Below, one piece after another: positions 1 through 64,000 of a DNA stretch of 64,000 bases (positions are counted from its first letter, which is position 1; each line of letters opens with the position of its first letter). The notes beneath the pieces are model-generated. The model made no database searches. It worked only from the letters and a program-made list of their open reading frames with translations, and had not been told where the DNA came from. The DNA is from Bifidobacterium ruminantium DSM 6489 (GTDB taxonomy: Bacteria > Actinomycetota > Actinomycetes > Actinomycetales > Bifidobacteriaceae): NCBI RefSeq assembly GCF_000770925.1, contig NZ_JDTK01000009.1:1-64000 (forward strand), in the 5' to 3' direction. Position numbers and translations under genes: made by a program.

Positions 1-7
1 CCCTGAG

Positions 8-235
8 TGTCCGTTTCTGCAGAATCGGACATCCATGGCATCTGCAGAACACCACGCGCGACCGATTCTGGAGAATCAGACACGTAAGGCACATTCCGCA
101 AGGCTTAGATGTCCGTTTCCCCAGAATCGGACACTCAGACCCAGATATTGACCCCGCGAACGTCCGATTCTGCAGAATCGGACACGTAGGGCACATTCCG
201 CGAATCCTGGATGTCCATTTCTCCAGAATCGGACG
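8..235. repeat. Palindrome array A: five units, 51-bp period
   Basis: Five copies of a 24-bp palindrome (left half TGTCCGATTCTG followed by its reverse complement) start at 8, 59, 110, 161 and 212, so the period is exactly 51 bp with 27-nt spacers. Copy 4 is near perfect; the others carry one to four changes, mostly in the central CTGCAG (variants CTGGAG, CCCCAG, CTCCAG). Spacers at 83-109 and 185-211 resemble each other. No cas gene is in the window and spacers are partly conserved, so this is not a normal CRISPR array. The array may continue left of the window. Confidence 0.9.
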
Positions 236-289
236 CCGGATATCGAGACTCAGGACCCAAGGAGCCTCGAGGGACCTGCGCGGTCAATC

Positions 290-919
290 TCACTTGGTGT
301 ACACGGAGATGCGCTCGCCGACGTGCTTGGCGGATTCGGCCTCGTCCACCACGGCGATGGCGAAGTCGGCGTAGCTGATGAAGCTCTGACCCTCGGCGTT
401 GGCGGTGAACTCTTCGCCGGCCAGCTCATAGGAGCCGGTGCGCGCGCCTTCGGCCTGGAAGTCGGCGGCCGGGCTGATGTAGGTCCACTTCACGTCGGTG
501 CGCTCACGCAGTTCCTCCAGCGACTTGCCCATGCCGTTGGCCAGCGGAATGAACGCCTCCGGGAAGGTCGGCAGGTCCTTGACCTGGGTCTTGTGCTCGA
601 CGTCGACGTACAGGCTACCTGCGCCGCCGACCACGATCAGGCGGGTGTCGGTGCCGGACAGCGCGTCGCACAGGGTCTTGAGGGAGGTGGAGTGCTGCGG
701 CTGGTCTTCCGGAGCCCACACGCCGAACGCGTCCACGACCACGTCGAAACCGGCTAGGTCGGCTGCAGTCAGGTCGAACAGGTCCTTGATGATGGCGTGC
801 TGCGCTTCGGACTTGTTTTCGCCGCGCACCACGGCGGTCACGTCATGGCCGCGCTTGACGGCCTCCTTGACGACGAGCTGGCCTTCCTTGCCGTTAGCTG
901 CCACCACTGCGATCTTCAT
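290..919 (-). CDS. NAD(P)-binding Rossmann-fold protein (atypical SDR, NmrA/YwnB-like)
   Basis: The 209-residue product opens with a nucleotide-binding strand and a glycine motif (AANGKEG at residues 8-14), followed by a second strand and basic VVRGENK, typical of the small NAD(P)H-binding family that includes YwnB and NmrA-like proteins. A GGAGSLY segment near residue 98 follows the fourth strand. The usual SDR catalytic Tyr-x-x-x-Lys is not evident, as expected for atypical members. A good ribosome site (GAAAGGAAC) precedes the start. It is divergent from an HxlR regulator, an arrangement common for redox or quinone-stress genes. The substrate is unknown. Confidence 0.85.
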   Translation of the reverse strand: MKIAVVAANGKEGQLVVKEAVKRGHDVTAVVRGENKSEAQHAIIKDLFDLTAADLAGFDVVVDAFGVWAPEDQPQHSTSLKTLCDALSGTDTRLIVVGGAGSLYVDVEHKTQVKDLPTFPEAFIPLANGMGKSLEELRERTDVKWTYISPAADFQAEGARTGSYELAGEEFTANAEGQSFISYADFAIAVVDEAESAKHVGERISVYTK

Positions 920-1039
920 GTTTGTTCCTTTCGTAGGTTTCTCAAGGTTTTAGCGGGCGGATTTCCGTTGCTTCCCGCTGTCGCTATGAACATTATTTCC
1001 ATACCGACCAAAACGGAAGAAGGCATAATAAAGTGCTAT

Positions 1040-1057
1040 AGTTACCAAAAGGGAACT
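1040..1057. promoter_or_regulatory. Candidate operator between the SDR gene and hxlR-type regulator
   Basis: An inverted repeat AGTTACC-AAAA-GGGAACT (one mismatch) sits in the divergent intergenic region, 43 bp ahead of the regulator start. HxlR proteins bind short dyads as dimers, so this is a reasonable but untested operator. Confidence 0.4.
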
Positions 1058-1099
1058 TTTATTGATTTTATTGCGATTAGTAAAGGAGCGATTTTTCTG

Positions 1100-1423
1100 A
1101 TGGAACGTGAGTTACCGGCGTGTCCTGTGGAGACGACGCTGTTGATGATCTCCGATAAGTGGAAAGTGCTGATCCTGCGTGACCTGCTGAACGGGACCAT
1201 GCGGTTCAGTGAGCTGCGCCGTTCGATCGGCAATGTGTCGCAGAAGGTGCTGACGGCGAATCTGCGTCAGATGGAGCGCGATGGATTGGTGCATCGCGAG
1301 GCGTATCCGGAAGTGCCGCCGCGCGTGGAGTATTCGCTGACGGAAACCGGGCGGACGCTGCAACCGATTATCGAGGCGATGAAGGACTGGGGCACGCAGT
1401 ACAAGGCTGAACATGCCGCCTAA
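1100..1423 (+). CDS. HxlR-family winged-helix transcriptional regulator
   Basis: This 107-residue protein fits the HxlR/MarR-like family: a Cys near the N-terminus (CPVETTLLMISDKWKVLIL), the DKW signature, then FSELRRSIGNVSQKVLTANLRQMERDGLV as recognition helix, and a wing ending in YSLTETGRTL. The length is typical. I place the start at the ATG with AAAGGAG upstream rather than at more distal ATGs that lack one. It is transcribed away from the SDR-like gene and probably controls it, perhaps through oxidation of the conserved Cys at residue 8. Confidence 0.9.
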   Translation: MERELPACPVETTLLMISDKWKVLILRDLLNGTMRFSELRRSIGNVSQKVLTANLRQMERDGLVHREAYPEVPPRVEYSLTETGRTLQPIIEAMKDWGTQYKAEHAA

Positions 1424-1506
1424 TCCGGCCTCTTCACTCCCATTTGCCAATCGCGACACGCCGATTTGTTACTTAGGATGAAGCGGTGTAAATTAATCGA
1501 TTGTCT

Positions 1507-1589
1507 GCGAGCGTGGCGGAATGGTAGACGCGCTGTCTTCAGGTGGCAGTGAGTGTATGCTCGTGGGGGTTCAACTCCCCCCGCTCGCA
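1507..1589 (+). tRNA. tRNA-Leu (anticodon CAG)
   Basis: The acceptor stem GCGAGCG pairs with CGCTCGC, the anticodon stem-loop is CTGTC-TTCAGGT-GGCAG with anticodon CAG, there is a long class II variable arm, and a GGTTCAAC T-loop. CCA follows at 1590-1592. Its 3' end is the insertion site of the element that follows. Confidence 0.93.
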
Positions 1590-1590
1590 C
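1569..1590. other. attL core (tRNA-Leu 3' end)
   Basis: This segment runs from the T-loop to the CCA start of the tRNA and matches 8689-8709 over 21 of 22 positions. The functional tRNA is on this side. Confidence 0.75.
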
Positions 1591-1599
1591 CAGCAAGAA

Positions 1600-1640
1600 A
1601 GAGCCTGAATCGTTGGAATTCCAACGATTCAGGCTCTTTT
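1600..1640 (+). terminator. Rho-independent terminator after tRNA-Leu
   Basis: A perfect 18-bp stem (AAGAGCCTGAATCGTTGG with its complement) and AATT loop ends in TTTT. It is brought by the element; the presumed native terminator lies after attR. Confidence 0.85.
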
Positions 1641-1951
1641 GCTATGTCACAAAAGGTCAACTGGTTACAAAAATGGTGACAAAAGTTTCACAACTCATTG
1701 GCGTTGTTGAAAACGTATACGACGAAATCGCTACCAAAGAGGCAAAAATAAAGGCAATCAAATCGTCGTGGCCCAACTAAAAACAAAGCACACGAAAAAC
1801 GAATGGTGGCAAATCACCAATCTCTGAGAATGGCGGAACAGTCCATTTATGGCAGTATTTGCATTCTTCGCTCCATTTTTCACACCCGAAAACCGTTGGA
1901 ACGAGCCATTTCTTGCAGTTTTTACACCGTTCAGTGGATTGGGGGAGAACC
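1641..1951. other. Non-coding left end of the element
   Basis: AT-richer than its surroundings, with repeats of GGT(T/G)ACAAAA. I see no convincing gene; the open frame through the tRNA has no ribosome site. Confidence 0.5.
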
Positions 1952-2857
1952 ATGGCCAGACACGTTGACGCGATACCGATGGACGGTGTCAGGCCGAAGC
2001 CCATACGCATGCTGAACGAACGGCTTCCCTTCGCCTGCGGCATGACCTTGTTCTCGGGCGACGGGGAAACGGGCAAGAGCGCAATGGCCATTAAATTGGC
2101 GGCTCAGGCCACCAGGGGAACCTGCGGAGGCTTTCTGAAGGATCCTATAGACGTTGGCTTCATCCTCACCGAGGACGACTGAGATAAGGTCAGCGGCCGC
2201 CTCATGGCGTCCGGAGCGGACATGGGGCGAGTCCATTGCTTCGTATCGTTCAATGACGCCAATCCCGATATACGCGACAAAACGGTCGATCTGACCAAGG
2301 ACATGGCTTTGGCGCGTGCGGCATGCGCCCAGTACGGCATCAAGCTTCTGGTGATTGACGCGCTTGCCGAATGCATGGGAGACATCGACCAGAACCAGCA
2401 CGGGCCGGTCTCTCGCGTTCTCACGCGTCTCAGCCAGTGGAGCGAGGAGGATGGCGTGGAAATCATCGGACTGCACCACGACGGCAAGGGGGACAAGGAA
2501 CGGACATTGCCGGTCCCTACTCGTCTTGCTTCCGAGCTTCGTCACCGTCCTGTCGGCTGGCTGTTTCCCGGCGGGGCGGAAGGATATTGCGGCGTGGACT
2601 TCGTCGCCAAACGCATCAGGACGGCGACCGGATGGCCCTCGCACAGCCTGCGGCGACGATTCGCCACCGTCAGCTACTACCGAAGCGGCTGCAACATCGT
2701 CCTGGTCAGTCGGATGCGCGGCCGCTCCAACATTGCTACCACCATGCGCTACATCGGTCTGGTCCAGAACGAAATGAGAACCACGATTGAAGCCACGGCC
2801 CGCACCGACATGCACACAGACCGCATCACCAACGCCTTCATCGGGAAAGTCAGCTAA
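1952..2857 (+). pseudogene. RepA-like ATPase fused to the C-terminal half of a tyrosine integrase, with in-frame stop
   Basis: The start has a good ribosome site (GGGGGAG). The first part has a Walker A motif GDGETGKS (about residue 33-40) and reads like a plasmid RepA/DnaB-type hexameric ATPase. An in-frame TGA at 2180-2182 interrupts it where a Trp would fit (EDD-stop-DKVSGRL), and the frame resumes unchanged. After IIGLHHDGKGDKERTLPVP the sequence becomes an integrase catalytic domain: Lys in GKGDKER, HSLRRRFAT and a Tyr in TTMRYIGL. The first catalytic Arg region is absent, so a deletion joined two genes at the shared GKG stretch. It is almost certainly non-functional as an integrase. Confidence 0.8.
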
Positions 2858-2905
2858 CACTCCATGTCTATCGGCTTAGACTCGAAAGCAACCCAACACA
2901 CCTCA

Positions 2906-2936
2906 TTATATGGTCCCAGAATCTGGTACCATATAA
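2906..2936. promoter_or_regulatory. Inverted repeat, probable operator of the toxin-antitoxin-like pair
   Basis: TTATATGGT (2906-2914) and ACCATATAA (2928-2936) form a perfect 9-bp dyad directly upstream of the next start codon. Autoregulating antitoxins usually bind such sites. Confidence 0.6.
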
Positions 2937-2938
2937 GT

Positions 2939-3193
2939 ATGTTTGAATGTGAGGAATCGGCCTACAAGCACTGGTTTACACAGGCGCAGATCGACTATGT
3001 GATCAGGCATGCGGTGGCGATGTTCGAGGTCGAGTCACGACGGCCCGGCGACCGTACCATGGCGTTCCTCGGATACGTGGACGAGTCACGGGAACGCCGT
3101 GTGGAAGTGCTGGTTTCGCAGCGCACACGCAAGGCGTTCCACGCGATGGACTGTCGTCCCGACTGGCAGCGGTTCTTCGACCAGGCGAAATGA
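2939..3193 (+). CDS. Small putative toxin (BrnT/DUF4258-like), first gene of a pair
   Basis: The 84-residue product has the short alpha-beta layout of small RNase-type toxins: helices at residues 1-30, then strands around MAFLGYVDE and RRVEVLVSQ, ending in FHAMDCRPDWQRF. The HAM...RP ending recalls actinobacterial BrnT-like toxins, but the match is not exact and I do not assign a family firmly. The upstream in-frame ATG at 2864 would place the operator inside the gene, so I use 2939, although no strong ribosome site precedes it. The next gene, with a DNA-binding-like C-terminus, starts 11 bp downstream, which fits a toxin-antitoxin operon. Confidence 0.6.
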   Translation: MFECEESAYKHWFTQAQIDYVIRHAVAMFEVESRRPGDRTMAFLGYVDESRERRVEVLVSQRTRKAFHAMDCRPDWQRFFDQAK

Positions 3194-3204
3194 AAGGAGA
3201 AGCC

Positions 3205-3528
3205 ATGACTCACAACAACGAATGGTCCGAACTGTCGGACTCGTATGCCGAACACACCCCGCGGATCGTCGGCGAGGTCATCCGCCCGTCCCGGCCACTC
3301 ACGGCAGCCGACCTGGATGACATCTTTGCAGGCAGGCCGCTCGCGGAGCAGCCGCGGCAGCAGGCGTCGGTGATGTGCAAGACCTATCTAACGCCGGACA
3401 TGGCATCCCGAGCCGCCATGCAGGCCGAAAAGGAGCACCTGTCCAAGGCAGCTCTACTGCGCAAGGCCCTGGCAGCCTACCTCAACAATCCCACTCAGGC
3501 GAACACGCGCATTCCACAGACCGCGTAA
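3205..3528 (+). CDS. Putative antitoxin with ribbon-helix-helix-like C-terminus
   Basis: The 107-residue product starts after AAAGGAGAAGCC. Its N-terminal 55 residues are probably the toxin-neutralising part; residues 60-95 (KTYLTPDMASRAAMQAEKEHLSKAALLRKALAAYL) look like a ribbon-helix-helix DNA-binding fold. Order toxin first, antitoxin second is like BrnT/BrnA. It likely represses its own operon at the dyad at 2906-2936. Confidence 0.6.
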   Translation: MTHNNEWSELSDSYAEHTPRIVGEVIRPSRPLTAADLDDIFAGRPLAEQPRQQASVMCKTYLTPDMASRAAMQAEKEHLSKAALLRKALAAYLNNPTQANTRIPQTA

Positions 3529-3546
3529 TCGCACCACATGAAGAAC

Positions 3547-3590
3547 GAGCGGGGCGGCATCATACCAAATGATGCCGCCCCGCTCATTTC
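3547..3590. terminator. Bidirectional terminator
   Basis: A 16-bp perfect stem (GAGCGGGGCGGCATCA, 3547-3562, with 3570-3585) and TACCAAA loop lies between convergent genes; T-rich on the plus side. Confidence 0.85.
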
Positions 3591-3602
3591 ATCGTTCATC
3601 CG

Positions 3603-4865
3603 CTACCGCGCCGCACGGTTTCGCTTCCCGGTGAATGCGTAGAGGCCGACCAGCATGAGACAGGCGACCAGGAAGAACAGCGGAATCACCCTCGTCACCG
3701 GCAGGAAACGCAGCACCACGCCGATGACGCCCAAGGTCAGCATGGAACAGATGCGGGACACCGCCGAGCTCACCGACGTGAGCGTGCTCAGGGATTCCTC
3801 GCTGGCCATCGACCGGAAGTGGGCATCCGAATAGAACACGACGATCCAGAACCCGAAGACGAACAACAGGTAGGCAGCGAGCGATGCCTCAGCCCCCGTG
3901 AACATCACCATCAGGGATGCCGCCGCGACTACACCGAAGACGACCTTCAACGTTCGGCTGGAACGCAACCGCCCCACCGCAGACGCTCCCAGGAACGTCA
4001 CCAGCACCGAGATCAGCTGGAACGCGACGTACACGATGCCGAAATACCGCGACGAGACGCCCTCTGCCAGGAAATACGCCTGCCAGAACTGGAAATGCAC
4101 CTGGAAGAAGATCTGCGTCACGGCGATGACCAGGATGATCCTGCGAATGGAAGCATCCTTCAGACAGGCAATCGCCTCACTGATGGTAGCGCGGAACATG
4201 CCCGCCATGTTCGTCCTAGCTGCCAGAGTTTCCGTTTTCTCCTGTTCGAAGTCCTCGGCGTGGAGCCGGAACGCCGCCTGGACGAACAGCACGACGAACA
4301 GAGCCGCGACCGCCACCCACAGGTACAGCGCGTCGCCGACGAACGGATACACCGCGGAGCCGACCAGGCCGCCGACTATCAGTCCAATGGTCTCGCACCG
4401 GGCGTCAAGACGTACCAGGTAGTGAAGTGTCTTCCCCGGCTCCATCCCGGAGCCACGGCAGAACTTGCGCACCGCCAGAATCGCCTCGTTGCCGATCGTG
4501 CCCGACTCGAAGGCGTTGGACACCCCGTAGATGAACCATGCCAGGCACAGCAACGCCGGCGAGGACACGCAGAACACCAAGACGCCGAACACCGCCAGCA
4601 ACAGCTTGGAGATGACGTAGATACGCTTGCGTCCTAGTGAATCGGCTGCAATCCCCGAGGGAATCTCAAACAGGAACACGGCCAGCGAATAGAACACCTG
4701 CACCAGGGCGATCTGCGACAGGTTCAGTCCCTTGGCCAGGAGAATCGGGGTCAGCACCGCATGCGGGAACGACACCGCAAGCGCCGCCAGAAAGGAGGCG
4801 CCATAGTAGATACGAGTGCCGGTTACGATTGGCTTCGGAAAGCTGACGGGCCATTTAGCATCCAC
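3603..4865 (-). CDS. MFS transporter, candidate exporter of the mcc-like product
   Basis: The 420-residue product has about twelve hydrophobic segments and the major-facilitator signature after TM2-3 (FEIPSGIAADSLGRKR). I choose a GTG start at 4865 with CGGAG upstream, which overlaps the last 11 bp of the adenylating-enzyme gene and implies translational coupling. In microcin C clusters mccC encodes an MFS exporter that lies directly beside mccB and gives producer self-protection, so that role is inferred from position. Specificity cannot be read from sequence; a general drug exporter is the alternative. Confidence 0.8.
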   Translation of the reverse strand: MDAKWPVSFPKPIVTGTRIYYGASFLAALAVSFPHAVLTPILLAKGLNLSQIALVQVFYSLAVFLFEIPSGIAADSLGRKRIYVISKLLLAVFGVLVFCVSSPALLCLAWFIYGVSNAFESGTIGNEAILAVRKFCRGSGMEPGKTLHYLVRLDARCETIGLIVGGLVGSAVYPFVGDALYLWVAVAALFVVLFVQAAFRLHAEDFEQEKTETLAARTNMAGMFRATISEAIACLKDASIRRIILVIAVTQIFFQVHFQFWQAYFLAEGVSSRYFGIVYVAFQLISVLVTFLGASAVGRLRSSRTLKVVFGVVAAASLMVMFTGAEASLAAYLLFVFGFWIVVFYSDAHFRSMASEESLSTLTSVSSAVSRICSMLTLGVIGVVLRFLPVTRVIPLFFLVACLMLVGLYAFTGKRNRAAR

Positions 4866-5898
4866 AATATTTGCACTCCGGGTCACGACGTATCGGCAGC
4901 TCCATCCTCTTCCAGCTGCCATTCGCCATTCCAAGCCGCTTGTCAAAGGACTGGACCAGGTCATAGTTCGCCGAGACGAACGCGGCCACATCAAGCATGG
5001 CCATTGACGAAGCCACGGCATTGTTTGGGAAAGCGGACGGCGCCGAATAGTTGGCGTTGATGTCCTTAAGATACCGTTCCACCTTGCTGGAGGCGGAAGA
5101 AGGCACCAGAGAAAGCGTATTGCCGCATAGCGGGCAGGCATGTCCTGGCGCCCAGAGCGGCCCGATGACCGATATGTCGTTCAGATAGCCGACGTTCAGG
5201 AATGGTGTCTGATGCTTGACAAGCACCGGGGTTATCTCTGCCAGCAGTCCTTCCGAATCTGCTGACACTATCGCGAACTTCTTCCCATCCGTTGACGACA
5301 GCGCCTTGTCCAGGGATTCCGTGTTCCCTCCCTCAAGGGAATACTCGATATGAACTTCCGGATTCCTTAGTTGAAGCCTTTCCTTCAGAAGGGAGGCCTT
5401 GTGCTTTCCTAGATCGTCCTCGGTGAACAGGAACTGCCTGTTCAGGTTCGATTCCTCGACGATATCGAAATCGGTGATGTAGAGTCCCTTTGTCGGATGC
5501 ATGGCCAGCGCATACCCCGTGAAGTTTCCGATGCCGCCGGCTCCCACAAGGTAGAAGGTGTAATCGGTAAATGCCTGCAACACTTCCTGACCGTTCCCGA
5601 AGATCTGGTCATAGTAGAGAGCCGTCTTCCGATAGACGCCCGCGAAACGATCAGCTCCCTCAGGGCGACGGATGAGGGCCTTCAGCTCGATCAGCTTCTC
5701 AACGTCGGCCATGACAATCTGCCCCGACTGAGCGGCATCGTCGACCTCCTTGTCAGAGCGAGGGGCGAGGAACCAGTGTAACGTGGCGAGTATCCGGTCA
5801 GCGTCCTTTTCCGCTATGACCGTCTGTTTCGTTCCCAATCCCAGAACAAGTCCGTCCTGAGCGAACTGTCCCATCAATGTCTGGGAGGTCAAGAGCAT
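4855..5898 (-). CDS. mccB: MccB/ThiF-type (E1-like) peptide-adenylating enzyme
   Basis: The 347-residue protein contains the E1-like ATP-binding core: VGAGGIGN (about residues 109-116), YITDFDIVEESNLNRQFLF with the Asp and Arg that bind ATP, and two CxxC zinc pairs (CPLCG near residue 255, CKYC at the C-terminus). About 100 residues precede the core, the size of the precursor-binding domain of MccB, and length equals that family. MccB converts a C-terminal Asn of a short peptide into an N-P linked nucleotide. The start has a strong AAGGGGGA site. An MFS gene overlaps its end and a strong ribosome site with an MRLSAKN start lies 97 bp upstream. ThiF/MoeB alternatives lack this context: no ThiS, MoaD or sulfur genes are nearby. 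Confidence 0.82.
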   Translation of the reverse strand: MLLTSQTLMGQFAQDGLVLGLGTKQTVIAEKDADRILATLHWFLAPRSDKEVDDAAQSGQIVMADVEKLIELKALIRRPEGADRFAGVYRKTALYYDQIFGNGQEVLQAFTDYTFYLVGAGGIGNFTGYALAMHPTKGLYITDFDIVEESNLNRQFLFTEDDLGKHKASLLKERLQLRNPEVHIEYSLEGGNTESLDKALSSTDGKKFAIVSADSEGLLAEITPVLVKHQTPFLNVGYLNDISVIGPLWAPGHACPLCGNTLSLVPSSASSKVERYLKDINANYSAPSAFPNNAVASSMAMLDVAAFVSANYDLVQSFDKRLGMANGSWKRMELPIRRDPECKYCGC

Positions 5899-5995
5899 TT
5901 GTTTCCCCCTTCTTATGGGAGGCGGGGACGGTAGTCGCCGTCCTCGCCAGTTGTATGGATCTTTGATTACCTCGGTTCTTTGCAGACAGACGCAT
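5798..5995 (-). CDS. Candidate microcin-C-like precursor start (MRLSAKN...), stop codon apparently lost
   Basis: An ATG at 5995 has the strongest ribosome site in the element (GGAGGGGG, 6-nt spacing). Its first seven codons read MRLSAKN, a heptapeptide ending in Asn like known MccA peptides (E. coli MRTGNAN; H. pylori MKLSYRN). Codon 8 is CGA, one transition from TGA, so the frame runs on for 65 codons into mccB in another frame; the extension looks non-coding. Either the stop was lost (decay or sequencing error) or the true precursor is different. Position 97 bp ahead of mccB fits mccA. Confidence 0.5.
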   Translation of the reverse strand: MRLSAKNRGNQRSIQLARTATTVPASHKKGETNALDLPDIDGTVRSGRTCSGIGNETDGHSGKGR

Positions 5996-6158
5996 TTCAG
6001 ACCCCCTCCGATAGCCGGATATTCAGTTAGCAGCAAGCGAGATGGTTGGCACCCCTTTGCCGACGCCGTACTAGCTCATCGCACAGACAAACCATCCGTT
6101 CTGACGGCGTTTCTCGAAGATCTCCATCACTCCCCCACCCCTAATGTGAGGGTGAAGG

Positions 6159-6398
6159 CTAGACGCCGTGGGATAGACGGCTCAGGAACCGCTGTGTGAG
6201 ACCATATAGAAGAATGCCGCCGACGAGCACTGCGCAGGCTCCGGAAAACACTAGGGTCCAGTCCTTTGTCCCCATGGTCACACCGAACCAGAGTAGGAGT
6301 CCGAGAATCAATGCGAGACCGGCGGGAACCGTATCGCCCCCGTGATTGTTTCGCGGGGCGTTCTTGTTTCTCCTCGCTCCGAATGTCCAAACCGGCAT
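6159..6398 (-). CDS. Small two-TM membrane protein, unknown
   Basis: The C-terminal 55 residues form two hydrophobic segments (VPAGLALILGLLLWFGVTMG and TLVFSGACAVLVGGILLYGL) with a short basic tail. The start is uncertain: the ATG at 6398 lacks a ribosome site and longer starts overlap the oriT-like region. It is co-directional with and upstream of the mcc-like genes, so it could be a leader, immunity or unrelated element gene. Confidence 0.45.
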   Translation of the reverse strand: MPVWTFGARRNKNAPRNNHGGDTVPAGLALILGLLLWFGVTMGTKDWTLVFSGACAVLVGGILLYGLTQRFLSRLSHGV

Positions 6399-6470
6399 GC
6401 GCGCGATCGACGGACGATTGACGCAAAGCATTGGACATCTCTTCAAGGCATTGAGGGAAAGGAGCGAATC

Positions 6471-6704
6471 GTGAACGCGATCAAGTCCCACGGAATTCCG
6501 CAAAAGCCTTGCGCGAGATTGCTCCCGATCCATGAAATGGATATGGGAGTAGCAAGCGACGTGATTGGATATCCAATCACTCGAAACGCGTTGCGTTTCG
6601 GCTTGCTCGGGAGACCCAGACCCCATGGTCGAGCAAGCTCTCCAGACCGCTTCGCGGCAATAAAGACGACCCGCCTCCACGTTTTTCTTGGAGGCATGCA
6701 ATGA
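6471..6704 (+). CDS. Small ORF upstream of mobC spanning an oriT-like region
   Basis: A GTG start with GGAG at 6-nt spacing opens a 77-residue frame whose TGA overlaps the mobC ATG (ATGA), which suggests translational coupling. The protein is basic and resembles nothing I know. Because three inverted repeats lie inside, the frame may be incidental to DNA function, or serve only to feed ribosomes to mobC. Confidence 0.4.
   Translation: MNAIKSHGIPQKPCARLLPIHEMDMGVASDVIGYPITRNALRFGLLGRPRPHGRASSPDRFAAIKTTRLHVFLGGMQ
6561..6695. other. oriT-like cluster of inverted repeats
   Basis: Four dyads lie in 135 bp ahead of mobC: a 20-bp perfect palindrome at 6561-6580 (GTGATTGGAT plus complement), CGAAACGC-GTT-GCGTTTCG at 6582-6600, CTTGCTCG/CGAGCAAG at 6603-6638, and GCCTCCA/TGGAGGC at 6673-6695. 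Transfer origins of MOB_P elements usually lie just upstream of mobC and consist of such dyads next to the nic site. The nic site itself cannot be named by eye. Confidence 0.5.
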
Positions 6705-7081
6705 GCAAGGCCGAGGGCAGAACGCACTGCGTCGAGAAGATCATCAGGTTCACGCCGGACGAGTGGGAACGGGTGCGCAAACTGCACGAGGAACTGACCA
6801 GGTACGCGCTGGAGCACCGTTCGTTCGCCTCGTACGCGCGCCGGATGCTGTCCGAACGGCGCATCCACGTCACCGAGATCAGACCGTTGACCGACCCCGA
6901 GCCGATCGCCCGCGAGATCGACCGCATCGGCGTGAACGTTAACCAGATCGCCCACTGGGCCAACGCGAACGAGCGCATAACGCCCGAGCAGGTGGCCGAG
7001 ATCCGCGCGTCGTTCGACCGCATCGAGCGACTGCTCGGCGACCTGTTCGCCGACAGGCGCGACGCGGGGAAGGACGCGTGA
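6701..7081 (+). CDS. mobC: MobC-type relaxosome accessory protein
   Basis: The 126-residue protein has an N-terminal ribbon-helix-helix-like segment (EKIIRFTPDEWERVRKLHEEL) and the MobC signature REIDRIGVNVNQIAHWANA at residues 70-88, where N-x-N-Q-I is diagnostic. MobC binds oriT and helps the relaxase open it. Its end overlaps the relaxase start (GTGA). Confidence 0.88.
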   Translation: MSKAEGRTHCVEKIIRFTPDEWERVRKLHEELTRYALEHRSFASYARRMLSERRIHVTEIRPLTDPEPIAREIDRIGVNVNQIAHWANANERITPEQVAEIRASFDRIERLLGDLFADRRDAGKDA

Positions 7082-8559
7082 GCATGGCCGTGGTCAAGCT
7101 CGGCAGGCCCGTGAAATCGAATCTCGGCGGCCCCAACGGGGCGATGGCGTACATCATCGACCCCGCCAAGACCGACGGCGGGAGACTGGTCGGCTCGAAT
7201 TACGAGCGGACCAGGACGGACTACGACGCGCTGGCCGAAGGCATGCTCGACGACAACCGCAGGTCGCCGAAGGGCATCCGGAAGGACAGCCGGCTGGCGT
7301 ACCACATCAAGCTGAGCTTCAGCCCCGACGACCCCGTGACGCCCGAGAAGGTGCACGAGCTCGGCATGGAGTTCGCGCGCCGGATCACGGGCGGCGAATA
7401 CAGGTTCGTGGTTGCCACGCACACCGACCGCCACCATCTGCACGACCACATCATGGTGTGCGCCGCCTCCCGCTACGGGAAGCATCTGAAGGCCGAGCTG
7501 CCCAAGGACATCATCGACCAGTGGCGCGCGGTCAGCGACGAGATATGCCGCCGCGAGGGTCTGAGAGTCGTGTTCAACCCCGTCGTGGAGGAACAGGCAC
7601 GCAAGATGCGCGGCAGCGAGACCACGACGGACGACGCGCCGACGACACGGGAACGCGATCCCGAACGCATCGATGAGACCGCCGGACCGGGCGCGGCGAC
7701 GCCGCCACGGACGACGCGACGGGCCGAAGGCGAGGAGCCGGTGGAGCGCCGGTACGGCATGTCGATGGAGGAGATTTACGCGTCCGCGAAGGGCATGGGC
7801 GTCAAGGACCGGATCCGCATGCTGATCGACCTGACCTCGTCCGCGGCGGAGAACTTCGAGGACTGGAAGGACATGCTCGACATACGCGGCATCGGCGTCG
7901 AAGTCCGCGGCCAGCACTTCACGTACACGCTCAAGGACACCGGCTTCAAAGTCCGCGACACGAAGCTCGGCCAGGCGTACGACATGACGAACATCATGGC
8001 CGGCCTCGCGCACACGCCCGTCATACCCGTCACGTTCAACCGCCGCCTCGTCGTCAACCGGACCGGGAAGACGGTCACCGTGTGGCTGCCCGGCACCCAC
8101 CGAAGGAAGAAGATCACGTTCGACGCGAAGCGCCTCGTGGACGACGGCGGCTCCACGCTGCGCGCGTTCCTGCCCCTCCACCGCGACCAGATCATCCTCG
8201 ACCCGTCCAACCGGTACGCCGGCCAGACCCCGACGACCGGCCTCTACCAGTGGTTCGGCGAGCCTACAAGCCGGCTCGAACCGCAGACCGCACCCGAACG
8301 GCTGCCGCTGCGCTACGGGGTCAGCCCCGCACAGCAGCGCTACTACCAGGCGCAGGCGCACCGCCTCGACCGACTGGCGGGCGAGGCGAAGGCGTTGAAC
8401 TCGGCGATCCAATGGACCCGCCTCGCCGGTGGCGACACCGCCAAGGAACATGGAAACAATCGTTCCAAGAGGCCATACAAGAAAATCGAGAAGCAGACGA
8501 CTCCGACAACATCACCCTGCACTTATACGACCATAATTAAACACTCATCCAGCCACTGA
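7078..8559 (+). CDS. mobA: MOB_P-type relaxase (MobA), probably frameshifted near its end
   Basis: The relaxase domain shows the HUH metal motif HTDRHHLHDHIMV (about residues 121-133) and an N-terminal segment LAYHIKLSFSPDD. The nicking Tyr is probably in the first 60 residues (YIIDP or NYERTRTDYDAL). The 493-residue frame runs on after residue ~455 into a low-complexity tail; shifting frame near 8445 instead gives WKQSFQEAIQENREADDSDN and a natural stop at 8540, which looks like the true ending. GTG at 7078 overlaps mobC; ATG at 7084 is the alternative. It would nick oriT for transfer by a helper conjugation system. Confidence 0.85.
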   Translation: MSMAVVKLGRPVKSNLGGPNGAMAYIIDPAKTDGGRLVGSNYERTRTDYDALAEGMLDDNRRSPKGIRKDSRLAYHIKLSFSPDDPVTPEKVHELGMEFARRITGGEYRFVVATHTDRHHLHDHIMVCAASRYGKHLKAELPKDIIDQWRAVSDEICRREGLRVVFNPVVEEQARKMRGSETTTDDAPTTRERDPERIDETAGPGAATPPRTTRRAEGEEPVERRYGMSMEEIYASAKGMGVKDRIRMLIDLTSSAAENFEDWKDMLDIRGIGVEVRGQHFTYTLKDTGFKVRDTKLGQAYDMTNIMAGLAHTPVIPVTFNRRLVVNRTGKTVTVWLPGTHRRKKITFDAKRLVDDGGSTLRAFLPLHRDQIILDPSNRYAGQTPTTGLYQWFGEPTSRLEPQTAPERLPLRYGVSPAQQRYYQAQAHRLDRLAGEAKALNSAIQWTRLAGGDTAKEHGNNRSKRPYKKIEKQTTPTTSPCTYTTIIKHSSSH

Positions 8560-8688
8560 TCCGTGGTGACAAAACGGTGACAATCATCCTGAAATCTCCC
8601 TCTAGGCTACGTGATTGAACTTGCCAAGAACCTAAGCAAAACAAGGCCTTGTCAGTCTCACATGACCCAACAATACGATGCCCATAGA

Positions 8689-8709
8689 GTTCAACTCCCC
8701 CGCTCGCAC
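8689..8709. other. attR core
   Basis: A 21-bp copy of the tRNA-Leu 3' end (T-loop to discriminator and C) with one C deleted from the run of six. No tRNA 5' part is nearby. Confidence 0.75.
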
Positions 8710-8715
8710 GGGAAT

Positions 8716-8759
8716 AGAAAACCCCGGAACGTTGGAATACCAAGGTTTCGGGGTTTTCT
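8716..8759 (+). terminator. Terminator after attR, presumed native to tRNA-Leu
   Basis: An 11-bp outer stem AGAAAACCCCG/CGGGGTTTTCT with T-rich tail. It shares GTTGGAAT with the loop of the terminator at 1600-1640. Confidence 0.7.
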
Positions 8760-9134
8760 CGTATGCGACGCATCCGAAAATATGCCAAAAAAATGTACCA
8801 AAAACCTGACGTTCAGCAGCGAATCCCGAAACTTCTGAAACTCCAAGACTGCCAAATCCATCGAAAATTGCCAAGGTGGCAGCATCGTTTCCATCGCGCC
8901 ATCATCGCGCTATCATCGCATTTCACTGTGAGCATAATTCTGGAATGGGAGGCACACGGAAGAGTTGGGTGAAGTGAAAGGTCAAGGTCAGGAGCCCGGG
9001 AGGGTTCCGGATGTGGCAACGAACCCGGTCGCCGGTGTCGCTAGATGGTGACGCCGCAGCGATAATCGCACGGCCGGCTGCCAAGCCGCATTACTCCGCG
9101 CGCCGAACGCGCATTTGCTTAAGGAGTACCGATT
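8760..9134. other. Intergenic region ahead of hsp20
   Basis: No gene is evident. I looked for CIRCE and HspR-type dyads and did not find a clear one. The hsp20 ribosome site AAGGAG lies at its right end. Confidence 0.5.
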
Positions 9135-9593
9135 ATGGCAATGTTTCCGGCTTTGATGAATGACACGATGTTCTCCGACCTGTTCGATGATCCGTTCTTC
9201 GAGGGTTGGCGCAACATGGATCGCGCGGCATGTGATGCGAATATGTCGACGGGCATGATGAGCACCGATGTGCGCGAAACCGACAAGGGCTACATGGTCG
9301 ACATCGACATGCCTGGTTTCAAGAAGGACGACATCTCGCTGGATCTGCAGAACGGCTATCTGACCGTTTCCGCGCATCGCAATAGCTCGCACGAGGACAA
9401 GGACGGCAACGGCCGCTGGCTGCGTCGCGAACGCTACGCCGGCTCTTGCTCTCGCAGCTTCTACGTTGGCGAGGACATGAAGGATTCCGATATTCACGCC
9501 AGCTACAAGGACGGCACCCTGTGCCTGGAAATGCCGAAGCCTGAAGCGCAACAGCAGGTCGAGGCCAAGCACCAGATCGCCATCGAAGGCTGA
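9135..9593 (+). CDS. Small heat-shock protein, Hsp20 (alpha-crystallin) family
   Basis: The 152-residue chaperone has a short N-terminal arm (MFSDLFDDPFFEGW), then an alpha-crystallin domain from about residue 38 (MSTDVRETDKGYMVDIDMPGFKKDDISLDLQNGYLTVSAHR) to residue 135, and a C-terminal extension. The A-x-x-x-GVL-type strand appears here as ASYKDGTLCLEMPK. These proteins hold unfolding proteins for refolding. AAGGAG precedes the start by 7 nt. Confidence 0.95.
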   Translation: MAMFPALMNDTMFSDLFDDPFFEGWRNMDRAACDANMSTGMMSTDVRETDKGYMVDIDMPGFKKDDISLDLQNGYLTVSAHRNSSHEDKDGNGRWLRRERYAGSCSRSFYVGEDMKDSDIHASYKDGTLCLEMPKPEAQQQVEAKHQIAIEG

Positions 9594-9640
9594 TTTCCCG
9601 GCCTCTGCAAGCCGTGAATCGCGGTAATCACTAGGCAAAC

Positions 9641-9676
9641 AATGCCGGACACCCGTGCAAGGTGCCCGGCATTTTC
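9641..9676 (+). terminator. Terminator of hsp20
   Basis: ATGCCGGACACC pairs with GGTGCCCGGCAT (one mismatch) around CGTGCAA and is followed by TTTTCG. Confidence 0.8.
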
Positions 9677-9685
9677 GTTTTCGAA

Positions 9686-9811
9686 TGTCCGATTCTGCAG
9701 AATCGGACAAATATGCATCCCAAACATGACCCCACGTGTCCGATTCTGGAGAATCGGACATTCACGCACCATCAACGCGACCTTGTTTGTCCGATTCTGG
9801 AGAATCGGACA
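9686..9811. repeat. Palindrome array B: three units, 51-bp period
   Basis: Copies of the array A palindrome start at 9686 (perfect, 24 of 24), 9737 and 9788 (both with CTGGAG centre). The period is 51 bp. It lies between hsp20 and the tauE-type gene. Confidence 0.92.
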
Positions 9812-9840
9812 TTCGAAAGCGAAGCATACGGCACGGCCTG

Positions 9841-9858
9841 CCAAAGCATCGTTACAAA
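9841..9858 (+). promoter_or_regulatory. Shared motif CCAAAGC-n-CGTTACAAA, copy 1
   Basis: CCAAAGC-AT-CGTTACAAA ends 32 bp before the exporter start. The same two blocks, with four bases between, precede the PucR gene at 10885-10904. Probably a promoter or operator common to both. Confidence 0.4.
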
Positions 9859-9889
9859 ACCGTGCGTGCGCATCGGTAGCGTATGTTCC

Positions 9890-10609
9890 ATGAACGAGAC
9901 ACTTCGCGACACGCTGTTTCTTGTGGTGCTGTTCGCTTCCAATGCAATCCAGGCGATCACCGGATTCGCGGGAACCGTGCTGGCGATGCCGGCCTCGATG
10001 CTGCTCATCGGCACGGACGAGGCACGTGTGGTGCTCAATATGATGGCGCTGCTGTCCTGCTTATGGCTCGGCATCCAGCATCATCGCCATATCCGATGGC
10101 GCGAACTTGGCATCATGATCGCTTTCATGGCCATCGGCATGGTCGCAGGCATTGCGATGTACAGTCTGCTGCCGCTTGCGCCGTTGCAGAAAGCATACGG
10201 CCTGTTCATCATCGTCATCGCAGCGAAGAATCTGCTCCATCCGTCGACGTCCACGCCACGGCAAGGAACGCTGATTGCGATTCTGATCGGCGCGGGCGTC
10301 GTGCATGGACTGTTCGTTTCCGGCGGCGCGCTACTGGTGGTGTACGCGGCAGCCGTGCTGAAGGACAAAGACGAGTTCCGCGCCACGGTCGCCTGCGTGT
10401 GGGTGGCGCTCAATTCGGTGATGGGGATCCAGCAGGTCGCAGCCGGCGCCTGGACGACGCATGCGGCGCTGCTCACCCTCGTTGGCATTCCGCCGCTGAT
10501 CGCAGCCGTCTTCATCGGCAACGCGCTTCAGAAACGCATCAGCCAAACGGCGTTCCTAAAGCTGACCTACATACTGCTTATCGTTTCCGGCGCGTCAATA
10601 CTTCTGTAG
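9890..10609 (+). CDS. tauE: TauE/SafE-family membrane exporter (probable isethionate or sulfite exporter)
   Basis: The 239-residue protein has about seven to eight transmembrane segments with two related halves, each containing a Gly-rich loop (AITGFAGTVLAMPAS near residue 20; GAGVVHGLFVSGGALLVVYA near residue 130), the TauE/SafE pattern. This family exports sulfur-containing anions. Placed next to taurine aminotransferase, reductase and import genes, it most likely expels the end product isethionate. The start is the first ATG after array B and lacks a clear ribosome site. Confidence 0.82.
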   Translation: MNETLRDTLFLVVLFASNAIQAITGFAGTVLAMPASMLLIGTDEARVVLNMMALLSCLWLGIQHHRHIRWRELGIMIAFMAIGMVAGIAMYSLLPLAPLQKAYGLFIIVIAAKNLLHPSTSTPRQGTLIAILIGAGVVHGLFVSGGALLVVYAAAVLKDKDEFRATVACVWVALNSVMGIQQVAAGAWTTHAALLTLVGIPPLIAAVFIGNALQKRISQTAFLKLTYILLIVSGASILL

Positions 10610-10649
10610 CCCATACCCCACCCCATCGTCGCCAAAACATGACTACGAA

Positions 10650-10775
10650 TGTCCGATTCTGGAAAAACGGACACCCAACCGCCCCAAGCATATGACCACG
10701 CGTCCGATTCTGCAGAATCGGACACTCAGACCCCACATATGGCACTTCACGTGTCCGATTCTGCAGAATCGGACA
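10650..10775. repeat. Palindrome array C: three units, 51-bp period
   Basis: Units start at 10650 (right half altered to AAAACGGACA), 10701 (first base C) and 10752 (perfect). It lies between the exporter and the PucR gene. Confidence 0.92.
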
Positions 10776-10884
10776 TTCGGAACACTACATTTGGGTTCCA
10801 CGGCGCGCAGCGGCTCGCCCACCACAGGCACCGCCCACCACAGGCGTCACCGCAGGCACGGACGAGCAGCTCGGCCACAGGCCA

Positions 10885-10904
10885 CCAAAGCGTGCCGTTA
10901 CAAA
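10885..10904 (+). promoter_or_regulatory. Shared motif CCAAAGC-n-CGTTACAAA, copy 2
   Basis: Same blocks as at 9841-9858, 21 bp before the PucR start. A possible -10 element TACAGT (10912-10917) lies only seven bases ahead of the ATG, so the transcript may be leaderless. Confidence 0.4.
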
Positions 10905-10924
10905 CGGCCGGTACAGTTCCAGCT

Positions 10925-12124
10925 ATGACCGTTCGTTTGCAGGAGCTTTTCGACCAGGCCCGCGCGCAGAAGCATGACATCACGCTGATCGCCGGAAGGG
11001 CGGGGCTCAACCGGCCGGTGCGCTGGGTGCACATGGTCGAGAACGAGGAAATCGCAGGATTCCTCGAAGGCCAGGAGATCGCATTCACCACCGGCATCGG
11101 TTTGGATAGCCAGGAGAGCCTCACCGAACTGGTGGCCAGCACCTACCGATGCGGCGCAAGCGGCATCGTGGTGAACGTCGGCCCGTTCATCCACCAGATC
11201 AGCCCCAACGCCATACGATTCTGCGACGAGCACGACTTCCCCCTGTTCCGCGTGCCGTGGAACGAGCACATGGCGCAGATCATGCACCAGTTCAGCCTCT
11301 CGATCACCCTGAGCGAGAAATACTCCCTCGAACTGGGCGTCGCCCTGAAGAACGCCATCGAATGGCCGGCCAACGAGGAACTCTACCTGGACACTCTCGA
11401 GCAGAACGGCTTCGGCAAGGATTGGAACTACAGCGTCGGCGTGATGGATTGCGTGTCCACTGTGCCCACCGCCGAATGCGCGCTGCCGCATGTGCCGGAC
11501 GCGCGCATCGATATGTTTCGCGACGCCCTCGAATCGCTGATCACGCAGCATCAGTGGCAGATCGCGCAGTTCGCCATGGACCATCGGATCGTGATGGTGT
11601 TCGCCCGCTACAACGCCGACGAAATTTCGACGATCACACGTGAGATGCTGTCGGCATGCATGGCGATCGCGCATGACGACGAACGCATGTTCATCGGCAT
11701 CGGCAAAATCACGAAATCGGCCCGCTGCATCGGCAAAAGCTATCGTCAGGGACTGACGTTGGAACGCCTGCAGAAACATCGCGGCAAATCCGAAACGCCA
11801 TTCCTTTACGATGACGCCGGCGTGGACAAGCTGCTGCTATCCGTAGGCGATCCCGAGATATTGCGCGACTACTACAACCACACCGTCGGCCCACTCGTCG
11901 AATACGACAAGGTCAACAATGGCGATTTGACCGAGACGTTGCGCAATTATCTGATGTTCAGCGGCAGCATCAAGGAGACCAGCGAGCGCATGTACGTGCA
12001 TCGCAACACGGTGAGCTACAAGCTTGGGAAGATCCAGGACATCCTCGATGTGAATTTGTCGGACTTCGCGGTGCGCGAGTCCCTTTCGATCGGACTGCAT
12101 GTCAAGGAGCTGCTGGACTGCTGA
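10925..12124 (+). CDS. PucR-family transcriptional regulator of the taurine genes
   Basis: The 399-residue protein has the PucR N-terminal sensor domain (residues 1-125; RLQELFDQA...PVRWVHMVE, FTTGIGL), a central GGDEF-like domain, and a C-terminal PucR helix-turn-helix (TLRNYLMFSGSIKETSERMYVHRNTVSYKLGKIQDIL, about 340-377). PucR proteins sense nitrogen-rich metabolites and activate catabolic genes. It directly precedes the taurine operon in the same orientation and probably binds the TTGTGC dyads at 12205-12362. The ATG chosen has no ribosome site. Confidence 0.9.
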   Translation: MTVRLQELFDQARAQKHDITLIAGRAGLNRPVRWVHMVENEEIAGFLEGQEIAFTTGIGLDSQESLTELVASTYRCGASGIVVNVGPFIHQISPNAIRFCDEHDFPLFRVPWNEHMAQIMHQFSLSITLSEKYSLELGVALKNAIEWPANEELYLDTLEQNGFGKDWNYSVGVMDCVSTVPTAECALPHVPDARIDMFRDALESLITQHQWQIAQFAMDHRIVMVFARYNADEISTITREMLSACMAIAHDDERMFIGIGKITKSARCIGKSYRQGLTLERLQKHRGKSETPFLYDDAGVDKLLLSVGDPEILRDYYNHTVGPLVEYDKVNNGDLTETLRNYLMFSGSIKETSERMYVHRNTVSYKLGKIQDILDVNLSDFAVRESLSIGLHVKELLDC

Positions 12125-12204
12125 CGGCGACGGTCGCGTCCGTCTTTCTTCCGTTTTTTCTTTCGCCACACCTTGCCATTTCACCATCGTTTCCTTCGCC
12201 ATTA

Positions 12205-12222
12205 TTTGTGCTGCAGCACAAA
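12205..12222. promoter_or_regulatory. Candidate operator 1 of the taurine operon
   Basis: A perfect 18-bp palindrome TTTGTGCTG/CAGCACAAA, 20 bp upstream of the -35 box at 12243, where an activator would sit. Confidence 0.55.
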
Positions 12223-12242
12223 CAGCTTTAGGCGCCGCAGCA

Positions 12243-12271
12243 TTGTTCCACGATTTCCGGATTCATACAAT
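12243..12271 (+). promoter_or_regulatory. Sigma70-type promoter of the taurine operon
   Basis: TTGTTC and TACAAT are separated by 17 bp. Transcription would start near 12278, leaving a leader of about 125 nt. Confidence 0.6.
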
Positions 12272-12345
12272 GCAAGTTATCGCAAGGAATTTCCAAAGAG
12301 AATTCCTGCATTGCGAACACTGGTAAATCCACATCGGAAAACGTC

Positions 12346-12362
12346 GCACAAGCTTTTTGTGC
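12346..12362. promoter_or_regulatory. Candidate operator 2 of the taurine operon
   Basis: GCACAA-GCTTT-TTGTGC uses the same half-site as operator 1 but in a different spacing, and lies inside the predicted leader. Confidence 0.45.
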
Positions 12363-12404
12363 ACGGCGCACATCCCATCCGATGTGACGGCGGAAGGAAC
12401 AACC

Positions 12405-13748
12405 ATGGAAGAACTGACCGGCGAAGAGGTCGCATCCCTGCACAGCAAGTACGTCATGCAGTCCTGGCACAAGCAGGGCGGCCCCGTCAAGCCCATCAAG
12501 AAGGCCGACGGCATCTATTTCTGGGATTACGACGGCAAACGCTATACCGACATGTCCTCGCTGCTCGTATGCTCCAATCTCGGCCATGAGCTTCCCGAAA
12601 TCGTGGACGCGATCAAGGAGCAGACCGACAAGATGTGCTTCATGGCTCCCGCCTACGCGTCCGAACCGAAATCCCGCCTGGCCAAGATGCTGGTCGACGT
12701 GGCCGACCCCGATTTCTACCAGCGCGTGTTCTTCACCAACGGCGGCGCCGATTCCAATGAGAACGCCATCAAAATGGCCCGCATGGTGACAGGCCGTCCG
12801 AAGATCTTCAGCTGCTACCGCAGCTACCACGGCTCCACCATCGGAGCCTCCAACGCGTCCGGCGACTGGCGTCGTTTCGCCACCGAGCTGGGCGGCTCGG
12901 CCCCCGGCTTCGTGCATTTCATGAACCCGAACATGTATGAGGACGGCTACACCCGCGGTGTGGACGACGCCGCCGTGACCGCCGACTATCTGCATCGTCT
13001 GGACGAGCAGCTGCAGTACGAGGGCCCGGACAGCGTCGCCGCGATTCTGATGGAAAGCATCGTCGGCGCCAATGGCGTGATCCTTCCGCCCGAAGGCTAC
13101 ATGGAAGGCGTGCGCGCGCTGTGCGACAAGTACGGCATCCTCATGATCTGCGACGAGGTCATGGCCGGCTTCTGCCGCACCGGCAAGATGTTCGCCTGGC
13201 AGAATTTCGACATCAAGCCCGACATGTTCACCTTCGCCAAGGGCGTCACCTGCGGCTACGTGCCGTTGGGCGGCGTGGTGGTCTCCAAGCAGATCTCCGA
13301 CTATTTCACCGACCATGTGCTGCAGTGCGGCCTGACCTATTCCGGACATACGCTCGCCTGCGCCGCCGGCGTCGCCGCGGTCAACTACTACCTCGAGCAT
13401 GACGTGTGCGCCCACGTCAAGGAGATGGAGGGTATTCTCAAGCCGTTCCTCGAAAGCATGGTGGAGAAGCACAAGTGCGTCGGCGAGGCCCGCTGCATCG
13501 GCCTGTTCTCCGCGCTCACCATCGTGAAGAACAAGGAGACGAGGGAGCTCATGGCTCCGTACCACACGCCGAATTCCGTCATGCCGCAGATCATGGCGAA
13601 GCTCATGGATCTCGGATTCTCCACGTTCGGACGTGAAACCAACATCAACATCTGCCCGCCGCTGATCATCACCGCCGAGCAACTGGAAGAGGAACTGCCG
13701 AAGCTCGACAAGGTGCTCACCTGGGTCGACGAGAACCTGTGCGACTAA
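12405..13748 (+). CDS. toa: Taurine:2-oxoglutarate aminotransferase (class III, PLP)
   Basis: The 447-residue enzyme is a class III aminotransferase: substrate-side residues SLLVCSNLGH, PLP phosphate site NGGADSNENAIKMAR, the Asp of LMICDEVMAGFCRTG that contacts the pyridine N, and the Schiff-base Lys in FTFAKGVTCGYVPLGG (about residue 287). It should move the taurine amino group to 2-oxoglutarate, giving glutamate and sulfoacetaldehyde. Class III members are hard to tell apart by sequence; the taurine call rests on the neighbouring reductase, tauABC-like transporter and TauE exporter, a set known from B. kashiwanohense. A GGAAGGA site precedes the start. Confidence 0.85.
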   Translation: MEELTGEEVASLHSKYVMQSWHKQGGPVKPIKKADGIYFWDYDGKRYTDMSSLLVCSNLGHELPEIVDAIKEQTDKMCFMAPAYASEPKSRLAKMLVDVADPDFYQRVFFTNGGADSNENAIKMARMVTGRPKIFSCYRSYHGSTIGASNASGDWRRFATELGGSAPGFVHFMNPNMYEDGYTRGVDDAAVTADYLHRLDEQLQYEGPDSVAAILMESIVGANGVILPPEGYMEGVRALCDKYGILMICDEVMAGFCRTGKMFAWQNFDIKPDMFTFAKGVTCGYVPLGGVVVSKQISDYFTDHVLQCGLTYSGHTLACAAGVAAVNYYLEHDVCAHVKEMEGILKPFLESMVEKHKCVGEARCIGLFSALTIVKNKETRELMAPYHTPNSVMPQIMAKLMDLGFSTFGRETNINICPPLIITAEQLEEELPKLDKVLTWVDENLCD

Positions 13749-13791
13749 GCGATCGCGCGACACACGACAGCAGGAAGAAAGGTCAGGCAAG

Positions 13792-14919
13792 ATGCTTTGG
13801 GATTACGCGCAACCGGTGACGATCCGATTTGGCAAGGGAAGGGCGATGGAGATCAAGGACATCGCCGAAACGATGGGGCTACATGACGGCATCATGGTCA
13901 CTCCGCAGTTCTTCGTCGATTCCGGCGAGGCGCAACGGCTGATCGATGCCAGCGACGGCGCGGTCTCCACCGTGTTCACCGACTTCTCCCCGAATCCGGA
14001 CGTCACCGAAGTGGACGCCTGTGCCGAAATCATCAGGAAAAACCATTGCGAATTCGTCGTCGCCATGGGCGGCGGCAGCGCGATGGATGTTTCCAAGGCC
14101 GCGGCGAGCATCTGTCTGACCGACGATTCCATCGCCGACTACCATGGCACCGGCAAGGCGATGCCGCAGAAGCATCTGCCGATCATCGCACTGCCGACCA
14201 CCGCCGGCACCGGCAGCGAAGTCACGTACGTATCCGTGCTCACCAATCGCAAGCTCGGCAAAAAAGCGCCGATCGTGTCCGACGGTTTCTTTCCGAGCGT
14301 GGCCATTGTGGATCCGGAGCTGACCTACTCGGTGCCGCCGAAAATCACGGCAAGCACCGGCATGGACGTGCTCAGCCAGGCAATTGAAGGATTCTGGAGC
14401 AAAGGACACCAGCCGATCTGCGATTCATGCGCGGTGCATGCGGCCAAACTCGTTTTCAAATATCTGCCGATCGCCGTGGCCGAACCGCACAACGAGGAGG
14501 CGCGCGAGAAGATGTGCGAGGCGTCCGTGATCGCCGGTCTCGCCTTCACGCTCCCCAAAACCACCTCCTCCCACGCGTGCTCGTTCCCACTGACCAACAT
14601 CCACGGCATCCCCCACGGCGAGGCATGCGGACTGACGCTCGACTACTTCGCCCGCATCAACAAGGACGCGCAGCACGGGCGCGTGCAGGAATTCGCCCGC
14701 GAGATCGGCTTCTCGGACGTGGATGCGATGGCCGACGCCATCCACGACCTCAAGGTGAAAATCGGCATGCGCACGGGATTGAAGGACCTCAACCTCACTG
14801 AGGAGCAGATCGCCGACCTGGTACGCATCAGCCGGCATCCGAACCTGTACAACAATCCCGTCGAAATCACGGACGAAATGCTCGACACCATGTACCACTA
14901 CCTGGCCAGCACCGACTGA
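13792..14919 (+). CDS. tauF: Sulfoacetaldehyde reductase, iron-containing alcohol dehydrogenase family
   Basis: The 375-residue protein shows the group III alcohol dehydrogenase features: NAD-binding GGGSAMDVSKA (about 94-104), PTTAGTGSEVT, and metal-binding Asp and His residues in STGMDVLSQAIE and HACSFPLTNIHGIPHGEA. It would reduce sulfoacetaldehyde to isethionate with NADH, which lets the cell use taurine only as a nitrogen source. It follows the aminotransferase by 43 bp in one operon with its own AGAAAGG site. Other aldehydes are possible substrates on sequence alone. Confidence 0.85.
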   Translation: MLWDYAQPVTIRFGKGRAMEIKDIAETMGLHDGIMVTPQFFVDSGEAQRLIDASDGAVSTVFTDFSPNPDVTEVDACAEIIRKNHCEFVVAMGGGSAMDVSKAAASICLTDDSIADYHGTGKAMPQKHLPIIALPTTAGTGSEVTYVSVLTNRKLGKKAPIVSDGFFPSVAIVDPELTYSVPPKITASTGMDVLSQAIEGFWSKGHQPICDSCAVHAAKLVFKYLPIAVAEPHNEEAREKMCEASVIAGLAFTLPKTTSSHACSFPLTNIHGIPHGEACGLTLDYFARINKDAQHGRVQEFAREIGFSDVDAMADAIHDLKVKIGMRTGLKDLNLTEEQIADLVRISRHPNLYNNPVEITDEMLDTMYHYLASTD

Positions 14920-14957
14920 CCGGCCGAACCACATGCCAAACAGGATAGGAGCGCACG

Positions 14958-15785
14958 ATGAAACGCTTACTGGCAACCATTCGTAAAGGATCACGCACCA
15001 TTCAGGCATTGCTCTCCCTAGTGCTGCTGCTCGTCCTATGGTGGGGCACGACTGCGGCCGGCCTGATCAATCCGCTGTATCTGCCATCGCCGCAATCGGT
15101 GTGGAGCGCGTTCGTGGAAGCGAATTCCTGCCGTCCGCAATCGCCGGGATCAAGCCGCATCATCTGCGGCGAACAGCAATATTTCCTATGGCAGCATCTC
15201 GTGGTCAGCCTCGAACGCATCGGCATCGGCATGCTGCTGGCCATCATCGTGGGCATGCTGGTCGGATTCCTTCTGGCCGAAGTCGAATGGCTCAACCGCA
15301 TCGTGCTGCCCTACATCAACTTCATCCGCGCGCTGCCACCGCTCGGCTACATCGGCCTGCTGATCGTCTGGTTCGGCATCGGCGACACCACCAAGATCTG
15401 GCTGCTGTTCCTCGCCGCGTTCCCGCCCATCGTGCTCGCCACCCTGGAAGGCATCCAAGGAGTGAACAAGGACCGGGCCAATTCGGCGCTCTCACTGGGC
15501 GCAAGCCGTTTCAAGGCGTTCCTGTTCGTCATCTTCCCCAGCGCGCTGCCCTCCATCATGAACGGCATCCGACTGGCCGTCGGCTTCGCCTGGACCACCG
15601 TGGTGGCCGCCGAGCTCAACAACGGCATCCCCGGCATCGGCGCGCTCGCCTACCTGTCCGGCACCGAGCTGAACACCTCGCTCACCATCGCCTGCATCTT
15701 CGTCATCGGCATCGCGGCGCTGCTGCTGGACGGGCTGATCGTGCTCATCACCAAACTGGTCACCCCGTGGGTCGGCAAGGACTGA
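14958..15785 (+). CDS. tauC: ABC transporter permease, taurine/sulfonate type
   Basis: The 275-residue protein has six predicted membrane segments and the BPD-type coupling loop ALSLGASRFKAFLFVIFPSALPSIMNGIRLAVG (about 178-210), where EAA-like residues meet the ATPase. It belongs to the TauC/SsuC/NrtB permease family. An unusual insert of about 25 residues with two Cys (NSCRPQSPGSSRIICGEQQY) lies in the first external loop. Next genes encode binding lipoprotein and ATPase. Confidence 0.88.
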   Translation: MKRLLATIRKGSRTIQALLSLVLLLVLWWGTTAAGLINPLYLPSPQSVWSAFVEANSCRPQSPGSSRIICGEQQYFLWQHLVVSLERIGIGMLLAIIVGMLVGFLLAEVEWLNRIVLPYINFIRALPPLGYIGLLIVWFGIGDTTKIWLLFLAAFPPIVLATLEGIQGVNKDRANSALSLGASRFKAFLFVIFPSALPSIMNGIRLAVGFAWTTVVAAELNNGIPGIGALAYLSGTELNTSLTIACIFVIGIAALLLDGLIVLITKLVTPWVGKD

Positions 15786-15843
15786 AAACCGACCATCCGC
15801 GGAGCGATCATCCGCAACGCAACACACAAGAGAGGACAAGACG

Positions 15844-16953
15844 ATGAGCGACGCAACCCACTTCCCGAACCACACCACGAACCACACCACACGACTGCTC
15901 GGCAAAAGCATCGCCGCCATAATCGCGGCCGGAATGCTGACCGGCACCACGGCCTGCGGAGCCATGCCGACGGCCTACGAAATCGCCGGCATCTCCCCCA
16001 CCGGTGCCACGGCCACCTGCCCGGTCGACACCAACGACGACTTCACCGGGACCATCCGCATCGCATGGCAATCCATTCCGAACGCCGATCTGATCGTCAA
16101 GGATCTCGGCCTGCTAGAAGCCTGCATGCCGAAAGCCACCATCCAATGGAACCAGTTCAATTCCGGCGGCGACGTGATCCAGGCCTTCGGCTCCCGCTCG
16201 ATCGACATCGGCCTGGCGGGATCAAGCCCCTCGGTTCGCGCGGTTTCCGCACCGCTGAGCCTGCCGGTGAAAATCGTATGGATCCATGACGTCATCGGCG
16301 AGGCCGAATCGCTGGTGACCAATGTCGAATCCGCCAAAACCATCAAGGATCTCGCAGGCAAGAACATCGCGGTCCCCTTCGGCTCCACCTCGCATTTCAG
16401 CCTGCTGAGCGCGCTGAGCAAAGCGGGAATGAGCGAAACCAGCGTGAACCTCATCAACCTCGATCCCGACAAAATGGCCGGCGCATGGAATCGCAAGGAA
16501 ATCGACGCGGCCTGGGTGTGGGATCCCGTGCTTTCCAAACTGAAGGCCGCCGACGGACACATCGTGACGTCCAGCGCCGAAACCGCCAAAAGCGGCTCCG
16601 CGACGTACGACATGGAAATCGCATCCACCGACTTCATCACGGCGAACCCCGGCGCGATGAAAACCTGGACCGCCGTCGAAAACTACGCAGCGGGCCTGCT
16701 GAAAACCAAACCGGACAGCTCCGCCGAAGCCATCGCATCCCAGCTGGGCACCGCCAAAAAGGACGTGCTCACGCAAATGAAGGGATACACCTACCCGCAG
16801 GCCAAGGCGCAAAGCGAATCGTTCCACGGCGAACTGCCGGCCGTCCTCAAATCCACGGCGAAATTCCTCAAATCACAGAACAGCCTGGACACCGTGAACG
16901 ACACCTATGAAACGACGCTGTACACCGACGCCATCGACGCCGTGGCCAAATAA
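15844..16953 (+). CDS. tauA: Taurine/sulfonate-binding lipoprotein of an ABC transporter
   Basis: The 369-residue protein has a lipoprotein signal: basic stretch and hydrophobic core (IAAIIAAGMLTGTTACG) with the lipidated Cys near residue 38. The mature part is a TauA/SsuA-like binding protein (IRIAWQSIPNADLIVKDLGL..., SSPSVRAVSAPLSLPVKIVW, KNIAVPFGSTSHFSLLSAL). It would capture taurine at the outer face. A GAGAGGAC site precedes the ATG. Confidence 0.88.
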   Translation: MSDATHFPNHTTNHTTRLLGKSIAAIIAAGMLTGTTACGAMPTAYEIAGISPTGATATCPVDTNDDFTGTIRIAWQSIPNADLIVKDLGLLEACMPKATIQWNQFNSGGDVIQAFGSRSIDIGLAGSSPSVRAVSAPLSLPVKIVWIHDVIGEAESLVTNVESAKTIKDLAGKNIAVPFGSTSHFSLLSALSKAGMSETSVNLINLDPDKMAGAWNRKEIDAAWVWDPVLSKLKAADGHIVTSSAETAKSGSATYDMEIASTDFITANPGAMKTWTAVENYAAGLLKTKPDSSAEAIASQLGTAKKDVLTQMKGYTYPQAKAQSESFHGELPAVLKSTAKFLKSQNSLDTVNDTYETTLYTDAIDAVAK

Positions 16954-16994
16954 CGCGCCACGGACATACCAGCCGTCAAGAAAGGACCTGAACC

Positions 16995-17840
16995 ATGAAC
17001 GCCAACGACATGACATGGAGCGAACTGACTGAGAAGCAGACCATGGCGGCACAGGGCATCGCCGTCGACATACGCGGAGTCAACAAGCGCTACACCACGC
17101 AGGAGAACGCGGAAGTTACCGCACTGCACGACATCAACCTGCAGATCAAGGAGCATGACTTCATCTGCGTCGTCGGCCGTTCCGGATGCGGCAAAACCAC
17201 GCTGCTGAACATGCTGGCCGGATTCGAAAAGCCCTCCGACGGCGAGATCGTCGCCCAAGGACGCAAGGTCGACGGCCCCAGCCCGCGGCGCGGCGTCGTA
17301 TTCCAGAAGCCGCCGCTGTATCCATGGCTCACCGTCCGCAAAAACGTGGAATTCGGCATGCGAATGCAGGGAGTCAAGCCTGCGGAGCGCGCACAGATCG
17401 CCGAACACTATCTTGAGCTGGTCGGCCTGAAAGATGCCGCGGAGCGGCGCCCGTACGAGCTTTCCGGCGGCATGCAGCAGCGCGCGCAAATCGCCCGCGT
17501 GCTCGCCACGGACCCCGATGTGATTCTGATGGACGAGCCGTACGGCGCATTGGACGCACTGACTCGCGAGCACCTGCAGAACGAGCTTCTGCGCATTTGG
17601 GAGGAAAAGAAGAAAACCGTCTTCTTCATCACGCACAGCGTTGACGAGGCCATTTTCCTGGCTACCAGGGTGATCGTGATGAGCGCGCATCCCGGCACCA
17701 TCAAAATGGACATTCCGATCAACATTCCCTGCAATCCGGACGATCCCGACAATATGGAGAAGATGCGCGCGCATCCGGATTTCGCCCGGCTTCGCGAGCA
17801 GATCACCACCGCCATCTACGAGCAGGACGATCAGGAATAG
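16995..17840 (+). CDS. tauB: ABC transporter ATPase, taurine/sulfonate type
   Basis: The 281-residue ATPase has Walker A GRSGCGKTT, Q-loop near VVFQKPPLYPW, signature LSGGMQQR, Walker B VILMDEPYGALD and H-switch FFITHSVDEA. It is of the TauB/SsuB type with a 25-residue N-terminal extension. It is the last gene of the operon; array D follows 25 bp after the stop. Confidence 0.9.
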   Translation: MNANDMTWSELTEKQTMAAQGIAVDIRGVNKRYTTQENAEVTALHDINLQIKEHDFICVVGRSGCGKTTLLNMLAGFEKPSDGEIVAQGRKVDGPSPRRGVVFQKPPLYPWLTVRKNVEFGMRMQGVKPAERAQIAEHYLELVGLKDAAERRPYELSGGMQQRAQIARVLATDPDVILMDEPYGALDALTREHLQNELLRIWEEKKKTVFFITHSVDEAIFLATRVIVMSAHPGTIKMDIPINIPCNPDDPDNMEKMRAHPDFARLREQITTAIYEQDDQE

Positions 17841-17865
17841 GGGGCATGGGAGCGGTCAGCGAGTT

Positions 17866-17991
17866 TGTCCGATTCTGGAGAATCGGACACTCAGGGCACC
17901 AATTTGCATGCACGAATGTCCGATTCTGGAAAAACGGACATCCAAGGCACTCCAGCAGCACTTTGCGTGTCCGATTCTGCAGAATCGGACA
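17866..17991. repeat. Palindrome array D: three units, 51-bp period
   Basis: Units start at 17866 (CTGGAG centre), 17917 (same altered right half as 10650) and 17968 (perfect). It lies between the convergent tauB and EamA genes, where it could also terminate transcription. Confidence 0.92.
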
Positions 17992-18026
17992 TTCAAGTAT
18001 TGGGTATGCGAGAAGCGGACGCGCGG

Positions 18027-18929
18027 TCAGCGCACCAGGAACACCATGACGAGGATCATCACGAAACCGACCAGATCGGTGGGCTCGAACACTGCTCCAG
18101 TCCACGCCACCGCGGAGACCGTGGCCATGACCGGCTCGCTGGTGCCAAGCATGGTGGCGCGCATCGAGCCGACGCGCATCACACCGGCCATGTACAGCCA
18201 GAACGCACCGAACGTGCCGCCGACCACGGTGAAGACCATCAGTCCAACGCCCGCCCAATCCAAGTGCGGAGCCGTGGCCCACGGTCGCACGAACGGCAAT
18301 AACACAAGCCCGGAAAGCATAAACGTGATGCCGTTCACCGTGAAATTGCCCCATTTCGCCATCAATCCCACCGGAAGAATCGACATTGCCGCGGTGGAAA
18401 GCGCATTCATCAATCCCCATGCCAGACCGATCAGCGGAAGCTTCAGCATGGTGAAATCGCCACCCGTCGCAATAAGCGCCGTCCCCACGAAGGCGAGCGC
18501 CACACCAATCGTCTCGCGCTTGCCGGGCAGACGGCGGCCGCGCAGGCACACGTACCCCAATACGAACAGCAGATTCAGGCTTTGCAACACTGTCGCGGTG
18601 CCGGAATTCGTCCAATCGATGGATTCAAGATAGGCCACCTGCACCAGAAGCACGCATATGGCGGCGGTCGCCAACATCCATGGATACGATTTGCGATCCT
18701 TCCATACGCCGGCGAACAGTTTCGGCGTCACGACGGCCGAGCATGCCAGGAACAGCGCGCCGCCGGCGAGCTCGCGCACGCATGCGAGCCACAGCGGCGA
18801 GGCGTGGTAGGTGCCCATGAGGATTTTGGAGACGGTGGCGTTGATGCCCCACAGCACGCCTCCGCACAGGGTCATCGCGATGCCGACGAGCAGATCCTTC
18901 GGCGTGCGCTCGAACGTCTTTCCCGCCAT
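18027..18929 (-). CDS. EamA-family (drug/metabolite) transporter
   Basis: The 300-residue protein has about ten transmembrane segments in two EamA repeats (GGVLWGINATVSKILMG near the N-terminus; LGTSEPVMATVSAVAWTGAVF near the C-terminus). Many members export amino acids or other metabolites; the substrate is not readable here. The start at 18929 has AAAGGAG at rather long spacing (11 nt). It is convergent with the taurine operon and has array D downstream. Confidence 0.85.
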   Translation of the reverse strand: MAGKTFERTPKDLLVGIAMTLCGGVLWGINATVSKILMGTYHASPLWLACVRELAGGALFLACSAVVTPKLFAGVWKDRKSYPWMLATAAICVLLVQVAYLESIDWTNSGTATVLQSLNLLFVLGYVCLRGRRLPGKRETIGVALAFVGTALIATGGDFTMLKLPLIGLAWGLMNALSTAAMSILPVGLMAKWGNFTVNGITFMLSGLVLLPFVRPWATAPHLDWAGVGLMVFTVVGGTFGAFWLYMAGVMRVGSMRATMLGTSEPVMATVSAVAWTGAVFEPTDLVGFVMILVMVFLVR

Positions 18930-18980
18930 CGGCCGCTGTTCTCCTTTGCTCTCGCGTTCCCTTCCAACGCACACCATACA

Positions 18981-19052
18981 CGGGTTTCTACGAATACGCG
19001 GGTTTCTGCGGATATGCGGGTTTCTGCGGATATGCGGGTTTCTACAGGCTGG
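18981..19052. repeat. 18-bp tandem repeat, four units
   Basis: Units of the form CGGGTTTCTGCGGATATG start at 18981, 18999, 19017 and 19035; the middle two are identical, the outer two diverged. The last overlaps the stop codon of the hydrolase gene. Confidence 0.9.
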
Positions 19053-20106
19053 CGTCAGGCGCGGCGAGGAAATCGAAGATCTTGTCCAGATACGGTCCAA
19101 GCACCTCGTTCGGCATGGAGAAGATCTCGTGCAGCGATTGCCCGTACCGCACTTTCTCGATCGATCCGCCGCCTTCGCGCACGCGTTCCACGAAATCGTC
19201 CTGCGGCCCGTTGAGCACCCAGATGTCGCGTCCGGCCTGGAAGAGCAGCATCGGGGTTTCGATCGCGCCGCACATGTCCGGCTTGAGTATGGCACGGGAC
19301 AGCGCCAGCGCCTGATACGCCCATTCGAAGGTCGCCGCATTGGTCTGACACGACACGTCGTCGCAGCGTTGCTGATGGAACCAGCGCACGCGCGCCTCGG
19401 AAGCGCCCTCATGTTCGCTGAGATCGAGGTCGGTCGAGAAATCGGTATGCCCGAATACGCGCGATTTGCCGAATCCCAGTCCGCACAGCATGCCCGTCGC
19501 GATGCGCGCCAGCCATGTCGGCATGCCGACGACGGGGGCGATCATGGGCGCGGACAGCACAGCCTTGTCGAACAGGGCCGGATAGCGTTCCAGCACGGCC
19601 GCGCCGATGCCGCCGCCCATCGAATGGCAGTACAGGTGCAGCGGTTTATCGCACGCGTATTCGCGCGCGACGCTATCGGCGAAGGCCGCGAGATCGGACA
19701 CATACCGGCGCCAATCGTCGATCCACACCAGGCTGGGATTGTCCACGTCATGCACGGAATGACCGTGCCCGCGATGCTCGAGGATGCATACGGAATAGCC
19801 GGCCAGCAGGAAATACCATGCCATCTCGCTGTATTTTCGCGCGAATTCGGTGAATCCGTGCGAAATGACGATCGCACCGCGGAACACGCCCGAAGCGCCG
19901 TCCTCACGCAGCGCATCGAATTTGGCCGCGTCGTAACAGCAATAGTGCAACCGGCCGGGTTCGTCCAGTTTGGGCAGCGCGTCGCCGTTCCAGTCAACGG
20001 TGGCTGGATCCATCCATCCTTCCGTCATGCAGGCGTCCAGCGCGGGCAGCACCTTGCTTTCCATTTCGGCGTCGTAATTCGCCTCGTCGAGCAGCCTAAG
20101 AGTCAT
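19042..20106 (-). CDS. Alpha/beta hydrolase, monoacylglycerol-lipase/lysophospholipase-like
   Basis: The 354-residue protein has an oxyanion strand IVISHGFTEFARKY, then HRGHGHS, the nucleophile elbow CHSMGGG (Ser about residue 160), and a late acid-base pair (FQAGRDIWVL and SLHEIF), the order of a serine hydrolase triad. The HGF...HRGHG pattern resembles bacterial monoacylglycerol lipases. No signal peptide, so it is cytosolic. An upstream ATG at 20130 is the alternative start. Confidence 0.85.
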   Translation of the reverse strand: MTLRLLDEANYDAEMESKVLPALDACMTEGWMDPATVDWNGDALPKLDEPGRLHYCCYDAAKFDALREDGASGVFRGAIVISHGFTEFARKYSEMAWYFLLAGYSVCILEHRGHGHSVHDVDNPSLVWIDDWRRYVSDLAAFADSVAREYACDKPLHLYCHSMGGGIGAAVLERYPALFDKAVLSAPMIAPVVGMPTWLARIATGMLCGLGFGKSRVFGHTDFSTDLDLSEHEGASEARVRWFHQQRCDDVSCQTNAATFEWAYQALALSRAILKPDMCGAIETPMLLFQAGRDIWVLNGPQDDFVERVREGGGSIEKVRYGQSLHEIFSMPNEVLGPYLDKIFDFLAAPDASL

Positions 20107-20204
20107 GCTTTCATCATACGAATCCCACATGAACAGCCTTCAGAGCCCCACGCTTCGGCTCCACGGATCGAACGCGCCTCCTCACTCGTGGACGCGCTCC
20201 CCCG

Positions 20205-20210
20205 TACAAT
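20205..20210 (+). promoter_or_regulatory. -10 element for a possibly leaderless transcript
   Basis: TACAAT ends six bases before the ATG of the small peptide gene, and no ribosome site is present. The -35 region is weak. Confidence 0.45.
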
Positions 20211-20216
20211 GTCGGT

Positions 20217-20387
20217 ATGAAAATCATGTCATTATGTGTGGCATTCGTCATGCTCTGCACCATGCAGCCAGCCGGAACGATGGCCCCTTCCAACGGGAAG
20301 GCTGCCATCTTCGCCGACGCGGTGAGAGGAACCGCATCCGCCATCATCGACTGCCCGCCGCCGCTTTACTGGCTGTGTGGAAAGTGA
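20217..20387 (+). CDS. Small signal-peptide-like peptide ahead of a two-component system
   Basis: A 56-residue frame begins MKIMSLCVAFVMLCTMQPAG, a short basic start and hydrophobic core like a signal peptide, and ends CPPPLYWLCGK with two Cys eight residues apart. Its TGA overlaps a possible GTG start of the response regulator (GTGA at 20384), so the two would be coupled. I recognise no family; it has no AgrB-like partner here. It could be a secreted signal sensed by the adjacent kinase, or a leader peptide. Confidence 0.5.
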   Translation: MKIMSLCVAFVMLCTMQPAGTMAPSNGKAAIFADAVRGTASAIIDCPPPLYWLCGK

Positions 20388-20395
20388 GCCATGCG

Positions 20396-21061
20396 ATGAA
20401 TCCCACGAAATCCGCAGCTCCCATACCAAAAATCCACCGTGTAGCGCTGGTCGACAACGATCCGCGCGCGTTGGAATCGCTGAGCCTTCTCATCGAAGCG
20501 AAGGTCCCCACGGCCTACGTGGTGTGGACGGCCACTTCCGGCGACGAAGCGATCGAGCGTTGCCAGAGGAACGACGACAATCTCAACCTGCTTGTATTGG
20601 ACATGTCCATGGAGGGCTTGCAGGGGCCGGCCATCTGCCATCGGATCCGTCTCATGGACAGGCATTTGCCGATTCTGGGCATCACCAGCTTCTCCATCAA
20701 CAGCTACCGTAGCAGGCTGATGGAAGCCGGAGCGCAGGGACTGATCGGCAAGGAGGATTCCGATCAGCTGGCGAAGGCCATCGAGCGGCTCTGTGGAGGC
20801 AACGTTATGGAGGGATTCGAACCTCCCGCCCTGGCCAACGTGCGCATCAGACGCGAGGAGGAGACCTCACCGCGGCTCACCGTGCGCGAGGAGCAAATCA
20901 TCTTCCTGTGCGCCGACGGCATGCTGGACAGGGAGATCGCCGAACGACTGGACATCTCCGAAAGCACCGTGCGCAAGCATATGCAGGGCATTCTCAAGAA
21001 GCTGAACTGCAAGACGGCACGCCAGGCAGTGGCATTGTGGGTGAGATCGCATGCACGCTGA
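20396..21061 (+). CDS. NarL/LuxR-type response regulator
   Basis: The 221-residue protein has a receiver domain (acidic pocket VDNDP, phospho-Asp in LLVLDMSMEG, Thr/Ser in GITSFS, Lys in LIGKED) and a LuxR helix-turn-helix (LTVREEQIIFLCADGMLDREIAERLDISESTVRKHMQGILKKL). A GTG at 20384 overlapping the upstream peptide stop is an equally possible start. Its last codons overlap the kinase start by 11 bp. Confidence 0.9.
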   Translation: MNPTKSAAPIPKIHRVALVDNDPRALESLSLLIEAKVPTAYVVWTATSGDEAIERCQRNDDNLNLLVLDMSMEGLQGPAICHRIRLMDRHLPILGITSFSINSYRSRLMEAGAQGLIGKEDSDQLAKAIERLCGGNVMEGFEPPALANVRIRREEETSPRLTVREEQIIFLCADGMLDREIAERLDISESTVRKHMQGILKKLNCKTARQAVALWVRSHAR

Positions 21062-22340
21062 ACCCACAAAACCCAGACCCGTAAGCGCCTTCCGCTCCTG
21101 GCACAACCATATGCGTGCCGACCATCCGAAACTCTGGCATCCGATCCGCATAACCATCGTGGTCATCACCGTATGGTGGATCCTGTTCTGCCTGGTGCTC
21201 GTCCCGACCGACAATCCCGCGGCGATCGTCTGGACCATCATCGAAATCGCGGTGCTGCTGCTGTCCCCGTTCTTTCCGAAATCGATGTCGCTGCTGTTTC
21301 TGATCATGAGCCAGTCGGGACCTTGGCTCATACCCGGAGCCGACGTCAACTCGCTGCCGGGAATCCTTTACACGTTCGGCATGCTCGCCTACGAAACCAA
21401 CAATCTCGTGGCGCTGCTGCTGCTCGCTTATTCCATAGGCGACCAGCTGTTCCGTCAACTGGCCCTTGGCACGAGCCGCAGCAATCCCGTGGCCATCATC
21501 GCCATGGTCAGCCTGGTACTGATGCTCGGATGCGGTTTGCGATGGAACCAGGCCGTAGCCGGCAGCCGCGCCGAGGCGGAGCAGGCGAAAGCGCGATTAC
21601 GGGAGATGGAAAGCCGCAGTCACATCGCGGAAGCCATACACGACGCCGTGACGGGAGATCTGTCCGCCGCGGCTTTCGTCACGCAACGTCGCATCGATGC
21701 ATTGTCCGGCGGAGACGATGGCGATGGCAGCGCCTCGACGGATGGTGACGACGGCAAGAACGCGGACGAAAGACGCGATGAGCTCGACAAATGGACGCAG
21801 GTCAACGATTACATCCTGTCCGCCCTGACCAACGTGCATCGCGTCATCGACGAACTGGATATGGACGTCACCGTCCTTGAGGAGGATGTGGACGGCAAGG
21901 CCTTCTCCGACCTGCTCAAAGCCACGATGGCCGGCGGCGACCGGCGTCTACGCGCGCTCGGCTTCGACATCACCTCGATCCTCCATGTGGCGGGCGGTGC
22001 GCCAAGCGCCTCCCCGAGCCTGGCCGGAATCGCCAATGACCTGCTTCGCGAGACCTACGCCAACATCGCGCGTCATGCCCAGTCCGGCAGCAAAGCCGAC
22101 CTGTCGGTGATACTCAAGCCGAACGCCGTCGAAATCACGCAGATCAACCAGGCGAGGACCACCGAAACGGATCGCACGCAGTCGGGAGGCCACGGCCTCG
22201 CGTATTTCAGCAAACAGCTCGAATCGCATGGCGGCAAACTCGAGACAACGCTGCGCGACGGCGAATGGACGCTGTTCGCCTATCTGCCGATTCCGGTGCC
22301 CGAAACCCTGCCACCCCTTGCCGGACACCCCGAATCGTGA
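21051..22340 (+). CDS. Membrane sensor histidine kinase (HisKA_3, NarL-type partner)
   Basis: The 429-residue protein has four to five membrane segments in residues 30-165 with almost no external domain, a coiled linker, the phospho-acceptor His in IAEAIHDAVTGDLSAAAF, and a reduced ATP-binding domain (N-box ETYANIARHA, G-box SGGHGLAYF). A charged, Asp-rich low-complexity stretch (GGDDGDGSASTDGDDGKN) interrupts the dimerisation helices. Little external sequence suggests it senses the membrane or a small peptide. Confidence 0.9.
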   Translation: MHAEPTKPRPVSAFRSWHNHMRADHPKLWHPIRITIVVITVWWILFCLVLVPTDNPAAIVWTIIEIAVLLLSPFFPKSMSLLFLIMSQSGPWLIPGADVNSLPGILYTFGMLAYETNNLVALLLLAYSIGDQLFRQLALGTSRSNPVAIIAMVSLVLMLGCGLRWNQAVAGSRAEAEQAKARLREMESRSHIAEAIHDAVTGDLSAAAFVTQRRIDALSGGDDGDGSASTDGDDGKNADERRDELDKWTQVNDYILSALTNVHRVIDELDMDVTVLEEDVDGKAFSDLLKATMAGGDRRLRALGFDITSILHVAGGAPSASPSLAGIANDLLRETYANIARHAQSGSKADLSVILKPNAVEITQINQARTTETDRTQSGGHGLAYFSKQLESHGGKLETTLRDGEWTLFAYLPIPVPETLPPLAGHPES

Positions 22341-22455
22341 CTGGCTCCGACGGTCGCGAGAAACGAAAGGGTACTACAAAAGGTGCTACACAGATGTGGT
22401 ACACCCTTACTTGCAGGGGTGTTCACGCCATCCTATCTTCCCTATTGAGAAGGGT

Positions 22456-22530
22456 TACGCGTCTCCCTGTGACCCGACGGATACTTGGCAGTCCGTCGAA
22501 TCGCAGGGGACGCGTTCTTTTTTTCTTCGG
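22456..22530 (+). terminator. Terminator after the two-component operon
   Basis: ACGCGTCTCCCTG pairs with CAGGGGACGCGT (one bulge) and is followed by a run of seven T. Confidence 0.65.
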
Positions 22531-22563
22531 TTGTATCGGAACGTCAGTTCCGCCGGAACACCG

Positions 22564-25056
22564 TCAGACCAGCGCGTCGGCGAGGAAGTCGCGCTGCAGC
22601 AGCAACAGGTTGCGCGCCACCGTCTCGTCGTTGGTCATGTGCGTGATGCCGTTGAGCGGCAGGAACGTGTGCTTGCGCCCCGCGGCCATCAACGCCTGGC
22701 TCAAGCGCAGACTGTTGGCGATCGTCACGTTGTCGTCGGCGAAACCATGGATGAGCATGAGCGGACGGCTGAGCTTCGGCGCGTCCGCGATGATGCTGTT
22801 GTGCTCGTATGTGGTCGGATCGAGTCCCAGATACCGCTCAGTGTAATGCGTGTCGTACAGCGTCCAGTCGGCCGGCGGAGCGCCCGCGCAGGCCGCGGTG
22901 AACGTGTCGGGCGCGTCCAGCACGGCGAGCGCGGACAGGAAGCCGCCGTAGGACCAGCCGATCATCGCCACGCGGCCGAGGTCGGGTTTCGGCACGGCAA
23001 CGCCGGTTTTGGTGGCGATCGAGGCAAGCGCGTCGGGCAGCGCGTGCACGGCGTCGACCTGGTCCTCAAGCGTCACGGCCTTCATGTCCAGGTAGATCTC
23101 ACGATCCCAGCACGGGCCGCGTCCGGTGGTTCCGCGACCGTCGGCGGTGACCACAATGTAACCTTGGTCGGCCCACCATTGCGCATCCCAGTAGAACGAT
23201 TGGCTTTCCACGACCTGCTGGAATCCAGGACCGCCGTACGGCTTCATGAGCACCGGCAAGGTGTCGTCATGGGCGTGGCCGCTGGCTTCGGACGGCAGGA
23301 TGATCGCCGTGTACAGCTTGCGCTCGCCGATGCGGGCGAATCGCACGTTCGGCGTGAAGCCGGGGGTTTCGGCATGGTTTTCGATCGGCGCGACCACCAT
23401 CGACATCACTTCCGCGCCGTCGGCATTTCCGTCGGCATCGGCGGCATCAGCGGCAGCGCCGTCGACACGCACGTTCATGCAATGCTGCATCTGCGACCGC
23501 GCGTCGTCCATGCCGCGCCCGGTCACCACGCAACCGTCGCCGGAACGGGACATCGTCCATTGGCCGGGCGTGTAGGTGAGCGGCTCCCAATCGCCGTCGA
23601 AATGGATCGAGACCACGTCGAAGCTGCGCGCGTCATGCTCGTCCGCGTTGGATTGCCACAGGAACGGCAGTTCGTCCGCGGGCAGCAGTTCCGGCGTGCG
23701 CTGCACCACGCACAGCACGTCGTCGTCGGTCACGTCGAGCACCTCGCGCACCTGCAGTCCGGCCGGCGTGAAGGGCGTGCCGTCCACGGTGAGACGGTTC
23801 GTGTCGGCGTCCATGTCGTTCATCGCGCAGATCAGTCGGCCGTCAGGCGTGTATGCGGGGGTGCCTGCGATCAGGTCGAGCCAATGGTCGTTGTGGTGTT
23901 CCTCGAGCACGCGCGTGGTGCCGGGCTCTTCGCCGGGAGCGTATTCGGGGATGGCGATGGAGAAGGTCTCCACTTCGTCGCCGTCCTCGTCGGTGAAACC
24001 GTTTTCCGGCGTGCTCATAGTCGCAATCGGGTCGCCCACGCGCACTGCGAGCACCTGGTCGTGCTGCTGGAGCCTGTCCTGCACGAGCAGCAGCGGCTCA
24101 TGGCCCGCCGTCCAGCTGACGGCCGCGAGATATTCGTACGATTCACGGTCCCATTCCACGCGGTGCGCGATGCCGCCGTAATAGCAGCCGTCCGCATCGT
24201 AACCGAGTTCCAGCAGGGTGAGGTGCACGTCGGCATTCGCCGTCATCGCCTGCGGATAGCGGCGTCCCTGCGCGGGTTTCGTCGGGTCGGCAGGGTCGGC
24301 GATGTACCAAGTCCGCTCATGGGAGGCATCGAAGGTTTCGAACAGCACGTATTTGGAGTCGGGCGACCACCAGAAGCCGTCGTAGCGGTCCATTTCCTCG
24401 CCCGCGGCGAATTCGGCGAGGCCGATCTTCCATTCGCCGGCCGGGGCGCCATCCGTTCCGTCCGACGTTTCGTCGGATGGTTCGTCAATTGTTCCGTCGA
24501 TTTGCGGGACGGAAGCCACCACGGACACCGCGTCGCCGTCGTCCGTGTTTTCAGCAAGATCGACGTCCACCAGATACGTGCCGGTCGTGTACATGATGTG
24601 CCGTCCGTCGGGGCTGATGCGCGGATTGAGCACCGGCTTGAATTCCGATTCGTCGATGGCGATGGCGCGCGTCGCGCCGGCGGCGATGTCGGTCAGGAAC
24701 AGTCCGCCGTTGATGGTGAACGCCACGCGATTTCCTGCGGTGTCGACGGAATAGCCGACGATTCCGGAGCCGCCTTCGCGCGCGCGTTCGCGCCTGTCCT
24801 TCTCCTCGGCCGGCACATCCTCGGCATCGGCGTCGGCAAGCAGCGCACGCGGGTCGGCGAGCAGAACCTCATTGGATTCGCCGTCCTCGCCGATCACGCT
24901 CATCCACAGTGAGGTAACGGTGTCCTCCGGACCATCCGACCGCAGGAATAGCGCGCGCGAGCCGTCGCCGATCACGCGTGCGGAACGCGGCGCTCCGCAG
25001 GTGAATCGCAAAGTGCGCGCCTTCAATGCTGGAAATTCATCAATCGCATTAACCAT
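22564..25056 (-). CDS. S9 family serine peptidase (dipeptidyl-peptidase IV/acylaminoacyl-peptidase type)
   Basis: The 830-residue cytosolic protein has an N-terminal propeller of WD-like blades and a C-terminal alpha/beta hydrolase domain with nucleophile motif GWSYGG (about residue 700), Asp in IHGFADDNV and His in GITHMTND. The segment GGPGFQQVVESQSFYWDAQWWADQGYIVVTADGRGT is typical of DPP IV-like enzymes, which remove dipeptides, often after Pro. Linkers in the propeller are rich in Asp and Glu. GGAAGG precedes the chosen start. Confidence 0.9.
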   Translation of the reverse strand: MVNAIDEFPALKARTLRFTCGAPRSARVIGDGSRALFLRSDGPEDTVTSLWMSVIGEDGESNEVLLADPRALLADADAEDVPAEEKDRRERAREGGSGIVGYSVDTAGNRVAFTINGGLFLTDIAAGATRAIAIDESEFKPVLNPRISPDGRHIMYTTGTYLVDVDLAENTDDGDAVSVVASVPQIDGTIDEPSDETSDGTDGAPAGEWKIGLAEFAAGEEMDRYDGFWWSPDSKYVLFETFDASHERTWYIADPADPTKPAQGRRYPQAMTANADVHLTLLELGYDADGCYYGGIAHRVEWDRESYEYLAAVSWTAGHEPLLLVQDRLQQHDQVLAVRVGDPIATMSTPENGFTDEDGDEVETFSIAIPEYAPGEEPGTTRVLEEHHNDHWLDLIAGTPAYTPDGRLICAMNDMDADTNRLTVDGTPFTPAGLQVREVLDVTDDDVLCVVQRTPELLPADELPFLWQSNADEHDARSFDVVSIHFDGDWEPLTYTPGQWTMSRSGDGCVVTGRGMDDARSQMQHCMNVRVDGAAADAADADGNADGAEVMSMVVAPIENHAETPGFTPNVRFARIGERKLYTAIILPSEASGHAHDDTLPVLMKPYGGPGFQQVVESQSFYWDAQWWADQGYIVVTADGRGTTGRGPCWDREIYLDMKAVTLEDQVDAVHALPDALASIATKTGVAVPKPDLGRVAMIGWSYGGFLSALAVLDAPDTFTAACAGAPPADWTLYDTHYTERYLGLDPTTYEHNSIIADAPKLSRPLMLIHGFADDNVTIANSLRLSQALMAAGRKHTFLPLNGITHMTNDETVARNLLLLQRDFLADALV

Positions 25057-25255
25057 GCCTTCCAATCTACCGATAATTAGGACCGTCCCTTCGTCGGCGG
25101 TTCGGAGGCTGTCCGATCCTTCGACAAACGGCACTATTCCGCCGGCGAAAGGTTGGACACCACCCCTTTACATGGAATTTTTGCAAGCAAGTTCCCATTG
25201 AATTGGCTCTCGGCACGCCAAAGCGTAGGATAGTCACAGACAGAAAGGGACAAGT

Positions 25256-25963
25256 ATGAGTGTTCTCGACCGATTTGAGAAGAGCGTGGAAGGCGCCGTC
25301 AACGGGGTTTTCGCCAAATTCGGGTCCAAGGACCTGAAGCCCGTCGACCTCTCCAGCGCTCTGGAACGCGAGATCGACAAAGAGGCCATGCCCGTCACGC
25401 GTGACCGTACCGTAGCCCCGAACGAATACCGTTTCAAGCTCAGCACTCCGGATTTCAACAACATCGTCGAATGGGGTGCGGAGACGCTTGCCAATGAACT
25501 TGCCGACAACCTCACCCAGTATGCGAAAAGCCAGAACTACGCGTTCGTCGGCCCGGTCGTGGTGATCTTCGAAGAGGACCTTGAGCTCACCAAGGGTGAT
25601 TACCGGCTTTCCAGCGAATCCGTGCAAGGCAACACCGTGCCGGTCACCACCGATGCGCAGACCGAGGATTGCCCGATGCTGGAGATCGGCGAGCATCAGT
25701 ATCTGCTCACCGAGGACAAGACCATCATCGGCCGCGGCTCCGATTGCGACATCGTCATCGACGATCCGGGCATCTCCCGCCGCCATATGGAGATCGACAT
25801 CACCGATAACGGCAACACCGTCATCGCCCGCGACCTGGGCTCCACCAACGGCATGTACGTCGAGGGCCATCACGTCGAGGCCGCGACGCTGCTCGACGGC
25901 AATACGATCACCATCGGCCGAACCCGCATCCTGTATTGGGCTTCTTCGCAGGATCAGGAGTAA
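25256..25963 (+). CDS. fhaA: FhaA-type protein (DUF3662 and FHA domain)
   Basis: The 235-residue protein has an N-terminal DUF3662 domain (MSVLDRFEKSVEGAVNGVFAKF, residues 1-120) and a C-terminal FHA domain (GRGSDCDIVIDDPGISRRHMEI, SLGSTNGMYV-like motif as DLGSTNGMYV). In actinobacteria FhaA binds phosphothreonines on pseudokinase and PASTA kinase partners and tunes peptidoglycan synthesis. It heads the operon through pknB. AGAAAGGGA precedes the ATG. Confidence 0.95.
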   Translation: MSVLDRFEKSVEGAVNGVFAKFGSKDLKPVDLSSALEREIDKEAMPVTRDRTVAPNEYRFKLSTPDFNNIVEWGAETLANELADNLTQYAKSQNYAFVGPVVVIFEEDLELTKGDYRLSSESVQGNTVPVTTDAQTEDCPMLEIGEHQYLLTEDKTIIGRGSDCDIVIDDPGISRRHMEIDITDNGNTVIARDLGSTNGMYVEGHHVEAATLLDGNTITIGRTRILYWASSQDQE

Positions 25964-25990
25964 CCGACCCCAACCCGGGGAGCCGCCTTT

Positions 25991-26506
25991 ATGCTCACTG
26001 AATTAACGTTTGCGATCCTCAAGTACGGGTTCCTCGTACTGCTCTGGATTTTCGTCGCCTGCACGGTGCGTTCGCTGTACAGGGACATCGAGATTCTCAG
26101 CCCGCGCAAGTCGCGGGCTCATCGCCGTAAGGAACGCGCCGCGCGCAAGGCCGTGGAATCACCCGCGCCCGTGGCCGTCTCCGCACCTGCGTCCAACGCC
26201 GCCGCAAGTGCCAAACCAACGCTTCTGGTAGTCATCGATGGCCCTCTTGCCGGCAGTTCCGTCCCTTTGACCGGCAACACCATCACGCTTGGCCGCGCGG
26301 CTTCGAACACCGTGGTGCTGGATGACGAATTCGTCTCCTCGCATCACGCCCGCGTCTACACCGATCCCGCCACCGGCCGCTGGGCCATCGAGGATCTGGG
26401 ATCCACCAACGGCACCATAGTCAACCATCAACGTCTGAACGCGCCGATGATTCTCGGCGCACGCGTACCGGTTCGCATCGGCGCGACCACCTTCGAATTG
26501 AGGTGA
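25991..26506 (+). CDS. fhaB: FhaB-type FHA protein with membrane anchor
   Basis: The 171-residue protein has one N-terminal membrane helix (ILKYGFLVLLWIFVACTV), a basic linker, and an FHA domain from about residue 75 (ITLGRAASNTVVLDDEFVSSHHARV, DLGSTNGTIV). FhaB (FipA partner in mycobacteria) links Ser/Thr phosphorylation to the division machinery. Its stop overlaps the phosphatase start (GTGA). Confidence 0.93.
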   Translation: MLTELTFAILKYGFLVLLWIFVACTVRSLYRDIEILSPRKSRAHRRKERAARKAVESPAPVAVSAPASNAAASAKPTLLVVIDGPLAGSSVPLTGNTITLGRAASNTVVLDDEFVSSHHARVYTDPATGRWAIEDLGSTNGTIVNHQRLNAPMILGARVPVRIGATTFELR

Positions 26507-28110
26507 CCGTCGTGCCGACTTCCGCAGCTTCACAGCAATTGTTCATGTACTCCACGGTCGTCTCCGACGTGGGCACCGTACGTTCCAACAACCAGGATTC
26601 CGCGTTCGCTGGCGAGCATCTCATCGCCATCTGCGACGGCATGGGCGGGCACGCCGGCGGCGACACCGCCTCCACCATCGCCATCCGATCGCTGGCGCAT
26701 ATCGAGCAGGACGACGTCGAAGGCGACGTGCAGGCTATCTCGCATATGATGGCGACCTCCGTCATGGCCGCGCATGACGCGATCGTCGGCAAAGCCAAGC
26801 GCGAACGCCGTCTCGCCGGCATGGGCACCACGGTCACGTCCGTGGCGCTGGTGGCTGGATGCTGGGTTTTGGCGCATATTGGCGATTCCCGCGCGTATCT
26901 GCTGCACGACGGCCATCTGGTCCGCATGACGAGCGACCACAGCTACGTGCAGCATCTCATCGACACCGGTCGCATCAGCGAGGCCGAGGCGCGCAACCAT
27001 CCGCAGCGCAATGTGGTGATGCGCGTGCTGGGCGATTTCGACATCGATTCGCGTCCTGACATCGCCATCCGCAAGGCGGATCCCGGCGATCGCTGGCTGC
27101 TGTGCTCCGACGGCCTGTGCGGCGTATTGGAGGATTCCACGATCGAGGAGGTGCTGTCCACCTGCTCCGATCAGGAGGAATGCGCGCAACGGCTCGTATC
27201 GATGGCTCTGCGCGCGGGAAGCACCGATAACGTCACCGCGGTGATCGCCGACGCGACGCTCGCGCTCGACGCGGACGCGTTCGATCTGCCGCACCAGACC
27301 CCGCTTGTCGGCGGCGCGGCCAGCGCAAGCCTCGAGCCGATCGCGGACATCGTCAACGAGCCGGTCGCCACCGCGCCTCCCCTGCGCGAAGGCAAGCAGT
27401 CGCCGGCGGCGCGTGCGGCCGCGCTTCGCAACGGCAAGGATCCCAAGGAGGAGACGAAGCAGCCGGAGCAGCGCGTCGCGCAACCATCCTCGGTCCGTGA
27501 AGACAACGGCGACCGCACCAATCCCGACACCGGAGAAATTCCGGTCGTGCAGAAGCGCAACGGGCGCATCTCCGCCGATCCGAACGATCCGGAAGTGGCC
27601 AAGGCTATCCGCAACGAACATCTCGAGGAACGCAAGACGAAGCGTTCCCGCAAATTCCGCAACCGGATCATCGCCGTACTCATCACCATCGTGATGCTGC
27701 TCGGCCTTGCCGCAGTGGGCGCGGGCACCTATCGCTGGAGCCAGACCAAGTACTACATCGGCGACGACAACGGCACAGTGACGATTTTCCAAGGCGTGCC
27801 GACGAGCATTTTCAACCTCAAACTGTCGCATGCCGTCACGGCCACCACCATGAAAACGAGCGAACTGCCGCCGAGCTGGCGCGAACAGCTCGCCCAAGGC
27901 ATCTCCTTCGACACCTACGACGAGGCGAAAAGCCATACGCGCCTGATCAAGAAGCAGCTCCGGCAACAGCAGGAAGCCGAGAAGAAGAAGCAGGAGGAGG
28001 CGCAGGCCGCCAAGAAGAAGCAGGCGGAGGAAGCGCAGAAGCAGAAACAGCAGGAAGAGGCCGCCAGGAAGGCCGAACAGGCCAAGAAAGCGGACGGTGA
28101 CAAATCATGA
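26503..28110 (+). CDS. pstP: PP2C-family Ser/Thr phosphatase
   Basis: The 535-residue protein has a PP2C domain (residues 15-245) with metal-binding Asp residues in RSNNQDSAF, CDGMGGHAGG and LLCSDGL, and GSTDNVTAV. A linker leads to one membrane helix (about 387-410), a short external domain, and a long Lys/Glu/Gln-rich coiled tail. It reverses phosphorylation by the kinases encoded downstream. The GTG start overlaps fhaB; the tail end overlaps the next gene. Confidence 0.95.
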   Translation: MTVVPTSAASQQLFMYSTVVSDVGTVRSNNQDSAFAGEHLIAICDGMGGHAGGDTASTIAIRSLAHIEQDDVEGDVQAISHMMATSVMAAHDAIVGKAKRERRLAGMGTTVTSVALVAGCWVLAHIGDSRAYLLHDGHLVRMTSDHSYVQHLIDTGRISEAEARNHPQRNVVMRVLGDFDIDSRPDIAIRKADPGDRWLLCSDGLCGVLEDSTIEEVLSTCSDQEECAQRLVSMALRAGSTDNVTAVIADATLALDADAFDLPHQTPLVGGAASASLEPIADIVNEPVATAPPLREGKQSPAARAAALRNGKDPKEETKQPEQRVAQPSSVREDNGDRTNPDTGEIPVVQKRNGRISADPNDPEVAKAIRNEHLEERKTKRSRKFRNRIIAVLITIVMLLGLAAVGAGTYRWSQTKYYIGDDNGTVTIFQGVPTSIFNLKLSHAVTATTMKTSELPPSWREQLAQGISFDTYDEAKSHTRLIKKQLRQQQEAEKKKQEEAQAAKKKQAEEAQKQKQQEEAARKAEQAKKADGDKS

Positions 28111-29618
28111 TCGCTACGCGCTTGAGGCAATTCGGCATGCTGGCATTCAGCATGCTGCTGTGTGCCGTGGCGTTCTTCCAGATGTTCGAACGCACCACGA
28201 ACGGCTTCCCTCAGGACTATCTGTGGATGCTCGCCTTCGTGGGCGCGTTGTTCCTGACCTCCTGGGGCTTGCTGCTGCGGTTCCAGCCCTACGCCAACCA
28301 GTCGATCATGTGCTGCGTGATGGTGCTGACGGGCATCGGCGCCATGATGATCGCGCGCATCGACCAGGATACGAAAACCTCGGTGGCGTTCCGCCAGTTG
28401 ATATGGCTGTCGATCGCGCTGGTGCTGGCGAACCTGCTCATCGTGTTCATGCGGGATTACCGCGTACTACGGCGGTTCTCGTATGTCAGCATGGTCATCG
28501 GCATCGTGCTGCTGCTGTCGCCGATGATTCCGGGACTCGGCTCCGAACAGTACGGCGCGCGCATCTGGGTGAAAATCCCCGGCCTAGGCTCGTTCCAGCC
28601 GAGCGAATTCGCCAAACTGTTCCTAGCATTCTTCTTCGCCTCGTATCTGTTCGACCATCGCGACCAGCTCGCCGTCGGCGGCAAGAAGGTCCTCGGCGTG
28701 CAATTGCCCCGCATCAAGGACATGGGGCCGATCATCGTGGTGTGGATCGTGTCCATGGGCGTGCTGATCGTGCAGCATGATCTTGGCACGTCGCTGATGT
28801 TCTTTGCCATGTTCGTGTCCATGCTGTACGTGGCCACCGGGCGCAAAAGCTGGATCGTCATCGGCTTCATCGCCTTCGCCGTGGGCGCGGTGGCGGCGTC
28901 GAACATCTTCAGCCACGTCGGCGCGCGTGTCGACGCGTGGCTTCATCCGTTCGATGCGGCGCAATACAACAAGGAATACGGCGGCTCGTACCAGCTTGTC
29001 ACCGGCATTTTCGGTCTGGCTTCCGGCGGATTGATGGGCACCGGCCTCGGACAGGGGCATCCGTCGATCACGCCGATCGCCAATTCCGATTACATTTACG
29101 CGGCTTTGGGCGAGGAGCTGGGATTGACCGGCCTGATGGCCATTCTGATGCTGTATCTGCTGATCATCGCCGCCGGCATGATCACCGCGATGAAGATCAA
29201 GGACGGTTTCGGCAAGCTGCTCGCATCCGGTCTGGTGTTCACCATGGCGTTCCAGGTGTTCACCGTGGTCGGCGGCATCACGCTGGTCATTCCGTTGACC
29301 GGTCTGACCCTGCCGTATATGGCCGCCGGCGGCTCGTCGCTAATCGCGAACTACATGCTGGCCGCGCTGCTGGTCGTGATCTCCAATTGCGCGAACAAGC
29401 CGGAATCAGAGCTTGACAACGACGCGTTCCAGCAGGAGGCCGTCAAGGCGCTGCGCGAACGCGAACGGATCCGCCGCGCCGAAATCAAGCAGACGCGACA
29501 AGCCGTCTCGACCCCGCGCGAAACAACGGATTCCCATCCAATCCAGCAGGCCACGGAAATCGTGGAGCCAACCACCCGCGACCTGCCCATCACACGGCAA
29601 GGAGCATCGCATGAATAA
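28107..29618 (+). CDS. rodA: SEDS-family peptidoglycan glycosyltransferase (RodA/FtsW)
   Basis: The 503-residue protein has about ten membrane segments and SEDS motifs: GARIWVKIPGLGSFQPSEFAKL, the catalytic-region KDMGPIIVVW...LIVQHDLGTSLMFF with the conserved Asp, and YIYAALGEELGLTG near the external loop; GLTLPYMAAGGSSLI near the end. The C-terminal 75 residues are a cytosolic basic tail. It polymerises lipid II together with the transpeptidase encoded next. Confidence 0.93.
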   Translation: MIATRLRQFGMLAFSMLLCAVAFFQMFERTTNGFPQDYLWMLAFVGALFLTSWGLLLRFQPYANQSIMCCVMVLTGIGAMMIARIDQDTKTSVAFRQLIWLSIALVLANLLIVFMRDYRVLRRFSYVSMVIGIVLLLSPMIPGLGSEQYGARIWVKIPGLGSFQPSEFAKLFLAFFFASYLFDHRDQLAVGGKKVLGVQLPRIKDMGPIIVVWIVSMGVLIVQHDLGTSLMFFAMFVSMLYVATGRKSWIVIGFIAFAVGAVAASNIFSHVGARVDAWLHPFDAAQYNKEYGGSYQLVTGIFGLASGGLMGTGLGQGHPSITPIANSDYIYAALGEELGLTGLMAILMLYLLIIAAGMITAMKIKDGFGKLLASGLVFTMAFQVFTVVGGITLVIPLTGLTLPYMAAGGSSLIANYMLAALLVVISNCANKPESELDNDAFQQEAVKALRERERIRRAEIKQTRQAVSTPRETTDSHPIQQATEIVEPTTRDLPITRQGASHE

Positions 29619-31077
29619 ATCGCTCCGCCAGCTGTTCACCATCGTGGTGGCGTTGTTCGTCATCCTGGGCATGTCCACCACCATCATCACGGCCATCCGC
29701 GCCAACAAGCTCAACAACGACGCGCGCAACGTCCGATCGCTGTACCACGAATACGGCACACCGCGAGGCTCCATCCTCGCCTCGAACGGATCGGTCATCG
29801 CAAAATCCGATCCTTCCAACGATTCGTTCTCATACCAGCGCTCCTACGCCAACGGCATGCTGTACGCGCCCGTCACCGGATTCTTCTCCATCAGCCAGCG
29901 CGGCTGGAACGGCATCGAGGCGTCCCGCAGCTCGCTGCTGTCCGGTCAATCGGAGCAGCTCGTCTGGCAACGGTTCAAGTCGCTGTTCACCGGGCAGGAG
30001 AACAAGGGCGCCAATATCGAGACGTCCATCGATCCGAGGATCCAGCAGGCCGCGTACAACGGTCTGGCCAATTCGGACGGCGCCGCGGTGGCCATCGAGC
30101 CGAAGACCGGACGCATCCTCGCCATGGTCAGCACGCCCAGCTACGACCCGAACCAGCTCGCCAGCCATGACATGAGCGAGGCGAACAACAACTACAGCAC
30201 GCTGTCGCAAAGCATCGCCAATCCGATGCTCAACCGCGCCACATCGCAGCTGTATCCGCCGGGATCCACATTCAAGACGGTTGTGGCCGCAGCCGCGCTG
30301 GAAAGCGGCCAGTACCAGACCGACACCCAGATTCCGGCCGGCGCGAGCTACACGCTTCCAGGCACCGTCACGCAGCTGACGAACGCCGTGCCCCAAGCCA
30401 ACGGCACCGACAACAAGATCACGTTGGAGGACGCCATGGCGTACTCCTCCAACACCGCGTTCGCCCAGCTCGGCGTGACTTTGGGCGATGACGCCGTCTC
30501 GTCCATGGCCAAGAAGCTCGGCTTCGACGATCCGATCACCGTGGACGGTTCCGATTACACCGGCACGCCTTGGGTGTCGGTCACTTCGAAGTTCCCCACC
30601 GATGCCAACGACGACAAGCTCGCTTTGGCCTCGATCGGCCAGGGGGACACCGTGGTAACCCCATTGCAGAACGCCATGGTGGCCGCCGCAGTGGCCAACG
30701 ACGGCAAGCTCATGCAGCCGACGCTGGTCGATCGCGTGCGTTCGGCCGACCTGTCGGTCATCTCGCAGACCAAGCCGACGGTCATGTCCCGCGCGTTCAG
30801 CGCGGACACCGCCAACAAGCTCACGCAGATGATGGAGGCCGTGGTTACCAAGGAGAACCCGAATCTCGCCATCGACGGCGTGCAGGTGGCCGTGAAAACC
30901 GGCACCGCGCAGATCGGCGACGGCAATTCGGCCATCGATGGATGGGTTATCGGCTTCGCACCCGCCGACGATCCGAAGATCGCAGTGGCGGTTGTGGTGC
31001 ACAATGTTGATTTGTACGGCTCGTTCGCCGCGGGTCCGATTATGAAAGCGATGATGCAGGAGGCGCTGGCAGAATGA
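29611..31077 (+). CDS. pbpA: Class B penicillin-binding protein (transpeptidase)
   Basis: The 488-residue protein has an N-terminal membrane anchor (LFTIVVALFVILGMSTTIITA), a dimerisation domain, and a transpeptidase domain with active-site PGSTFKTV (SxxK, Ser about residue 221), SSN in AYSSNTAF, and KTGTAQ. It cross-links peptidoglycan strands. The start overlaps rodA by 8 bp and the end overlaps pknA (ATGA). Confidence 0.95.
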   Translation: MNKSLRQLFTIVVALFVILGMSTTIITAIRANKLNNDARNVRSLYHEYGTPRGSILASNGSVIAKSDPSNDSFSYQRSYANGMLYAPVTGFFSISQRGWNGIEASRSSLLSGQSEQLVWQRFKSLFTGQENKGANIETSIDPRIQQAAYNGLANSDGAAVAIEPKTGRILAMVSTPSYDPNQLASHDMSEANNNYSTLSQSIANPMLNRATSQLYPPGSTFKTVVAAAALESGQYQTDTQIPAGASYTLPGTVTQLTNAVPQANGTDNKITLEDAMAYSSNTAFAQLGVTLGDDAVSSMAKKLGFDDPITVDGSDYTGTPWVSVTSKFPTDANDDKLALASIGQGDTVVTPLQNAMVAAAVANDGKLMQPTLVDRVRSADLSVISQTKPTVMSRAFSADTANKLTQMMEAVVTKENPNLAIDGVQVAVKTGTAQIGDGNSAIDGWVIGFAPADDPKIAVAVVVHNVDLYGSFAAGPIMKAMMQEALAE

Positions 31078-32018
31078 AACTGATTAAAGGACAGCTCATC
31101 CACCGACGCTACCGGTTGGATTCCCGTCTTGCCCAAGGTGGCATGGGCGAGGTCTGGAAAGGCTATGACATCCAGCTTGGCCGTCCGGTGGCCATCAAGG
31201 CGCTACGCGGCGACCTGGGCGTCACCCAGGAGGCGAAACTGCTCCGGTTGCGTGCGGAAGCCCATAATTCCGCCAATCTTGCGCACCCGAACATCGCAGC
31301 GCTGTTCGAATACTACGAGCATGACGGCATCGGCTTCCTCATCATGGAATACGTGCCGTCGAAGTCGCTCGCCGACCTGTATCACGAACAGAACGGCCCG
31401 ATGGAGCCGACCAAGCTTCTGCCCATCCTCATCCAGACCGCCCGAGGCCTGTTCGTGGCGCATTCACACGGTGTGATCCACCGCGATGTGAAGCCGGCGA
31501 ACATCATGGTCTCCGATTCCGGCGAAGTGAAAATCACCGATTTCGGCGTCTCCTACTCCACCAACCAGGAGCAGATCACGCAGGACGGCATGGTGGTGGG
31601 CACCGCGCAGTATATCTCCCCGGAGCAGGCGCAGGGCAAGCATGCCACGCCGCAATCCGATATCTATTCGCTGGGCGTCGTCGCCTATGAGGGCCTGTGT
31701 GGACACCGTCCGTTCACAGGCGCCACTCCGGTCGACATCGCCGCGGCACACGTCAATAATCCGGTTCCGCCGCTGCCCGACACCGTCGATGTGCAACTGC
31801 GTGAATTCGTTATGTCGATGCTGGCCAAGGACCCGCTGGACCGTCCGAAGGACGCGCTGGTGGTGTCCCGCACCCTGTCCCGCATCGAACGCCGTCTGCT
31901 GGACCAGCAGACGCAGCTGGCCGACACGATGGTCGTCTCCTTGGGGGGAAGGCTTCCCCGACGCGTGGTCAGCAAACCCCATATCTCCGTGAGTAATGAT
32001 TGGAAGGAACAGGGATGA
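31074..32018 (+). CDS. pknA: Ser/Thr protein kinase, PknA type, cytosolic
   Basis: The 314-residue Hanks-type kinase has glycine loop LAQGGMGEVWKG, ATP Lys in VAIKALRG, catalytic loop IHRDVKPANIMV, DFG in ITDFGVSY and YISPEQAQG. It lacks a membrane segment and external domain, unlike mycobacterial PknA. ATGA overlaps link it to pbpA and pknB. Confidence 0.94.
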   Translation: MKLIKGQLIHRRYRLDSRLAQGGMGEVWKGYDIQLGRPVAIKALRGDLGVTQEAKLLRLRAEAHNSANLAHPNIAALFEYYEHDGIGFLIMEYVPSKSLADLYHEQNGPMEPTKLLPILIQTARGLFVAHSHGVIHRDVKPANIMVSDSGEVKITDFGVSYSTNQEQITQDGMVVGTAQYISPEQAQGKHATPQSDIYSLGVVAYEGLCGHRPFTGATPVDIAAAHVNNPVPPLPDTVDVQLREFVMSMLAKDPLDRPKDALVVSRTLSRIERRLLDQQTQLADTMVVSLGGRLPRRVVSKPHISVSNDWKEQG

Positions 32019-34099
32019 ACATCAACATGCCCACCTCTTTGGCTGGAGGCCGTTATCAGCTCGGCCAGCTTGTCGGCCGTGGCGGCATGGCCGAAGTGCA
32101 TGTGGCGACCGACACACGTTTGGGGCGTGCCGTAGCAGTCAAGATCATGCGCGCCGATTTTGCCACCGACAGCATCTTCCTTGAACGTTTCCGCCGCGAA
32201 GCTCACTCCGTCGCCCAGATGAACAATCCGAACATCGTGAACATCTATGATTCGGGCGAGGAAGCCGTCACCACGGAGACCGGCGAAGTCGAGCATCTGC
32301 CGTACCTGGTGATGGAATACGTCAAGGGCCAGACCCTGCGTGACATCCTCAAGGTGAACGGCGCGCTGAGCCAGCGCGACGCCGAGCAGGTGATGATGGG
32401 CGTGCTCAACGCGCTCGAGTACTCGCACCGCATGGGCATCATCCACCGCGACATCAAGCCCGGCAACATCATGATCTCCGAGCAGGGCGTGGTCAAGGTC
32501 ATGGACTTCGGCATCGCCCGAGCCATCGACGATTCCGCGGCGACCATGACGCAATCGCAGGGCGTCGTCGGCACCGCGCAATACCTGTCCCCGGAGCAGG
32601 CGCGCGGCGAAAGCGTCGACATGCGCTCCGACCTGTATTCCGCCGGTTGCGTGCTGTACGAAATGCTGACCGGAAGACCGCCGTTCACCGGCGATTCGGC
32701 GGTGGCGATCGCCTACCAGCACGTGTCGGAAGTGGCCACTCCGCCAAGCACGATCGTGCCGGGTCTGCCGAAGATGTGGGATTCGATCTGCGCGAAGGCG
32801 ATGGCGAAGGATCGGCAGAATCGTTATGCCACCGCCTCCGAATTCAAGAACGATCTGATGACGTTCATGAACGGCGGCGTGCCGATGGCGGCCGCATTCA
32901 ATCCGCTGACCGACTTGACCAATATGAAGGCCCGCAAGCAGGCCGAGATGGACGCCAACACCGTGGCCATGACCCCCACCGCGGAAACCACCGCCACGCA
33001 GGCGTTCAATCCGGTCACTGGCCAGTTCGAGGCGGTGCCGAACCAGAACGCGGCACTCGCCACGAAGACCCGCGCAGAACAACGTGCCAAGGAGGCGCAG
33101 GAGCGCAAAAAGAAGAAGATCATCATCGGTTCCGTGATCGGCGGTATCGTCGCGCTGCTGGTCATCATCGGCATCGTCTTCATGATCAACAGCCACAAGC
33201 ACACCGGAAACACGGTGTCCGTGCCTGACTTCACCACCACGTCGAACATCTCCGAAGCCCGCGTGGAGGAGCAGCTCAAGGCCCTTGGCCTGAAGCTCGA
33301 CGCCCGCGAGGACACCACGTCCAGCCAGCCGAGGGGCACCGTCACCAAGCAGAATCCGAAGGGCGGCAAGAAGGTGGCGAAGGGCTCCACCGTCTCCGTG
33401 TGGTTCTCCACCGGACCGCAATCGGTATCCGTGCCTGACGTGTCCAAGCACACCCAGGAGGAAGCCAAGGAAATCCTCGAAGCGGCCGGATTCAAGGTGG
33501 GCAACGTCACAACCATAGACAGCGCCACCGTAGCCAAGGACAGGGTTGTGAAAACCAATCCCGCGGCACGATCGAAGCAGACCAAGGGCACCATCATCTC
33601 GCTGTACATCTCGTCCGGCCTGACCCAAATCCCCAGCCTGGTGGGACAGCCCAAGGACACCGCCATCGACCGGCTTAAGAAGGCCAGCTTCACGCAGATC
33701 ACCATCGAAAGCGAATCCTCCGATACCGTGCCCGAAGGCTCCGTGACGCGCATCGATCCCGGCGAAGGCAGCACCGTCGAAGCCGGTTCCCCGGTGACCA
33801 TCTGGATATCCACCGGAAAGCAGCAGGTCCCTGTGCCGAATGTGATCGGCATGGGTTGTGTGGATGCGAAGGCGTTGCTGGAAAGCGTCGGTCTGAAGGT
33901 GTCCGTCTCCGGCCCTGAGGATGGTCTGGTGACCGGCATGAGCCCGAACGGCGGCACCAAGGCCGACGCCGGCGCCACTGTCACGCTGACCACCAAGAGC
34001 CAGTCCACCGGCGGCGATACCAACAATGACAACAATGGTGGCGACAACAACAACCAGCAACAACAACAGCAACAAAACAACAACAACGGAGGCAACTAA
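32015..34099 (+). CDS. pknB: Ser/Thr protein kinase with PASTA domains
   Basis: The 694-residue protein has a kinase domain (GRGGMAEVHVA, VAVKIMRA, IHRDIKPGNIMI, MDFGIARA, residues 10-275), juxtamembrane Thr-rich linker, a membrane helix near 368-392, then four PASTA repeats (VPDFTTTSN, VPDVSKHTQ, IPSLVGQPK, VPNVIGMGC starts) that bind muropeptides or lipid II outside the cell. The last 30 residues are almost only Asn, Gln and Gly, an unusual external tail. I use the ATG at 32015 that overlaps the pknA stop. Confidence 0.95.
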   Translation: MNINMPTSLAGGRYQLGQLVGRGGMAEVHVATDTRLGRAVAVKIMRADFATDSIFLERFRREAHSVAQMNNPNIVNIYDSGEEAVTTETGEVEHLPYLVMEYVKGQTLRDILKVNGALSQRDAEQVMMGVLNALEYSHRMGIIHRDIKPGNIMISEQGVVKVMDFGIARAIDDSAATMTQSQGVVGTAQYLSPEQARGESVDMRSDLYSAGCVLYEMLTGRPPFTGDSAVAIAYQHVSEVATPPSTIVPGLPKMWDSICAKAMAKDRQNRYATASEFKNDLMTFMNGGVPMAAAFNPLTDLTNMKARKQAEMDANTVAMTPTAETTATQAFNPVTGQFEAVPNQNAALATKTRAEQRAKEAQERKKKKIIIGSVIGGIVALLVIIGIVFMINSHKHTGNTVSVPDFTTTSNISEARVEEQLKALGLKLDAREDTTSSQPRGTVTKQNPKGGKKVAKGSTVSVWFSTGPQSVSVPDVSKHTQEEAKEILEAAGFKVGNVTTIDSATVAKDRVVKTNPAARSKQTKGTIISLYISSGLTQIPSLVGQPKDTAIDRLKKASFTQITIESESSDTVPEGSVTRIDPGEGSTVEAGSPVTIWISTGKQQVPVPNVIGMGCVDAKALLESVGLKVSVSGPEDGLVTGMSPNGGTKADAGATVTLTTKSQSTGGDTNNDNNGGDNNNQQQQQQQNNNNGGN

Positions 34100-34125
34100 C
34101 CAGCCAGCCAACCGGTGAAACGAAT

Positions 34126-34154
34126 AAGGGAGCGGTTAACACCGCTCCCTTTTC
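34126..34154 (+). terminator. Terminator of the pknB operon
   Basis: GGGAGCGGT-TAAC-ACCGCTCCC followed by TTTT. Confidence 0.88.
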
Positions 34155-34353
34155 CGTATGCTCTCCGTACGCCCGCGAATCGTCATCGATGAAAATCCGT
34201 GGATAACCGGATAGGAAAGGAGCCGGCATATTTCGTTCGAGACCGTAGGCTTGGCCGCCTTGAGTGTGTCGCGAATGGAATATGTCGGCTTCTTTACGGG
34301 CCTACCGCTACGGGTCCACTACCGCCCGTGCCGTCGCCGAATTCGTCGGAAAA

Positions 34354-34998
34354 CTACTTGATCACCTTCGGCTGCAATCCGATCGAACGCTCCACCGCCG
34401 AATCCTGTCCGCACACCTTCAGCCAATTCGCCAGCAGACGGTAGCCGTCCTGCGTCATCACGGATTCCGGATGGAATTGGACGGCGTACATCGGCTTGCT
34501 GCGATGCTTGATGCCCTGCACGATGTGGTCGCCCTGCGTCCATGCGGTCACCACCAGCTCGTCCGGCACGGAATCCGGTTCCACAGCCAGGGAATGGTAG
34601 CGCGTGGCGGTCATCGGATTGGCCACGCCTTCGAAGATCTCGTCGTCGATATGCTCCACCTGGCTGGTCTTGCCATGCATGATGGTCGGCGCGTGGCTCA
34701 CGGTGGCGCCGAACACCTCGGCGAGCGCCTGCATGCCGAGGCACACGCCGAACATCGGCTTGTTCAGCTTCGCGCACAGGCGGATCATGTCCTCGCTGGC
34801 GCCCGATTCGGACGGGGCGCCGGGTCCCGGGGAGATCAGCACGCCGTCGTAGTCGTCGATCACGCCCGGCTGGGACGGGTCGATCGCGTCGTTGCGCACC
34901 ACGGTCACGGTGGCGCCGAGCGTCTTCACATAGCCGACGATCGTATAGACGAACGAATCGTAATTATCTACCACCAAAATGCGTGCGGAATCGGTCAT
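34354..34998 (-). CDS. Class I glutamine amidotransferase, anthranilate/aminodeoxychorismate synthase component II
   Basis: The 214-residue protein has the amidotransferase triad: Cys in FGVCLGMQAL (about residue 85), His and Glu in VQFHPESV, and oxyanion motif LISPGPGAP. It supplies ammonia from glutamine to a chorismate-using partner (TrpE or PabB), not present in the window, so trpG and pabA roles cannot be separated. It is convergent with the pknB operon. Confidence 0.92.
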   Translation of the reverse strand: MTDSARILVVDNYDSFVYTIVGYVKTLGATVTVVRNDAIDPSQPGVIDDYDGVLISPGPGAPSESGASEDMIRLCAKLNKPMFGVCLGMQALAEVFGATVSHAPTIMHGKTSQVEHIDDEIFEGVANPMTATRYHSLAVEPDSVPDELVVTAWTQGDHIVQGIKHRSKPMYAVQFHPESVMTQDGYRLLANWLKVCGQDSAVERSIGLQPKVIK

Positions 34999-35085
34999 CT
35001 TGCTCCAATCAACGTTTGAACAGCAGTGTACGTGCGGGGCGGGGCGCCGTGCAGTCCGCGTCTCACGCAGCAGGCGAGCGTCGGA

Positions 35086-36183
35086 TCACACCGCCGTGTA
35101 GTTCGACATCTCCCGCAGCATCGGAATGGTCGACGCAGCCCATGGGAACAACCATTCGAAGCAGGCCGCGGCGGCGGCGAACAGCAGCAGCGCCAGCAGG
35201 AGCAAGCGGATCGGCAATACGCCTGGCTGCAGTCGCATAAGACCTCCGTACAGGCTGAAATCGGGCTTCTTGCGGCATCCTGCGCGCACGTCGGCGATGT
35301 ACGGCCACCGCCATGCCACGGCGGCGGAGATGAAGACGATCACGTATACGGCGAGCGCTCCCAGGATCCATGGTTTCAGCGTGCCGATGGACGAGGCGAA
35401 CGACGGATGCTCGTTGTTGACGAATTTGACTTTGCCGTTCGAGTCCGTGGAGGCCAGTTCCTGGGGGATGCCGTCGGACACCTTCGCCCAGTAGGAGAAT
35501 TCGGCGTAGCTGACCCAACGATGGGTCGGGGTGGAGTATTTCGGCTCGCACGTGGTCATGGTCAGCATGCGTTTGGTCGGCGTCGCGCCCGGGTTCTCGG
35601 GGTTGGGTGCCACGACCTCTATCTGCGTGGGCAGCACGATTTTGTAGCTGGTGTAGTGGTACACGTACCAGTAGTCCTGCGTGCGGATGATGATCGGGTC
35701 GCCTTCCTGCAGCTTGTCGACGTCGCCGAGCGGCTGTCCGTAGCCGTTGCGGTGTCCGGCGAAGGCGAAGTTGCCGATCTGTCCGGGCATTTGCGAGTCC
35801 GTGTAGTGGCCGAGGCCGTGCTTGTTGAGCTGGGTCAGGTCAGTGCCTTCCACGAGGTTGCGTTCCCATTGGCCGCCGAATCGCGGTATGTAGACCTGAG
35901 CGATGAGTTCGCCTTCCGTGGCGCTTTGCGGTTGCACGGGCGGGTCGCCCTGCTGGGCTTTGGCCACAGTGACGTTGCCGGATCGCGCCGGATCGGACCA
36001 TGATACGGATTGGCGGGCTTCGATCTGGTTGTGTTCGGCCTGCACGCCCGTCCACCACATCTGCCATGCGATGTACAGCGCGCACACCACGGCCGCGGTC
36101 AGCATGAGTTCGGCGAGGATGCCAAGCACCGTCCACAGCACGCCTTTGGCACGTCCGCCGCTTTTCTGGGCCACATGTCTCAT
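35086..36183 (-). CDS. Class E-like sortase
   Basis: The 365-residue protein has an N-terminal membrane helix, a sortase beta-barrel with His in FAFAGHRNGYG (about 144), Cys in LTMTTCEPKYS (about 210) and Arg in TPTHRWV, plus a second membrane helix near 285 and a third at the C-terminus. TTCEP with a long spacing and C-terminal helices fits actinobacterial class E sortases, which act as housekeeping anchoring enzymes for LAxTG-type substrates. Confidence 0.9.
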   Translation of the reverse strand: MRHVAQKSGGRAKGVLWTVLGILAELMLTAAVVCALYIAWQMWWTGVQAEHNQIEARQSVSWSDPARSGNVTVAKAQQGDPPVQPQSATEGELIAQVYIPRFGGQWERNLVEGTDLTQLNKHGLGHYTDSQMPGQIGNFAFAGHRNGYGQPLGDVDKLQEGDPIIIRTQDYWYVYHYTSYKIVLPTQIEVVAPNPENPGATPTKRMLTMTTCEPKYSTPTHRWVSYAEFSYWAKVSDGIPQELASTDSNGKVKFVNNEHPSFASSIGTLKPWILGALAVYVIVFISAAVAWRWPYIADVRAGCRKKPDFSLYGGLMRLQPGVLPIRLLLLALLLFAAAAACFEWLFPWAASTIPMLREMSNYTAV

Positions 36184-36186
36184 CTG

Positions 36187-36969
36187 TTATTGTTTTCCCT
36201 CTTGCGATTCATCGCGTTTGCCGCCATCCACCGCTTTCGCATACTGCAACGGCTGTTGCAAGGCGTCGGTCGCTTCGAAATGCAGCTTGTCCTTTTCCTC
36301 GACCTGCCATCCCAGACCGAACGCGCTGACGTACTGCCGGTATATGGACACTTCCGTGGAATCGTCGAGCGCTTTTCTCATCTCGCCCACCGGGCCGATC
36401 GCCGAAATCTTGAACGGCGGCGAATATTTCTTGCCCTGCAGCAGTAGCACGTTGCCGGAGCAGCGTACGGCGGAGTTGAACAGCACGCGCTGATCCATGA
36501 TCTTCATGGATTCGGCGCCGCCCGCCCATAACGCGTTGACCACGGCCTCGACGTCCTGCTGGTGCACCACGTAATCGTTGATGTTGGCGCTGGAGCCATT
36601 GGAATCGACCATGTTCTCCCATAACGGGGAATCGTCGAGCGTCACCACCAGTCCCGGGCCTTCCACTTCGGGAAGCATGGTGCCGTTGCCGGCGTTCTCG
36701 CTGCCCTGCGAGCCGTCCGAGTTCTGGGTGTCGAGCGTTTTGCTCAGATCGTTCACTCTGGAGCTGAGGGCGTCGACTTCGGAACGCAGCGAATTCACCT
36801 TTTTCACGCGTTGTTCCACGAGTTCGGCGGTGTCATTGCTCACCACCACGGAACGGTTGACGCGCAGATTGGTAGCGAGCAGGAATCCCGAGAACAGCAG
36901 TACGAGGAAAGCCGCGACGCCGGCCACTTTGGACCGTTTCACGCTATGTTTCCCGGTGTGCTTTGCCAT
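36187..36969 (-). CDS. DUF881 membrane-anchored protein
   Basis: The 260-residue protein has one N-terminal helix (VAGVAAFLVLLFSGFLLATNLRV), a coiled coil (residues 50-85), and a DUF881 domain (GPGLVVTLDDSP, INDYVVHQQDVEAVVNALWAGGAESMKIMDQRV). DUF881 proteins occur beside crgA and cell-division genes in actinobacteria; the function is not known. It lies 3 bp upstream of the sortase gene in the same operon, and AAAGG precedes the start. Confidence 0.9.
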   Translation of the reverse strand: MAKHTGKHSVKRSKVAGVAAFLVLLFSGFLLATNLRVNRSVVVSNDTAELVEQRVKKVNSLRSEVDALSSRVNDLSKTLDTQNSDGSQGSENAGNGTMLPEVEGPGLVVTLDDSPLWENMVDSNGSSANINDYVVHQQDVEAVVNALWAGGAESMKIMDQRVLFNSAVRCSGNVLLLQGKKYSPPFKISAIGPVGEMRKALDDSTEVSIYRQYVSAFGLGWQVEEKDKLHFEATDALQQPLQYAKAVDGGKRDESQEGKQ

Positions 36970-37090
36970 GATGCCTTTCTGGACGATTACGGACGGTTGT
37001 CCCGATTGTGAACAGTTTCGCGCCGTAGGTTCGCCGCTTTCGCGGCCACCCACTATTATATCTTTTAGCCGATTTAAGGAGACTATGCTG

Positions 37091-37549
37091 ATGGCTGACG
37101 AAGAGCTGCACGAAACCACCGCGGACGACCAGAAGGACTGGCAGGCCGAGACCGACGCCGAAGCTGGCACGAGTGCGGAAGAGACCACTGGCGACGAAGC
37201 TGCCGCCAAGTCCGAAGACAACGATGACGATCTCGACATCCCTATGGACCGCGTGGAGGCGGTGCTGAACGCTACCGCCGACAAGGATTCCCTGTCGCCG
37301 CAAATGCAGCGCATGATGAACCGCCAGGCGGAGAACACCCGTCGCGTGGAGGAGACCATCAAGGGCACCAAGTCCAATCCGCGTTGGTTCGTGCCGCTGT
37401 TCTGCGCGCTGATGATCATCGGCTTGGTGTGGGCCGTGGTCTACTACCTGACCTCCGACTACCCGATTCCGCACATCGGTGCTTGGAATCTGGCCATCGC
37501 GTTCGCGATCATCATGATCGGCTTCATCATGACCATGTGGTGGCGCTGA
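37091..37549 (+). CDS. crgA: CrgA-family cell division protein
   Basis: The 152-residue protein has a long acidic N-terminal region (residues 1-55), then the CrgA core with two membrane helices (RWFVPLFCALMIIGLVWAVVYYL and AWNLAIAFAIIMIGFIMTMWW) and the TSDYPIP-IG loop. CrgA recruits PBPs and coordinates FtsZ-ring proteins. The acidic extension is much longer than in the usual 90-residue proteins. I choose the second ATG, 9 nt after GGAG. Confidence 0.93.
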   Translation: MADEELHETTADDQKDWQAETDAEAGTSAEETTGDEAAAKSEDNDDDLDIPMDRVEAVLNATADKDSLSPQMQRMMNRQAENTRRVEETIKGTKSNPRWFVPLFCALMIIGLVWAVVYYLTSDYPIPHIGAWNLAIAFAIIMIGFIMTMWWR

Positions 37550-37605
37550 GCCGGTTCGCGGATATCGGATGCACCAAGACCAGACCCGGCCGAATTCAAT
37601 CCTTC

Positions 37606-37642
37606 AAAAAAGACGCCCAGGATTTCCTCGGCGTCTTTTTCG
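37606..37642 (+). terminator. Terminator of crgA
   Basis: AAAAGACGCC pairs with GGCGTCTTTT, followed by TTCG and T-rich sequence; may serve both converging genes. Confidence 0.8.
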
Positions 37643-37679
37643 TTTCGTTTTCGTTCCGTCGACCGGATGAACCTGCCTG

Positions 37680-39062
37680 TCAGCAGCCGACGTCGATCTT
37701 CGCCGTCCGGAACAGCACATGCGCACCACCCTGCATGGTGGTGCCGAACAGATAGGCGTCACCGCCGTCGGCCAGCTTGAGCTTCCGACGCAGCTGCGGC
37801 GCGGTGAGCGGGAAATTACGCACGGCGATATTGGCGCGATCCAGGCCGGAAAGCAATCGCCGCAGCTCCTTCTTGCCCATGCCACCGACCGACTCAATCG
37901 CAAAACCACGTCCCGGAAAGCCGGCAACGGGCGCGTCCGAGACGAACAGATGGCTGCCCGGACCGGCCTGCGTCACACCATACCGCTCCTCGATCACGTC
38001 GAAGCAACCGGCCTTCATAATCGACGCGTTCGGCTCGTACAGGTAATGCGGGCGCTCCGGCAGTGGCGCCTCCCCGATGCGCAGGCCGCGCGTGTATGCC
38101 GCGGCATCGTAATCGAGCCGCTGGTCGTCGTTCACGCAGTAGATGTGCGGCGCCCGCGGCCCGCCATCGTCACCGTCCAGCACCAGCAGCAGCTCCTTGC
38201 ATTCGTTGCCGGTGGACACGATGTGCACCTCCGCCACCGCGCCCGCGAAATCGTCCACCGCCTTGCGCCAGTCGAGCATCGGCGACAGCTTGACCATCAC
38301 GTATCGCGCCTTCGCCAGCAGCTCATCGCGCAACGCCAGCACGTCGGGCGTGCAATCCTCAATCGCGTAGGTGCGCGCGCCATGCTCGTCCCGTCGCGCG
38401 GGATCGATGTAGATCAGCCACGTGGGCTCCATGGAACGGAGGTATTCGACGCCGTCCCCGCGCACCACGCGCACGTGCGCAAGCCCCAAAGCCGCCATAT
38501 TGTGTGCCGCGAGCCCGCACAGATGCGGTTGCCGCTCCGCGTACGTGGCCTGGCTGAATTCGCGTGCGATATACGAGCAATCGACGCCGAATCCGCCCGT
38601 CAGATCCACCATGCCCACCTCGGCGGTCGAGCTTTCTTTCGACTGCGGCGCCGACGGTGGCGTCGACTGCTGCAGACGTCGTGCGATTTCGGCCTTATAC
38701 TGCGCTGTGAACTGCGATGAGCACTGTTCCATGGAAATATGCGCAGGATAGACGATATCCGCGCACGAGGCCCATTCCGGCAATTTTTTGCGTGCGATCT
38801 GCCAGCCGGCAATCTGGTCGAGCGCCATCGGCAAGTCGAGACCTTCCTTCCGTTTCGCTTTGAGCGCCAGGTCGCGCACGTCCTCGTCGCGATGCGCTTC
38901 GACGAAGGAGCGCGTCACGTCGTTCATCAACGGTTTTTCCAGGATTCCGCCGTCGCATCCGTTCTGCGGCTGTTCCTGCGGCTGTCCATGCGATTCATCG
39001 AACACCGTTCCGCACCACCTTTCTTCCGTTTGTCCGTCCGTTTGATCCAGCTTTTTCGTCAT
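37680..39062 (-). CDS. SAM-dependent methyltransferase with THUMP-like C-terminus
   Basis: The 460-residue protein has a Rossmann methyltransferase core (VDLTGGFGVDCSYIAR as motif I; a downstream WLIYIDPARRDEHG motif with DPPY-like DPAR) and a C-terminal THUMP-like region (GGMGKKELRRLLSGLDRANIAVRNFPLTAPQLRRKLKLADGGDAYLFGTTM). Actinobacterial proteins of this build are annotated as THUMP-like methyltransferases, probably acting on RNA. The first 45 residues are variable and the true start could be the later Met (MNDVTRSF). Confidence 0.82.
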   Translation of the reverse strand: MTKKLDQTDGQTEERWCGTVFDESHGQPQEQPQNGCDGGILEKPLMNDVTRSFVEAHRDEDVRDLALKAKRKEGLDLPMALDQIAGWQIARKKLPEWASCADIVYPAHISMEQCSSQFTAQYKAEIARRLQQSTPPSAPQSKESSTAEVGMVDLTGGFGVDCSYIAREFSQATYAERQPHLCGLAAHNMAALGLAHVRVVRGDGVEYLRSMEPTWLIYIDPARRDEHGARTYAIEDCTPDVLALRDELLAKARYVMVKLSPMLDWRKAVDDFAGAVAEVHIVSTGNECKELLLVLDGDDGGPRAPHIYCVNDDQRLDYDAAAYTRGLRIGEAPLPERPHYLYEPNASIMKAGCFDVIEERYGVTQAGPGSHLFVSDAPVAGFPGRGFAIESVGGMGKKELRRLLSGLDRANIAVRNFPLTAPQLRRKLKLADGGDAYLFGTTMQGGAHVLFRTAKIDVGC

Positions 39063-39085
39063 ACACCCCAGTCATCACATTCGCC

Positions 39086-39349
39086 TGTGGATAACAAGTG
39101 GACAAATGTGGATGAATGTGGATAACGTCTATATCTCGTGTCTCAAACAATCGCGTGCCACGAAATATCGTCGGCGATTTTCCCCATTTTTATGGGGAGT
39201 GGATAACGGTTATCCACATTTTCCACCCATGAAATTCCATGCATTCCGCCATTTTGTGAATATCCATGTGGACAATTCACCACGTTATCCCCGAGTTACC
39301 CACAGCTTTTACCCCAGTTATCCACACAGTTATCCACGTTTGTGGATAA
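39086..39349. other. Cluster of DnaA boxes (oriC-like)
   Basis: Perfect DnaA boxes (TTATCCACA or its complement) lie at 39086-39094, 39117-39125, 39210-39218, 39318-39326 and 39341-39349; one-mismatch boxes at 39107, 39198, 39296 and 39330, and a poorer one at 39285. They fill 264 bp between divergently placed gene ends, with AT-rich segments (39160-39195, 39225-39265) that could unwind. Bifidobacterial oriC is normally next to dnaA, which is not in this window, so this may be a second origin-like or DnaA-titrating site. Confidence 0.85.
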
Positions 39350-39375
39350 CTGTGCATTCCAGACACCCCCTAATA

Positions 39376-40158
39376 TCACCATGCCATGATCTGCAGCAAC
39401 GGATTACGCATGTCGCAGCACGCAACGATCACGGCTATCACAAGAAACACGGCAACGCCGTACACCGCTGCACGCCAGCCTAGGCTCTTGCCGCGGAGCG
39501 CGTGCAGACCCGAAACCAGCAGCCATGCGAACAGGCCGCCGATGATGAAACCGCCGATATGCGCCTGCCATGCGATGCCCGGTGTGATCACCGGCATCAG
39601 GAAGTTGATCAGCATCCAGATCAGCATCGACCGGATATCCATGCCTATACGGCGGTACACCACCAGAATCGCGGCGAACAGGCCGAACAGAGCTCCGGAG
39701 GCGCCGTATGCCGCGGTCATCCAGCCCGACGGAGAGCACACGGCCCAGACCATCAATCCGGCGCCGCCGCCGAGACCTGACAGCACGTACAGCGCCAGAT
39801 ACGGCCAGTGCCCCATCATCCGTTCCAGCACCGGTCCCACGCACCACAGCGTCAGCATGTTGAACAGGATGTGCCACAGCGAATTCGGTTGATGCAGGAA
39901 CATCGACGTGATGAAGGTCCACCGATGGCGCACTGCCGTGGCGGGCATCAGCATGCCGGCGCTCACGAACGCGTTGCCCGCCGATGGCCAGACCGCGTAC
40001 AGCACCGCTTCGACGAGCCATACGACGACGCATAGCGCGATGATGATCATGGTGATGACGGGATCGCCGTTGCGCCAGCGGTATCTCAGCGAGCGCGCGG
40101 AAAACAGGTCCCTGAACGAAGGGGAATCGGGGAACAGACTGAATCGTTGATATGCCAT
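39376..40158 (-). CDS. Rhomboid-family intramembrane serine protease
   Basis: The 260-residue protein has about six to seven membrane helices, the HIL-F-N segment (FNMLTLWCVGPVLER) in TM2, catalytic Ser in AAYGASGALFGLFAA (about residue 150) and His in WQAHIGGFIIGGLFAW (about residue 200). Rhomboids cleave membrane proteins within the bilayer. Confidence 0.92.
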   Translation of the reverse strand: MAYQRFSLFPDSPSFRDLFSARSLRYRWRNGDPVITMIIIALCVVVWLVEAVLYAVWPSAGNAFVSAGMLMPATAVRHRWTFITSMFLHQPNSLWHILFNMLTLWCVGPVLERMMGHWPYLALYVLSGLGGGAGLMVWAVCSPSGWMTAAYGASGALFGLFAAILVVYRRIGMDIRSMLIWMLINFLMPVITPGIAWQAHIGGFIIGGLFAWLLVSGLHALRGKSLGWRAAVYGVAVFLVIAVIVACCDMRNPLLQIMAW

Positions 40159-40298
40159 AGCTCAACACTACCGGCATGCGCCGGAATTCCCGGCGCGTAA
40201 ATCCACCCAATCGACACATTCCGCGAATTAAAATGGGAAGCGCAGTTGGCTTGAACGAACAGGCCAACCAATGTTTGGAAACCTTGAAAGGAGCCGTC

Positions 40299-40517
40299 AT
40301 GGAGAACAAGTCTTCTAACGGTTGGAAGTTCTTCGCGCTGCTCTTCGGAGCTTTGCTTGCCGGCGTCGTCGGTCTGTACATCTACAAGCAGCAGAATCCT
40401 GATTACGACCCATGGGAGGAACCGTGGGAGAACAGCTCCTCTCCGGTCGATCTCGGGCTGAACAAGGATGCCGAGCCTGAAGCCGAAGCGCCTGCGGCCG
40501 AGCCTGAAGCCGCCTGA
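40299..40517 (+). CDS. Small single-pass membrane protein with acidic tail
   Basis: The 72-residue protein has one membrane helix (WKFFALLFGALLAGVVGLYIY) followed by an acidic, Pro/Glu/Ala-rich cytosolic or external tail ending EPEAEAPAAEPEAA. AAAGGAG precedes the ATG by 7 nt. It is unknown to me but has the marks of a real gene and a terminator follows. Confidence 0.75.
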   Translation: MENKSSNGWKFFALLFGALLAGVVGLYIYKQQNPDYDPWEEPWENSSSPVDLGLNKDAEPEAEAPAAEPEAA

Positions 40518-40568
40518 TCTTCCTTTTTCTGTCGTACGTTTTTTTGTCGTACGTTTTCGACAGATCAG

Positions 40569-40606
40569 AAAAAGCCCCGCGTCTTGCGATGCGGGGCTTT
40601 TTCGTG
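40569..40606 (+). terminator. Terminator of the small membrane protein gene
   Basis: AAAAAGCCCCGC / GCGGGGCTTTTT around TCTTGCGAT. Confidence 0.88.
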
Positions 40607-40669
40607 CGATTTTGGGCTTTCCTAGGCTTTCCTGCGATGACGTGCTGCGGGTCTTTTGATCGGGCACAC

Positions 40670-40703
40670 GAAAGGGTCTCCGGGAAATCCCGGAAACCCT
40701 TCG
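40670..40703. terminator. Second hairpin
   Basis: GAAAGGGTCTCCGGGA pairs with TCCCGGAAACCCTTC apart from one position; AA loop. Could terminate from either side. Confidence 0.5.
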
Positions 40704-40754
40704 TCATCACATGTTTGTCCACCGCGCAAGTCACCAGGCGAGCGGAGCGAAAGC

Positions 40755-40841
40755 GATCATGCGTGTGTCACCAAGGCGTCCGGGACGAAGGCGTACGAAG
40801 GTACGTCGAGTCCCGAACAACGTAGGTGACACTCCATGATC
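40755..40841. repeat. Long inverted repeat in the intergenic region beyond glgP
   Basis: GATCATG-n4-TGTCACC (40755-40772) pairs with GGTGACA-n3-CATGATC (40825-40841). The loop contains direct repeats of ACGAAGGCGTACGAAGG type and a GTCCGGGAC/GTCCCGAAC pair. Function unknown; perhaps an interspersed repeat family or structured RNA. Confidence 0.7.
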
Positions 40842-40870
40842 ACTTGAGCGGACCAGTGTGCCAGAGTGCG
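40838..40870 (-). pseudogene. Vestige of a second glycogen phosphorylase 3' end
   Basis: Read on the minus strand this segment encodes ALWHTGPLK and a stop, close to the last residues of the adjacent intact enzyme (IWHTGPLA and stop). Only about 30 bp of similarity remains, so it is either the scar of a lost tandem glgP copy or of a local duplication. Confidence 0.45.
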
Positions 40871-40883
40871 GAGCCGTCAAGCG

Positions 40884-40904
40884 GGCAGCCCAGTGGGCTG
40901 CCCG
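40884..40904. terminator. Hairpin after glgP
   Basis: GGGCAGCCCA-G-TGGGCTGCCC, a 10-bp perfect stem, no clear T run. Confidence 0.5.
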
Positions 40905-40974
40905 TAGGCGACGCCGAACGGCTATGCCGTGAGGCAGAAACCAGCGCGCAGCTGGCGTACCGGAACGTGAGCCG

Positions 40975-43431
40975 TCAGGCGAGCGGACCGGTATGCCAGA
41001 TGCGCTCGAGATAATCCTCGATGGAGCGATCGGAGCTGAAGTAGCCGGAGTTGGCCACGTTGAGCACGGCCATGCGGCTCCACTTCATCGGATCGCGGTA
41101 GGTCTCCTCGATCTGGGCCTGGATGTCCATGTACGCGCGGAAGTCGGCGAGCGTCATGAAGTAGTCCTTGGTCAGCCAGTCGTTGACGAGATCCTTGTAA
41201 GTGTCCTTGTCGCCGTCGGAGAAGGTGCCGTCAGCAACCATATCGATGGCGGCCTTGAGCTGCGGGTCCTTCTCGTAGTACTCGCGGGACAGACCCTTGG
41301 TGTCGTAGCCCTTGGCGTACAGCGCGGAGACTTCCGGCTCGGTCATGCCGAACAGGAAGAAATTCTCAGCGCCCACACGCTCACGGATCTCGACGTTGGC
41401 GCCATCGAGGGTGCCAACGGTCAGAGCGCCGTTGAGGGCGAACTTCATGTTGCCGGTGCCGGAGGCTTCCTTGCCGGCCTGGGAGATCTGCTCGTCGAGG
41501 TCGGTGGCCGGGATGAGGTTCATGGCCAGCTCGATGTTGTAGTTCCACGGGAAGTAGACGTTCAGCTTGCCCTTGACGTCCGGGTCGTTGTTGATGACGC
41601 GGGCGACGTTGTTGATCAGCTGGATGGTCTGCTTGGCCAGGTAGTAGCCCGGAGCGGCCTTGGCGCCGAACACGATGGTGCGCGGCATGACGTCGTCGGC
41701 GGAGACCTTGCCGGACTTGATGTCGGCGTAGTCGGCGATGACGGACAGGATCTTCAGGGCCTGACGCTTGTACTCGTGCAGACGCTTGACCATGGTGTTG
41801 ATCATGGTGTTCGGATCGATGTCGAAGCCGTACTTGCGCTTGGCGAAGTTGGAGAAGTCGACCTTGTTGGCCTGCTTGACGGCGGCGAACTTCTTGACGA
41901 ACTCGGCGTCCTCAGCCAGCGGGACGAGACCCTGCAGCAGCTCGAGGTCGGACAGCCACTTGTCGGTGCCGAGGCCCTCGGTGATGACGTCGGACAGACG
42001 CGGGTTGGCCAGCTTGATGAAGCGGCGAGGGGTCACGCCATTGGTCACGTTGGTGAACTTGTCCGGGTAGACGTCGGAGAAGTTCTTCAGGGTGACGTCC
42101 TTGAGCAGCTCGGAGTGCAGCTCGGCCACGCCGTTGACGTGGGAGCCGCCGTAGGAGGCCAGGAAGGCCATGCGCACGGAGTCGCCGGTGTAGATGGCCA
42201 TGTCCTTGATGGTGGCGTCGTCGACGCCCTTGGCCTTGAGCTCGGCCTCGAACTGGTCGTTGATCTTCTCGATGATCTCGAGGTGACGCGGCAGCAGTTC
42301 GCCGATGAGCTTGGACGGCCACACTTCCAGGGCTTCCGGAAGCAGGGTGTGGCAGGTGTAGTTGAAGGTCTTGTTGGTGATCTTCCAAGCGGTGTCCCAA
42401 TCGTAGCCGTACTCGTCCATGAGGACGCGCATGAGCTCCGGGATGCCGATGACCGGGTGGGTGTCGTTGAGCTGGAAGGTGATCTTGTCCGCGAAGGTGG
42501 TCAGATCCGGCTTGTCCTGGCCCGGGTAGAAGACGCGGATGGCGTCGTGGATGGAGGCGGACACGAAGAAGTACTGCTGCTCGAGGCGCAGAGCCTTGCC
42601 CTGCGGGGTGGAGTCCTCCGGGTACAGGATCTTGGAGATGTTCTCAGCCTCGACCTGCGGCTTGACGGCGTCGAGGTACTCGGACTTGTTGAAGGTGAGC
42701 AGATCGAACTCGTCGTAGCTCTTGGCGGTCCACAGACGCAGGGTGTTCACACGGCCGGAGGCGTAGCCCGGAACCATGTAGTCGACCGGGACGGCGCGCA
42801 CGGACCAAGCCGGCTTCCAGACCTTCTTGCCGTTCTCTTCGACGACTTCGCCGCCGAAGGAGACCTTCTGGTCACGGTTGTAATCGATGTGGCCCCACGG
42901 CTCCTCGTTGGCCAGCCAGTAATCCGGGGTCTCGATCTGCTTGCCGTTCTCGTCGAACTCCTGCTTGAAGATGCCGTACTTGTACTGGATGCCATAGCCG
43001 AACGCCGGCACGCCAAGGGAGGCGAGGGAGTCGATGAAGCAGGCGGCCAGACGACCCAGGCCACCATTGCCAAGGCCCGGCTCGTATTCGGCGTCGATGA
43101 TTTCCTGGGCGGAGAATCCGAGGTCCTTGACGGCCTTGTTGAACTGGTCGGTCAGGCCGGCGTTGAGCAGCGCGTTCTCCAGCTGCTTGCCCATGAGGAA
43201 TTCGGCGGACAGGTAGCCGACGGCCTTGGTGTTGCCGTTGACCATGTCGGCCTGGGTCTTCATCCAGGAATCCACGAGATGGCGACGCACTGCGGCGGAC
43301 GCGGCGACGTACACATCAGCCGGCTTGGCCTGCTCGACGGTGACGCCCTGGGTGTACTTCAGCTGCTCACGGATCTCGTCAGCGAACTGTTCCGCGGTGA
43401 CCGCGGACTTCGGTGCGGTAATTTCAGTCAT
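40975..43431 (-). CDS. glgP: Glycogen/starch/alpha-glucan phosphorylase
   Basis: The 818-residue enzyme is a GT35 phosphorylase: NGGLGRLAACFIDSLA near the N-terminus, AAPGYYLAKQTIQLIN and the PLP-Lys motif EASGTGNMKFALNGALTVGTLDGANVEI (Lys about residue 663). It releases glucose 1-phosphate from glycogen or dextrins and phosphate. GGGAG precedes the ATG. Length is usual for bacterial members. Confidence 0.97.
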   Translation of the reverse strand: MTEITAPKSAVTAEQFADEIREQLKYTQGVTVEQAKPADVYVAASAAVRRHLVDSWMKTQADMVNGNTKAVGYLSAEFLMGKQLENALLNAGLTDQFNKAVKDLGFSAQEIIDAEYEPGLGNGGLGRLAACFIDSLASLGVPAFGYGIQYKYGIFKQEFDENGKQIETPDYWLANEEPWGHIDYNRDQKVSFGGEVVEENGKKVWKPAWSVRAVPVDYMVPGYASGRVNTLRLWTAKSYDEFDLLTFNKSEYLDAVKPQVEAENISKILYPEDSTPQGKALRLEQQYFFVSASIHDAIRVFYPGQDKPDLTTFADKITFQLNDTHPVIGIPELMRVLMDEYGYDWDTAWKITNKTFNYTCHTLLPEALEVWPSKLIGELLPRHLEIIEKINDQFEAELKAKGVDDATIKDMAIYTGDSVRMAFLASYGGSHVNGVAELHSELLKDVTLKNFSDVYPDKFTNVTNGVTPRRFIKLANPRLSDVITEGLGTDKWLSDLELLQGLVPLAEDAEFVKKFAAVKQANKVDFSNFAKRKYGFDIDPNTMINTMVKRLHEYKRQALKILSVIADYADIKSGKVSADDVMPRTIVFGAKAAPGYYLAKQTIQLINNVARVINNDPDVKGKLNVYFPWNYNIELAMNLIPATDLDEQISQAGKEASGTGNMKFALNGALTVGTLDGANVEIRERVGAENFFLFGMTEPEVSALYAKGYDTKGLSREYYEKDPQLKAAIDMVADGTFSDGDKDTYKDLVNDWLTKDYFMTLADFRAYMDIQAQIEETYRDPMKWSRMAVLNVANSGYFSSDRSIEDYLERIWHTGPLA

Positions 43432-43737
43432 TGATTGACTCCCTTTGACGGATACTCTCCAGGAACATTATGCCTTACTCCAGCGTCCTTGCATTTGCGG
43501 CCGCATGAACACTAAGCATCATGCATACGTTCTCATGTATAGCATACTACGCAACCGAAAAAAGACGAAATCCCTAGCAATCGCTTGTCGGCACTCGTTT
43601 GCAAAAATCTGCAGAACAATGCAAAACCGGTGCAATGGGATGCAACGGTTTCCCACATGATCGAAAGGAATCGGCGCAAGCAAGCCGATAATGTCCTATC
43701 GAACAGCGTAGTCGTTTGCGCGCGGCACAATACCGGT
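43432..43737. other. Divergent promoter region of glgP and the SCP-like gene
   Basis: AT-rich in parts, with no gene. A CACAAT box (43726-43731) six bases before the right-hand ATG suggests a leaderless transcript. glgP signals must lie at 43440-43560 but no clear pair stands out. Confidence 0.45.
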
Positions 43738-44175
43738 ATGGCTGTCATACGAGAACAGGACTTGGGTAGGGGGCACGCCGCCTTCAAGCAATGGCGGGAA
43801 GCGGCGCACGACATTTTCGAAGAGCATATGCCGGCTGACGATGCCGCCGCGCGCGATTTCCGGCTTGGTTTCTTTCCGCGGCTGCCGCGCCAGCTATGGG
43901 CGATGGCGGTGCGGTATTCGCTGTATCTGCTTGAGAAGAAGGCGCCCGGCGAGGGCGTGGAGGTGCGCGTCGCGCCATGGGGCGCGATCAAGATACTCGA
44001 CGGGCCGGCGTCCGATCCGCACAATCTCACGCCGCCCGACGTCATCGAGCTCGACCCGGACGTGTGGATGCGGCTCGCCACCGGCATCACCAGCTGGCAG
44101 GAGGAGAAGGACGCCGGACGCATCACCGCCGTCGGCGAGCGCGACGACCTGAGCGGTCTGCTGCCGTTGGTGTGA
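43738..44175 (+). CDS. Sterol-carrier-protein-like (SCP2-fold) actinobacterial protein
   Basis: The 145-residue protein fits the small actinobacterial 'sterol carrier family' group: helix WREAAHDIFEE, VRYSLYLLEKKAPGEGVEVRVAPWGAIKILDGP, PPDVIELDPDVWMRLATGITSW. The VEVRVAPWGA and EXDPXXWMRLATG segments are characteristic. The ligand is not known. No ribosome site precedes the start; a -10-like box six bases before suggests leaderless expression. Confidence 0.78.
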   Translation: MAVIREQDLGRGHAAFKQWREAAHDIFEEHMPADDAAARDFRLGFFPRLPRQLWAMAVRYSLYLLEKKAPGEGVEVRVAPWGAIKILDGPASDPHNLTPPDVIELDPDVWMRLATGITSWQEEKDAGRITAVGERDDLSGLLPLV

Positions 44176-44213
44176 CCGGACGGTATAGCGCAACACGGCA
44201 TAATGCGACATAA

Positions 44214-44250
44214 AAATGGCCCGTGGTTTGAGCCACGGGCCATCCGTTTT
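44214..44250. terminator. Terminator between SCP-like and DUF3073 genes
   Basis: ATGGCCCGTGG-TTTGAG-CCACGGGCCAT between convergent genes. Confidence 0.85.
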
Positions 44251-44268
44251 GTAAAGATCCTTGCAGAA

Positions 44269-44640
44269 CTAGTCCTGCTTCTTCGGCTTCAGCGCGCTGG
44301 GCACCGGCATCGGGATGGGCTTGTGCGGCTTCGGCGCGGCCTTCGCCGCCGGGAACTCACCACTGGTGGCCTTCGCAGCGGCTTCCGCGGCCCACTTGGC
44401 GTATTCATCGAGGTCGTCAACGGAATCGGAAGATGCCTGACCATCCCCTGCGGTCTCATCTTCGGCGTCCACATCGTGGGCATACTTGGCTTCGATATCG
44501 GCAAACGGGTCAAAGGAACCCGAACCAGGCTCCTGCGCACCGAGCTCCTTGGCAAGCTCATCGTAATCGGTGTCGGTGGTCAGGTACTTGAGCTTTCGGG
44601 CTATTTTCTGCTGTTTGGCTTTCTGACGTCCGCGGCCCAT
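44269..44640 (-). CDS. DUF3073 protein
   Basis: The 123-residue protein starts MGRGRQKAKQQKIARKLKYLTTDTDYDELAKEL, the hallmark of DUF3073, a small basic actinobacterial domain of unknown role, followed by an acidic middle and a Pro/Lys-rich tail (KPHKPIPMPVPSALKPKKQ). The basic head and tail suggest nucleic-acid binding, which is inference. Confidence 0.9.
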   Translation of the reverse strand: MGRGRQKAKQQKIARKLKYLTTDTDYDELAKELGAQEPGSGSFDPFADIEAKYAHDVDAEDETAGDGQASSDSVDDLDEYAKWAAEAAAKATSGEFPAAKAAPKPHKPIPMPVPSALKPKKQD

Positions 44641-44766
44641 CTGACCCCCTGAGATTACTGTGCTATCAATTCATCAAACAAGAGAGTACCACTTATTGAG
44701 CATTATTTCGTTGTCGGCTCAGACTTTTACGATAAAATCGTTGATTTTCTTAAGAAAAGGACACAT

Positions 44767-45867
44767 ATGACGGACGAAACCCAGGAGCAGCAGATCACCG
44801 CTGTCGGCAACGAAATGAGCGCCAGCTTCCTCGCCGCAAAGAAGCGTTCGGACGCGACGCTGGCCAAGCTGGAGGAGCATCCGGAGAAGTTCACCATGCT
44901 CACCGGCGATCGTCCGACCGGCCGTCTGCACCTCGGCCACTACTTCGGCTCCATCCGCGAGCGCGTGGCCATGCAGAACCGTGGCGTGAACTCGAACATC
45001 ATCATCGCCGACTACCAGGTGATCACCGACCGCGACACCACCGAGCACATCGAGGACAATGTGCTCAACCTGGTGCTCGACTACATGGCCGCCGGCATCG
45101 ACCCGAACAAGACCATGATCTTTACCCATTCCGCCGTTCCGGCCGAGAACCAGCTCATGCTGCCGTTCCTGTCCCTGGTCACGGAGGCCGAACTGCACCG
45201 CAACCCGACCGTGAAGTCCGAAATGGAGGCTTCCGGCCATGCGCTGACCGGCCTGCTGCTCACCTACCCGGTGCATCAGGCTTGCGACATCCTGTTCTGC
45301 AAGGCCAACGTGGTGCCGATCGGCAAGGACAACCTGCCGCACGTCGAAATCACCCGCACCATCGCACGCCGCTTCAACGAGCGCTACGCGAAGAAGAACC
45401 CGGTGTTCCCGGAGCCGAGCGCCATCCTGTCCGAAGCGCCGGAGATCCCGGGTCTTGACGGCCGCAAGATGAGCAAGTCCTACGGCAACTCCATCATGCT
45501 GGGCGCCACCGCGGAGGAGACCGCCAAGCTCATCAAGAAGAGCCCGTCCGATTCCGAGCGCCGCATCACCTTCGACCCGATTGCCCGCCCGCAGGTCTCC
45601 GCGCTACTGACCACCGCCGGTCTGGTGACCGGCCGCGATCCGAAGGACATCGCCGAGGAAATCGGCGACTCCGGTGCAGGCACGCTGAAGAAGTACGTGA
45701 TCGAATCCGTGAACGAGTTCCTGGCACCGCACCGCGAGCGCCGTGCCGAACTGGCCAAGGACATGGATTACATCCGCGACGTGCTGCATGACGGCAACAA
45801 GCGCGCGAACGAGATCGCCAACGAGACGCTGGAGCAGGTGCGCGAAGCCATGGGCATGCGCTACTGA
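44767..45867 (+). CDS. trpS: Tryptophanyl-tRNA synthetase
   Basis: The 366-residue class Ic synthetase has the HIGH-type motif GRLHLGHYFGS (about residues 57-67), AAGIDPNKTMIFTHS, and KMSKS in LDGRKMSKSYGN. A 40-residue N-terminal extension precedes the catalytic domain. It charges tRNA-Trp. An AAAAGGA site precedes the ATG; no T-box leader is seen. Confidence 0.96.
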   Translation: MTDETQEQQITAVGNEMSASFLAAKKRSDATLAKLEEHPEKFTMLTGDRPTGRLHLGHYFGSIRERVAMQNRGVNSNIIIADYQVITDRDTTEHIEDNVLNLVLDYMAAGIDPNKTMIFTHSAVPAENQLMLPFLSLVTEAELHRNPTVKSEMEASGHALTGLLLTYPVHQACDILFCKANVVPIGKDNLPHVEITRTIARRFNERYAKKNPVFPEPSAILSEAPEIPGLDGRKMSKSYGNSIMLGATAEETAKLIKKSPSDSERRITFDPIARPQVSALLTTAGLVTGRDPKDIAEEIGDSGAGTLKKYVIESVNEFLAPHRERRAELAKDMDYIRDVLHDGNKRANEIANETLEQVREAMGMRY

Positions 45868-45893
45868 GTCTGCAATCGGCATCCTGACGCGTT

Positions 45894-45938
45894 AGCGGAT
45901 TGGCCGTGTTCCTCCGGGAGCACGGCCAATCCGCTTAT
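45894..45938 (+). terminator. Terminator of trpS
   Basis: A 15-bp perfect stem AGCGGATTGGCCGTG with its complement around a 12-nt loop, followed by TATTT. Confidence 0.9.
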
Positions 45939-46112
45939 TTATGGCAGGTTCGGAGGATGCCGTTCCGCTAAGTGGCTTGTTTGTGGCATGGAAAACGGGA
46001 AACCCCGTGTATGTCCGTCGGAATTCCAATGGACATACACGGGGTTTCCTGAATCAGGTGCCACAAACAAGCCACTTGACATTTCCCTGTTGTCGGAATC
46101 TGCCATAAACAA
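45937..46112. repeat. Nested fold-back (inverted repeat) element
   Basis: Three nested arm pairs: outer TTTATGGCAGGTTCGGA (about 45938-45955) with an imperfect partner near 46094-46111; middle AAGTGGCTTGTTTGTGGCA (45970-45988) perfectly matching 46059-46077; inner GGAAACCCCGTGTATGTCC (45998-46016) perfectly matching 46031-46049, around GGAATTCC. It could fold into one hairpin of about 175 nt. No coding capacity; a MITE-like insertion or a structured terminator between convergent genes. Confidence 0.8.
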
Positions 46113-46175
46113 GCGACATGGCACCAAAGGCCGACCTTCGGCGTTGCAGGAGGTGCAACACCCACCGCGGGCGAT

Positions 46176-47804
46176 TCAGATCTGCGCGCGCTTCTCCCCT
46201 GCCGCGATTTCGGCGGCGACCAGATCATCGTCGACGTGACGGTCGTCCGGGTCGTCGAGGTAATGGTCGAACTCGTGCAGCACCTCGGCGCTCGGCGCCG
46301 GCGTGAGCAGCGAAACCACCACAATGAACAACAGCGAGACAATGAACGCCGGCAGCAGCTCATAGATGGCGAACACACCGCCCAACGGCTTGATGAGGTT
46401 GTGCCAGATCAGCACGGTGGCGGTGCCGGAAAGCATACCCGCGATGGCACCGTACTTGTTGGTGCGCCTCCAGTACAACGAGGTGAGCATCAGCGGGCCG
46501 AACGATGCGCCAAGGCCCGCCCACGCATACGACACCACCTGGAAAATCGAGGAATTCTGGTCGAAGGCGACCACGATGCCGAAGATGAACATGACCAGCA
46601 GCGTGATGCGCGCCACTATCATGACCTGCCGATCCGTGGCCTTGCGGTGCAGCAGCCCGTGGAAGATGTTCTCTGCCACCGCCGAAGCGCCGATGATCAT
46701 GTATGAGGACGAGGAGCTCATGGATGCGGCGAAGATACCGGACACCACGATGCCGCACATGAAGCTCGGCAGCAGCGCCTGCGCGACTACGATGAAGATG
46801 TTCTCGGCAGCCGCCTGGGTGGCGAACTGGGTGGGCATCATGGCTCGTCCGACCAGGCCGATGCACACGCCGCACGCCAGCGAGATCACGCACCAGGTGG
46901 TGGCGATGACGCGGGATTTCTTGATCTCCTCGGAGCTGCGGATGGACAGGAAGCGCACGAGCACCTGCGGCATGCCGAAGTAGCCCAAGCCCCACGCGAG
47001 CATGGAGATGATGGTGATGACGCCGTAATCGGTGGGCGCGCCGAACATGGCCTGCCCTGCTTTGATGATCTGCTCGCCGGCGTCGTTGAGCACCGGGGCG
47101 GCCACGTGGGTGCCGTCAAGGAAGCCGGGGATGCCCTTAAGGAACGCCACGGTGTTGTCGATGCCTCCGGCAGAGGTGACGGAGCCGACGAACACCACGG
47201 CGAGTGCGAAGAACATGAGCAGCCCCTGGATGAAGTCGGTCACGACCACCGACAGGTAGCCGCCGATGATGGTGTAGGCGAACACGATGGCGGCGCCGAT
47301 CACCATGGTCAGGTGGTAGTCCCAGCCGAAGAGCGTGGAGAACAGCTTGCCCACCGTCACGAAGCAGCTGCCGACGTATACGCAGAAGAACACGAGGATG
47401 ATGAGCGCGGCGATGGTGGAGACGATGTTCTTCTTGTCATGGAAGCGCTTGGAGAAGAAGTCGGGGATGGTGATGGCGTCGCCGGCGACCACGGAGTAGC
47501 GGCGCAGGCGGCGGGCAACGAGCTTCCAGTTGAGGTAGGTGCCGAGGGCCAGGCCGATGGCCGTCCACATCGGGTCGGCGGCACCGGTGAAGTAGGCCAC
47601 GCCAGGCAGGCCCATGAGCAGCCAACCGCTCATGTCGGACGCTTCGGCGCTTAACGCCGTCAGCCATGGGCCGACGCCGCGTCCACCGGCGAAATACTGC
47701 CTGGTGGACGAATTCGAACGCTTGGAGTAGATGAATCCGATGGTCAGCATGGCCACGAAGTAGATGACCATGGCCAGTATCACCCAGAAGTCTTTGGAAA
47801 CCAC
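46176..47804 (-). CDS. putP: Sodium:proline symporter
   Basis: The 542-residue protein has about thirteen membrane segments of the solute:sodium symporter family, with SAEASDMSGWLLMGLPGVAYFTG (Na+ site region), GGRGVGPWLTALSA and GYFGMPQVLVRFLSI, all close to PutP. The GTG start with AAAGGAATT is chosen over internal ATGs. It lies 35 bp downstream of the ThrE-like gene and is probably co-transcribed. Confidence 0.92.
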   Translation of the reverse strand: MVSKDFWVILAMVIYFVAMLTIGFIYSKRSNSSTRQYFAGGRGVGPWLTALSAEASDMSGWLLMGLPGVAYFTGAADPMWTAIGLALGTYLNWKLVARRLRRYSVVAGDAITIPDFFSKRFHDKKNIVSTIAALIILVFFCVYVGSCFVTVGKLFSTLFGWDYHLTMVIGAAIVFAYTIIGGYLSVVVTDFIQGLLMFFALAVVFVGSVTSAGGIDNTVAFLKGIPGFLDGTHVAAPVLNDAGEQIIKAGQAMFGAPTDYGVITIISMLAWGLGYFGMPQVLVRFLSIRSSEEIKKSRVIATTWCVISLACGVCIGLVGRAMMPTQFATQAAAENIFIVVAQALLPSFMCGIVVSGIFAASMSSSSSYMIIGASAVAENIFHGLLHRKATDRQVMIVARITLLVMFIFGIVVAFDQNSSIFQVVSYAWAGLGASFGPLMLTSLYWRRTNKYGAIAGMLSGTATVLIWHNLIKPLGGVFAIYELLPAFIVSLLFIVVVSLLTPAPSAEVLHEFDHYLDDPDDRHVDDDLVAAEIAAGEKRAQI

Positions 47805-47839
47805 GTAATTCCTTTCTAATGTCGCGCCGTTCGCCGCAA

Positions 47840-49678
47840 TCACACGTCGTAGCGCCAGGATTTGTCGGTGATCACGCGGGCCATCGCAAGCCCGATCGGC
47901 AGACAGATGATCACCATGAACGCGCGGAACGCCCAGTCCAGCGCGTTCAGGGTGTCGAACTGGCCGAGGTGGAACATGGCCTGATACATATACAGGCCGG
48001 GAACCATGATCACGATGGATGGCACGGTAAGGCAGATGCGGGGGTAGCCGAGGTGCGGGGCGAGCCAGCCTCGACGGACGGCGGAGCGCCAGGCGGAGGC
48101 GAGAAGACCGGCGAGCAGGGCGCCGATGAAGGCGCCGGCTTCGGCGGGAACGCCCGCATCGACGATTTCGAGGCGCAACGTGTCGGTGATCATGCCGATG
48201 GTTGCGGCGACGAGGCACATGCGTTGCGGCGAGTTGAACATGACGGAGAAGCCCCAGACTCCGATGAAGGCGAACAGCATACGCAGCAGGCAGTTCACGA
48301 CGGGGTTCAGTCCGAGTGGCTCGAAGCCTTCCGGATTCAGGTGCACGATGGAGGCGACCATCCAGCCTGCGAGCGTGGCCATGAGGATAATGCACAGCAC
48401 GTAGCAGACGCGCTGAATGCCTGAGGGGAAGTCGATTTTCGCCATGTCGAGCCCGCCGGTGATGAGGGGGAAGCCGGGGATGACGAAAAGCATGGCGCCG
48501 ATGTAGGCGGTATCGTGCTGGAGGGCGACCGGATTGAACAGACCGATGAGTCGCAGGGTGCCGGTGCAGGCCAGTGCGGCCACGGCGACACATACGAAGG
48601 TGACGAAGAACTGGTTGAGATGATGCGCGAACAGTTTGCGGCGCAGCCAGTGGCCAAGGCCCGCGCCGACGAACGCGCCGATCATGTCGAAGGGGCCGCC
48701 GCCCAGCAGGAACACGAAGGACGCGCAGGCGCAGGCCGAGGCGAATCCGGCGAAGAGCGGAGAGTACAGCGGCTTGCGGCGTTCGATCATGTCGAGCCGC
48801 TCATGCGCCTGGCGCACGGTGATGCCGGGCTGGTCGCCACGGGTCTTGCCGATATGGTCGAAATGCTCGGCGTATTCCTTCGGCGGCTTGCCAGCATGCT
48901 CCCTGATGATTCTGCGCGCCTGCCCGCGGCGGCCGCGCGCGGCTCCGGACCCCGATTCAGCCTTGGAATCGTCAGCATCGCCTGCTTCGCCGGAAGCCGC
49001 GTAATCGGCGCGATACTGCGCTTCCTCGATATCACGCAAATGCAGCGGACGGGCGGTGGAATCGTCATCCTTGGCACGCTCCGTCACCATTTCCAACGCG
49101 TCGAGGACGGGGTCATCGGAACCTTCCTGGTTCTGTTCGGCCTTCTGCCGTTCACGCAGCTGCTTGGACAGATCGGCGGAGACCTGTGAGGCGTCCTTTT
49201 TGTCAAGATGCTGCATCAGCCCTTCGGAGACCTCGGACTGATGGTGGTACATCGAGCCCTTACCCAGGTTCACGTTGAACCAGTCCGCGAAATGTTCGAG
49301 CAGCCAGATGCGTTCGGTGTTGACGCCGGTGGTCGGCAGGTCGACGACTTCGGTGATGCGGTCCTTGCCGTCCGTGCAGGAGGCCTCGATGTCAGTGAGG
49401 TTCACGTCGGCGCGCACGTGCACGCCCAATGGATAGGCGATGCGATGCATCATTTCACGGACGCGGAAGCTGCCTGTTCCGGCGCCGAGGTCAAGCATGC
49501 CGACGCGGACGATCACGCTGGCTTTCGCCGCGATGCCGGCTTCGGTTACCGGCTTGTCCCAATCGCGCTCGATGTCTTCCATATCAAGCGGAATGGAGTG
49601 GGTGTGGAATTTGCTGACCGCCTTCGCGCTGCTGTCAACGCGTTCGGCGTTCTCATCATGTTCATGTAGTGCGCTCAC
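47840..49678 (-). CDS. Threonine/serine exporter (ThrE/DUF1212 family) with large linker
   Basis: The product has an N-terminal ThrE domain (VRVGMLDLGAGTGSFRVREMMHRIAYPLGV...VDLPTTGVNTERIWLLEHFADWF), then about ten membrane segments (FAGFASACACASFVFLLGGG onwards; DMAKIDFPSGIQR; VPGLYMYQAMFHLG). Between them is a charged insert of about 150 residues rich in Glu, Asp and Arg, longer than in typical ThrE. The family exports Thr and Ser by proton antiport. The start is uncertain: I use a GTG at 49678 (612 residues); no ribosome site is clear. Confidence 0.85.
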   Translation of the reverse strand: MSALHEHDENAERVDSSAKAVSKFHTHSIPLDMEDIERDWDKPVTEAGIAAKASVIVRVGMLDLGAGTGSFRVREMMHRIAYPLGVHVRADVNLTDIEASCTDGKDRITEVVDLPTTGVNTERIWLLEHFADWFNVNLGKGSMYHHQSEVSEGLMQHLDKKDASQVSADLSKQLRERQKAEQNQEGSDDPVLDALEMVTERAKDDDSTARPLHLRDIEEAQYRADYAASGEAGDADDSKAESGSGAARGRRGQARRIIREHAGKPPKEYAEHFDHIGKTRGDQPGITVRQAHERLDMIERRKPLYSPLFAGFASACACASFVFLLGGGPFDMIGAFVGAGLGHWLRRKLFAHHLNQFFVTFVCVAVAALACTGTLRLIGLFNPVALQHDTAYIGAMLFVIPGFPLITGGLDMAKIDFPSGIQRVCYVLCIILMATLAGWMVASIVHLNPEGFEPLGLNPVVNCLLRMLFAFIGVWGFSVMFNSPQRMCLVAATIGMITDTLRLEIVDAGVPAEAGAFIGALLAGLLASAWRSAVRRGWLAPHLGYPRICLTVPSIVIMVPGLYMYQAMFHLGQFDTLNALDWAFRAFMVIICLPIGLAMARVITDKSWRYDV

Positions 49679-49939
49679 ACTATTCAGGTCTAACGTGTGG
49701 GCTGGTCGGATATTTTCCGAACATTCCCACATGCCCATTTTCCGGACATTCAATGTCCACGATGCGAACCATTCCGGCGTTTCCGTAACCAAACTGTCGA
49801 TTTGCCGCGCCTACAATGGTCGAGCATTTACCCACCAAGCTTAGGGCTGTGGGCTCGCAACAGACGGCCAAAACAATCGCGGAGGTGCCGCGAAGGACCG
49901 ACAGACCGAGCAACCCGATGGTTTGGAGAAGGAGGTCTG

Positions 49940-52696
49940 ATGACAACTGAAAACGAACAGATCACGCCTGCGGACGCGGCTATCGTCTCGTCCGGCACCG
50001 GCACCAAGGGCCCTGAGGAGCGTGATCTTCCCGTATCCCTCAAAGAGGAAATGGATCTGTGTCTGCAGATTCTTCGCGAGGTGCTCGGTGAGTTCGATGA
50101 AAACCTGCTGGCCAAGTTCGATGAAGTGCGCGAACACGCGCTGAAGGCCAGTGACGAACGTTTCTCCGGCATTCTTTCGGATACGAATCCCGACCAGGAC
50201 GACCTGCAGAAGGTGGTCGACATCGTCGACAAGATGGATGTCCACGACGCCCAACTGCTGGCTCGCGCCTTCACCACCTACTTCCATCTGGCCAACCTGT
50301 GCGAGGAGAACTACCGCGTCTCCGTGCTGCACCAGCGCGAGGCCGCCGTGGATGAGGATCAGGCCGTCGATCCGGTGAACGAAATGACCTGCGCCTACCA
50401 CCAGCTCATCAACGAGATGGGTCCGGCCAGGGCCAAGGAGCTGCTCGACCAGCTCGAGTTCCATCCGGTGTTCACCGCGCATCCGACCGAAGCCCGCCGT
50501 AAGGCCGTGGAAGGCAAGATTCGCCGTATCTCCCAGCTGCTCGAAGCGCATAAGCTGCTCGGTGGCTCGGACAAGAAGGAAAACTCCCGTCGTCTCTTCA
50601 ACGAGATCGACGCCCTGTTCCGCACCTCTCCGATCGCGCTGAAGAAGCCGACTCCTGTCGAGGAAGCCGACACCATTCTTGACATTTTCGACAACACGCT
50701 GTTCTACACCATTCCGCAGGTCTACCGTCGTTTCGACGACTGGGTCCTCGGAGACAAGGCCGGCCTCGTGCCGCCGGTGTGCCCGGCGTTCTTCCATCCG
50801 GGAAGCTGGATTGGTTCCGACCGTGACGGCAACCCGAACGTCACCGCCAAGGTGAGCCGCCAGGTGGCCCGCAAGTTCAGCGACCATGTGCTGGGCGCGC
50901 TGGAGATCGAAACCCGCCGCGTCGGCAAGAACCTGACGATGGAGGCCGAGACCACCCCGCCGAGCGCCGAGCTCAAGTCCCTGTGGAACCACCAGAAGGA
51001 AATGAGCGAGCGTCTGACCGACAAGGCCGCGCTGATCTCCACCAAGGAGCTGCACCGCGCCGTCATGCTGGTCATGGCCGATCGTCTGAAGGCCACCATC
51101 GAACGCGACGCCGATCTGATGTACCATTCCTGCGACGATTTCATCGCCGATCTGAAGGTGGTGCAGCGTTCCCTCGCCGAGGCCAACGCCAAGCGTTCAG
51201 CCTACGGCCCGCTGCAGGACCTCATCTGGCAGGCTGAGACCTTCGGCTTCCACATGGTCGAGATGGAGTTCCGTCAGCACTCCGTCGTGCATTCCCGCGC
51301 TCTGGAGGACATCCGCGAGCATGGTCTGCACGGTGAGCGCGGCGAACTGCAGCCGATGACCCACGAGGTGCTCGACACCTTCCGTGCGCTCGGCGCCATC
51401 CAAAAGCGCAACGGCATCAAGGCCGCACGCCGCTACATCATCTCCTTCACCAAGAGCGCCCAGAACATCAAGGATGTGTACGAGCTGAACCGTCTGGCGT
51501 TCGCCCATCCGGAGGATGTGCCGACCATCGACGTGATCCCGCTGTTCGAACAGCTCGAGGATCTGCAGAACTCGGTGGACGTGCTCGAAGACATGATCAA
51601 GATTCCGGAAGTGCAGGCTCGTCTGAAGGCCACCGGCGGCAAGCTCGAGGTCATGCTCGGCTACTCCGATTCCTCGAAGGACGCCGGCCCGACCTCCGCC
51701 ACCCTGGCTCTGCATTCCGCTCAGGAGCGCATCGCCAAGTGGGCCGAATCGCACAACATCGACCTGACCCTGTTCCATGGCCGCGGCGGCGCCGTCGGTC
51801 GCGGCGGCGGCCCGGCCAACCGTGCGGTGCTCGCGCAGCCGGTCGGTTCCGTCAAGTGCCGCTTCAAGCTCACGGAGCAGGGCGAGGTCATCTTCGCCCG
51901 CTATGGCAACCCGGCGCTGGCCATCCGCCACGTGGAGTCCGTCGCGGCCGCCACGCTGCTGCAGTCCGCGCCGAGCGTTGAGAAGCGCAACACGGACATG
52001 ACCAAGAAGTACGCCGACATGGCCAGCAAGCTCGACGAAGCCGCCCACGAGCGCTTCCTCGACCTGCTGAACACCGACGGCTTCGCACCGTGGTTCTCCA
52101 CCGTCACGCCGCTGACCGAAATCGGTCTGCTGCCGATCGGCTCCCGCCCGGCGAAGCGCGGCCTCGGCGCCAAGTCGCTCGACGATCTGCGCACGATTCC
52201 GTGGATCTTCTCCTGGGCACAGGCCCGCATCAACCTGGCCGCATGGTATGGTCTCGGCACCGCATGCGAGAAGTTCGGCGACCTCGCCACCCTGCGTCAG
52301 GCATATGAGGAATGGCCGCTGTTCTCCACGTTCATCGACAATATCGAGATGTCGCTGGCCAAGACCGACGAGCGCATCGCCAAGATGTACCTCGCCCTCG
52401 GCGACCGTGAGGATCTCAACAAGAAGGTTCTCGACGAGATGGAGCTCACCCGCAAGTGGGTGCTCAAGATCGTCGGCGACGAATGGCCGCTGCAGCACCG
52501 CCACGTGCTCGGACAGGCCATCCGCATCCGCTCGCCGTATGTGGACGCACTGTCCGTCACCCAGGTGCTCGCCCTTGGCTCGCTACGCAAGCGCGTGGAC
52601 AAGGAAGAGCTCACCCACGGTCAGAAGGAGAATTACACCTATCTGATCCTGTGCACCGTTTCGGGTGTTGCTGCAGGTCTGCAGAACACGGGCTGA
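49940..52696 (+). CDS. ppc: Phosphoenolpyruvate carboxylase
   Basis: The 918-residue enzyme has HPTEARR with the catalytic His (about residue 178), VMLGYSDSSKDAGPTSATLALHSAQ, and the Gly-rich FHGRGGAVGRGGGP loop, ending in the family's C-terminal GLQNTG. It carboxylates PEP to oxaloacetate, the anaplerotic step that bifidobacteria use to feed aspartate and glutamate families. GGAGAAGGAGG precedes the ATG. A 71-bp part of its 3' region is repeated at 54320-54390. Confidence 0.97.
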   Translation: MTTENEQITPADAAIVSSGTGTKGPEERDLPVSLKEEMDLCLQILREVLGEFDENLLAKFDEVREHALKASDERFSGILSDTNPDQDDLQKVVDIVDKMDVHDAQLLARAFTTYFHLANLCEENYRVSVLHQREAAVDEDQAVDPVNEMTCAYHQLINEMGPARAKELLDQLEFHPVFTAHPTEARRKAVEGKIRRISQLLEAHKLLGGSDKKENSRRLFNEIDALFRTSPIALKKPTPVEEADTILDIFDNTLFYTIPQVYRRFDDWVLGDKAGLVPPVCPAFFHPGSWIGSDRDGNPNVTAKVSRQVARKFSDHVLGALEIETRRVGKNLTMEAETTPPSAELKSLWNHQKEMSERLTDKAALISTKELHRAVMLVMADRLKATIERDADLMYHSCDDFIADLKVVQRSLAEANAKRSAYGPLQDLIWQAETFGFHMVEMEFRQHSVVHSRALEDIREHGLHGERGELQPMTHEVLDTFRALGAIQKRNGIKAARRYIISFTKSAQNIKDVYELNRLAFAHPEDVPTIDVIPLFEQLEDLQNSVDVLEDMIKIPEVQARLKATGGKLEVMLGYSDSSKDAGPTSATLALHSAQERIAKWAESHNIDLTLFHGRGGAVGRGGGPANRAVLAQPVGSVKCRFKLTEQGEVIFARYGNPALAIRHVESVAAATLLQSAPSVEKRNTDMTKKYADMASKLDEAAHERFLDLLNTDGFAPWFSTVTPLTEIGLLPIGSRPAKRGLGAKSLDDLRTIPWIFSWAQARINLAAWYGLGTACEKFGDLATLRQAYEEWPLFSTFIDNIEMSLAKTDERIAKMYLALGDREDLNKKVLDEMELTRKWVLKIVGDEWPLQHRHVLGQAIRIRSPYVDALSVTQVLALGSLRKRVDKEELTHGQKENYTYLILCTVSGVAAGLQNTG

Positions 52697-52714
52697 TTTT
52701 CAGCTGATTAACGA

Positions 52715-52770
52715 TAACGCGAACGGGGAGGTCCGTGCCGGCGAACGGCGCGGCCTCCCCGTTCGCGTTA
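52715..52770 (+). terminator. Terminator of ppc
   Basis: A 17-bp perfect stem (TAACGCGAACGGGGAGG and complement) with a 22-nt loop. Confidence 0.8.
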
Positions 52771-52804
52771 TGCTTCAAAATCGCAGAATGCTTTACGGGA
52801 GATT

Positions 52805-54212
52805 TCAGACACAGGCAGTTCCGAAAAGGTCAATTCCATCCTCATCGAACGTCTTGAGCAGACGACGCAGCAGGAAAGTAGTGAAATACGGGGCTGTGAA
52901 GATGCCATTACTGCTGCCGATGTTGCCCGCTGTCAGTTTGATGCCGAACCGGATGTCCGGATATGAATCCGATGCAATCAGCGTACGCAACGATTTTGCG
53001 GTACCGTTCTTCGGTTTTACTTCAACAGGAATGAGTGCGTCACGTGACCTTACGAAGAAATCCTCCTCCAAGGTGGAGTTTTCCCTCTTGTAGTAATAGA
53101 GATCGTAACCGGCCTTGCGCAAAGCCTCTCCGACCACGCTCTCGTACAAGGCACCCTTGTATACGCCAAGGTTCCGGTTAGCGCGAAAATCGTCGCTGGC
53201 CTCGTCGTCCAGCATGGAGACGAACAGTCCCGTGTCGGCGAAGTACATCTTGAACTTGTTCTCGTCGTAGTTGCCGCGCAAAGGCAATTCGGGGAACGAC
53301 AGGCAATGACACACGTTTACAATTCCGGCTGTTTCCAGCCATTCCACGCATCCGCGGTAGTCCTTAAAGCGCGCTCCTTTGGCAACTTTGCTGATCTGGA
53401 ACTTCTTGTTCTCCTTTGCCAACTGAACCGGAATATGCCTGAACACATTGAGTATCCGCGCCCGATCCATGCCATCCGCGTATTTCTGGATGTCCTCCTC
53501 GTAGTCCAGAACCAGCTGACGCTGCATGTTCAAGGTGCCTTCGAAGGTACCGCGTTCAATGTAGGAAGAAACAACCTCAGGCATGCCGCCGATGGTGCAG
53601 TAGTCAAGGAACAACGAGGTGAATGCGCCCATCTCGATCTGAGAAAAAGGCCTCAACGAGGCCAAATGACCGAACATGGATTCGACGGTATCGCTGTCAT
53701 ATCCCTTGGCCCACAGGAACTCCTCGAAGTCAAGCGAATGCATCTTAGTCGGTCTTGTACCCGACGCTATTGCTTTCAATAGTCCTATAGCTGATTCCTA
53801 GCATGGATCCACTGCAGATGACATCAAACCGTCCATCCTGCCTGAAGAACTTCAACGTCGTGGCGATGTCCGGATGATCCTGGATCTCATCGAAGAAAAT
53901 AAGCGTCTCATGGGGAATGAAGCACAGTGTCGGATCAAGCAGCGACATGCTCTTCACCACTTCGTCGACGGAATATCCATTCTGCGTAATCGCACGGTAT
54001 TTAGGATTCTCCACAAAATTGATCTCGACGACACTGCGGTAATTGGCGGATGCGAAATGCCTGATGGCGGCTGTTTTACCGACCTGCCTCGATCCCTTGA
54101 CGATGAGTGGCTTGCGATTGCTGTCGGCTTTCCAATCCAAGAGAAACCGGTCGATCTTCCTGCGCAGGTACACTGTTCCCTTAGCTCCTTCCAAAACATT
54201 CAACGCTCTCAT
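52805..54212 (-). pseudogene. AAA ATPase with DUF4143 domain, frameshifted
   Basis: The first part (53745-54212) has Walker A KGSRQVGKTAAI and Walker B LIFFDEIQD. The second (from 53780 down to 52805) is the DUF4143 domain with a PD-(D/E)xK-like ending (ALIPVEVKPKNGTAKSLRTLI). The frames join if one T is removed near 53749-53751: GYKTD then KMHSLDFEEFLWAKGY, exactly the family consensus region. So a single-base insertion broke an otherwise full-length gene of about 470 codons. These ATPases are common accessory genes of unclear role. Confidence 0.88.
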
Positions 54213-54223
54213 TCCACATTTTC

Positions 54224-54299
54224 ATGAGTGAGTTTTATTGTTACTACAACATTTTATGAGGGAGATTTTGACTTATATTCACATTTTATGAGGGAGATT
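54224..54299. repeat. Direct repeats upstream of the DUF4143 gene
   Basis: ATTTTATGAGGGAGATT occurs at 54251-54267 and 54283-54299, with a degenerate copy ATTTTCATGAGTGAGTT at 54222-54238, at spacings of about 29 and 32 bp. They sit in the promoter region of the ATPase gene and may be operator sites. Confidence 0.65.
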
Positions 54300-54319
54300 C
54301 TCTAATCCATTATCATATG

Positions 54320-54390
54320 CGCAAGCGCGTGGACAAGGAAGAGCTCACCCACGGTCAGAAGGAGAATTACACCTATCCGATCCTATGCTT
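54320..54390 (+). repeat. Duplicate of the ppc 3' region
   Basis: About 71 bp match 52586-52656 inside ppc with two or three differences (KRVDKEELTHGQKENYTY codons), then similarity stops abruptly before the ppc stop codon. The DUF4143 gene lies between the two copies. Confidence 0.9.
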
Positions 54391-54492
54391 CTTTCTTTCG
54401 ACCTATGTTCGAGCATCGTAGGCGCCTGGCACGGGGTTGCCACAGGCTACATTGGAAAGCAACGCAAGACCAATAGAAAGGGGTTCACGACG

Positions 54493-55497
54493 ATGAAATG
54501 CGCGTTCTGCCATACCGAAAACGCCGATGGGACGCGTTTCTGCTTCTCATGCGGAAAACCGATGGTGCCATTACCTTCCGGCGCTTCCCCCGCATCGTCT
54601 GCGAATCAACCTTCTATCCAGCCTGTCAGCCAGCCTTCCAACCCATCCACGCCCAATCCCGCGTCCCCTGACGTTCCGCCCATGCCAAACGCCCAGCCGC
54701 CGATGCCGACCACGCCTCCCCCGCTGCCCGCGTCGGCAACAGGAAAGGCGGCTGGCGCAGCAATGTCGAAGAAGGCGATAGCGGCCATCGTGGCGGCCGT
54801 GCTGGTCGGCGCCACCGGAGCAGGAGTGGTCATCAGCTTCGCAGCAGGCGCATGGGGGCGCAATGACAAGCCAGCGGCGGCACAAACGGCCGATGACAAG
54901 GCATCGAAGAAAACGGCGAAAACGGATGCCGACAAATCGGACGCGTCCAAGAAAAAGCAGAACGACGAATCCACGGAAAAGCAGAATACCGAATCGAAGA
55001 AAAACGAGCGTCCGACGTTGAGGGACACCGCGAAATACCACGTGAGCGCGCAATCGTATGAATTCGACCTGCCTGCATACTGGCGGGACCGCGTCACCGT
55101 GCAGGTGGATGGCGACGATGTGACCATCCTGTCGAAATCCTATCCGGATACCGACAATCCGGTGTGCTCCATCAGAGTAGAGGAAGGATCCCAGCCGCGG
55201 GACGTCGGAGACGTTTCTTTTTCCGTCGTGGGATATGTGACGCTGGGCGACAGCCATGCGGAGGTGTGGGCCCATCGTTATCCGGTTATTTCCGCCATGG
55301 GCAGAGCCTCTGGAGAATCGGACCTGAAATCCGACGCGGAATGCACGGAGCTGACCGACCTGCAGTCCGGAGGCACGCTGGATTTCGCCACATCCCGCAG
55401 CACCATCAACGACGACGGTTCCAGCTCGGACAACTCCGCATTTACCATCGACAACTGGCTGAAAGACAATCTCGTGTCGGCCATCCGTGCGAAATGA
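54493..55497 (+). CDS. Zinc-ribbon, Pro-rich, single-pass membrane protein
   Basis: The 334-residue protein has an N-terminal zinc ribbon (CAFCHTENADGTRFCFSCGKP, two CxxC pairs), a Pro/Ser-rich linker, one membrane helix (AIAAIVAAVLVGATGAGVVISFAAGA, about 100-120), a Lys/Asp/Ser-rich spacer, and an external domain with two separated Cys. Such zinc-ribbon membrane proteins are frequent in bifidobacteria and of unknown function. AAAGGGG lies 9 nt before the ATG. Confidence 0.8.
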   Translation: MKCAFCHTENADGTRFCFSCGKPMVPLPSGASPASSANQPSIQPVSQPSNPSTPNPASPDVPPMPNAQPPMPTTPPPLPASATGKAAGAAMSKKAIAAIVAAVLVGATGAGVVISFAAGAWGRNDKPAAAQTADDKASKKTAKTDADKSDASKKKQNDESTEKQNTESKKNERPTLRDTAKYHVSAQSYEFDLPAYWRDRVTVQVDGDDVTILSKSYPDTDNPVCSIRVEEGSQPRDVGDVSFSVVGYVTLGDSHAEVWAHRYPVISAMGRASGESDLKSDAECTELTDLQSGGTLDFATSRSTINDDGSSSDNSAFTIDNWLKDNLVSAIRAK

Positions 55498-55608
55498 TGG
55501 GTGGAATGGCGACTGAAATAACAACCGGTACGATCCGCGAATGACTCTGCAGGCGAAATCGTAGGCAGCCCCATCCATATGATGTGAATAGCCGAACAAG
55601 GGAGCGAC

Positions 55609-56310
55609 ATGACAGACGATGACGAACTGTTTGTGAACCAGGACGAGGTCGAGGGCACCGCAAGCGGCGTATGGAGCCGTATGCTGGCCGGCAATCGCAG
55701 ATTCGCGGAAGGCAAGCCGGAACATCCGAACCGTGGCGTGGAAGCCCGGGAAGCGGCCATCGACATGCACGATCCGGATGCGGCCGTGCTGAGCTGCTCC
55801 GACGCGCGCGTCAGCCCCGACATCATCTTCGATTCGGGCATCGGCGACCTGTTCACCGTGCGCACGGCCGGACAGGTCATCGACGACGCCGTGATCGCCA
55901 GTTTGGAATACGCGGTGGATGTGCTTGGCGTGCGACTTCTGGTGGTGCTTGGGCACCAGAATTGCGGTGCGATCAAGCAGGCGAGCAAGGAATACGAGGC
56001 GCTGCTTCACGAGCTGACGGCCGACGCGGAGGATTCACTGATGGCGGCCGACAGCATCGCCGATCTCGACGAGCGCATTCTCAACGCGGAATCATTGATG
56101 CTGCGCACCGTCGGCTTGTCGATTTGGCAGGCGCATGAATCGGAGCTCGAATCGGCGGAGGATTTCGAACGCGTGCATATCGCGCGCACCATCGAAGAGC
56201 TGGTGGATCGTTCCGACGTGATCCGCAAGGCGTTGGCCGAAGACCGGCTGATGATCACCGGCGCGCGTTACCAGCTTGATTCCGGCAAGGTCGAGGTTCT
56301 GAGCTTCTGA
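55609..56310 (+). CDS. Beta-class carbonic anhydrase
   Basis: The 233-residue enzyme has zinc ligands Cys63 (CSDARV, with Asp65 and Arg67), His116 and Cys119 (GHQNCGA), and VRTAGQVIDD. It hydrates CO2 to bicarbonate, which ppc consumes; the adjacency to ppc (2.9 kb away) may be meaningful since bifidobacteria need CO2. GGGAG precedes the ATG. Confidence 0.95.
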   Translation: MTDDDELFVNQDEVEGTASGVWSRMLAGNRRFAEGKPEHPNRGVEAREAAIDMHDPDAAVLSCSDARVSPDIIFDSGIGDLFTVRTAGQVIDDAVIASLEYAVDVLGVRLLVVLGHQNCGAIKQASKEYEALLHELTADAEDSLMAADSIADLDERILNAESLMLRTVGLSIWQAHESELESAEDFERVHIARTIEELVDRSDVIRKALAEDRLMITGARYQLDSGKVEVLSF

Positions 56311-56412
56311 CGGTCGGCAGGCTGCGACGAACGACAGATCCGCACGTCACCCGCCGACAATAGACTAGGGTGCATTCAGAGAAGAAGAAGCCACTCTAGA
56401 AGGGGTTCTCAT

Positions 56413-58977
56413 ATGACCGCCCGACTTATCGTCACAGCGGAAGGCCGTAACTACCAGATAGATCCCAACCGCATCACCTCGATCGGACGCAGCGTCGACT
56501 GCGATGTGGTGCTGCGGGATCCGAAGGTCTCCCACCACCACGCACGGCTCAGCTACTCCCATCAGGGATGGATGCTGGAGGATCTGAACAGCACCAACGG
56601 ACTGATCAGCCAGGGCATACGCGTGACGACGCTGAACATTACATCCTCCGTGGATGTGACCCTCAGCAGCAGCACCACGCTTCATTTCGAGCTGCAGCCG
56701 GAGCAGAACCGGGGAATCCTTCCCCCTACGCCTCCCACGCCACCGGCATCGCACACATCGGCGCCCCACACATCGGAGACGATGAAAGCCACGCCCGCGC
56801 CGGTATCATTGCCACCGCGCCCGGCACCGACGCCAACAGTCACGCCCTCACCTTCGCCGGCCCCATCGCCCACGCCGGCCCCATCGCCCGCACCCACACA
56901 ACCCCCAGCACCGGCGCCAACCATCAATCGCACGCCGACGCCAGACAGCACGACGCTCGCCGCACGGAACAACGAACAGACCATGCTGGCCGGCAAAATC
57001 CCGGACGGCAAGCGCCGAGCATCCGCCCCGCCCAAAGGCAAAGTCAAAGGATTCTTCGACCCCTCAGCCACGCAGTCGGGCATCATCGGCCGCTCGCCGA
57101 ACTGCGTAATCACCATCAACGACGTCCTCGCATCCCGACGCCACTGCCAGGTGGAGGCCACGCCGAACGGCATCCTGCTCACCGATCTCGGATCCGTCAA
57201 CGGAACCTACGTCAACGGCCGCCGCGTGGCGAAGGTCTGGCTTGTGGAAGACGACGTGGTCTCCATCGGAAACACCGATCTCATCGTGCACGACGGCATT
57301 CTGCAGGACCGCTCCCCCTACGCTCTGGAACAGGCCGTCATCGCGGAAGACATCGGACTGACCGTCAAAGGCGGAGCCAAACTGCTGCACGGCATCGACG
57401 CAGTATTCGCCAAAGGCACCCTGACCGCGGTCATCGGTCCTTCCGGCGCAGGCAAATCGACCTTCACCTCCATTGTGGCAGGCCTCAACGAGCCGACCGA
57501 AGGTCACGTGTTCTTCGATGGCTACGACGTGCACGACAATATCGAATTGCTGCGATCCCGCATCGGCTTCGTGCCGCAGGACGACGTCGTGCATCGCAAG
57601 CTCACCGTCGACGCGGCGCTCGAATACGCGGCACGGCTGCGTCTGCCGAATTCCTCGAAAGCGGAACGCCGCGAAATCATCGACAACGTGCTGGAGGAAC
57701 TGGAGCTGACGGAACGTCGCAAGAATCGCATCGACCACTTGTCGGGCGGCCAGCGCAAACGCGTCTCCACCGCCATCGAACTGCTGACAGGCCCGGAGTT
57801 GCTCATCCTCGACGAGCCCACGTCCGGCCTCGACCCGGCCCTCGACCTGACCGTGATGAACATGCTGCGCAAGCTCGCCGACGCGGGCCGAATCGTTCTC
57901 GTCGTCACCCATTCGCTCTCATACGTCAACGACCTGTGCGACAACGTGCTCATGCTCGCCCCCGGCGGATACCCGTCGTTCTTCGGCACCACCAGCGAGC
58001 TTGAGCAGGCATTCCCCGGCAAACGCTGGGCGAACATCTTCACCGAGGTGACGGAGAATCCGCGCGAATCCCATTCCATCACCAAGCCGAAGGAGCTCAC
58101 CGAACACGCCAAAAGCGTGGGCGCGCACCACACCGGACATGAGAAGCCTGCGAAGACCTTCCGCATACGGCAGACGCTGACGTTGATGACGCGTCAGCTT
58201 CATCTGGTGATCGCCGACCCGGGATTATTGGTTTTCCTGATTCTGCTGCCGATTCTGCTCGGTCTACTTTCGATGGTCGTACCTGGTTCGAAGGGCTTCG
58301 GAAAGCCCGGCACCGATGCGATGACCGAGCCAAGCCAGCTGCTGGTGCTGGTGATCCTCGGCGTCTGCTTCATGGGTTCGGCGCTATCCGTGCGCGATAT
58401 CGTCGCGGAACGGCCGATTTACAATCGCGAGCGCGCCGTCGGTCTGTCGCCGACGTCGTACACCTTGTCGAAATTGCTGGTACTCGGACTGGAGACCCTG
58501 TTGCAGTCCTGCATCCTCGTCACCGCCGTGATCATCGGCAAACCGAAACCGGACGAGGGCGTGCTCACCGACAACGGCATACTAGAGTTGATCGTCATCG
58601 TGTGGCTTACTGCATGGGCTTCCGGCATGCTGGGCGCGGTCGGTTCCGCCTTGGTACGTTCCAGCGAGCAGACCATGCCGCTTTTGGTGGTGTTGGTCAT
58701 GGCGCAGCTGGTGTTCAGCGGTGGCATGATTCCGGTCACGGGCCGTGATGGCCTGGATGAGGTCAGCCGTGTGTTTCCGGGACGTTGGGGCTTCGCCGCG
58801 GCGGCTTCGGACATCGACCTCAACAAGCTGGTTCCCACTTTGAAGAAGGATGATTTGTGGGCGCACACCACGGATCAGTGGTGGACCGACATTGCGGTGA
58901 TGGCCGGCATGGTCGTCTTTCTTGCGATTGTGCTGCGCGTCTGCGTCAGCAATGCCGTCGCCAAGCATATGAAGTAG
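56413..58977 (+). CDS. FHA-FHA-ABC transporter fusion (Rv1747-like)
   Basis: The 854-residue protein joins a first FHA domain (residues 15-90; GRSVDCDVVLRDPKVSHHHARL), an 85-residue Pro/Thr/Ala linker, a second FHA domain (205-290; GRSPNCVITINDVLASRRHCQV), an ABC ATPase (Walker A GPSGAGKST near 343, LSGGQRKR, LLILDEPTSGLDP) and an ABC-2 membrane domain with six helices (600-850). It resembles mycobacterial Rv1747, an exporter regulated by Ser/Thr kinase phosphorylation read by its FHA domains. PknA/PknB encoded at 31-34 kb are likely regulators. Confidence 0.93.
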   Translation: MTARLIVTAEGRNYQIDPNRITSIGRSVDCDVVLRDPKVSHHHARLSYSHQGWMLEDLNSTNGLISQGIRVTTLNITSSVDVTLSSSTTLHFELQPEQNRGILPPTPPTPPASHTSAPHTSETMKATPAPVSLPPRPAPTPTVTPSPSPAPSPTPAPSPAPTQPPAPAPTINRTPTPDSTTLAARNNEQTMLAGKIPDGKRRASAPPKGKVKGFFDPSATQSGIIGRSPNCVITINDVLASRRHCQVEATPNGILLTDLGSVNGTYVNGRRVAKVWLVEDDVVSIGNTDLIVHDGILQDRSPYALEQAVIAEDIGLTVKGGAKLLHGIDAVFAKGTLTAVIGPSGAGKSTFTSIVAGLNEPTEGHVFFDGYDVHDNIELLRSRIGFVPQDDVVHRKLTVDAALEYAARLRLPNSSKAERREIIDNVLEELELTERRKNRIDHLSGGQRKRVSTAIELLTGPELLILDEPTSGLDPALDLTVMNMLRKLADAGRIVLVVTHSLSYVNDLCDNVLMLAPGGYPSFFGTTSELEQAFPGKRWANIFTEVTENPRESHSITKPKELTEHAKSVGAHHTGHEKPAKTFRIRQTLTLMTRQLHLVIADPGLLVFLILLPILLGLLSMVVPGSKGFGKPGTDAMTEPSQLLVLVILGVCFMGSALSVRDIVAERPIYNRERAVGLSPTSYTLSKLLVLGLETLLQSCILVTAVIIGKPKPDEGVLTDNGILELIVIVWLTAWASGMLGAVGSALVRSSEQTMPLLVVLVMAQLVFSGGMIPVTGRDGLDEVSRVFPGRWGFAAAASDIDLNKLVPTLKKDDLWAHTTDQWWTDIAVMAGMVVFLAIVLRVCVSNAVAKHMK

Positions 58978-59057
58978 TTCCGCGAAAGCAGCTCCGCGTC
59001 GGTCTTCCCCCGCAGCCGCTCCCCCGCTTTGACATGCCGTTGCTTTAGATTGGAACC

Positions 59058-60422
59058 ATGTCACTTGGTTTGAACATCCTCCTGATTTTCGTATTCCTGC
59101 TGCTCGGCTCCGTGTTCGCCGGAACCGAGCTGGCGCTGGTCAGCCTGCGCGGATCGCAGATCGACCAGATGGAGCAGGAGGATGCCCGCGGCAAACGCGT
59201 GGCGCAGATCGCCCGCGACCCGAACACCTTCCTGTCCACCGTGCAAATCGGAGTGACGCTGTCCGGCTTCCTGTCTGCATCATTCGGCGAATCGTCGATC
59301 GCACCGTACGTCGTGCCGGTCGTCGAAAGTTGGGGGGTACCGCGTTCCGTGGCCGCCCCGCTGACCACCATCGCGCTGACACTGATCATCTCGTATTGCT
59401 CGATCGTCATTTCCGAACTTGTGCCGAAGCGCATCGCCATGCAGCGCAATGAGCAGATTGCGCGCGCCGTGGTGCCGGCCATCCACGTGTTCGCCAAGGT
59501 CTGCAAGCCGATCATCTGGCTGATTGGCAAGAACACCAACGGCATCGTGCGTCTGCTCGGCTTCGATCCGAACGAGACCGACAGCGAGGTGTCCGACGAT
59601 GAGCTGCGCGTGTTGGTCAGCACCAACACCAACCTGAGCAAGGACGAACGCACCATCCTCGACGATGTGTTCGACGCGTCCGAGACCATCGTGGCGGAGG
59701 TCATGCGTCCGCGTGCCGACGTCGCGTTCCTGGACGGCTCCATGCCGCTCGCGGAGGCCGCCGAGTACGTACGCGAAATGCCGTATTCCCGCTACCCCGT
59801 CACCGGCAAGGATTTCGATGACGTGCTTGGTTTCGTGCATGTGCGCGACCTGCTCGACATCCGCGATCCGAAGGCGAAAACCGTCGCCGACGTGACACGT
59901 GAGGGCATCTCCCTGCCGGGCACGTCCAAGCTGCTGCCGAGCCTCGAACTGCTGCGCAAGCGCGGCATCCATCTGGCTGTGGTCATCGACGAATACGGCG
60001 GCACTGACGGTATCGTCACATTGGAGGATATGACCGAGGAATTGGTCGGCGATATCCGCGACGAATACGACCTGCCGGAGGAGAAGGGCGGCGAACGCAC
60101 CGAACGCACCGCTTTCGTGAACGGTGTGGCCACCATCGAAGGCGGCATGACGATTGAGGATTTCGCGGATTTGACGGGCATCGAATTGGAGGACGGCCCG
60201 TATGAGACCGTCGCCGGCTATTTTTTGGCGCACACCGGCAAGATGGGCGAGGTCGGCGACGTGCTGCCGTCCGATGACGGCTACGACATGATTGTCACCA
60301 AAGTGGATGGCCGCCGCATCGAGACGGTGGAGGTGCGTAGGCACCAGTCCGGCGATGCCGGCCAATCCGATGAGGCCAACGAGTCCGGAGAAACCTCCCC
60401 TACAGCACCACGTGCCGATTGA
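59058..60422 (+). CDS. CNNM/CorC-HlyC family membrane protein with CBS domains
   Basis: The 454-residue protein has an N-terminal CNNM domain with three to four membrane segments (ILLIFVFLLLGSVFAGTELALVSLRGSQ), two CBS domains (VMRPRADVAFLDGSMPL...; VVIDEYGGTDGIVTLEDMTEELVGDI) and a CorC_HlyC transporter-associated C-terminus. The family is linked to Mg2+/Co2+ efflux. Its last 23 bp overlap the convergent YgjP-like gene. Confidence 0.9.
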   Translation: MSLGLNILLIFVFLLLGSVFAGTELALVSLRGSQIDQMEQEDARGKRVAQIARDPNTFLSTVQIGVTLSGFLSASFGESSIAPYVVPVVESWGVPRSVAAPLTTIALTLIISYCSIVISELVPKRIAMQRNEQIARAVVPAIHVFAKVCKPIIWLIGKNTNGIVRLLGFDPNETDSEVSDDELRVLVSTNTNLSKDERTILDDVFDASETIVAEVMRPRADVAFLDGSMPLAEAAEYVREMPYSRYPVTGKDFDDVLGFVHVRDLLDIRDPKAKTVADVTREGISLPGTSKLLPSLELLRKRGIHLAVVIDEYGGTDGIVTLEDMTEELVGDIRDEYDLPEEKGGERTERTAFVNGVATIEGGMTIEDFADLTGIELEDGPYETVAGYFLAHTGKMGEVGDVLPSDDGYDMIVTKVDGRRIETVEVRRHQSGDAGQSDEANESGETSPTAPRAD

Positions 60423-61188
60423 TCTCCCGACGCAACTGCCTCCATTGCGGCAGATAGGCGCTCATACGCCTCTGGAAGCCCTCTCCGTGCCCGTTCTCCC
60501 ACAGGTGGGTCATCTCATGCACGAGCACGTATTCAAGGAATCTGGGGGCCATTAAACCAAGCTGCAGGTTGAGTCTGATCCGTCCGGTCCGCGGCGTGCA
60601 CGATCCCCAGCGCGACGTCATGACGCGCAGCGTGATATGCGTCGGACCGCGGCCAATGATCGGCTGCCATTTTTCAAGCAGGGCCGGCAATTGCGATTCG
60701 ATGCTGCGTCTCGCCCGCGCCTTGTTCTCATCCGTCCAGACGAATGTATGCGAATACGCGTGCGGATCGTCGGACGGGCCGTGGGAGCCCGAATCGCCCG
60801 TTCCTGCCATTCCGGTGCCAATGGAATCGTTCATGCGCCGGAAGCCGCCTTCCGACGCGTTCTGCGCCGCGATCTGCGCATCCCTGGCCTGTAGCATGGT
60901 GCGTCTCGCCCGCTCGATCCACGGCTTGCGTTCCGCCACGAATCGCTCGACGGCGCCCGCCGCCATCCGCTGCGGCGCGGAAACGACGATATCCGCGTTC
61001 GGCGGCTTGATACGTAGATACATGTTTTTGATGGGCTTTCTTACGATGGTCACACGCATTCCGGCGATGTCCGTGGTCGTTGTAGAGATCACGCGATTGC
61101 GGCTGTTTCCGCGATAGCCAGCTCCCCTGCCGTTGCGTCCGCTCGTTATTCCGCCGCTGCCGCGTTGTCCGTTCGTCATGCCTCGCAT
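60400..61188 (-). CDS. YgjP/SprT-like metallopeptidase (DUF45)
   Basis: The 262-residue protein has zinc motif HEMTHLWENGHGEGF (HExxH plus a downstream His) and the family's R-W-GSCTPRTGRIRLNLQLGLMAPRFLEYVLVHE pattern. Substrates are unknown. A basic Gly/Arg-rich N-terminus and a Ser/Gly-rich internal stretch (RRMNDSIGTGMAGTGDSGSHGPSDD) are unusual. ATG at 61179 is an alternative start. Confidence 0.88.
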   Translation of the reverse strand: MRGMTNGQRGSGGITSGRNGRGAGYRGNSRNRVISTTTTDIAGMRVTIVRKPIKNMYLRIKPPNADIVVSAPQRMAAGAVERFVAERKPWIERARRTMLQARDAQIAAQNASEGGFRRMNDSIGTGMAGTGDSGSHGPSDDPHAYSHTFVWTDENKARARRSIESQLPALLEKWQPIIGRGPTHITLRVMTSRWGSCTPRTGRIRLNLQLGLMAPRFLEYVLVHEMTHLWENGHGEGFQRRMSAYLPQWRQLRREINRHVVL

Positions 61189-61280
61189 TATGTCACGACA
61201 CGCCGAAAAACGAGCGACATTTGACTTTCCATGTAATTCAAGTATTATTTCAATTCGTTGTGTTCAAGACGCAGCAAGTT

Positions 61281-61354
61281 GGGCCCGTAGCTCAGGTGGT
61301 TAGAGCGCATCCCTGATAAGGATGAGGTCGGAGGTTCAAGTCCTCCCGGGCCCA
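61281..61354 (+). tRNA. tRNA-Ile (anticodon GAT)
   Basis: Acceptor GGGCCCG/CGGGCCC, anticodon loop CTGATAA with GAT, T-arm GAGGTTCAAGTCCTC. CCA is not encoded. Confidence 0.95.
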
Positions 61355-61396
61355 CGTAGATGGTAAGGAAGCGGCGAAGCCGCTTTTTTCACCTAT

Positions 61397-61469
61397 GGGG
61401 CTATAGCGCAGCTGGTAGCGCATCTGCTTTGCAAGCAGAGGGTCGCCGGTTCGAACCCGGCTAGCTCCA
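61397..61469 (+). tRNA. tRNA-Ala (anticodon TGC)
   Basis: Acceptor GGGGCTA/TAGCTCC, anticodon stem-loop TCTGC-TTTGCAA-GCAGA. Confidence 0.95.
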
Positions 61470-61470
61470 C

Positions 61471-61543
61471 GGGGCTATGGCGCAGCTGGTAGCGCATCTC
61501 CATGGCATGGAGAGGGTCAGGGGTTCGAATCCCCTTAGCTCCA
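61471..61543 (+). tRNA. tRNA-Ala (anticodon GGC)
   Basis: Acceptor GGGGCTA/TAGCTCC, anticodon stem-loop TCTCC-ATGGCAT-GGAGA. It starts one base after the previous tRNA ends, so they must be co-processed. Confidence 0.93.
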
Positions 61544-61549
61544 CAGACA

Positions 61550-61580
61550 AAGGCTTCCGATGATTCGGAAGCCTTTTTTC
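61550..61580 (+). terminator. Terminator of the tRNA cluster
   Basis: AAGGCTTCCGA-TGA-TTCGGAAGCCTT followed by TTTT. Confidence 0.9.
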
Positions 61581-61690
61581 ATACCTGTCGGCAAGAGCCG
61601 GCGGAATCGGTGCAATCAGCGCAATCAGCCGAGCCGGCAGGGGAGAGGCGCCCGCTCAGTCGCGCGCGCCCGTTCGGACTTTCCGATTTT

Positions 61691-62137
61691 CTAGGCGTTC
61701 TGAGCGTTCTGCTTGGCAAGCTCGTCCCTGATCTGCTGCAGCAACAGAACGGTCTGTTCCTCGGCAGTGGGCTCCGCCGAAGCGGCCTCCTCATCGGCCT
61801 TCTTCTGCTCGGCAAGCTTGGTCTTGGCAAGCAGCGCCTCGGTCATGTCGCGGAATTTGTTGATCGGCACCAGAATGCAGAAATAGACGGCGACGGCGAT
61901 GATGAGGAAATTCAGAATAGCGCCCAGCACTGCGCCGAACGAAACGGTCGCGCCGTTGAATGTGATCGCCAGCAGACCATCCATGTTCGGCTTGCCGAAG
62001 ATCATGGCGATGAACGGATTGATGACGCTGTTGACGATCGCGTTGACCACGGTGGTGACGGCACCGCCCATGACGACACCGACGGCCATGTCGATCATAT
62101 TGCCGCGTGCGATGAATTTCTTGAATCCTTCGAACAT
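61691..62137 (-). CDS. mscL: Large-conductance mechanosensitive channel
   Basis: The 148-residue protein has the MscL N-terminal helix (MFEGFKKFIARGNMIDMAVGVVMGGAVTTVVNAIVNSVINPF), a periplasmic loop, TM2 (NFLIIAVAVYFCILVPINKF) and a coiled C-terminal helix with Ala/Glu-rich insertion (DEEAASAEPTAEEQTVLLLQQIRDEL). It releases osmolytes on hypo-osmotic shock. Confidence 0.96.
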   Translation of the reverse strand: MFEGFKKFIARGNMIDMAVGVVMGGAVTTVVNAIVNSVINPFIAMIFGKPNMDGLLAITFNGATVSFGAVLGAILNFLIIAVAVYFCILVPINKFRDMTEALLAKTKLAEQKKADEEAASAEPTAEEQTVLLLQQIRDELAKQNAQNA

Positions 62138-62299
62138 TTTTGCTCCTGTTCTGCATTCGCGATTCCGTGAATCGCGTCAATGGACAAATCTCTCTTTGGA
62201 CGTGTCTCTCTTGCATGCCCGAATCCATTCTATATCCGCACGCTCCAGCCAAATCCTGAGCAATATCTTGTGTGTCCCTCTACCATGCACATAGAATGA

Positions 62300-63688
<1,389 letters not shown>

Positions 63689-63721
63689 TCGCAATGATCC
63701 GCTGAACGTCGTTTCGGCTTT

Positions 63722-63792
63722 CCAAGCCGGTTCGCATCGATTCGAGCATTTCGGAGTATTCCGATATTCGATTGATGCGGACCGGCTTTTTA
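63722..63792 (+). terminator. Terminator of gdhA
   Basis: AAGCCGGTTCGCATCGAT... pairs imperfectly with ...GATGCGGACCGGCTT, then TTT. Confidence 0.8.
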
Positions 63793-63835
63793 CTGCCCAC
63801 ATATCCGGCTTGCACATCTGCCCGCGCATACAAAA

Positions 63836-63870
63836 AACGGCCCGCACCATACCGGTACGGGCCGTTTACG
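63836..63870. terminator. Terminator facing the DUF3566 gene
   Basis: AAACGGCCCG pairs with CGGGCCGTTT around CACCATACCGGTA; serves the minus-strand gene to its right. Confidence 0.8.
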
Positions 63871-63897
63871 TAGCAGATCTCAGTAGATCCGTCCGAA

Positions 63898-64000
63898 TCA
63901 GTCGTCGCCGAGCGTCACATGCACGCCGCCGACCAACGTGCTCACCACGTTGTACAGCAACGTCACGATGACCACCAGCAGGGTGATCAGCACCACTTCG
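63898..64000 (-). CDS. DUF3566 membrane protein, C-terminal part (cut by the window edge)
   Basis: The last 33 codons give a membrane helix VVLITLLVVIVTLLYNVVSTLVGGVHVTLGDD and stop, the typical ending of DUF3566 proteins encoded beside gyrA in actinobacteria. This places gyrA, gyrB and dnaA probably just right of the window. Confidence 0.8.
   Translation of the reverse strand, partial: EVVLITLLVVIVTLLYNVVSTLVGGVHVTLGDD

Follow-up and report, generated by a model that had tools for sequence, protein, structure and literature searches.

A microcin C-type mccABC cluster, probably silenced by loss of the precursor stop codon, on a small mobilizable element of a presumed bifidobacterium

Results

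A probable minimal mccABC cluster whose precursor gene lacks its stop codon

We analysed a stretch of 64,000 nt (the window) and conclude that it probably carries a microcin C-type mccABC cluster in which mccB and mccC are intact, while the precursor gene has been inactivated by the loss of its stop codon and the cluster is silent in this genome. The reading draws on homology, predicted fold, gene order, a conserved precursor position and the missing stop. The locus appears to descend from a minimal mccABC cluster and, by its enzyme and exporter, would work like one, and the strain itself probably cannot make the antibiotic. The features of the locus and of the element that carries it are listed in Table 1.

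Table 1. Features of the mcc locus and of its carrier element (window positions).
Feature	Position	Strand	Remarks
attL	1569-1590	+	3' end of tRNA-Leu (1507-1592)
Element gene remnant	1859-2857	+	AAA_25-like, with tyrosine-recombinase-like C-terminus; in-frame stop at 2180-2182
mccC	3603-4865	-	MFS exporter; GTG start (most plausible), 11-nt overlap with mccB
mccB	4855-5898	-	347 aa; predicted peptide nucleotidyltransferase, peptide clamp and ThiF-type domain
Read-through ORF from the mccA-like start	5798-5995	-	65 codons; overlaps mccB, ends in Arg
G+C-rich hairpin between mccA-like start and mccB	5921-5948	-	located where the E. coli mcc hairpin is
mccA-like start	5972-5995	-	codons for MRLSAKN (5975-5995), then CGA (5972-5974); relatives have a stop at codon 8
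Shine-Dalgarno GGAGG of the mccA-like ORF	6005-6009	-	9 nt ahead of the ATG, read directly from the sequence
mobC	6701-7081	+	Pfam
MobA/VirD2-type relaxase	7078-8559	+	Pfam
attR	8689-8709	+	near-copy of the 3' end of tRNA-Leu, with one C fewer

The enzyme belongs with MccB

Judged by its sequence, the product of mccB is a full-length MccB. When it was compared with all PDB sequences, three MccB proteins led the matches with E-values of 1.1e-32 to 2e-32 over residues 9/10-346, E. coli MccB being the best match with a solved structure (E 1e-32), and the first non-MccB matches were E1 enzymes, which started at 1.8e-15 and covered the core alone. The aligned residues 10-346 contain a ThiF/E1-type adenylation domain together with an N-terminal peptide clamp of approximately 90 residues, as defined in passages of PMC12250964. 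Nine window and locus sequences were used as input for AlphaFold2; the best model of the enzyme had a mean pLDDT of 84.7 (73.7-79.4 for the other four), and its PDB fold matches were MccB at ranks 1-24 (TM-score about 0.7), PaaA at ranks 25-26 and ThiF from rank 27. The N-terminal extension that the original prediction had noticed in the enzyme is covered by both the MccB sequence match and the fold matches.

In a tree of 30 rows, 15 MccB-type rows were split from 15 ThiF/MoeB-like rows, picked from 82 such loci, with a branch support of 98/96, and the window protein fell on the MccB side. Its sister is the MccB of the viral-database contig L086 (support 100/99, identity 39-40%), and its own branch is long (1.06 against 0.58). 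The two cysteine pairs that had been noticed in the 347-aa ThiF-fold protein are indeed in the sequence, and these zinc-type pairs, C255/C258 and C342/C345, are invariant in an alignment of nine rows; none of the 34 positions that are invariant in the other eight MccBs is altered. Third codon positions have a GC content of 0.69 in mccB and 0.83 in mccC, compared with 0.82-0.91 in three chromosomal genes; by this measure, mccB is less adapted than its surroundings.

The exporter and the lack of further mcc genes

The coupled MFS exporter was confirmed: its start is most plausibly the GTG at 4865, and L086 has the identical overlap between mccB and mccC and a GTG start as well. Compared from 4883, six codons ahead of the GTG, the protein shares 34% identity with the MccC of H. 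pylori and 36% with that of L086. E. coli mcc has adjoining genes for a methyltransferase, an acetyltransferase and an S66 peptidase (mccD, mccE and mccF), whereas no mccD-, mccE- or mccF-like gene was seen in the element, as judged from the ORF list and from Pfam scans of 11 translated stretches, which represent part of the ORFs. A search of the whole genome found no S66 (MccF-type) peptidase, in agreement with the earlier remark that no mccE/mccF self-immunity gene is visible. Elsewhere the genome encodes one HIT hydrolase and yields two S51-type matches, one of them barely over the cut-off, with no tie to the locus.

The precursor position is conserved, and its stop codon is missing

The mccA-like ATG (5995) precedes the start of mccB by 97 nt, and the codons from there read ATG CGT CTG TCT GCA AAG AAC CGA, that is, MRLSAKN followed directly by Arg rather than by a stop. 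The short ORF claimed at this distance therefore stood as to its Shine-Dalgarno-led ATG, but its shortness did not, and the proposed mccA-mccB-mccC layout holds for the gene order and the identities of MccB and MccC, though not for a precursor that stops after Asn7. For this reason, we do not file the locus as a productive mcc cluster.

A Shine-Dalgarno-led ATG heptapeptide ending in Asn and a stop codon (10 TAA, 1 TGA) is present 97-316 nt upstream of MccB in all 11 relatives whose MccB start is defined: MKLSYRN, MRTGNAN, MRGKTLN, MHRIMKN, MAGPLRN, MKGTVRN, MRGRRLN, MLGKKFN, MLKLGGN, MRLIIRN and MHVTPSN. The least sure of these is MAGPLRN, 316 nt upstream. If two loci of doubtful MccB start are included, the count is 12 of 13, with MNSVVRN in L015 and no Asn-ending heptapeptide found upstream in L016. 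The identical search upstream of ThiF/MoeB-like control loci returned 0 of 80, and the window also has no match in it because the stop is missing. The spacing of 97 nt recurs in L010 and L012, and in L014 for one of its possible starts only. The original prediction had named, as what would speak against it, an enzyme grouping with MoeB/ThiF and homologous loci devoid of short Asn-ending peptides; the relatives have these peptides, and the enzyme stands apart from the MoeB/ThiF-like rows.

According to passages of PMC6495379, all predicted precursors end in Asn, which is required for the N-P bond, precursors in the major MccB clade are 7 or, more rarely, 8 residues long, and for some MccB homologues no peptide could be predicted by the authors. 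Given this rule and the stop codons of the relatives, CGA at codon 8 breaks an otherwise conserved feature.

MRLSAKN shares M, L, S and N in register (4/7) with H. pylori MKLSYRN. Of the 2155 ATG heptamers in the window, 7 attain the score of this pair, 21, as do 2 of the 34 that are led by a Shine-Dalgarno sequence, and MRLSAKN is the only one of these two to end in Asn; in a looser count, Asn occupies codon 7 in 2 of 37 Shine-Dalgarno-led ATGs. Because the score is not unique and Asn7 recurs, the identification leans on position and on the relatives. Within 1500-8800, neither strand contains another Shine-Dalgarno-led, Asn-ending ORF of 5-60 codons, and the exact 21 nt of the MRLSAKN codons have no match in viral contigs. 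One-base frameshifts around codons 6-7, read by eye, give no Asn-ending product. The 65-codon read-through was rejected as a genuine long MccA because it ends in Arg, crosses the hairpin into mccB and belongs to an MccB that lies among relatives with heptapeptides.

The hairpin, a possible attenuator, has moderate support: its stretch folds with -23.8 kcal/mol (z -2.29; 4 of 200 shuffles were equally good) and has no T-run. Eight other intergenic stretches that were folded form hairpins too (z -1.7 to -6.4), and a terminator scan did not flag 5921-5948. For E. coli, passages of PMC6495379 describe that a ribosome bound to mccA causes transcription to end ahead of mccB, so that the level of mccA mRNA rises. 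A promoter scan of 5850-6500 yielded nothing sigma-70-like, a weak test with 0.4 expected in shuffles. Upstream of mcc and on the same strand, a small ORF (6162-6401) encodes two hydrophobic stretches, as seen by eye, and has no Pfam match.

The carrier is a mobilizable element integrated in tRNA-Leu

The cluster is carried by a mobilizable element of approximately 7.1 kb that is integrated in tRNA-Leu. Five further genomes of the genus (L111-L115) have counterparts of its mobilization module (6335-8449) at 83-87% identity, and the match starts at 6335, on the mcc side, in all five. The rest of window positions 1-9500 has no match in those five 14-15 kb stretches, except that L111 matches one more piece of this region, 58 nt long. 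The host is presumed to be a bifidobacterium on the basis of the original prediction and of the only near plasmid match, to Bifidobacterium catenulatum (87% over 114 bp). The window relaxase, with 493 aa, ends earlier than the ORFs of 543-544 aa in three of the five genomes.

Between attL and mcc lies the gene remnant, which scores with AAA_25 at 17.9 bits before its stop, under the cut-off of 27, and at 37.8 bits after it, over the cut-off. Its 3' half runs in frame into the recombinase-like C-terminus, where the Phage_integrase match (23.4 bits, E 5.8e-5) is below the Pfam cut-off of 27.1. Because of this stop and fusion, the element looks partly decayed.

A 24-nt palindrome, TGTCCGATTCTGCAGAATCGGACA, has the appearance of a dispersed repeat that forms mini-arrays. 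With up to 3 mismatches allowed, it has 12 copies in the window, at 8-184, 9686-9811, 10650-10775 and 17866-17991, in short runs with a period of 51 nt and differing 27-nt spacers. A 17-nt part of it occurs 19 times forward and 18 times reverse in the genome, in some cases at contig ends.

Distribution and comparison with known clusters

Among 112 genomes of the genus, one per species, a full MccB was found at the window's own locus only (1/112), and the same holds for 396 genomes of the phylum (1/396); the thresholds were 1e-15 and 1e-30, respectively. Other matches to L086 MccB in 189 genomes of the family were partial, 24-41% identical and ThiF-like. A scan of genome contigs and viral contigs with the single protein returned no MccB relatives, while an alignment of three rows, used as query of the same contig sets, did find relatives.

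The closest of these are on the IMG/VR contigs L086 and L087, whose MccB and MccC are 39-40% and 36% identical to those of the window. Both keep an intact mccA, the heptapeptide MHVTPSN followed by TGA, whereas the window has no stop; their contig sequence has 35% GC, and the neighbours are unlike those of the window. One neighbour gene, 99% and 96% identical to its counterparts in the 1.6-1.7 Mb genomes G110 and G109, ties the two contigs to the GTDB genus of the window, as far as can be judged from that gene's sequence. Their host is presumably Gardnerella, which GTDB files in this genus. Neither G109 nor G110 has a full MccB.

The original prediction knew of no described example in bifidobacteria; the locus nonetheless seems to have company among bifidobacterial kin, since the closest relative (MccB 39%) has an intact heptapeptide gene on a contig that one neighbour gene links to this GTDB genus. 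Among the papers listed by full-text searches, mcc in bifidobacteria appears in none of the titles and abstract openings; Table S1 of PMC6495379 might list bifidobacterial entries, and the bifidobacterial clusters treated in passages of PMC4573289 are lantibiotics.

The mccABC of the H. pylori plasmid HPP12 (CP001218.1) is likewise a three-gene cluster beside mobC/relaxase genes, with an MccB 32-33% and an MccC 34% identical to those of the window. Its mccA ends with TAA where the window has CGA, and its mob genes are upstream in the same direction, whereas those of the window are divergent. E. coli microcin C7/C51 (MccB structures 3h5n and 6om4) shares the enzyme fold with the window and also has an intergenic hairpin, a feature with moderate support in the window; its heptapeptide gene precedes the MccB start adopted in this analysis by 98 nt, compared with 97 nt in the window.

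Loci of the mccA-mccB type were also seen in Borrelia/Borreliella and Histophilus somni, with MRGKTLN (L005, 2036-2059), MLGKKFN (L012, gene upstream of 4638) and MRGRRLN (L010, 4895-4918). Another actinobacterial example, from a different part of the MccB tree, is Nocardioides stalactiti (L014, 4886-7228), whose mccABC-like locus encodes MLKLGGN and an MccB, with an MFS ORF next in line.

Discussion

Chemistry and target are presented as established for MccB and McC in passages of PMC12250964, and we infer them, along with export, for a version of this locus with an intact precursor. There, MccB would clamp the formyl-heptapeptide fMRLSAKN and, with two ATP and via a succinimide intermediate, would form an N-P bond between AMP and the Asn at its end. 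The conjugate would leave the cell through MccC, which would also protect the producer. Once imported by a target cell, the peptide would be cleaved there, and the released aspartamide-adenylate would block its aspartyl-tRNA synthetase.

In the present genome, a working antibiotic locus is doubtful because the precursor ORF has no stop. With no stop after Asn7, translation runs on into a C-terminal tail, which deprives MccB of the terminal Asn that it would modify, and the cluster is most likely silent as a result. Neither MccB nor MccC shows signs of decay, which would be unexpected if the cluster were long dead, so either the loss is recent or the base is wrong; codon 8 was read from one strain with a draft genome of 67 contigs.

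We regard it as unlikely that the cluster is fully functional and that the stop is absent through an error of sequencing or assembly, or because the sequenced allele is rare in a population that otherwise makes fMRLSAKN-AMP. The intact and conserved look of mccB and mccC would fit this, as would a gene order and spacing that match relatives with an intact precursor, but another gene in the same element is interrupted, which makes real damage plausible. The exporter of E. coli contributes to self-immunity, and the locus might have been kept for this function after the loss of mccA, with MccC shielding the carrier from McC-like compounds of relatives. An intact mccC and the intact mccABC on contigs that a neighbour gene links to the window's GTDB genus speak for such a role; MccB would then be unselected, yet its invariant positions are all preserved, and we give this explanation a low probability.

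The remaining explanations are less probable still. The true precursor is very unlikely to be MPTISLAAN (6023-6052, minus strand), in which Asn is followed by TGA: this is the sole Asn-ending ORF of 4-60 residues that starts within 450 nt upstream of mccB, but it begins with GTG, has no spaced Shine-Dalgarno sequence and comprises nine residues where the relatives have seven and the major MccB clade, in passages of PMC6495379, has 7 or, more rarely, 8. Even slimmer is the chance that the extended precursor is genuine and put to use, with Asn7 being freed from the nascent MRLSAKN-RGN..., for instance by Asn cyclisation or ribosome drop-off; an intein-like cyclisation would cut the Asn-Arg bond and yield the peptidyl-succinimide of MccB's own first step, and ribosome drop-off would occur at the Arg codon. 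Slimmest is the chance that the protein has nothing to do with microcin C and activates a sulfur carrier in the manner of ThiF/MoeB, or is some other E1-like RiPP enzyme. Pfam matches ThiF alone in the protein and ThiF models top the NCBIfam results, but the latter are all far under their cut-offs (best 58.4 bits vs 159), and the full-length MccB match including the clamp, the tree and the MccC partner contradict such an enzyme. We rejected the ThiF/MoeB identity on the NCBIfam scores, the PDB sequence matches, the tree and the fold matches.

With this locus, the range of microcin C-type clusters comes to include presumed bifidobacteria, which are central to the infant gut and to probiotics, and one such cluster is seen there on a small mobilizable element. 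The apparently silent allele and the complete cluster in its kin would form a natural pair for testing how an antibiotic is lost while enzyme and exporter persist. If codon 8 should prove to be a sequencing error, the locus would become an immediate candidate source of a new antibiotic, fMRLSAKN-AMP, and the extended precursor, if true, would represent a new way of feeding the synthesis of peptide-nucleotide antibiotics.
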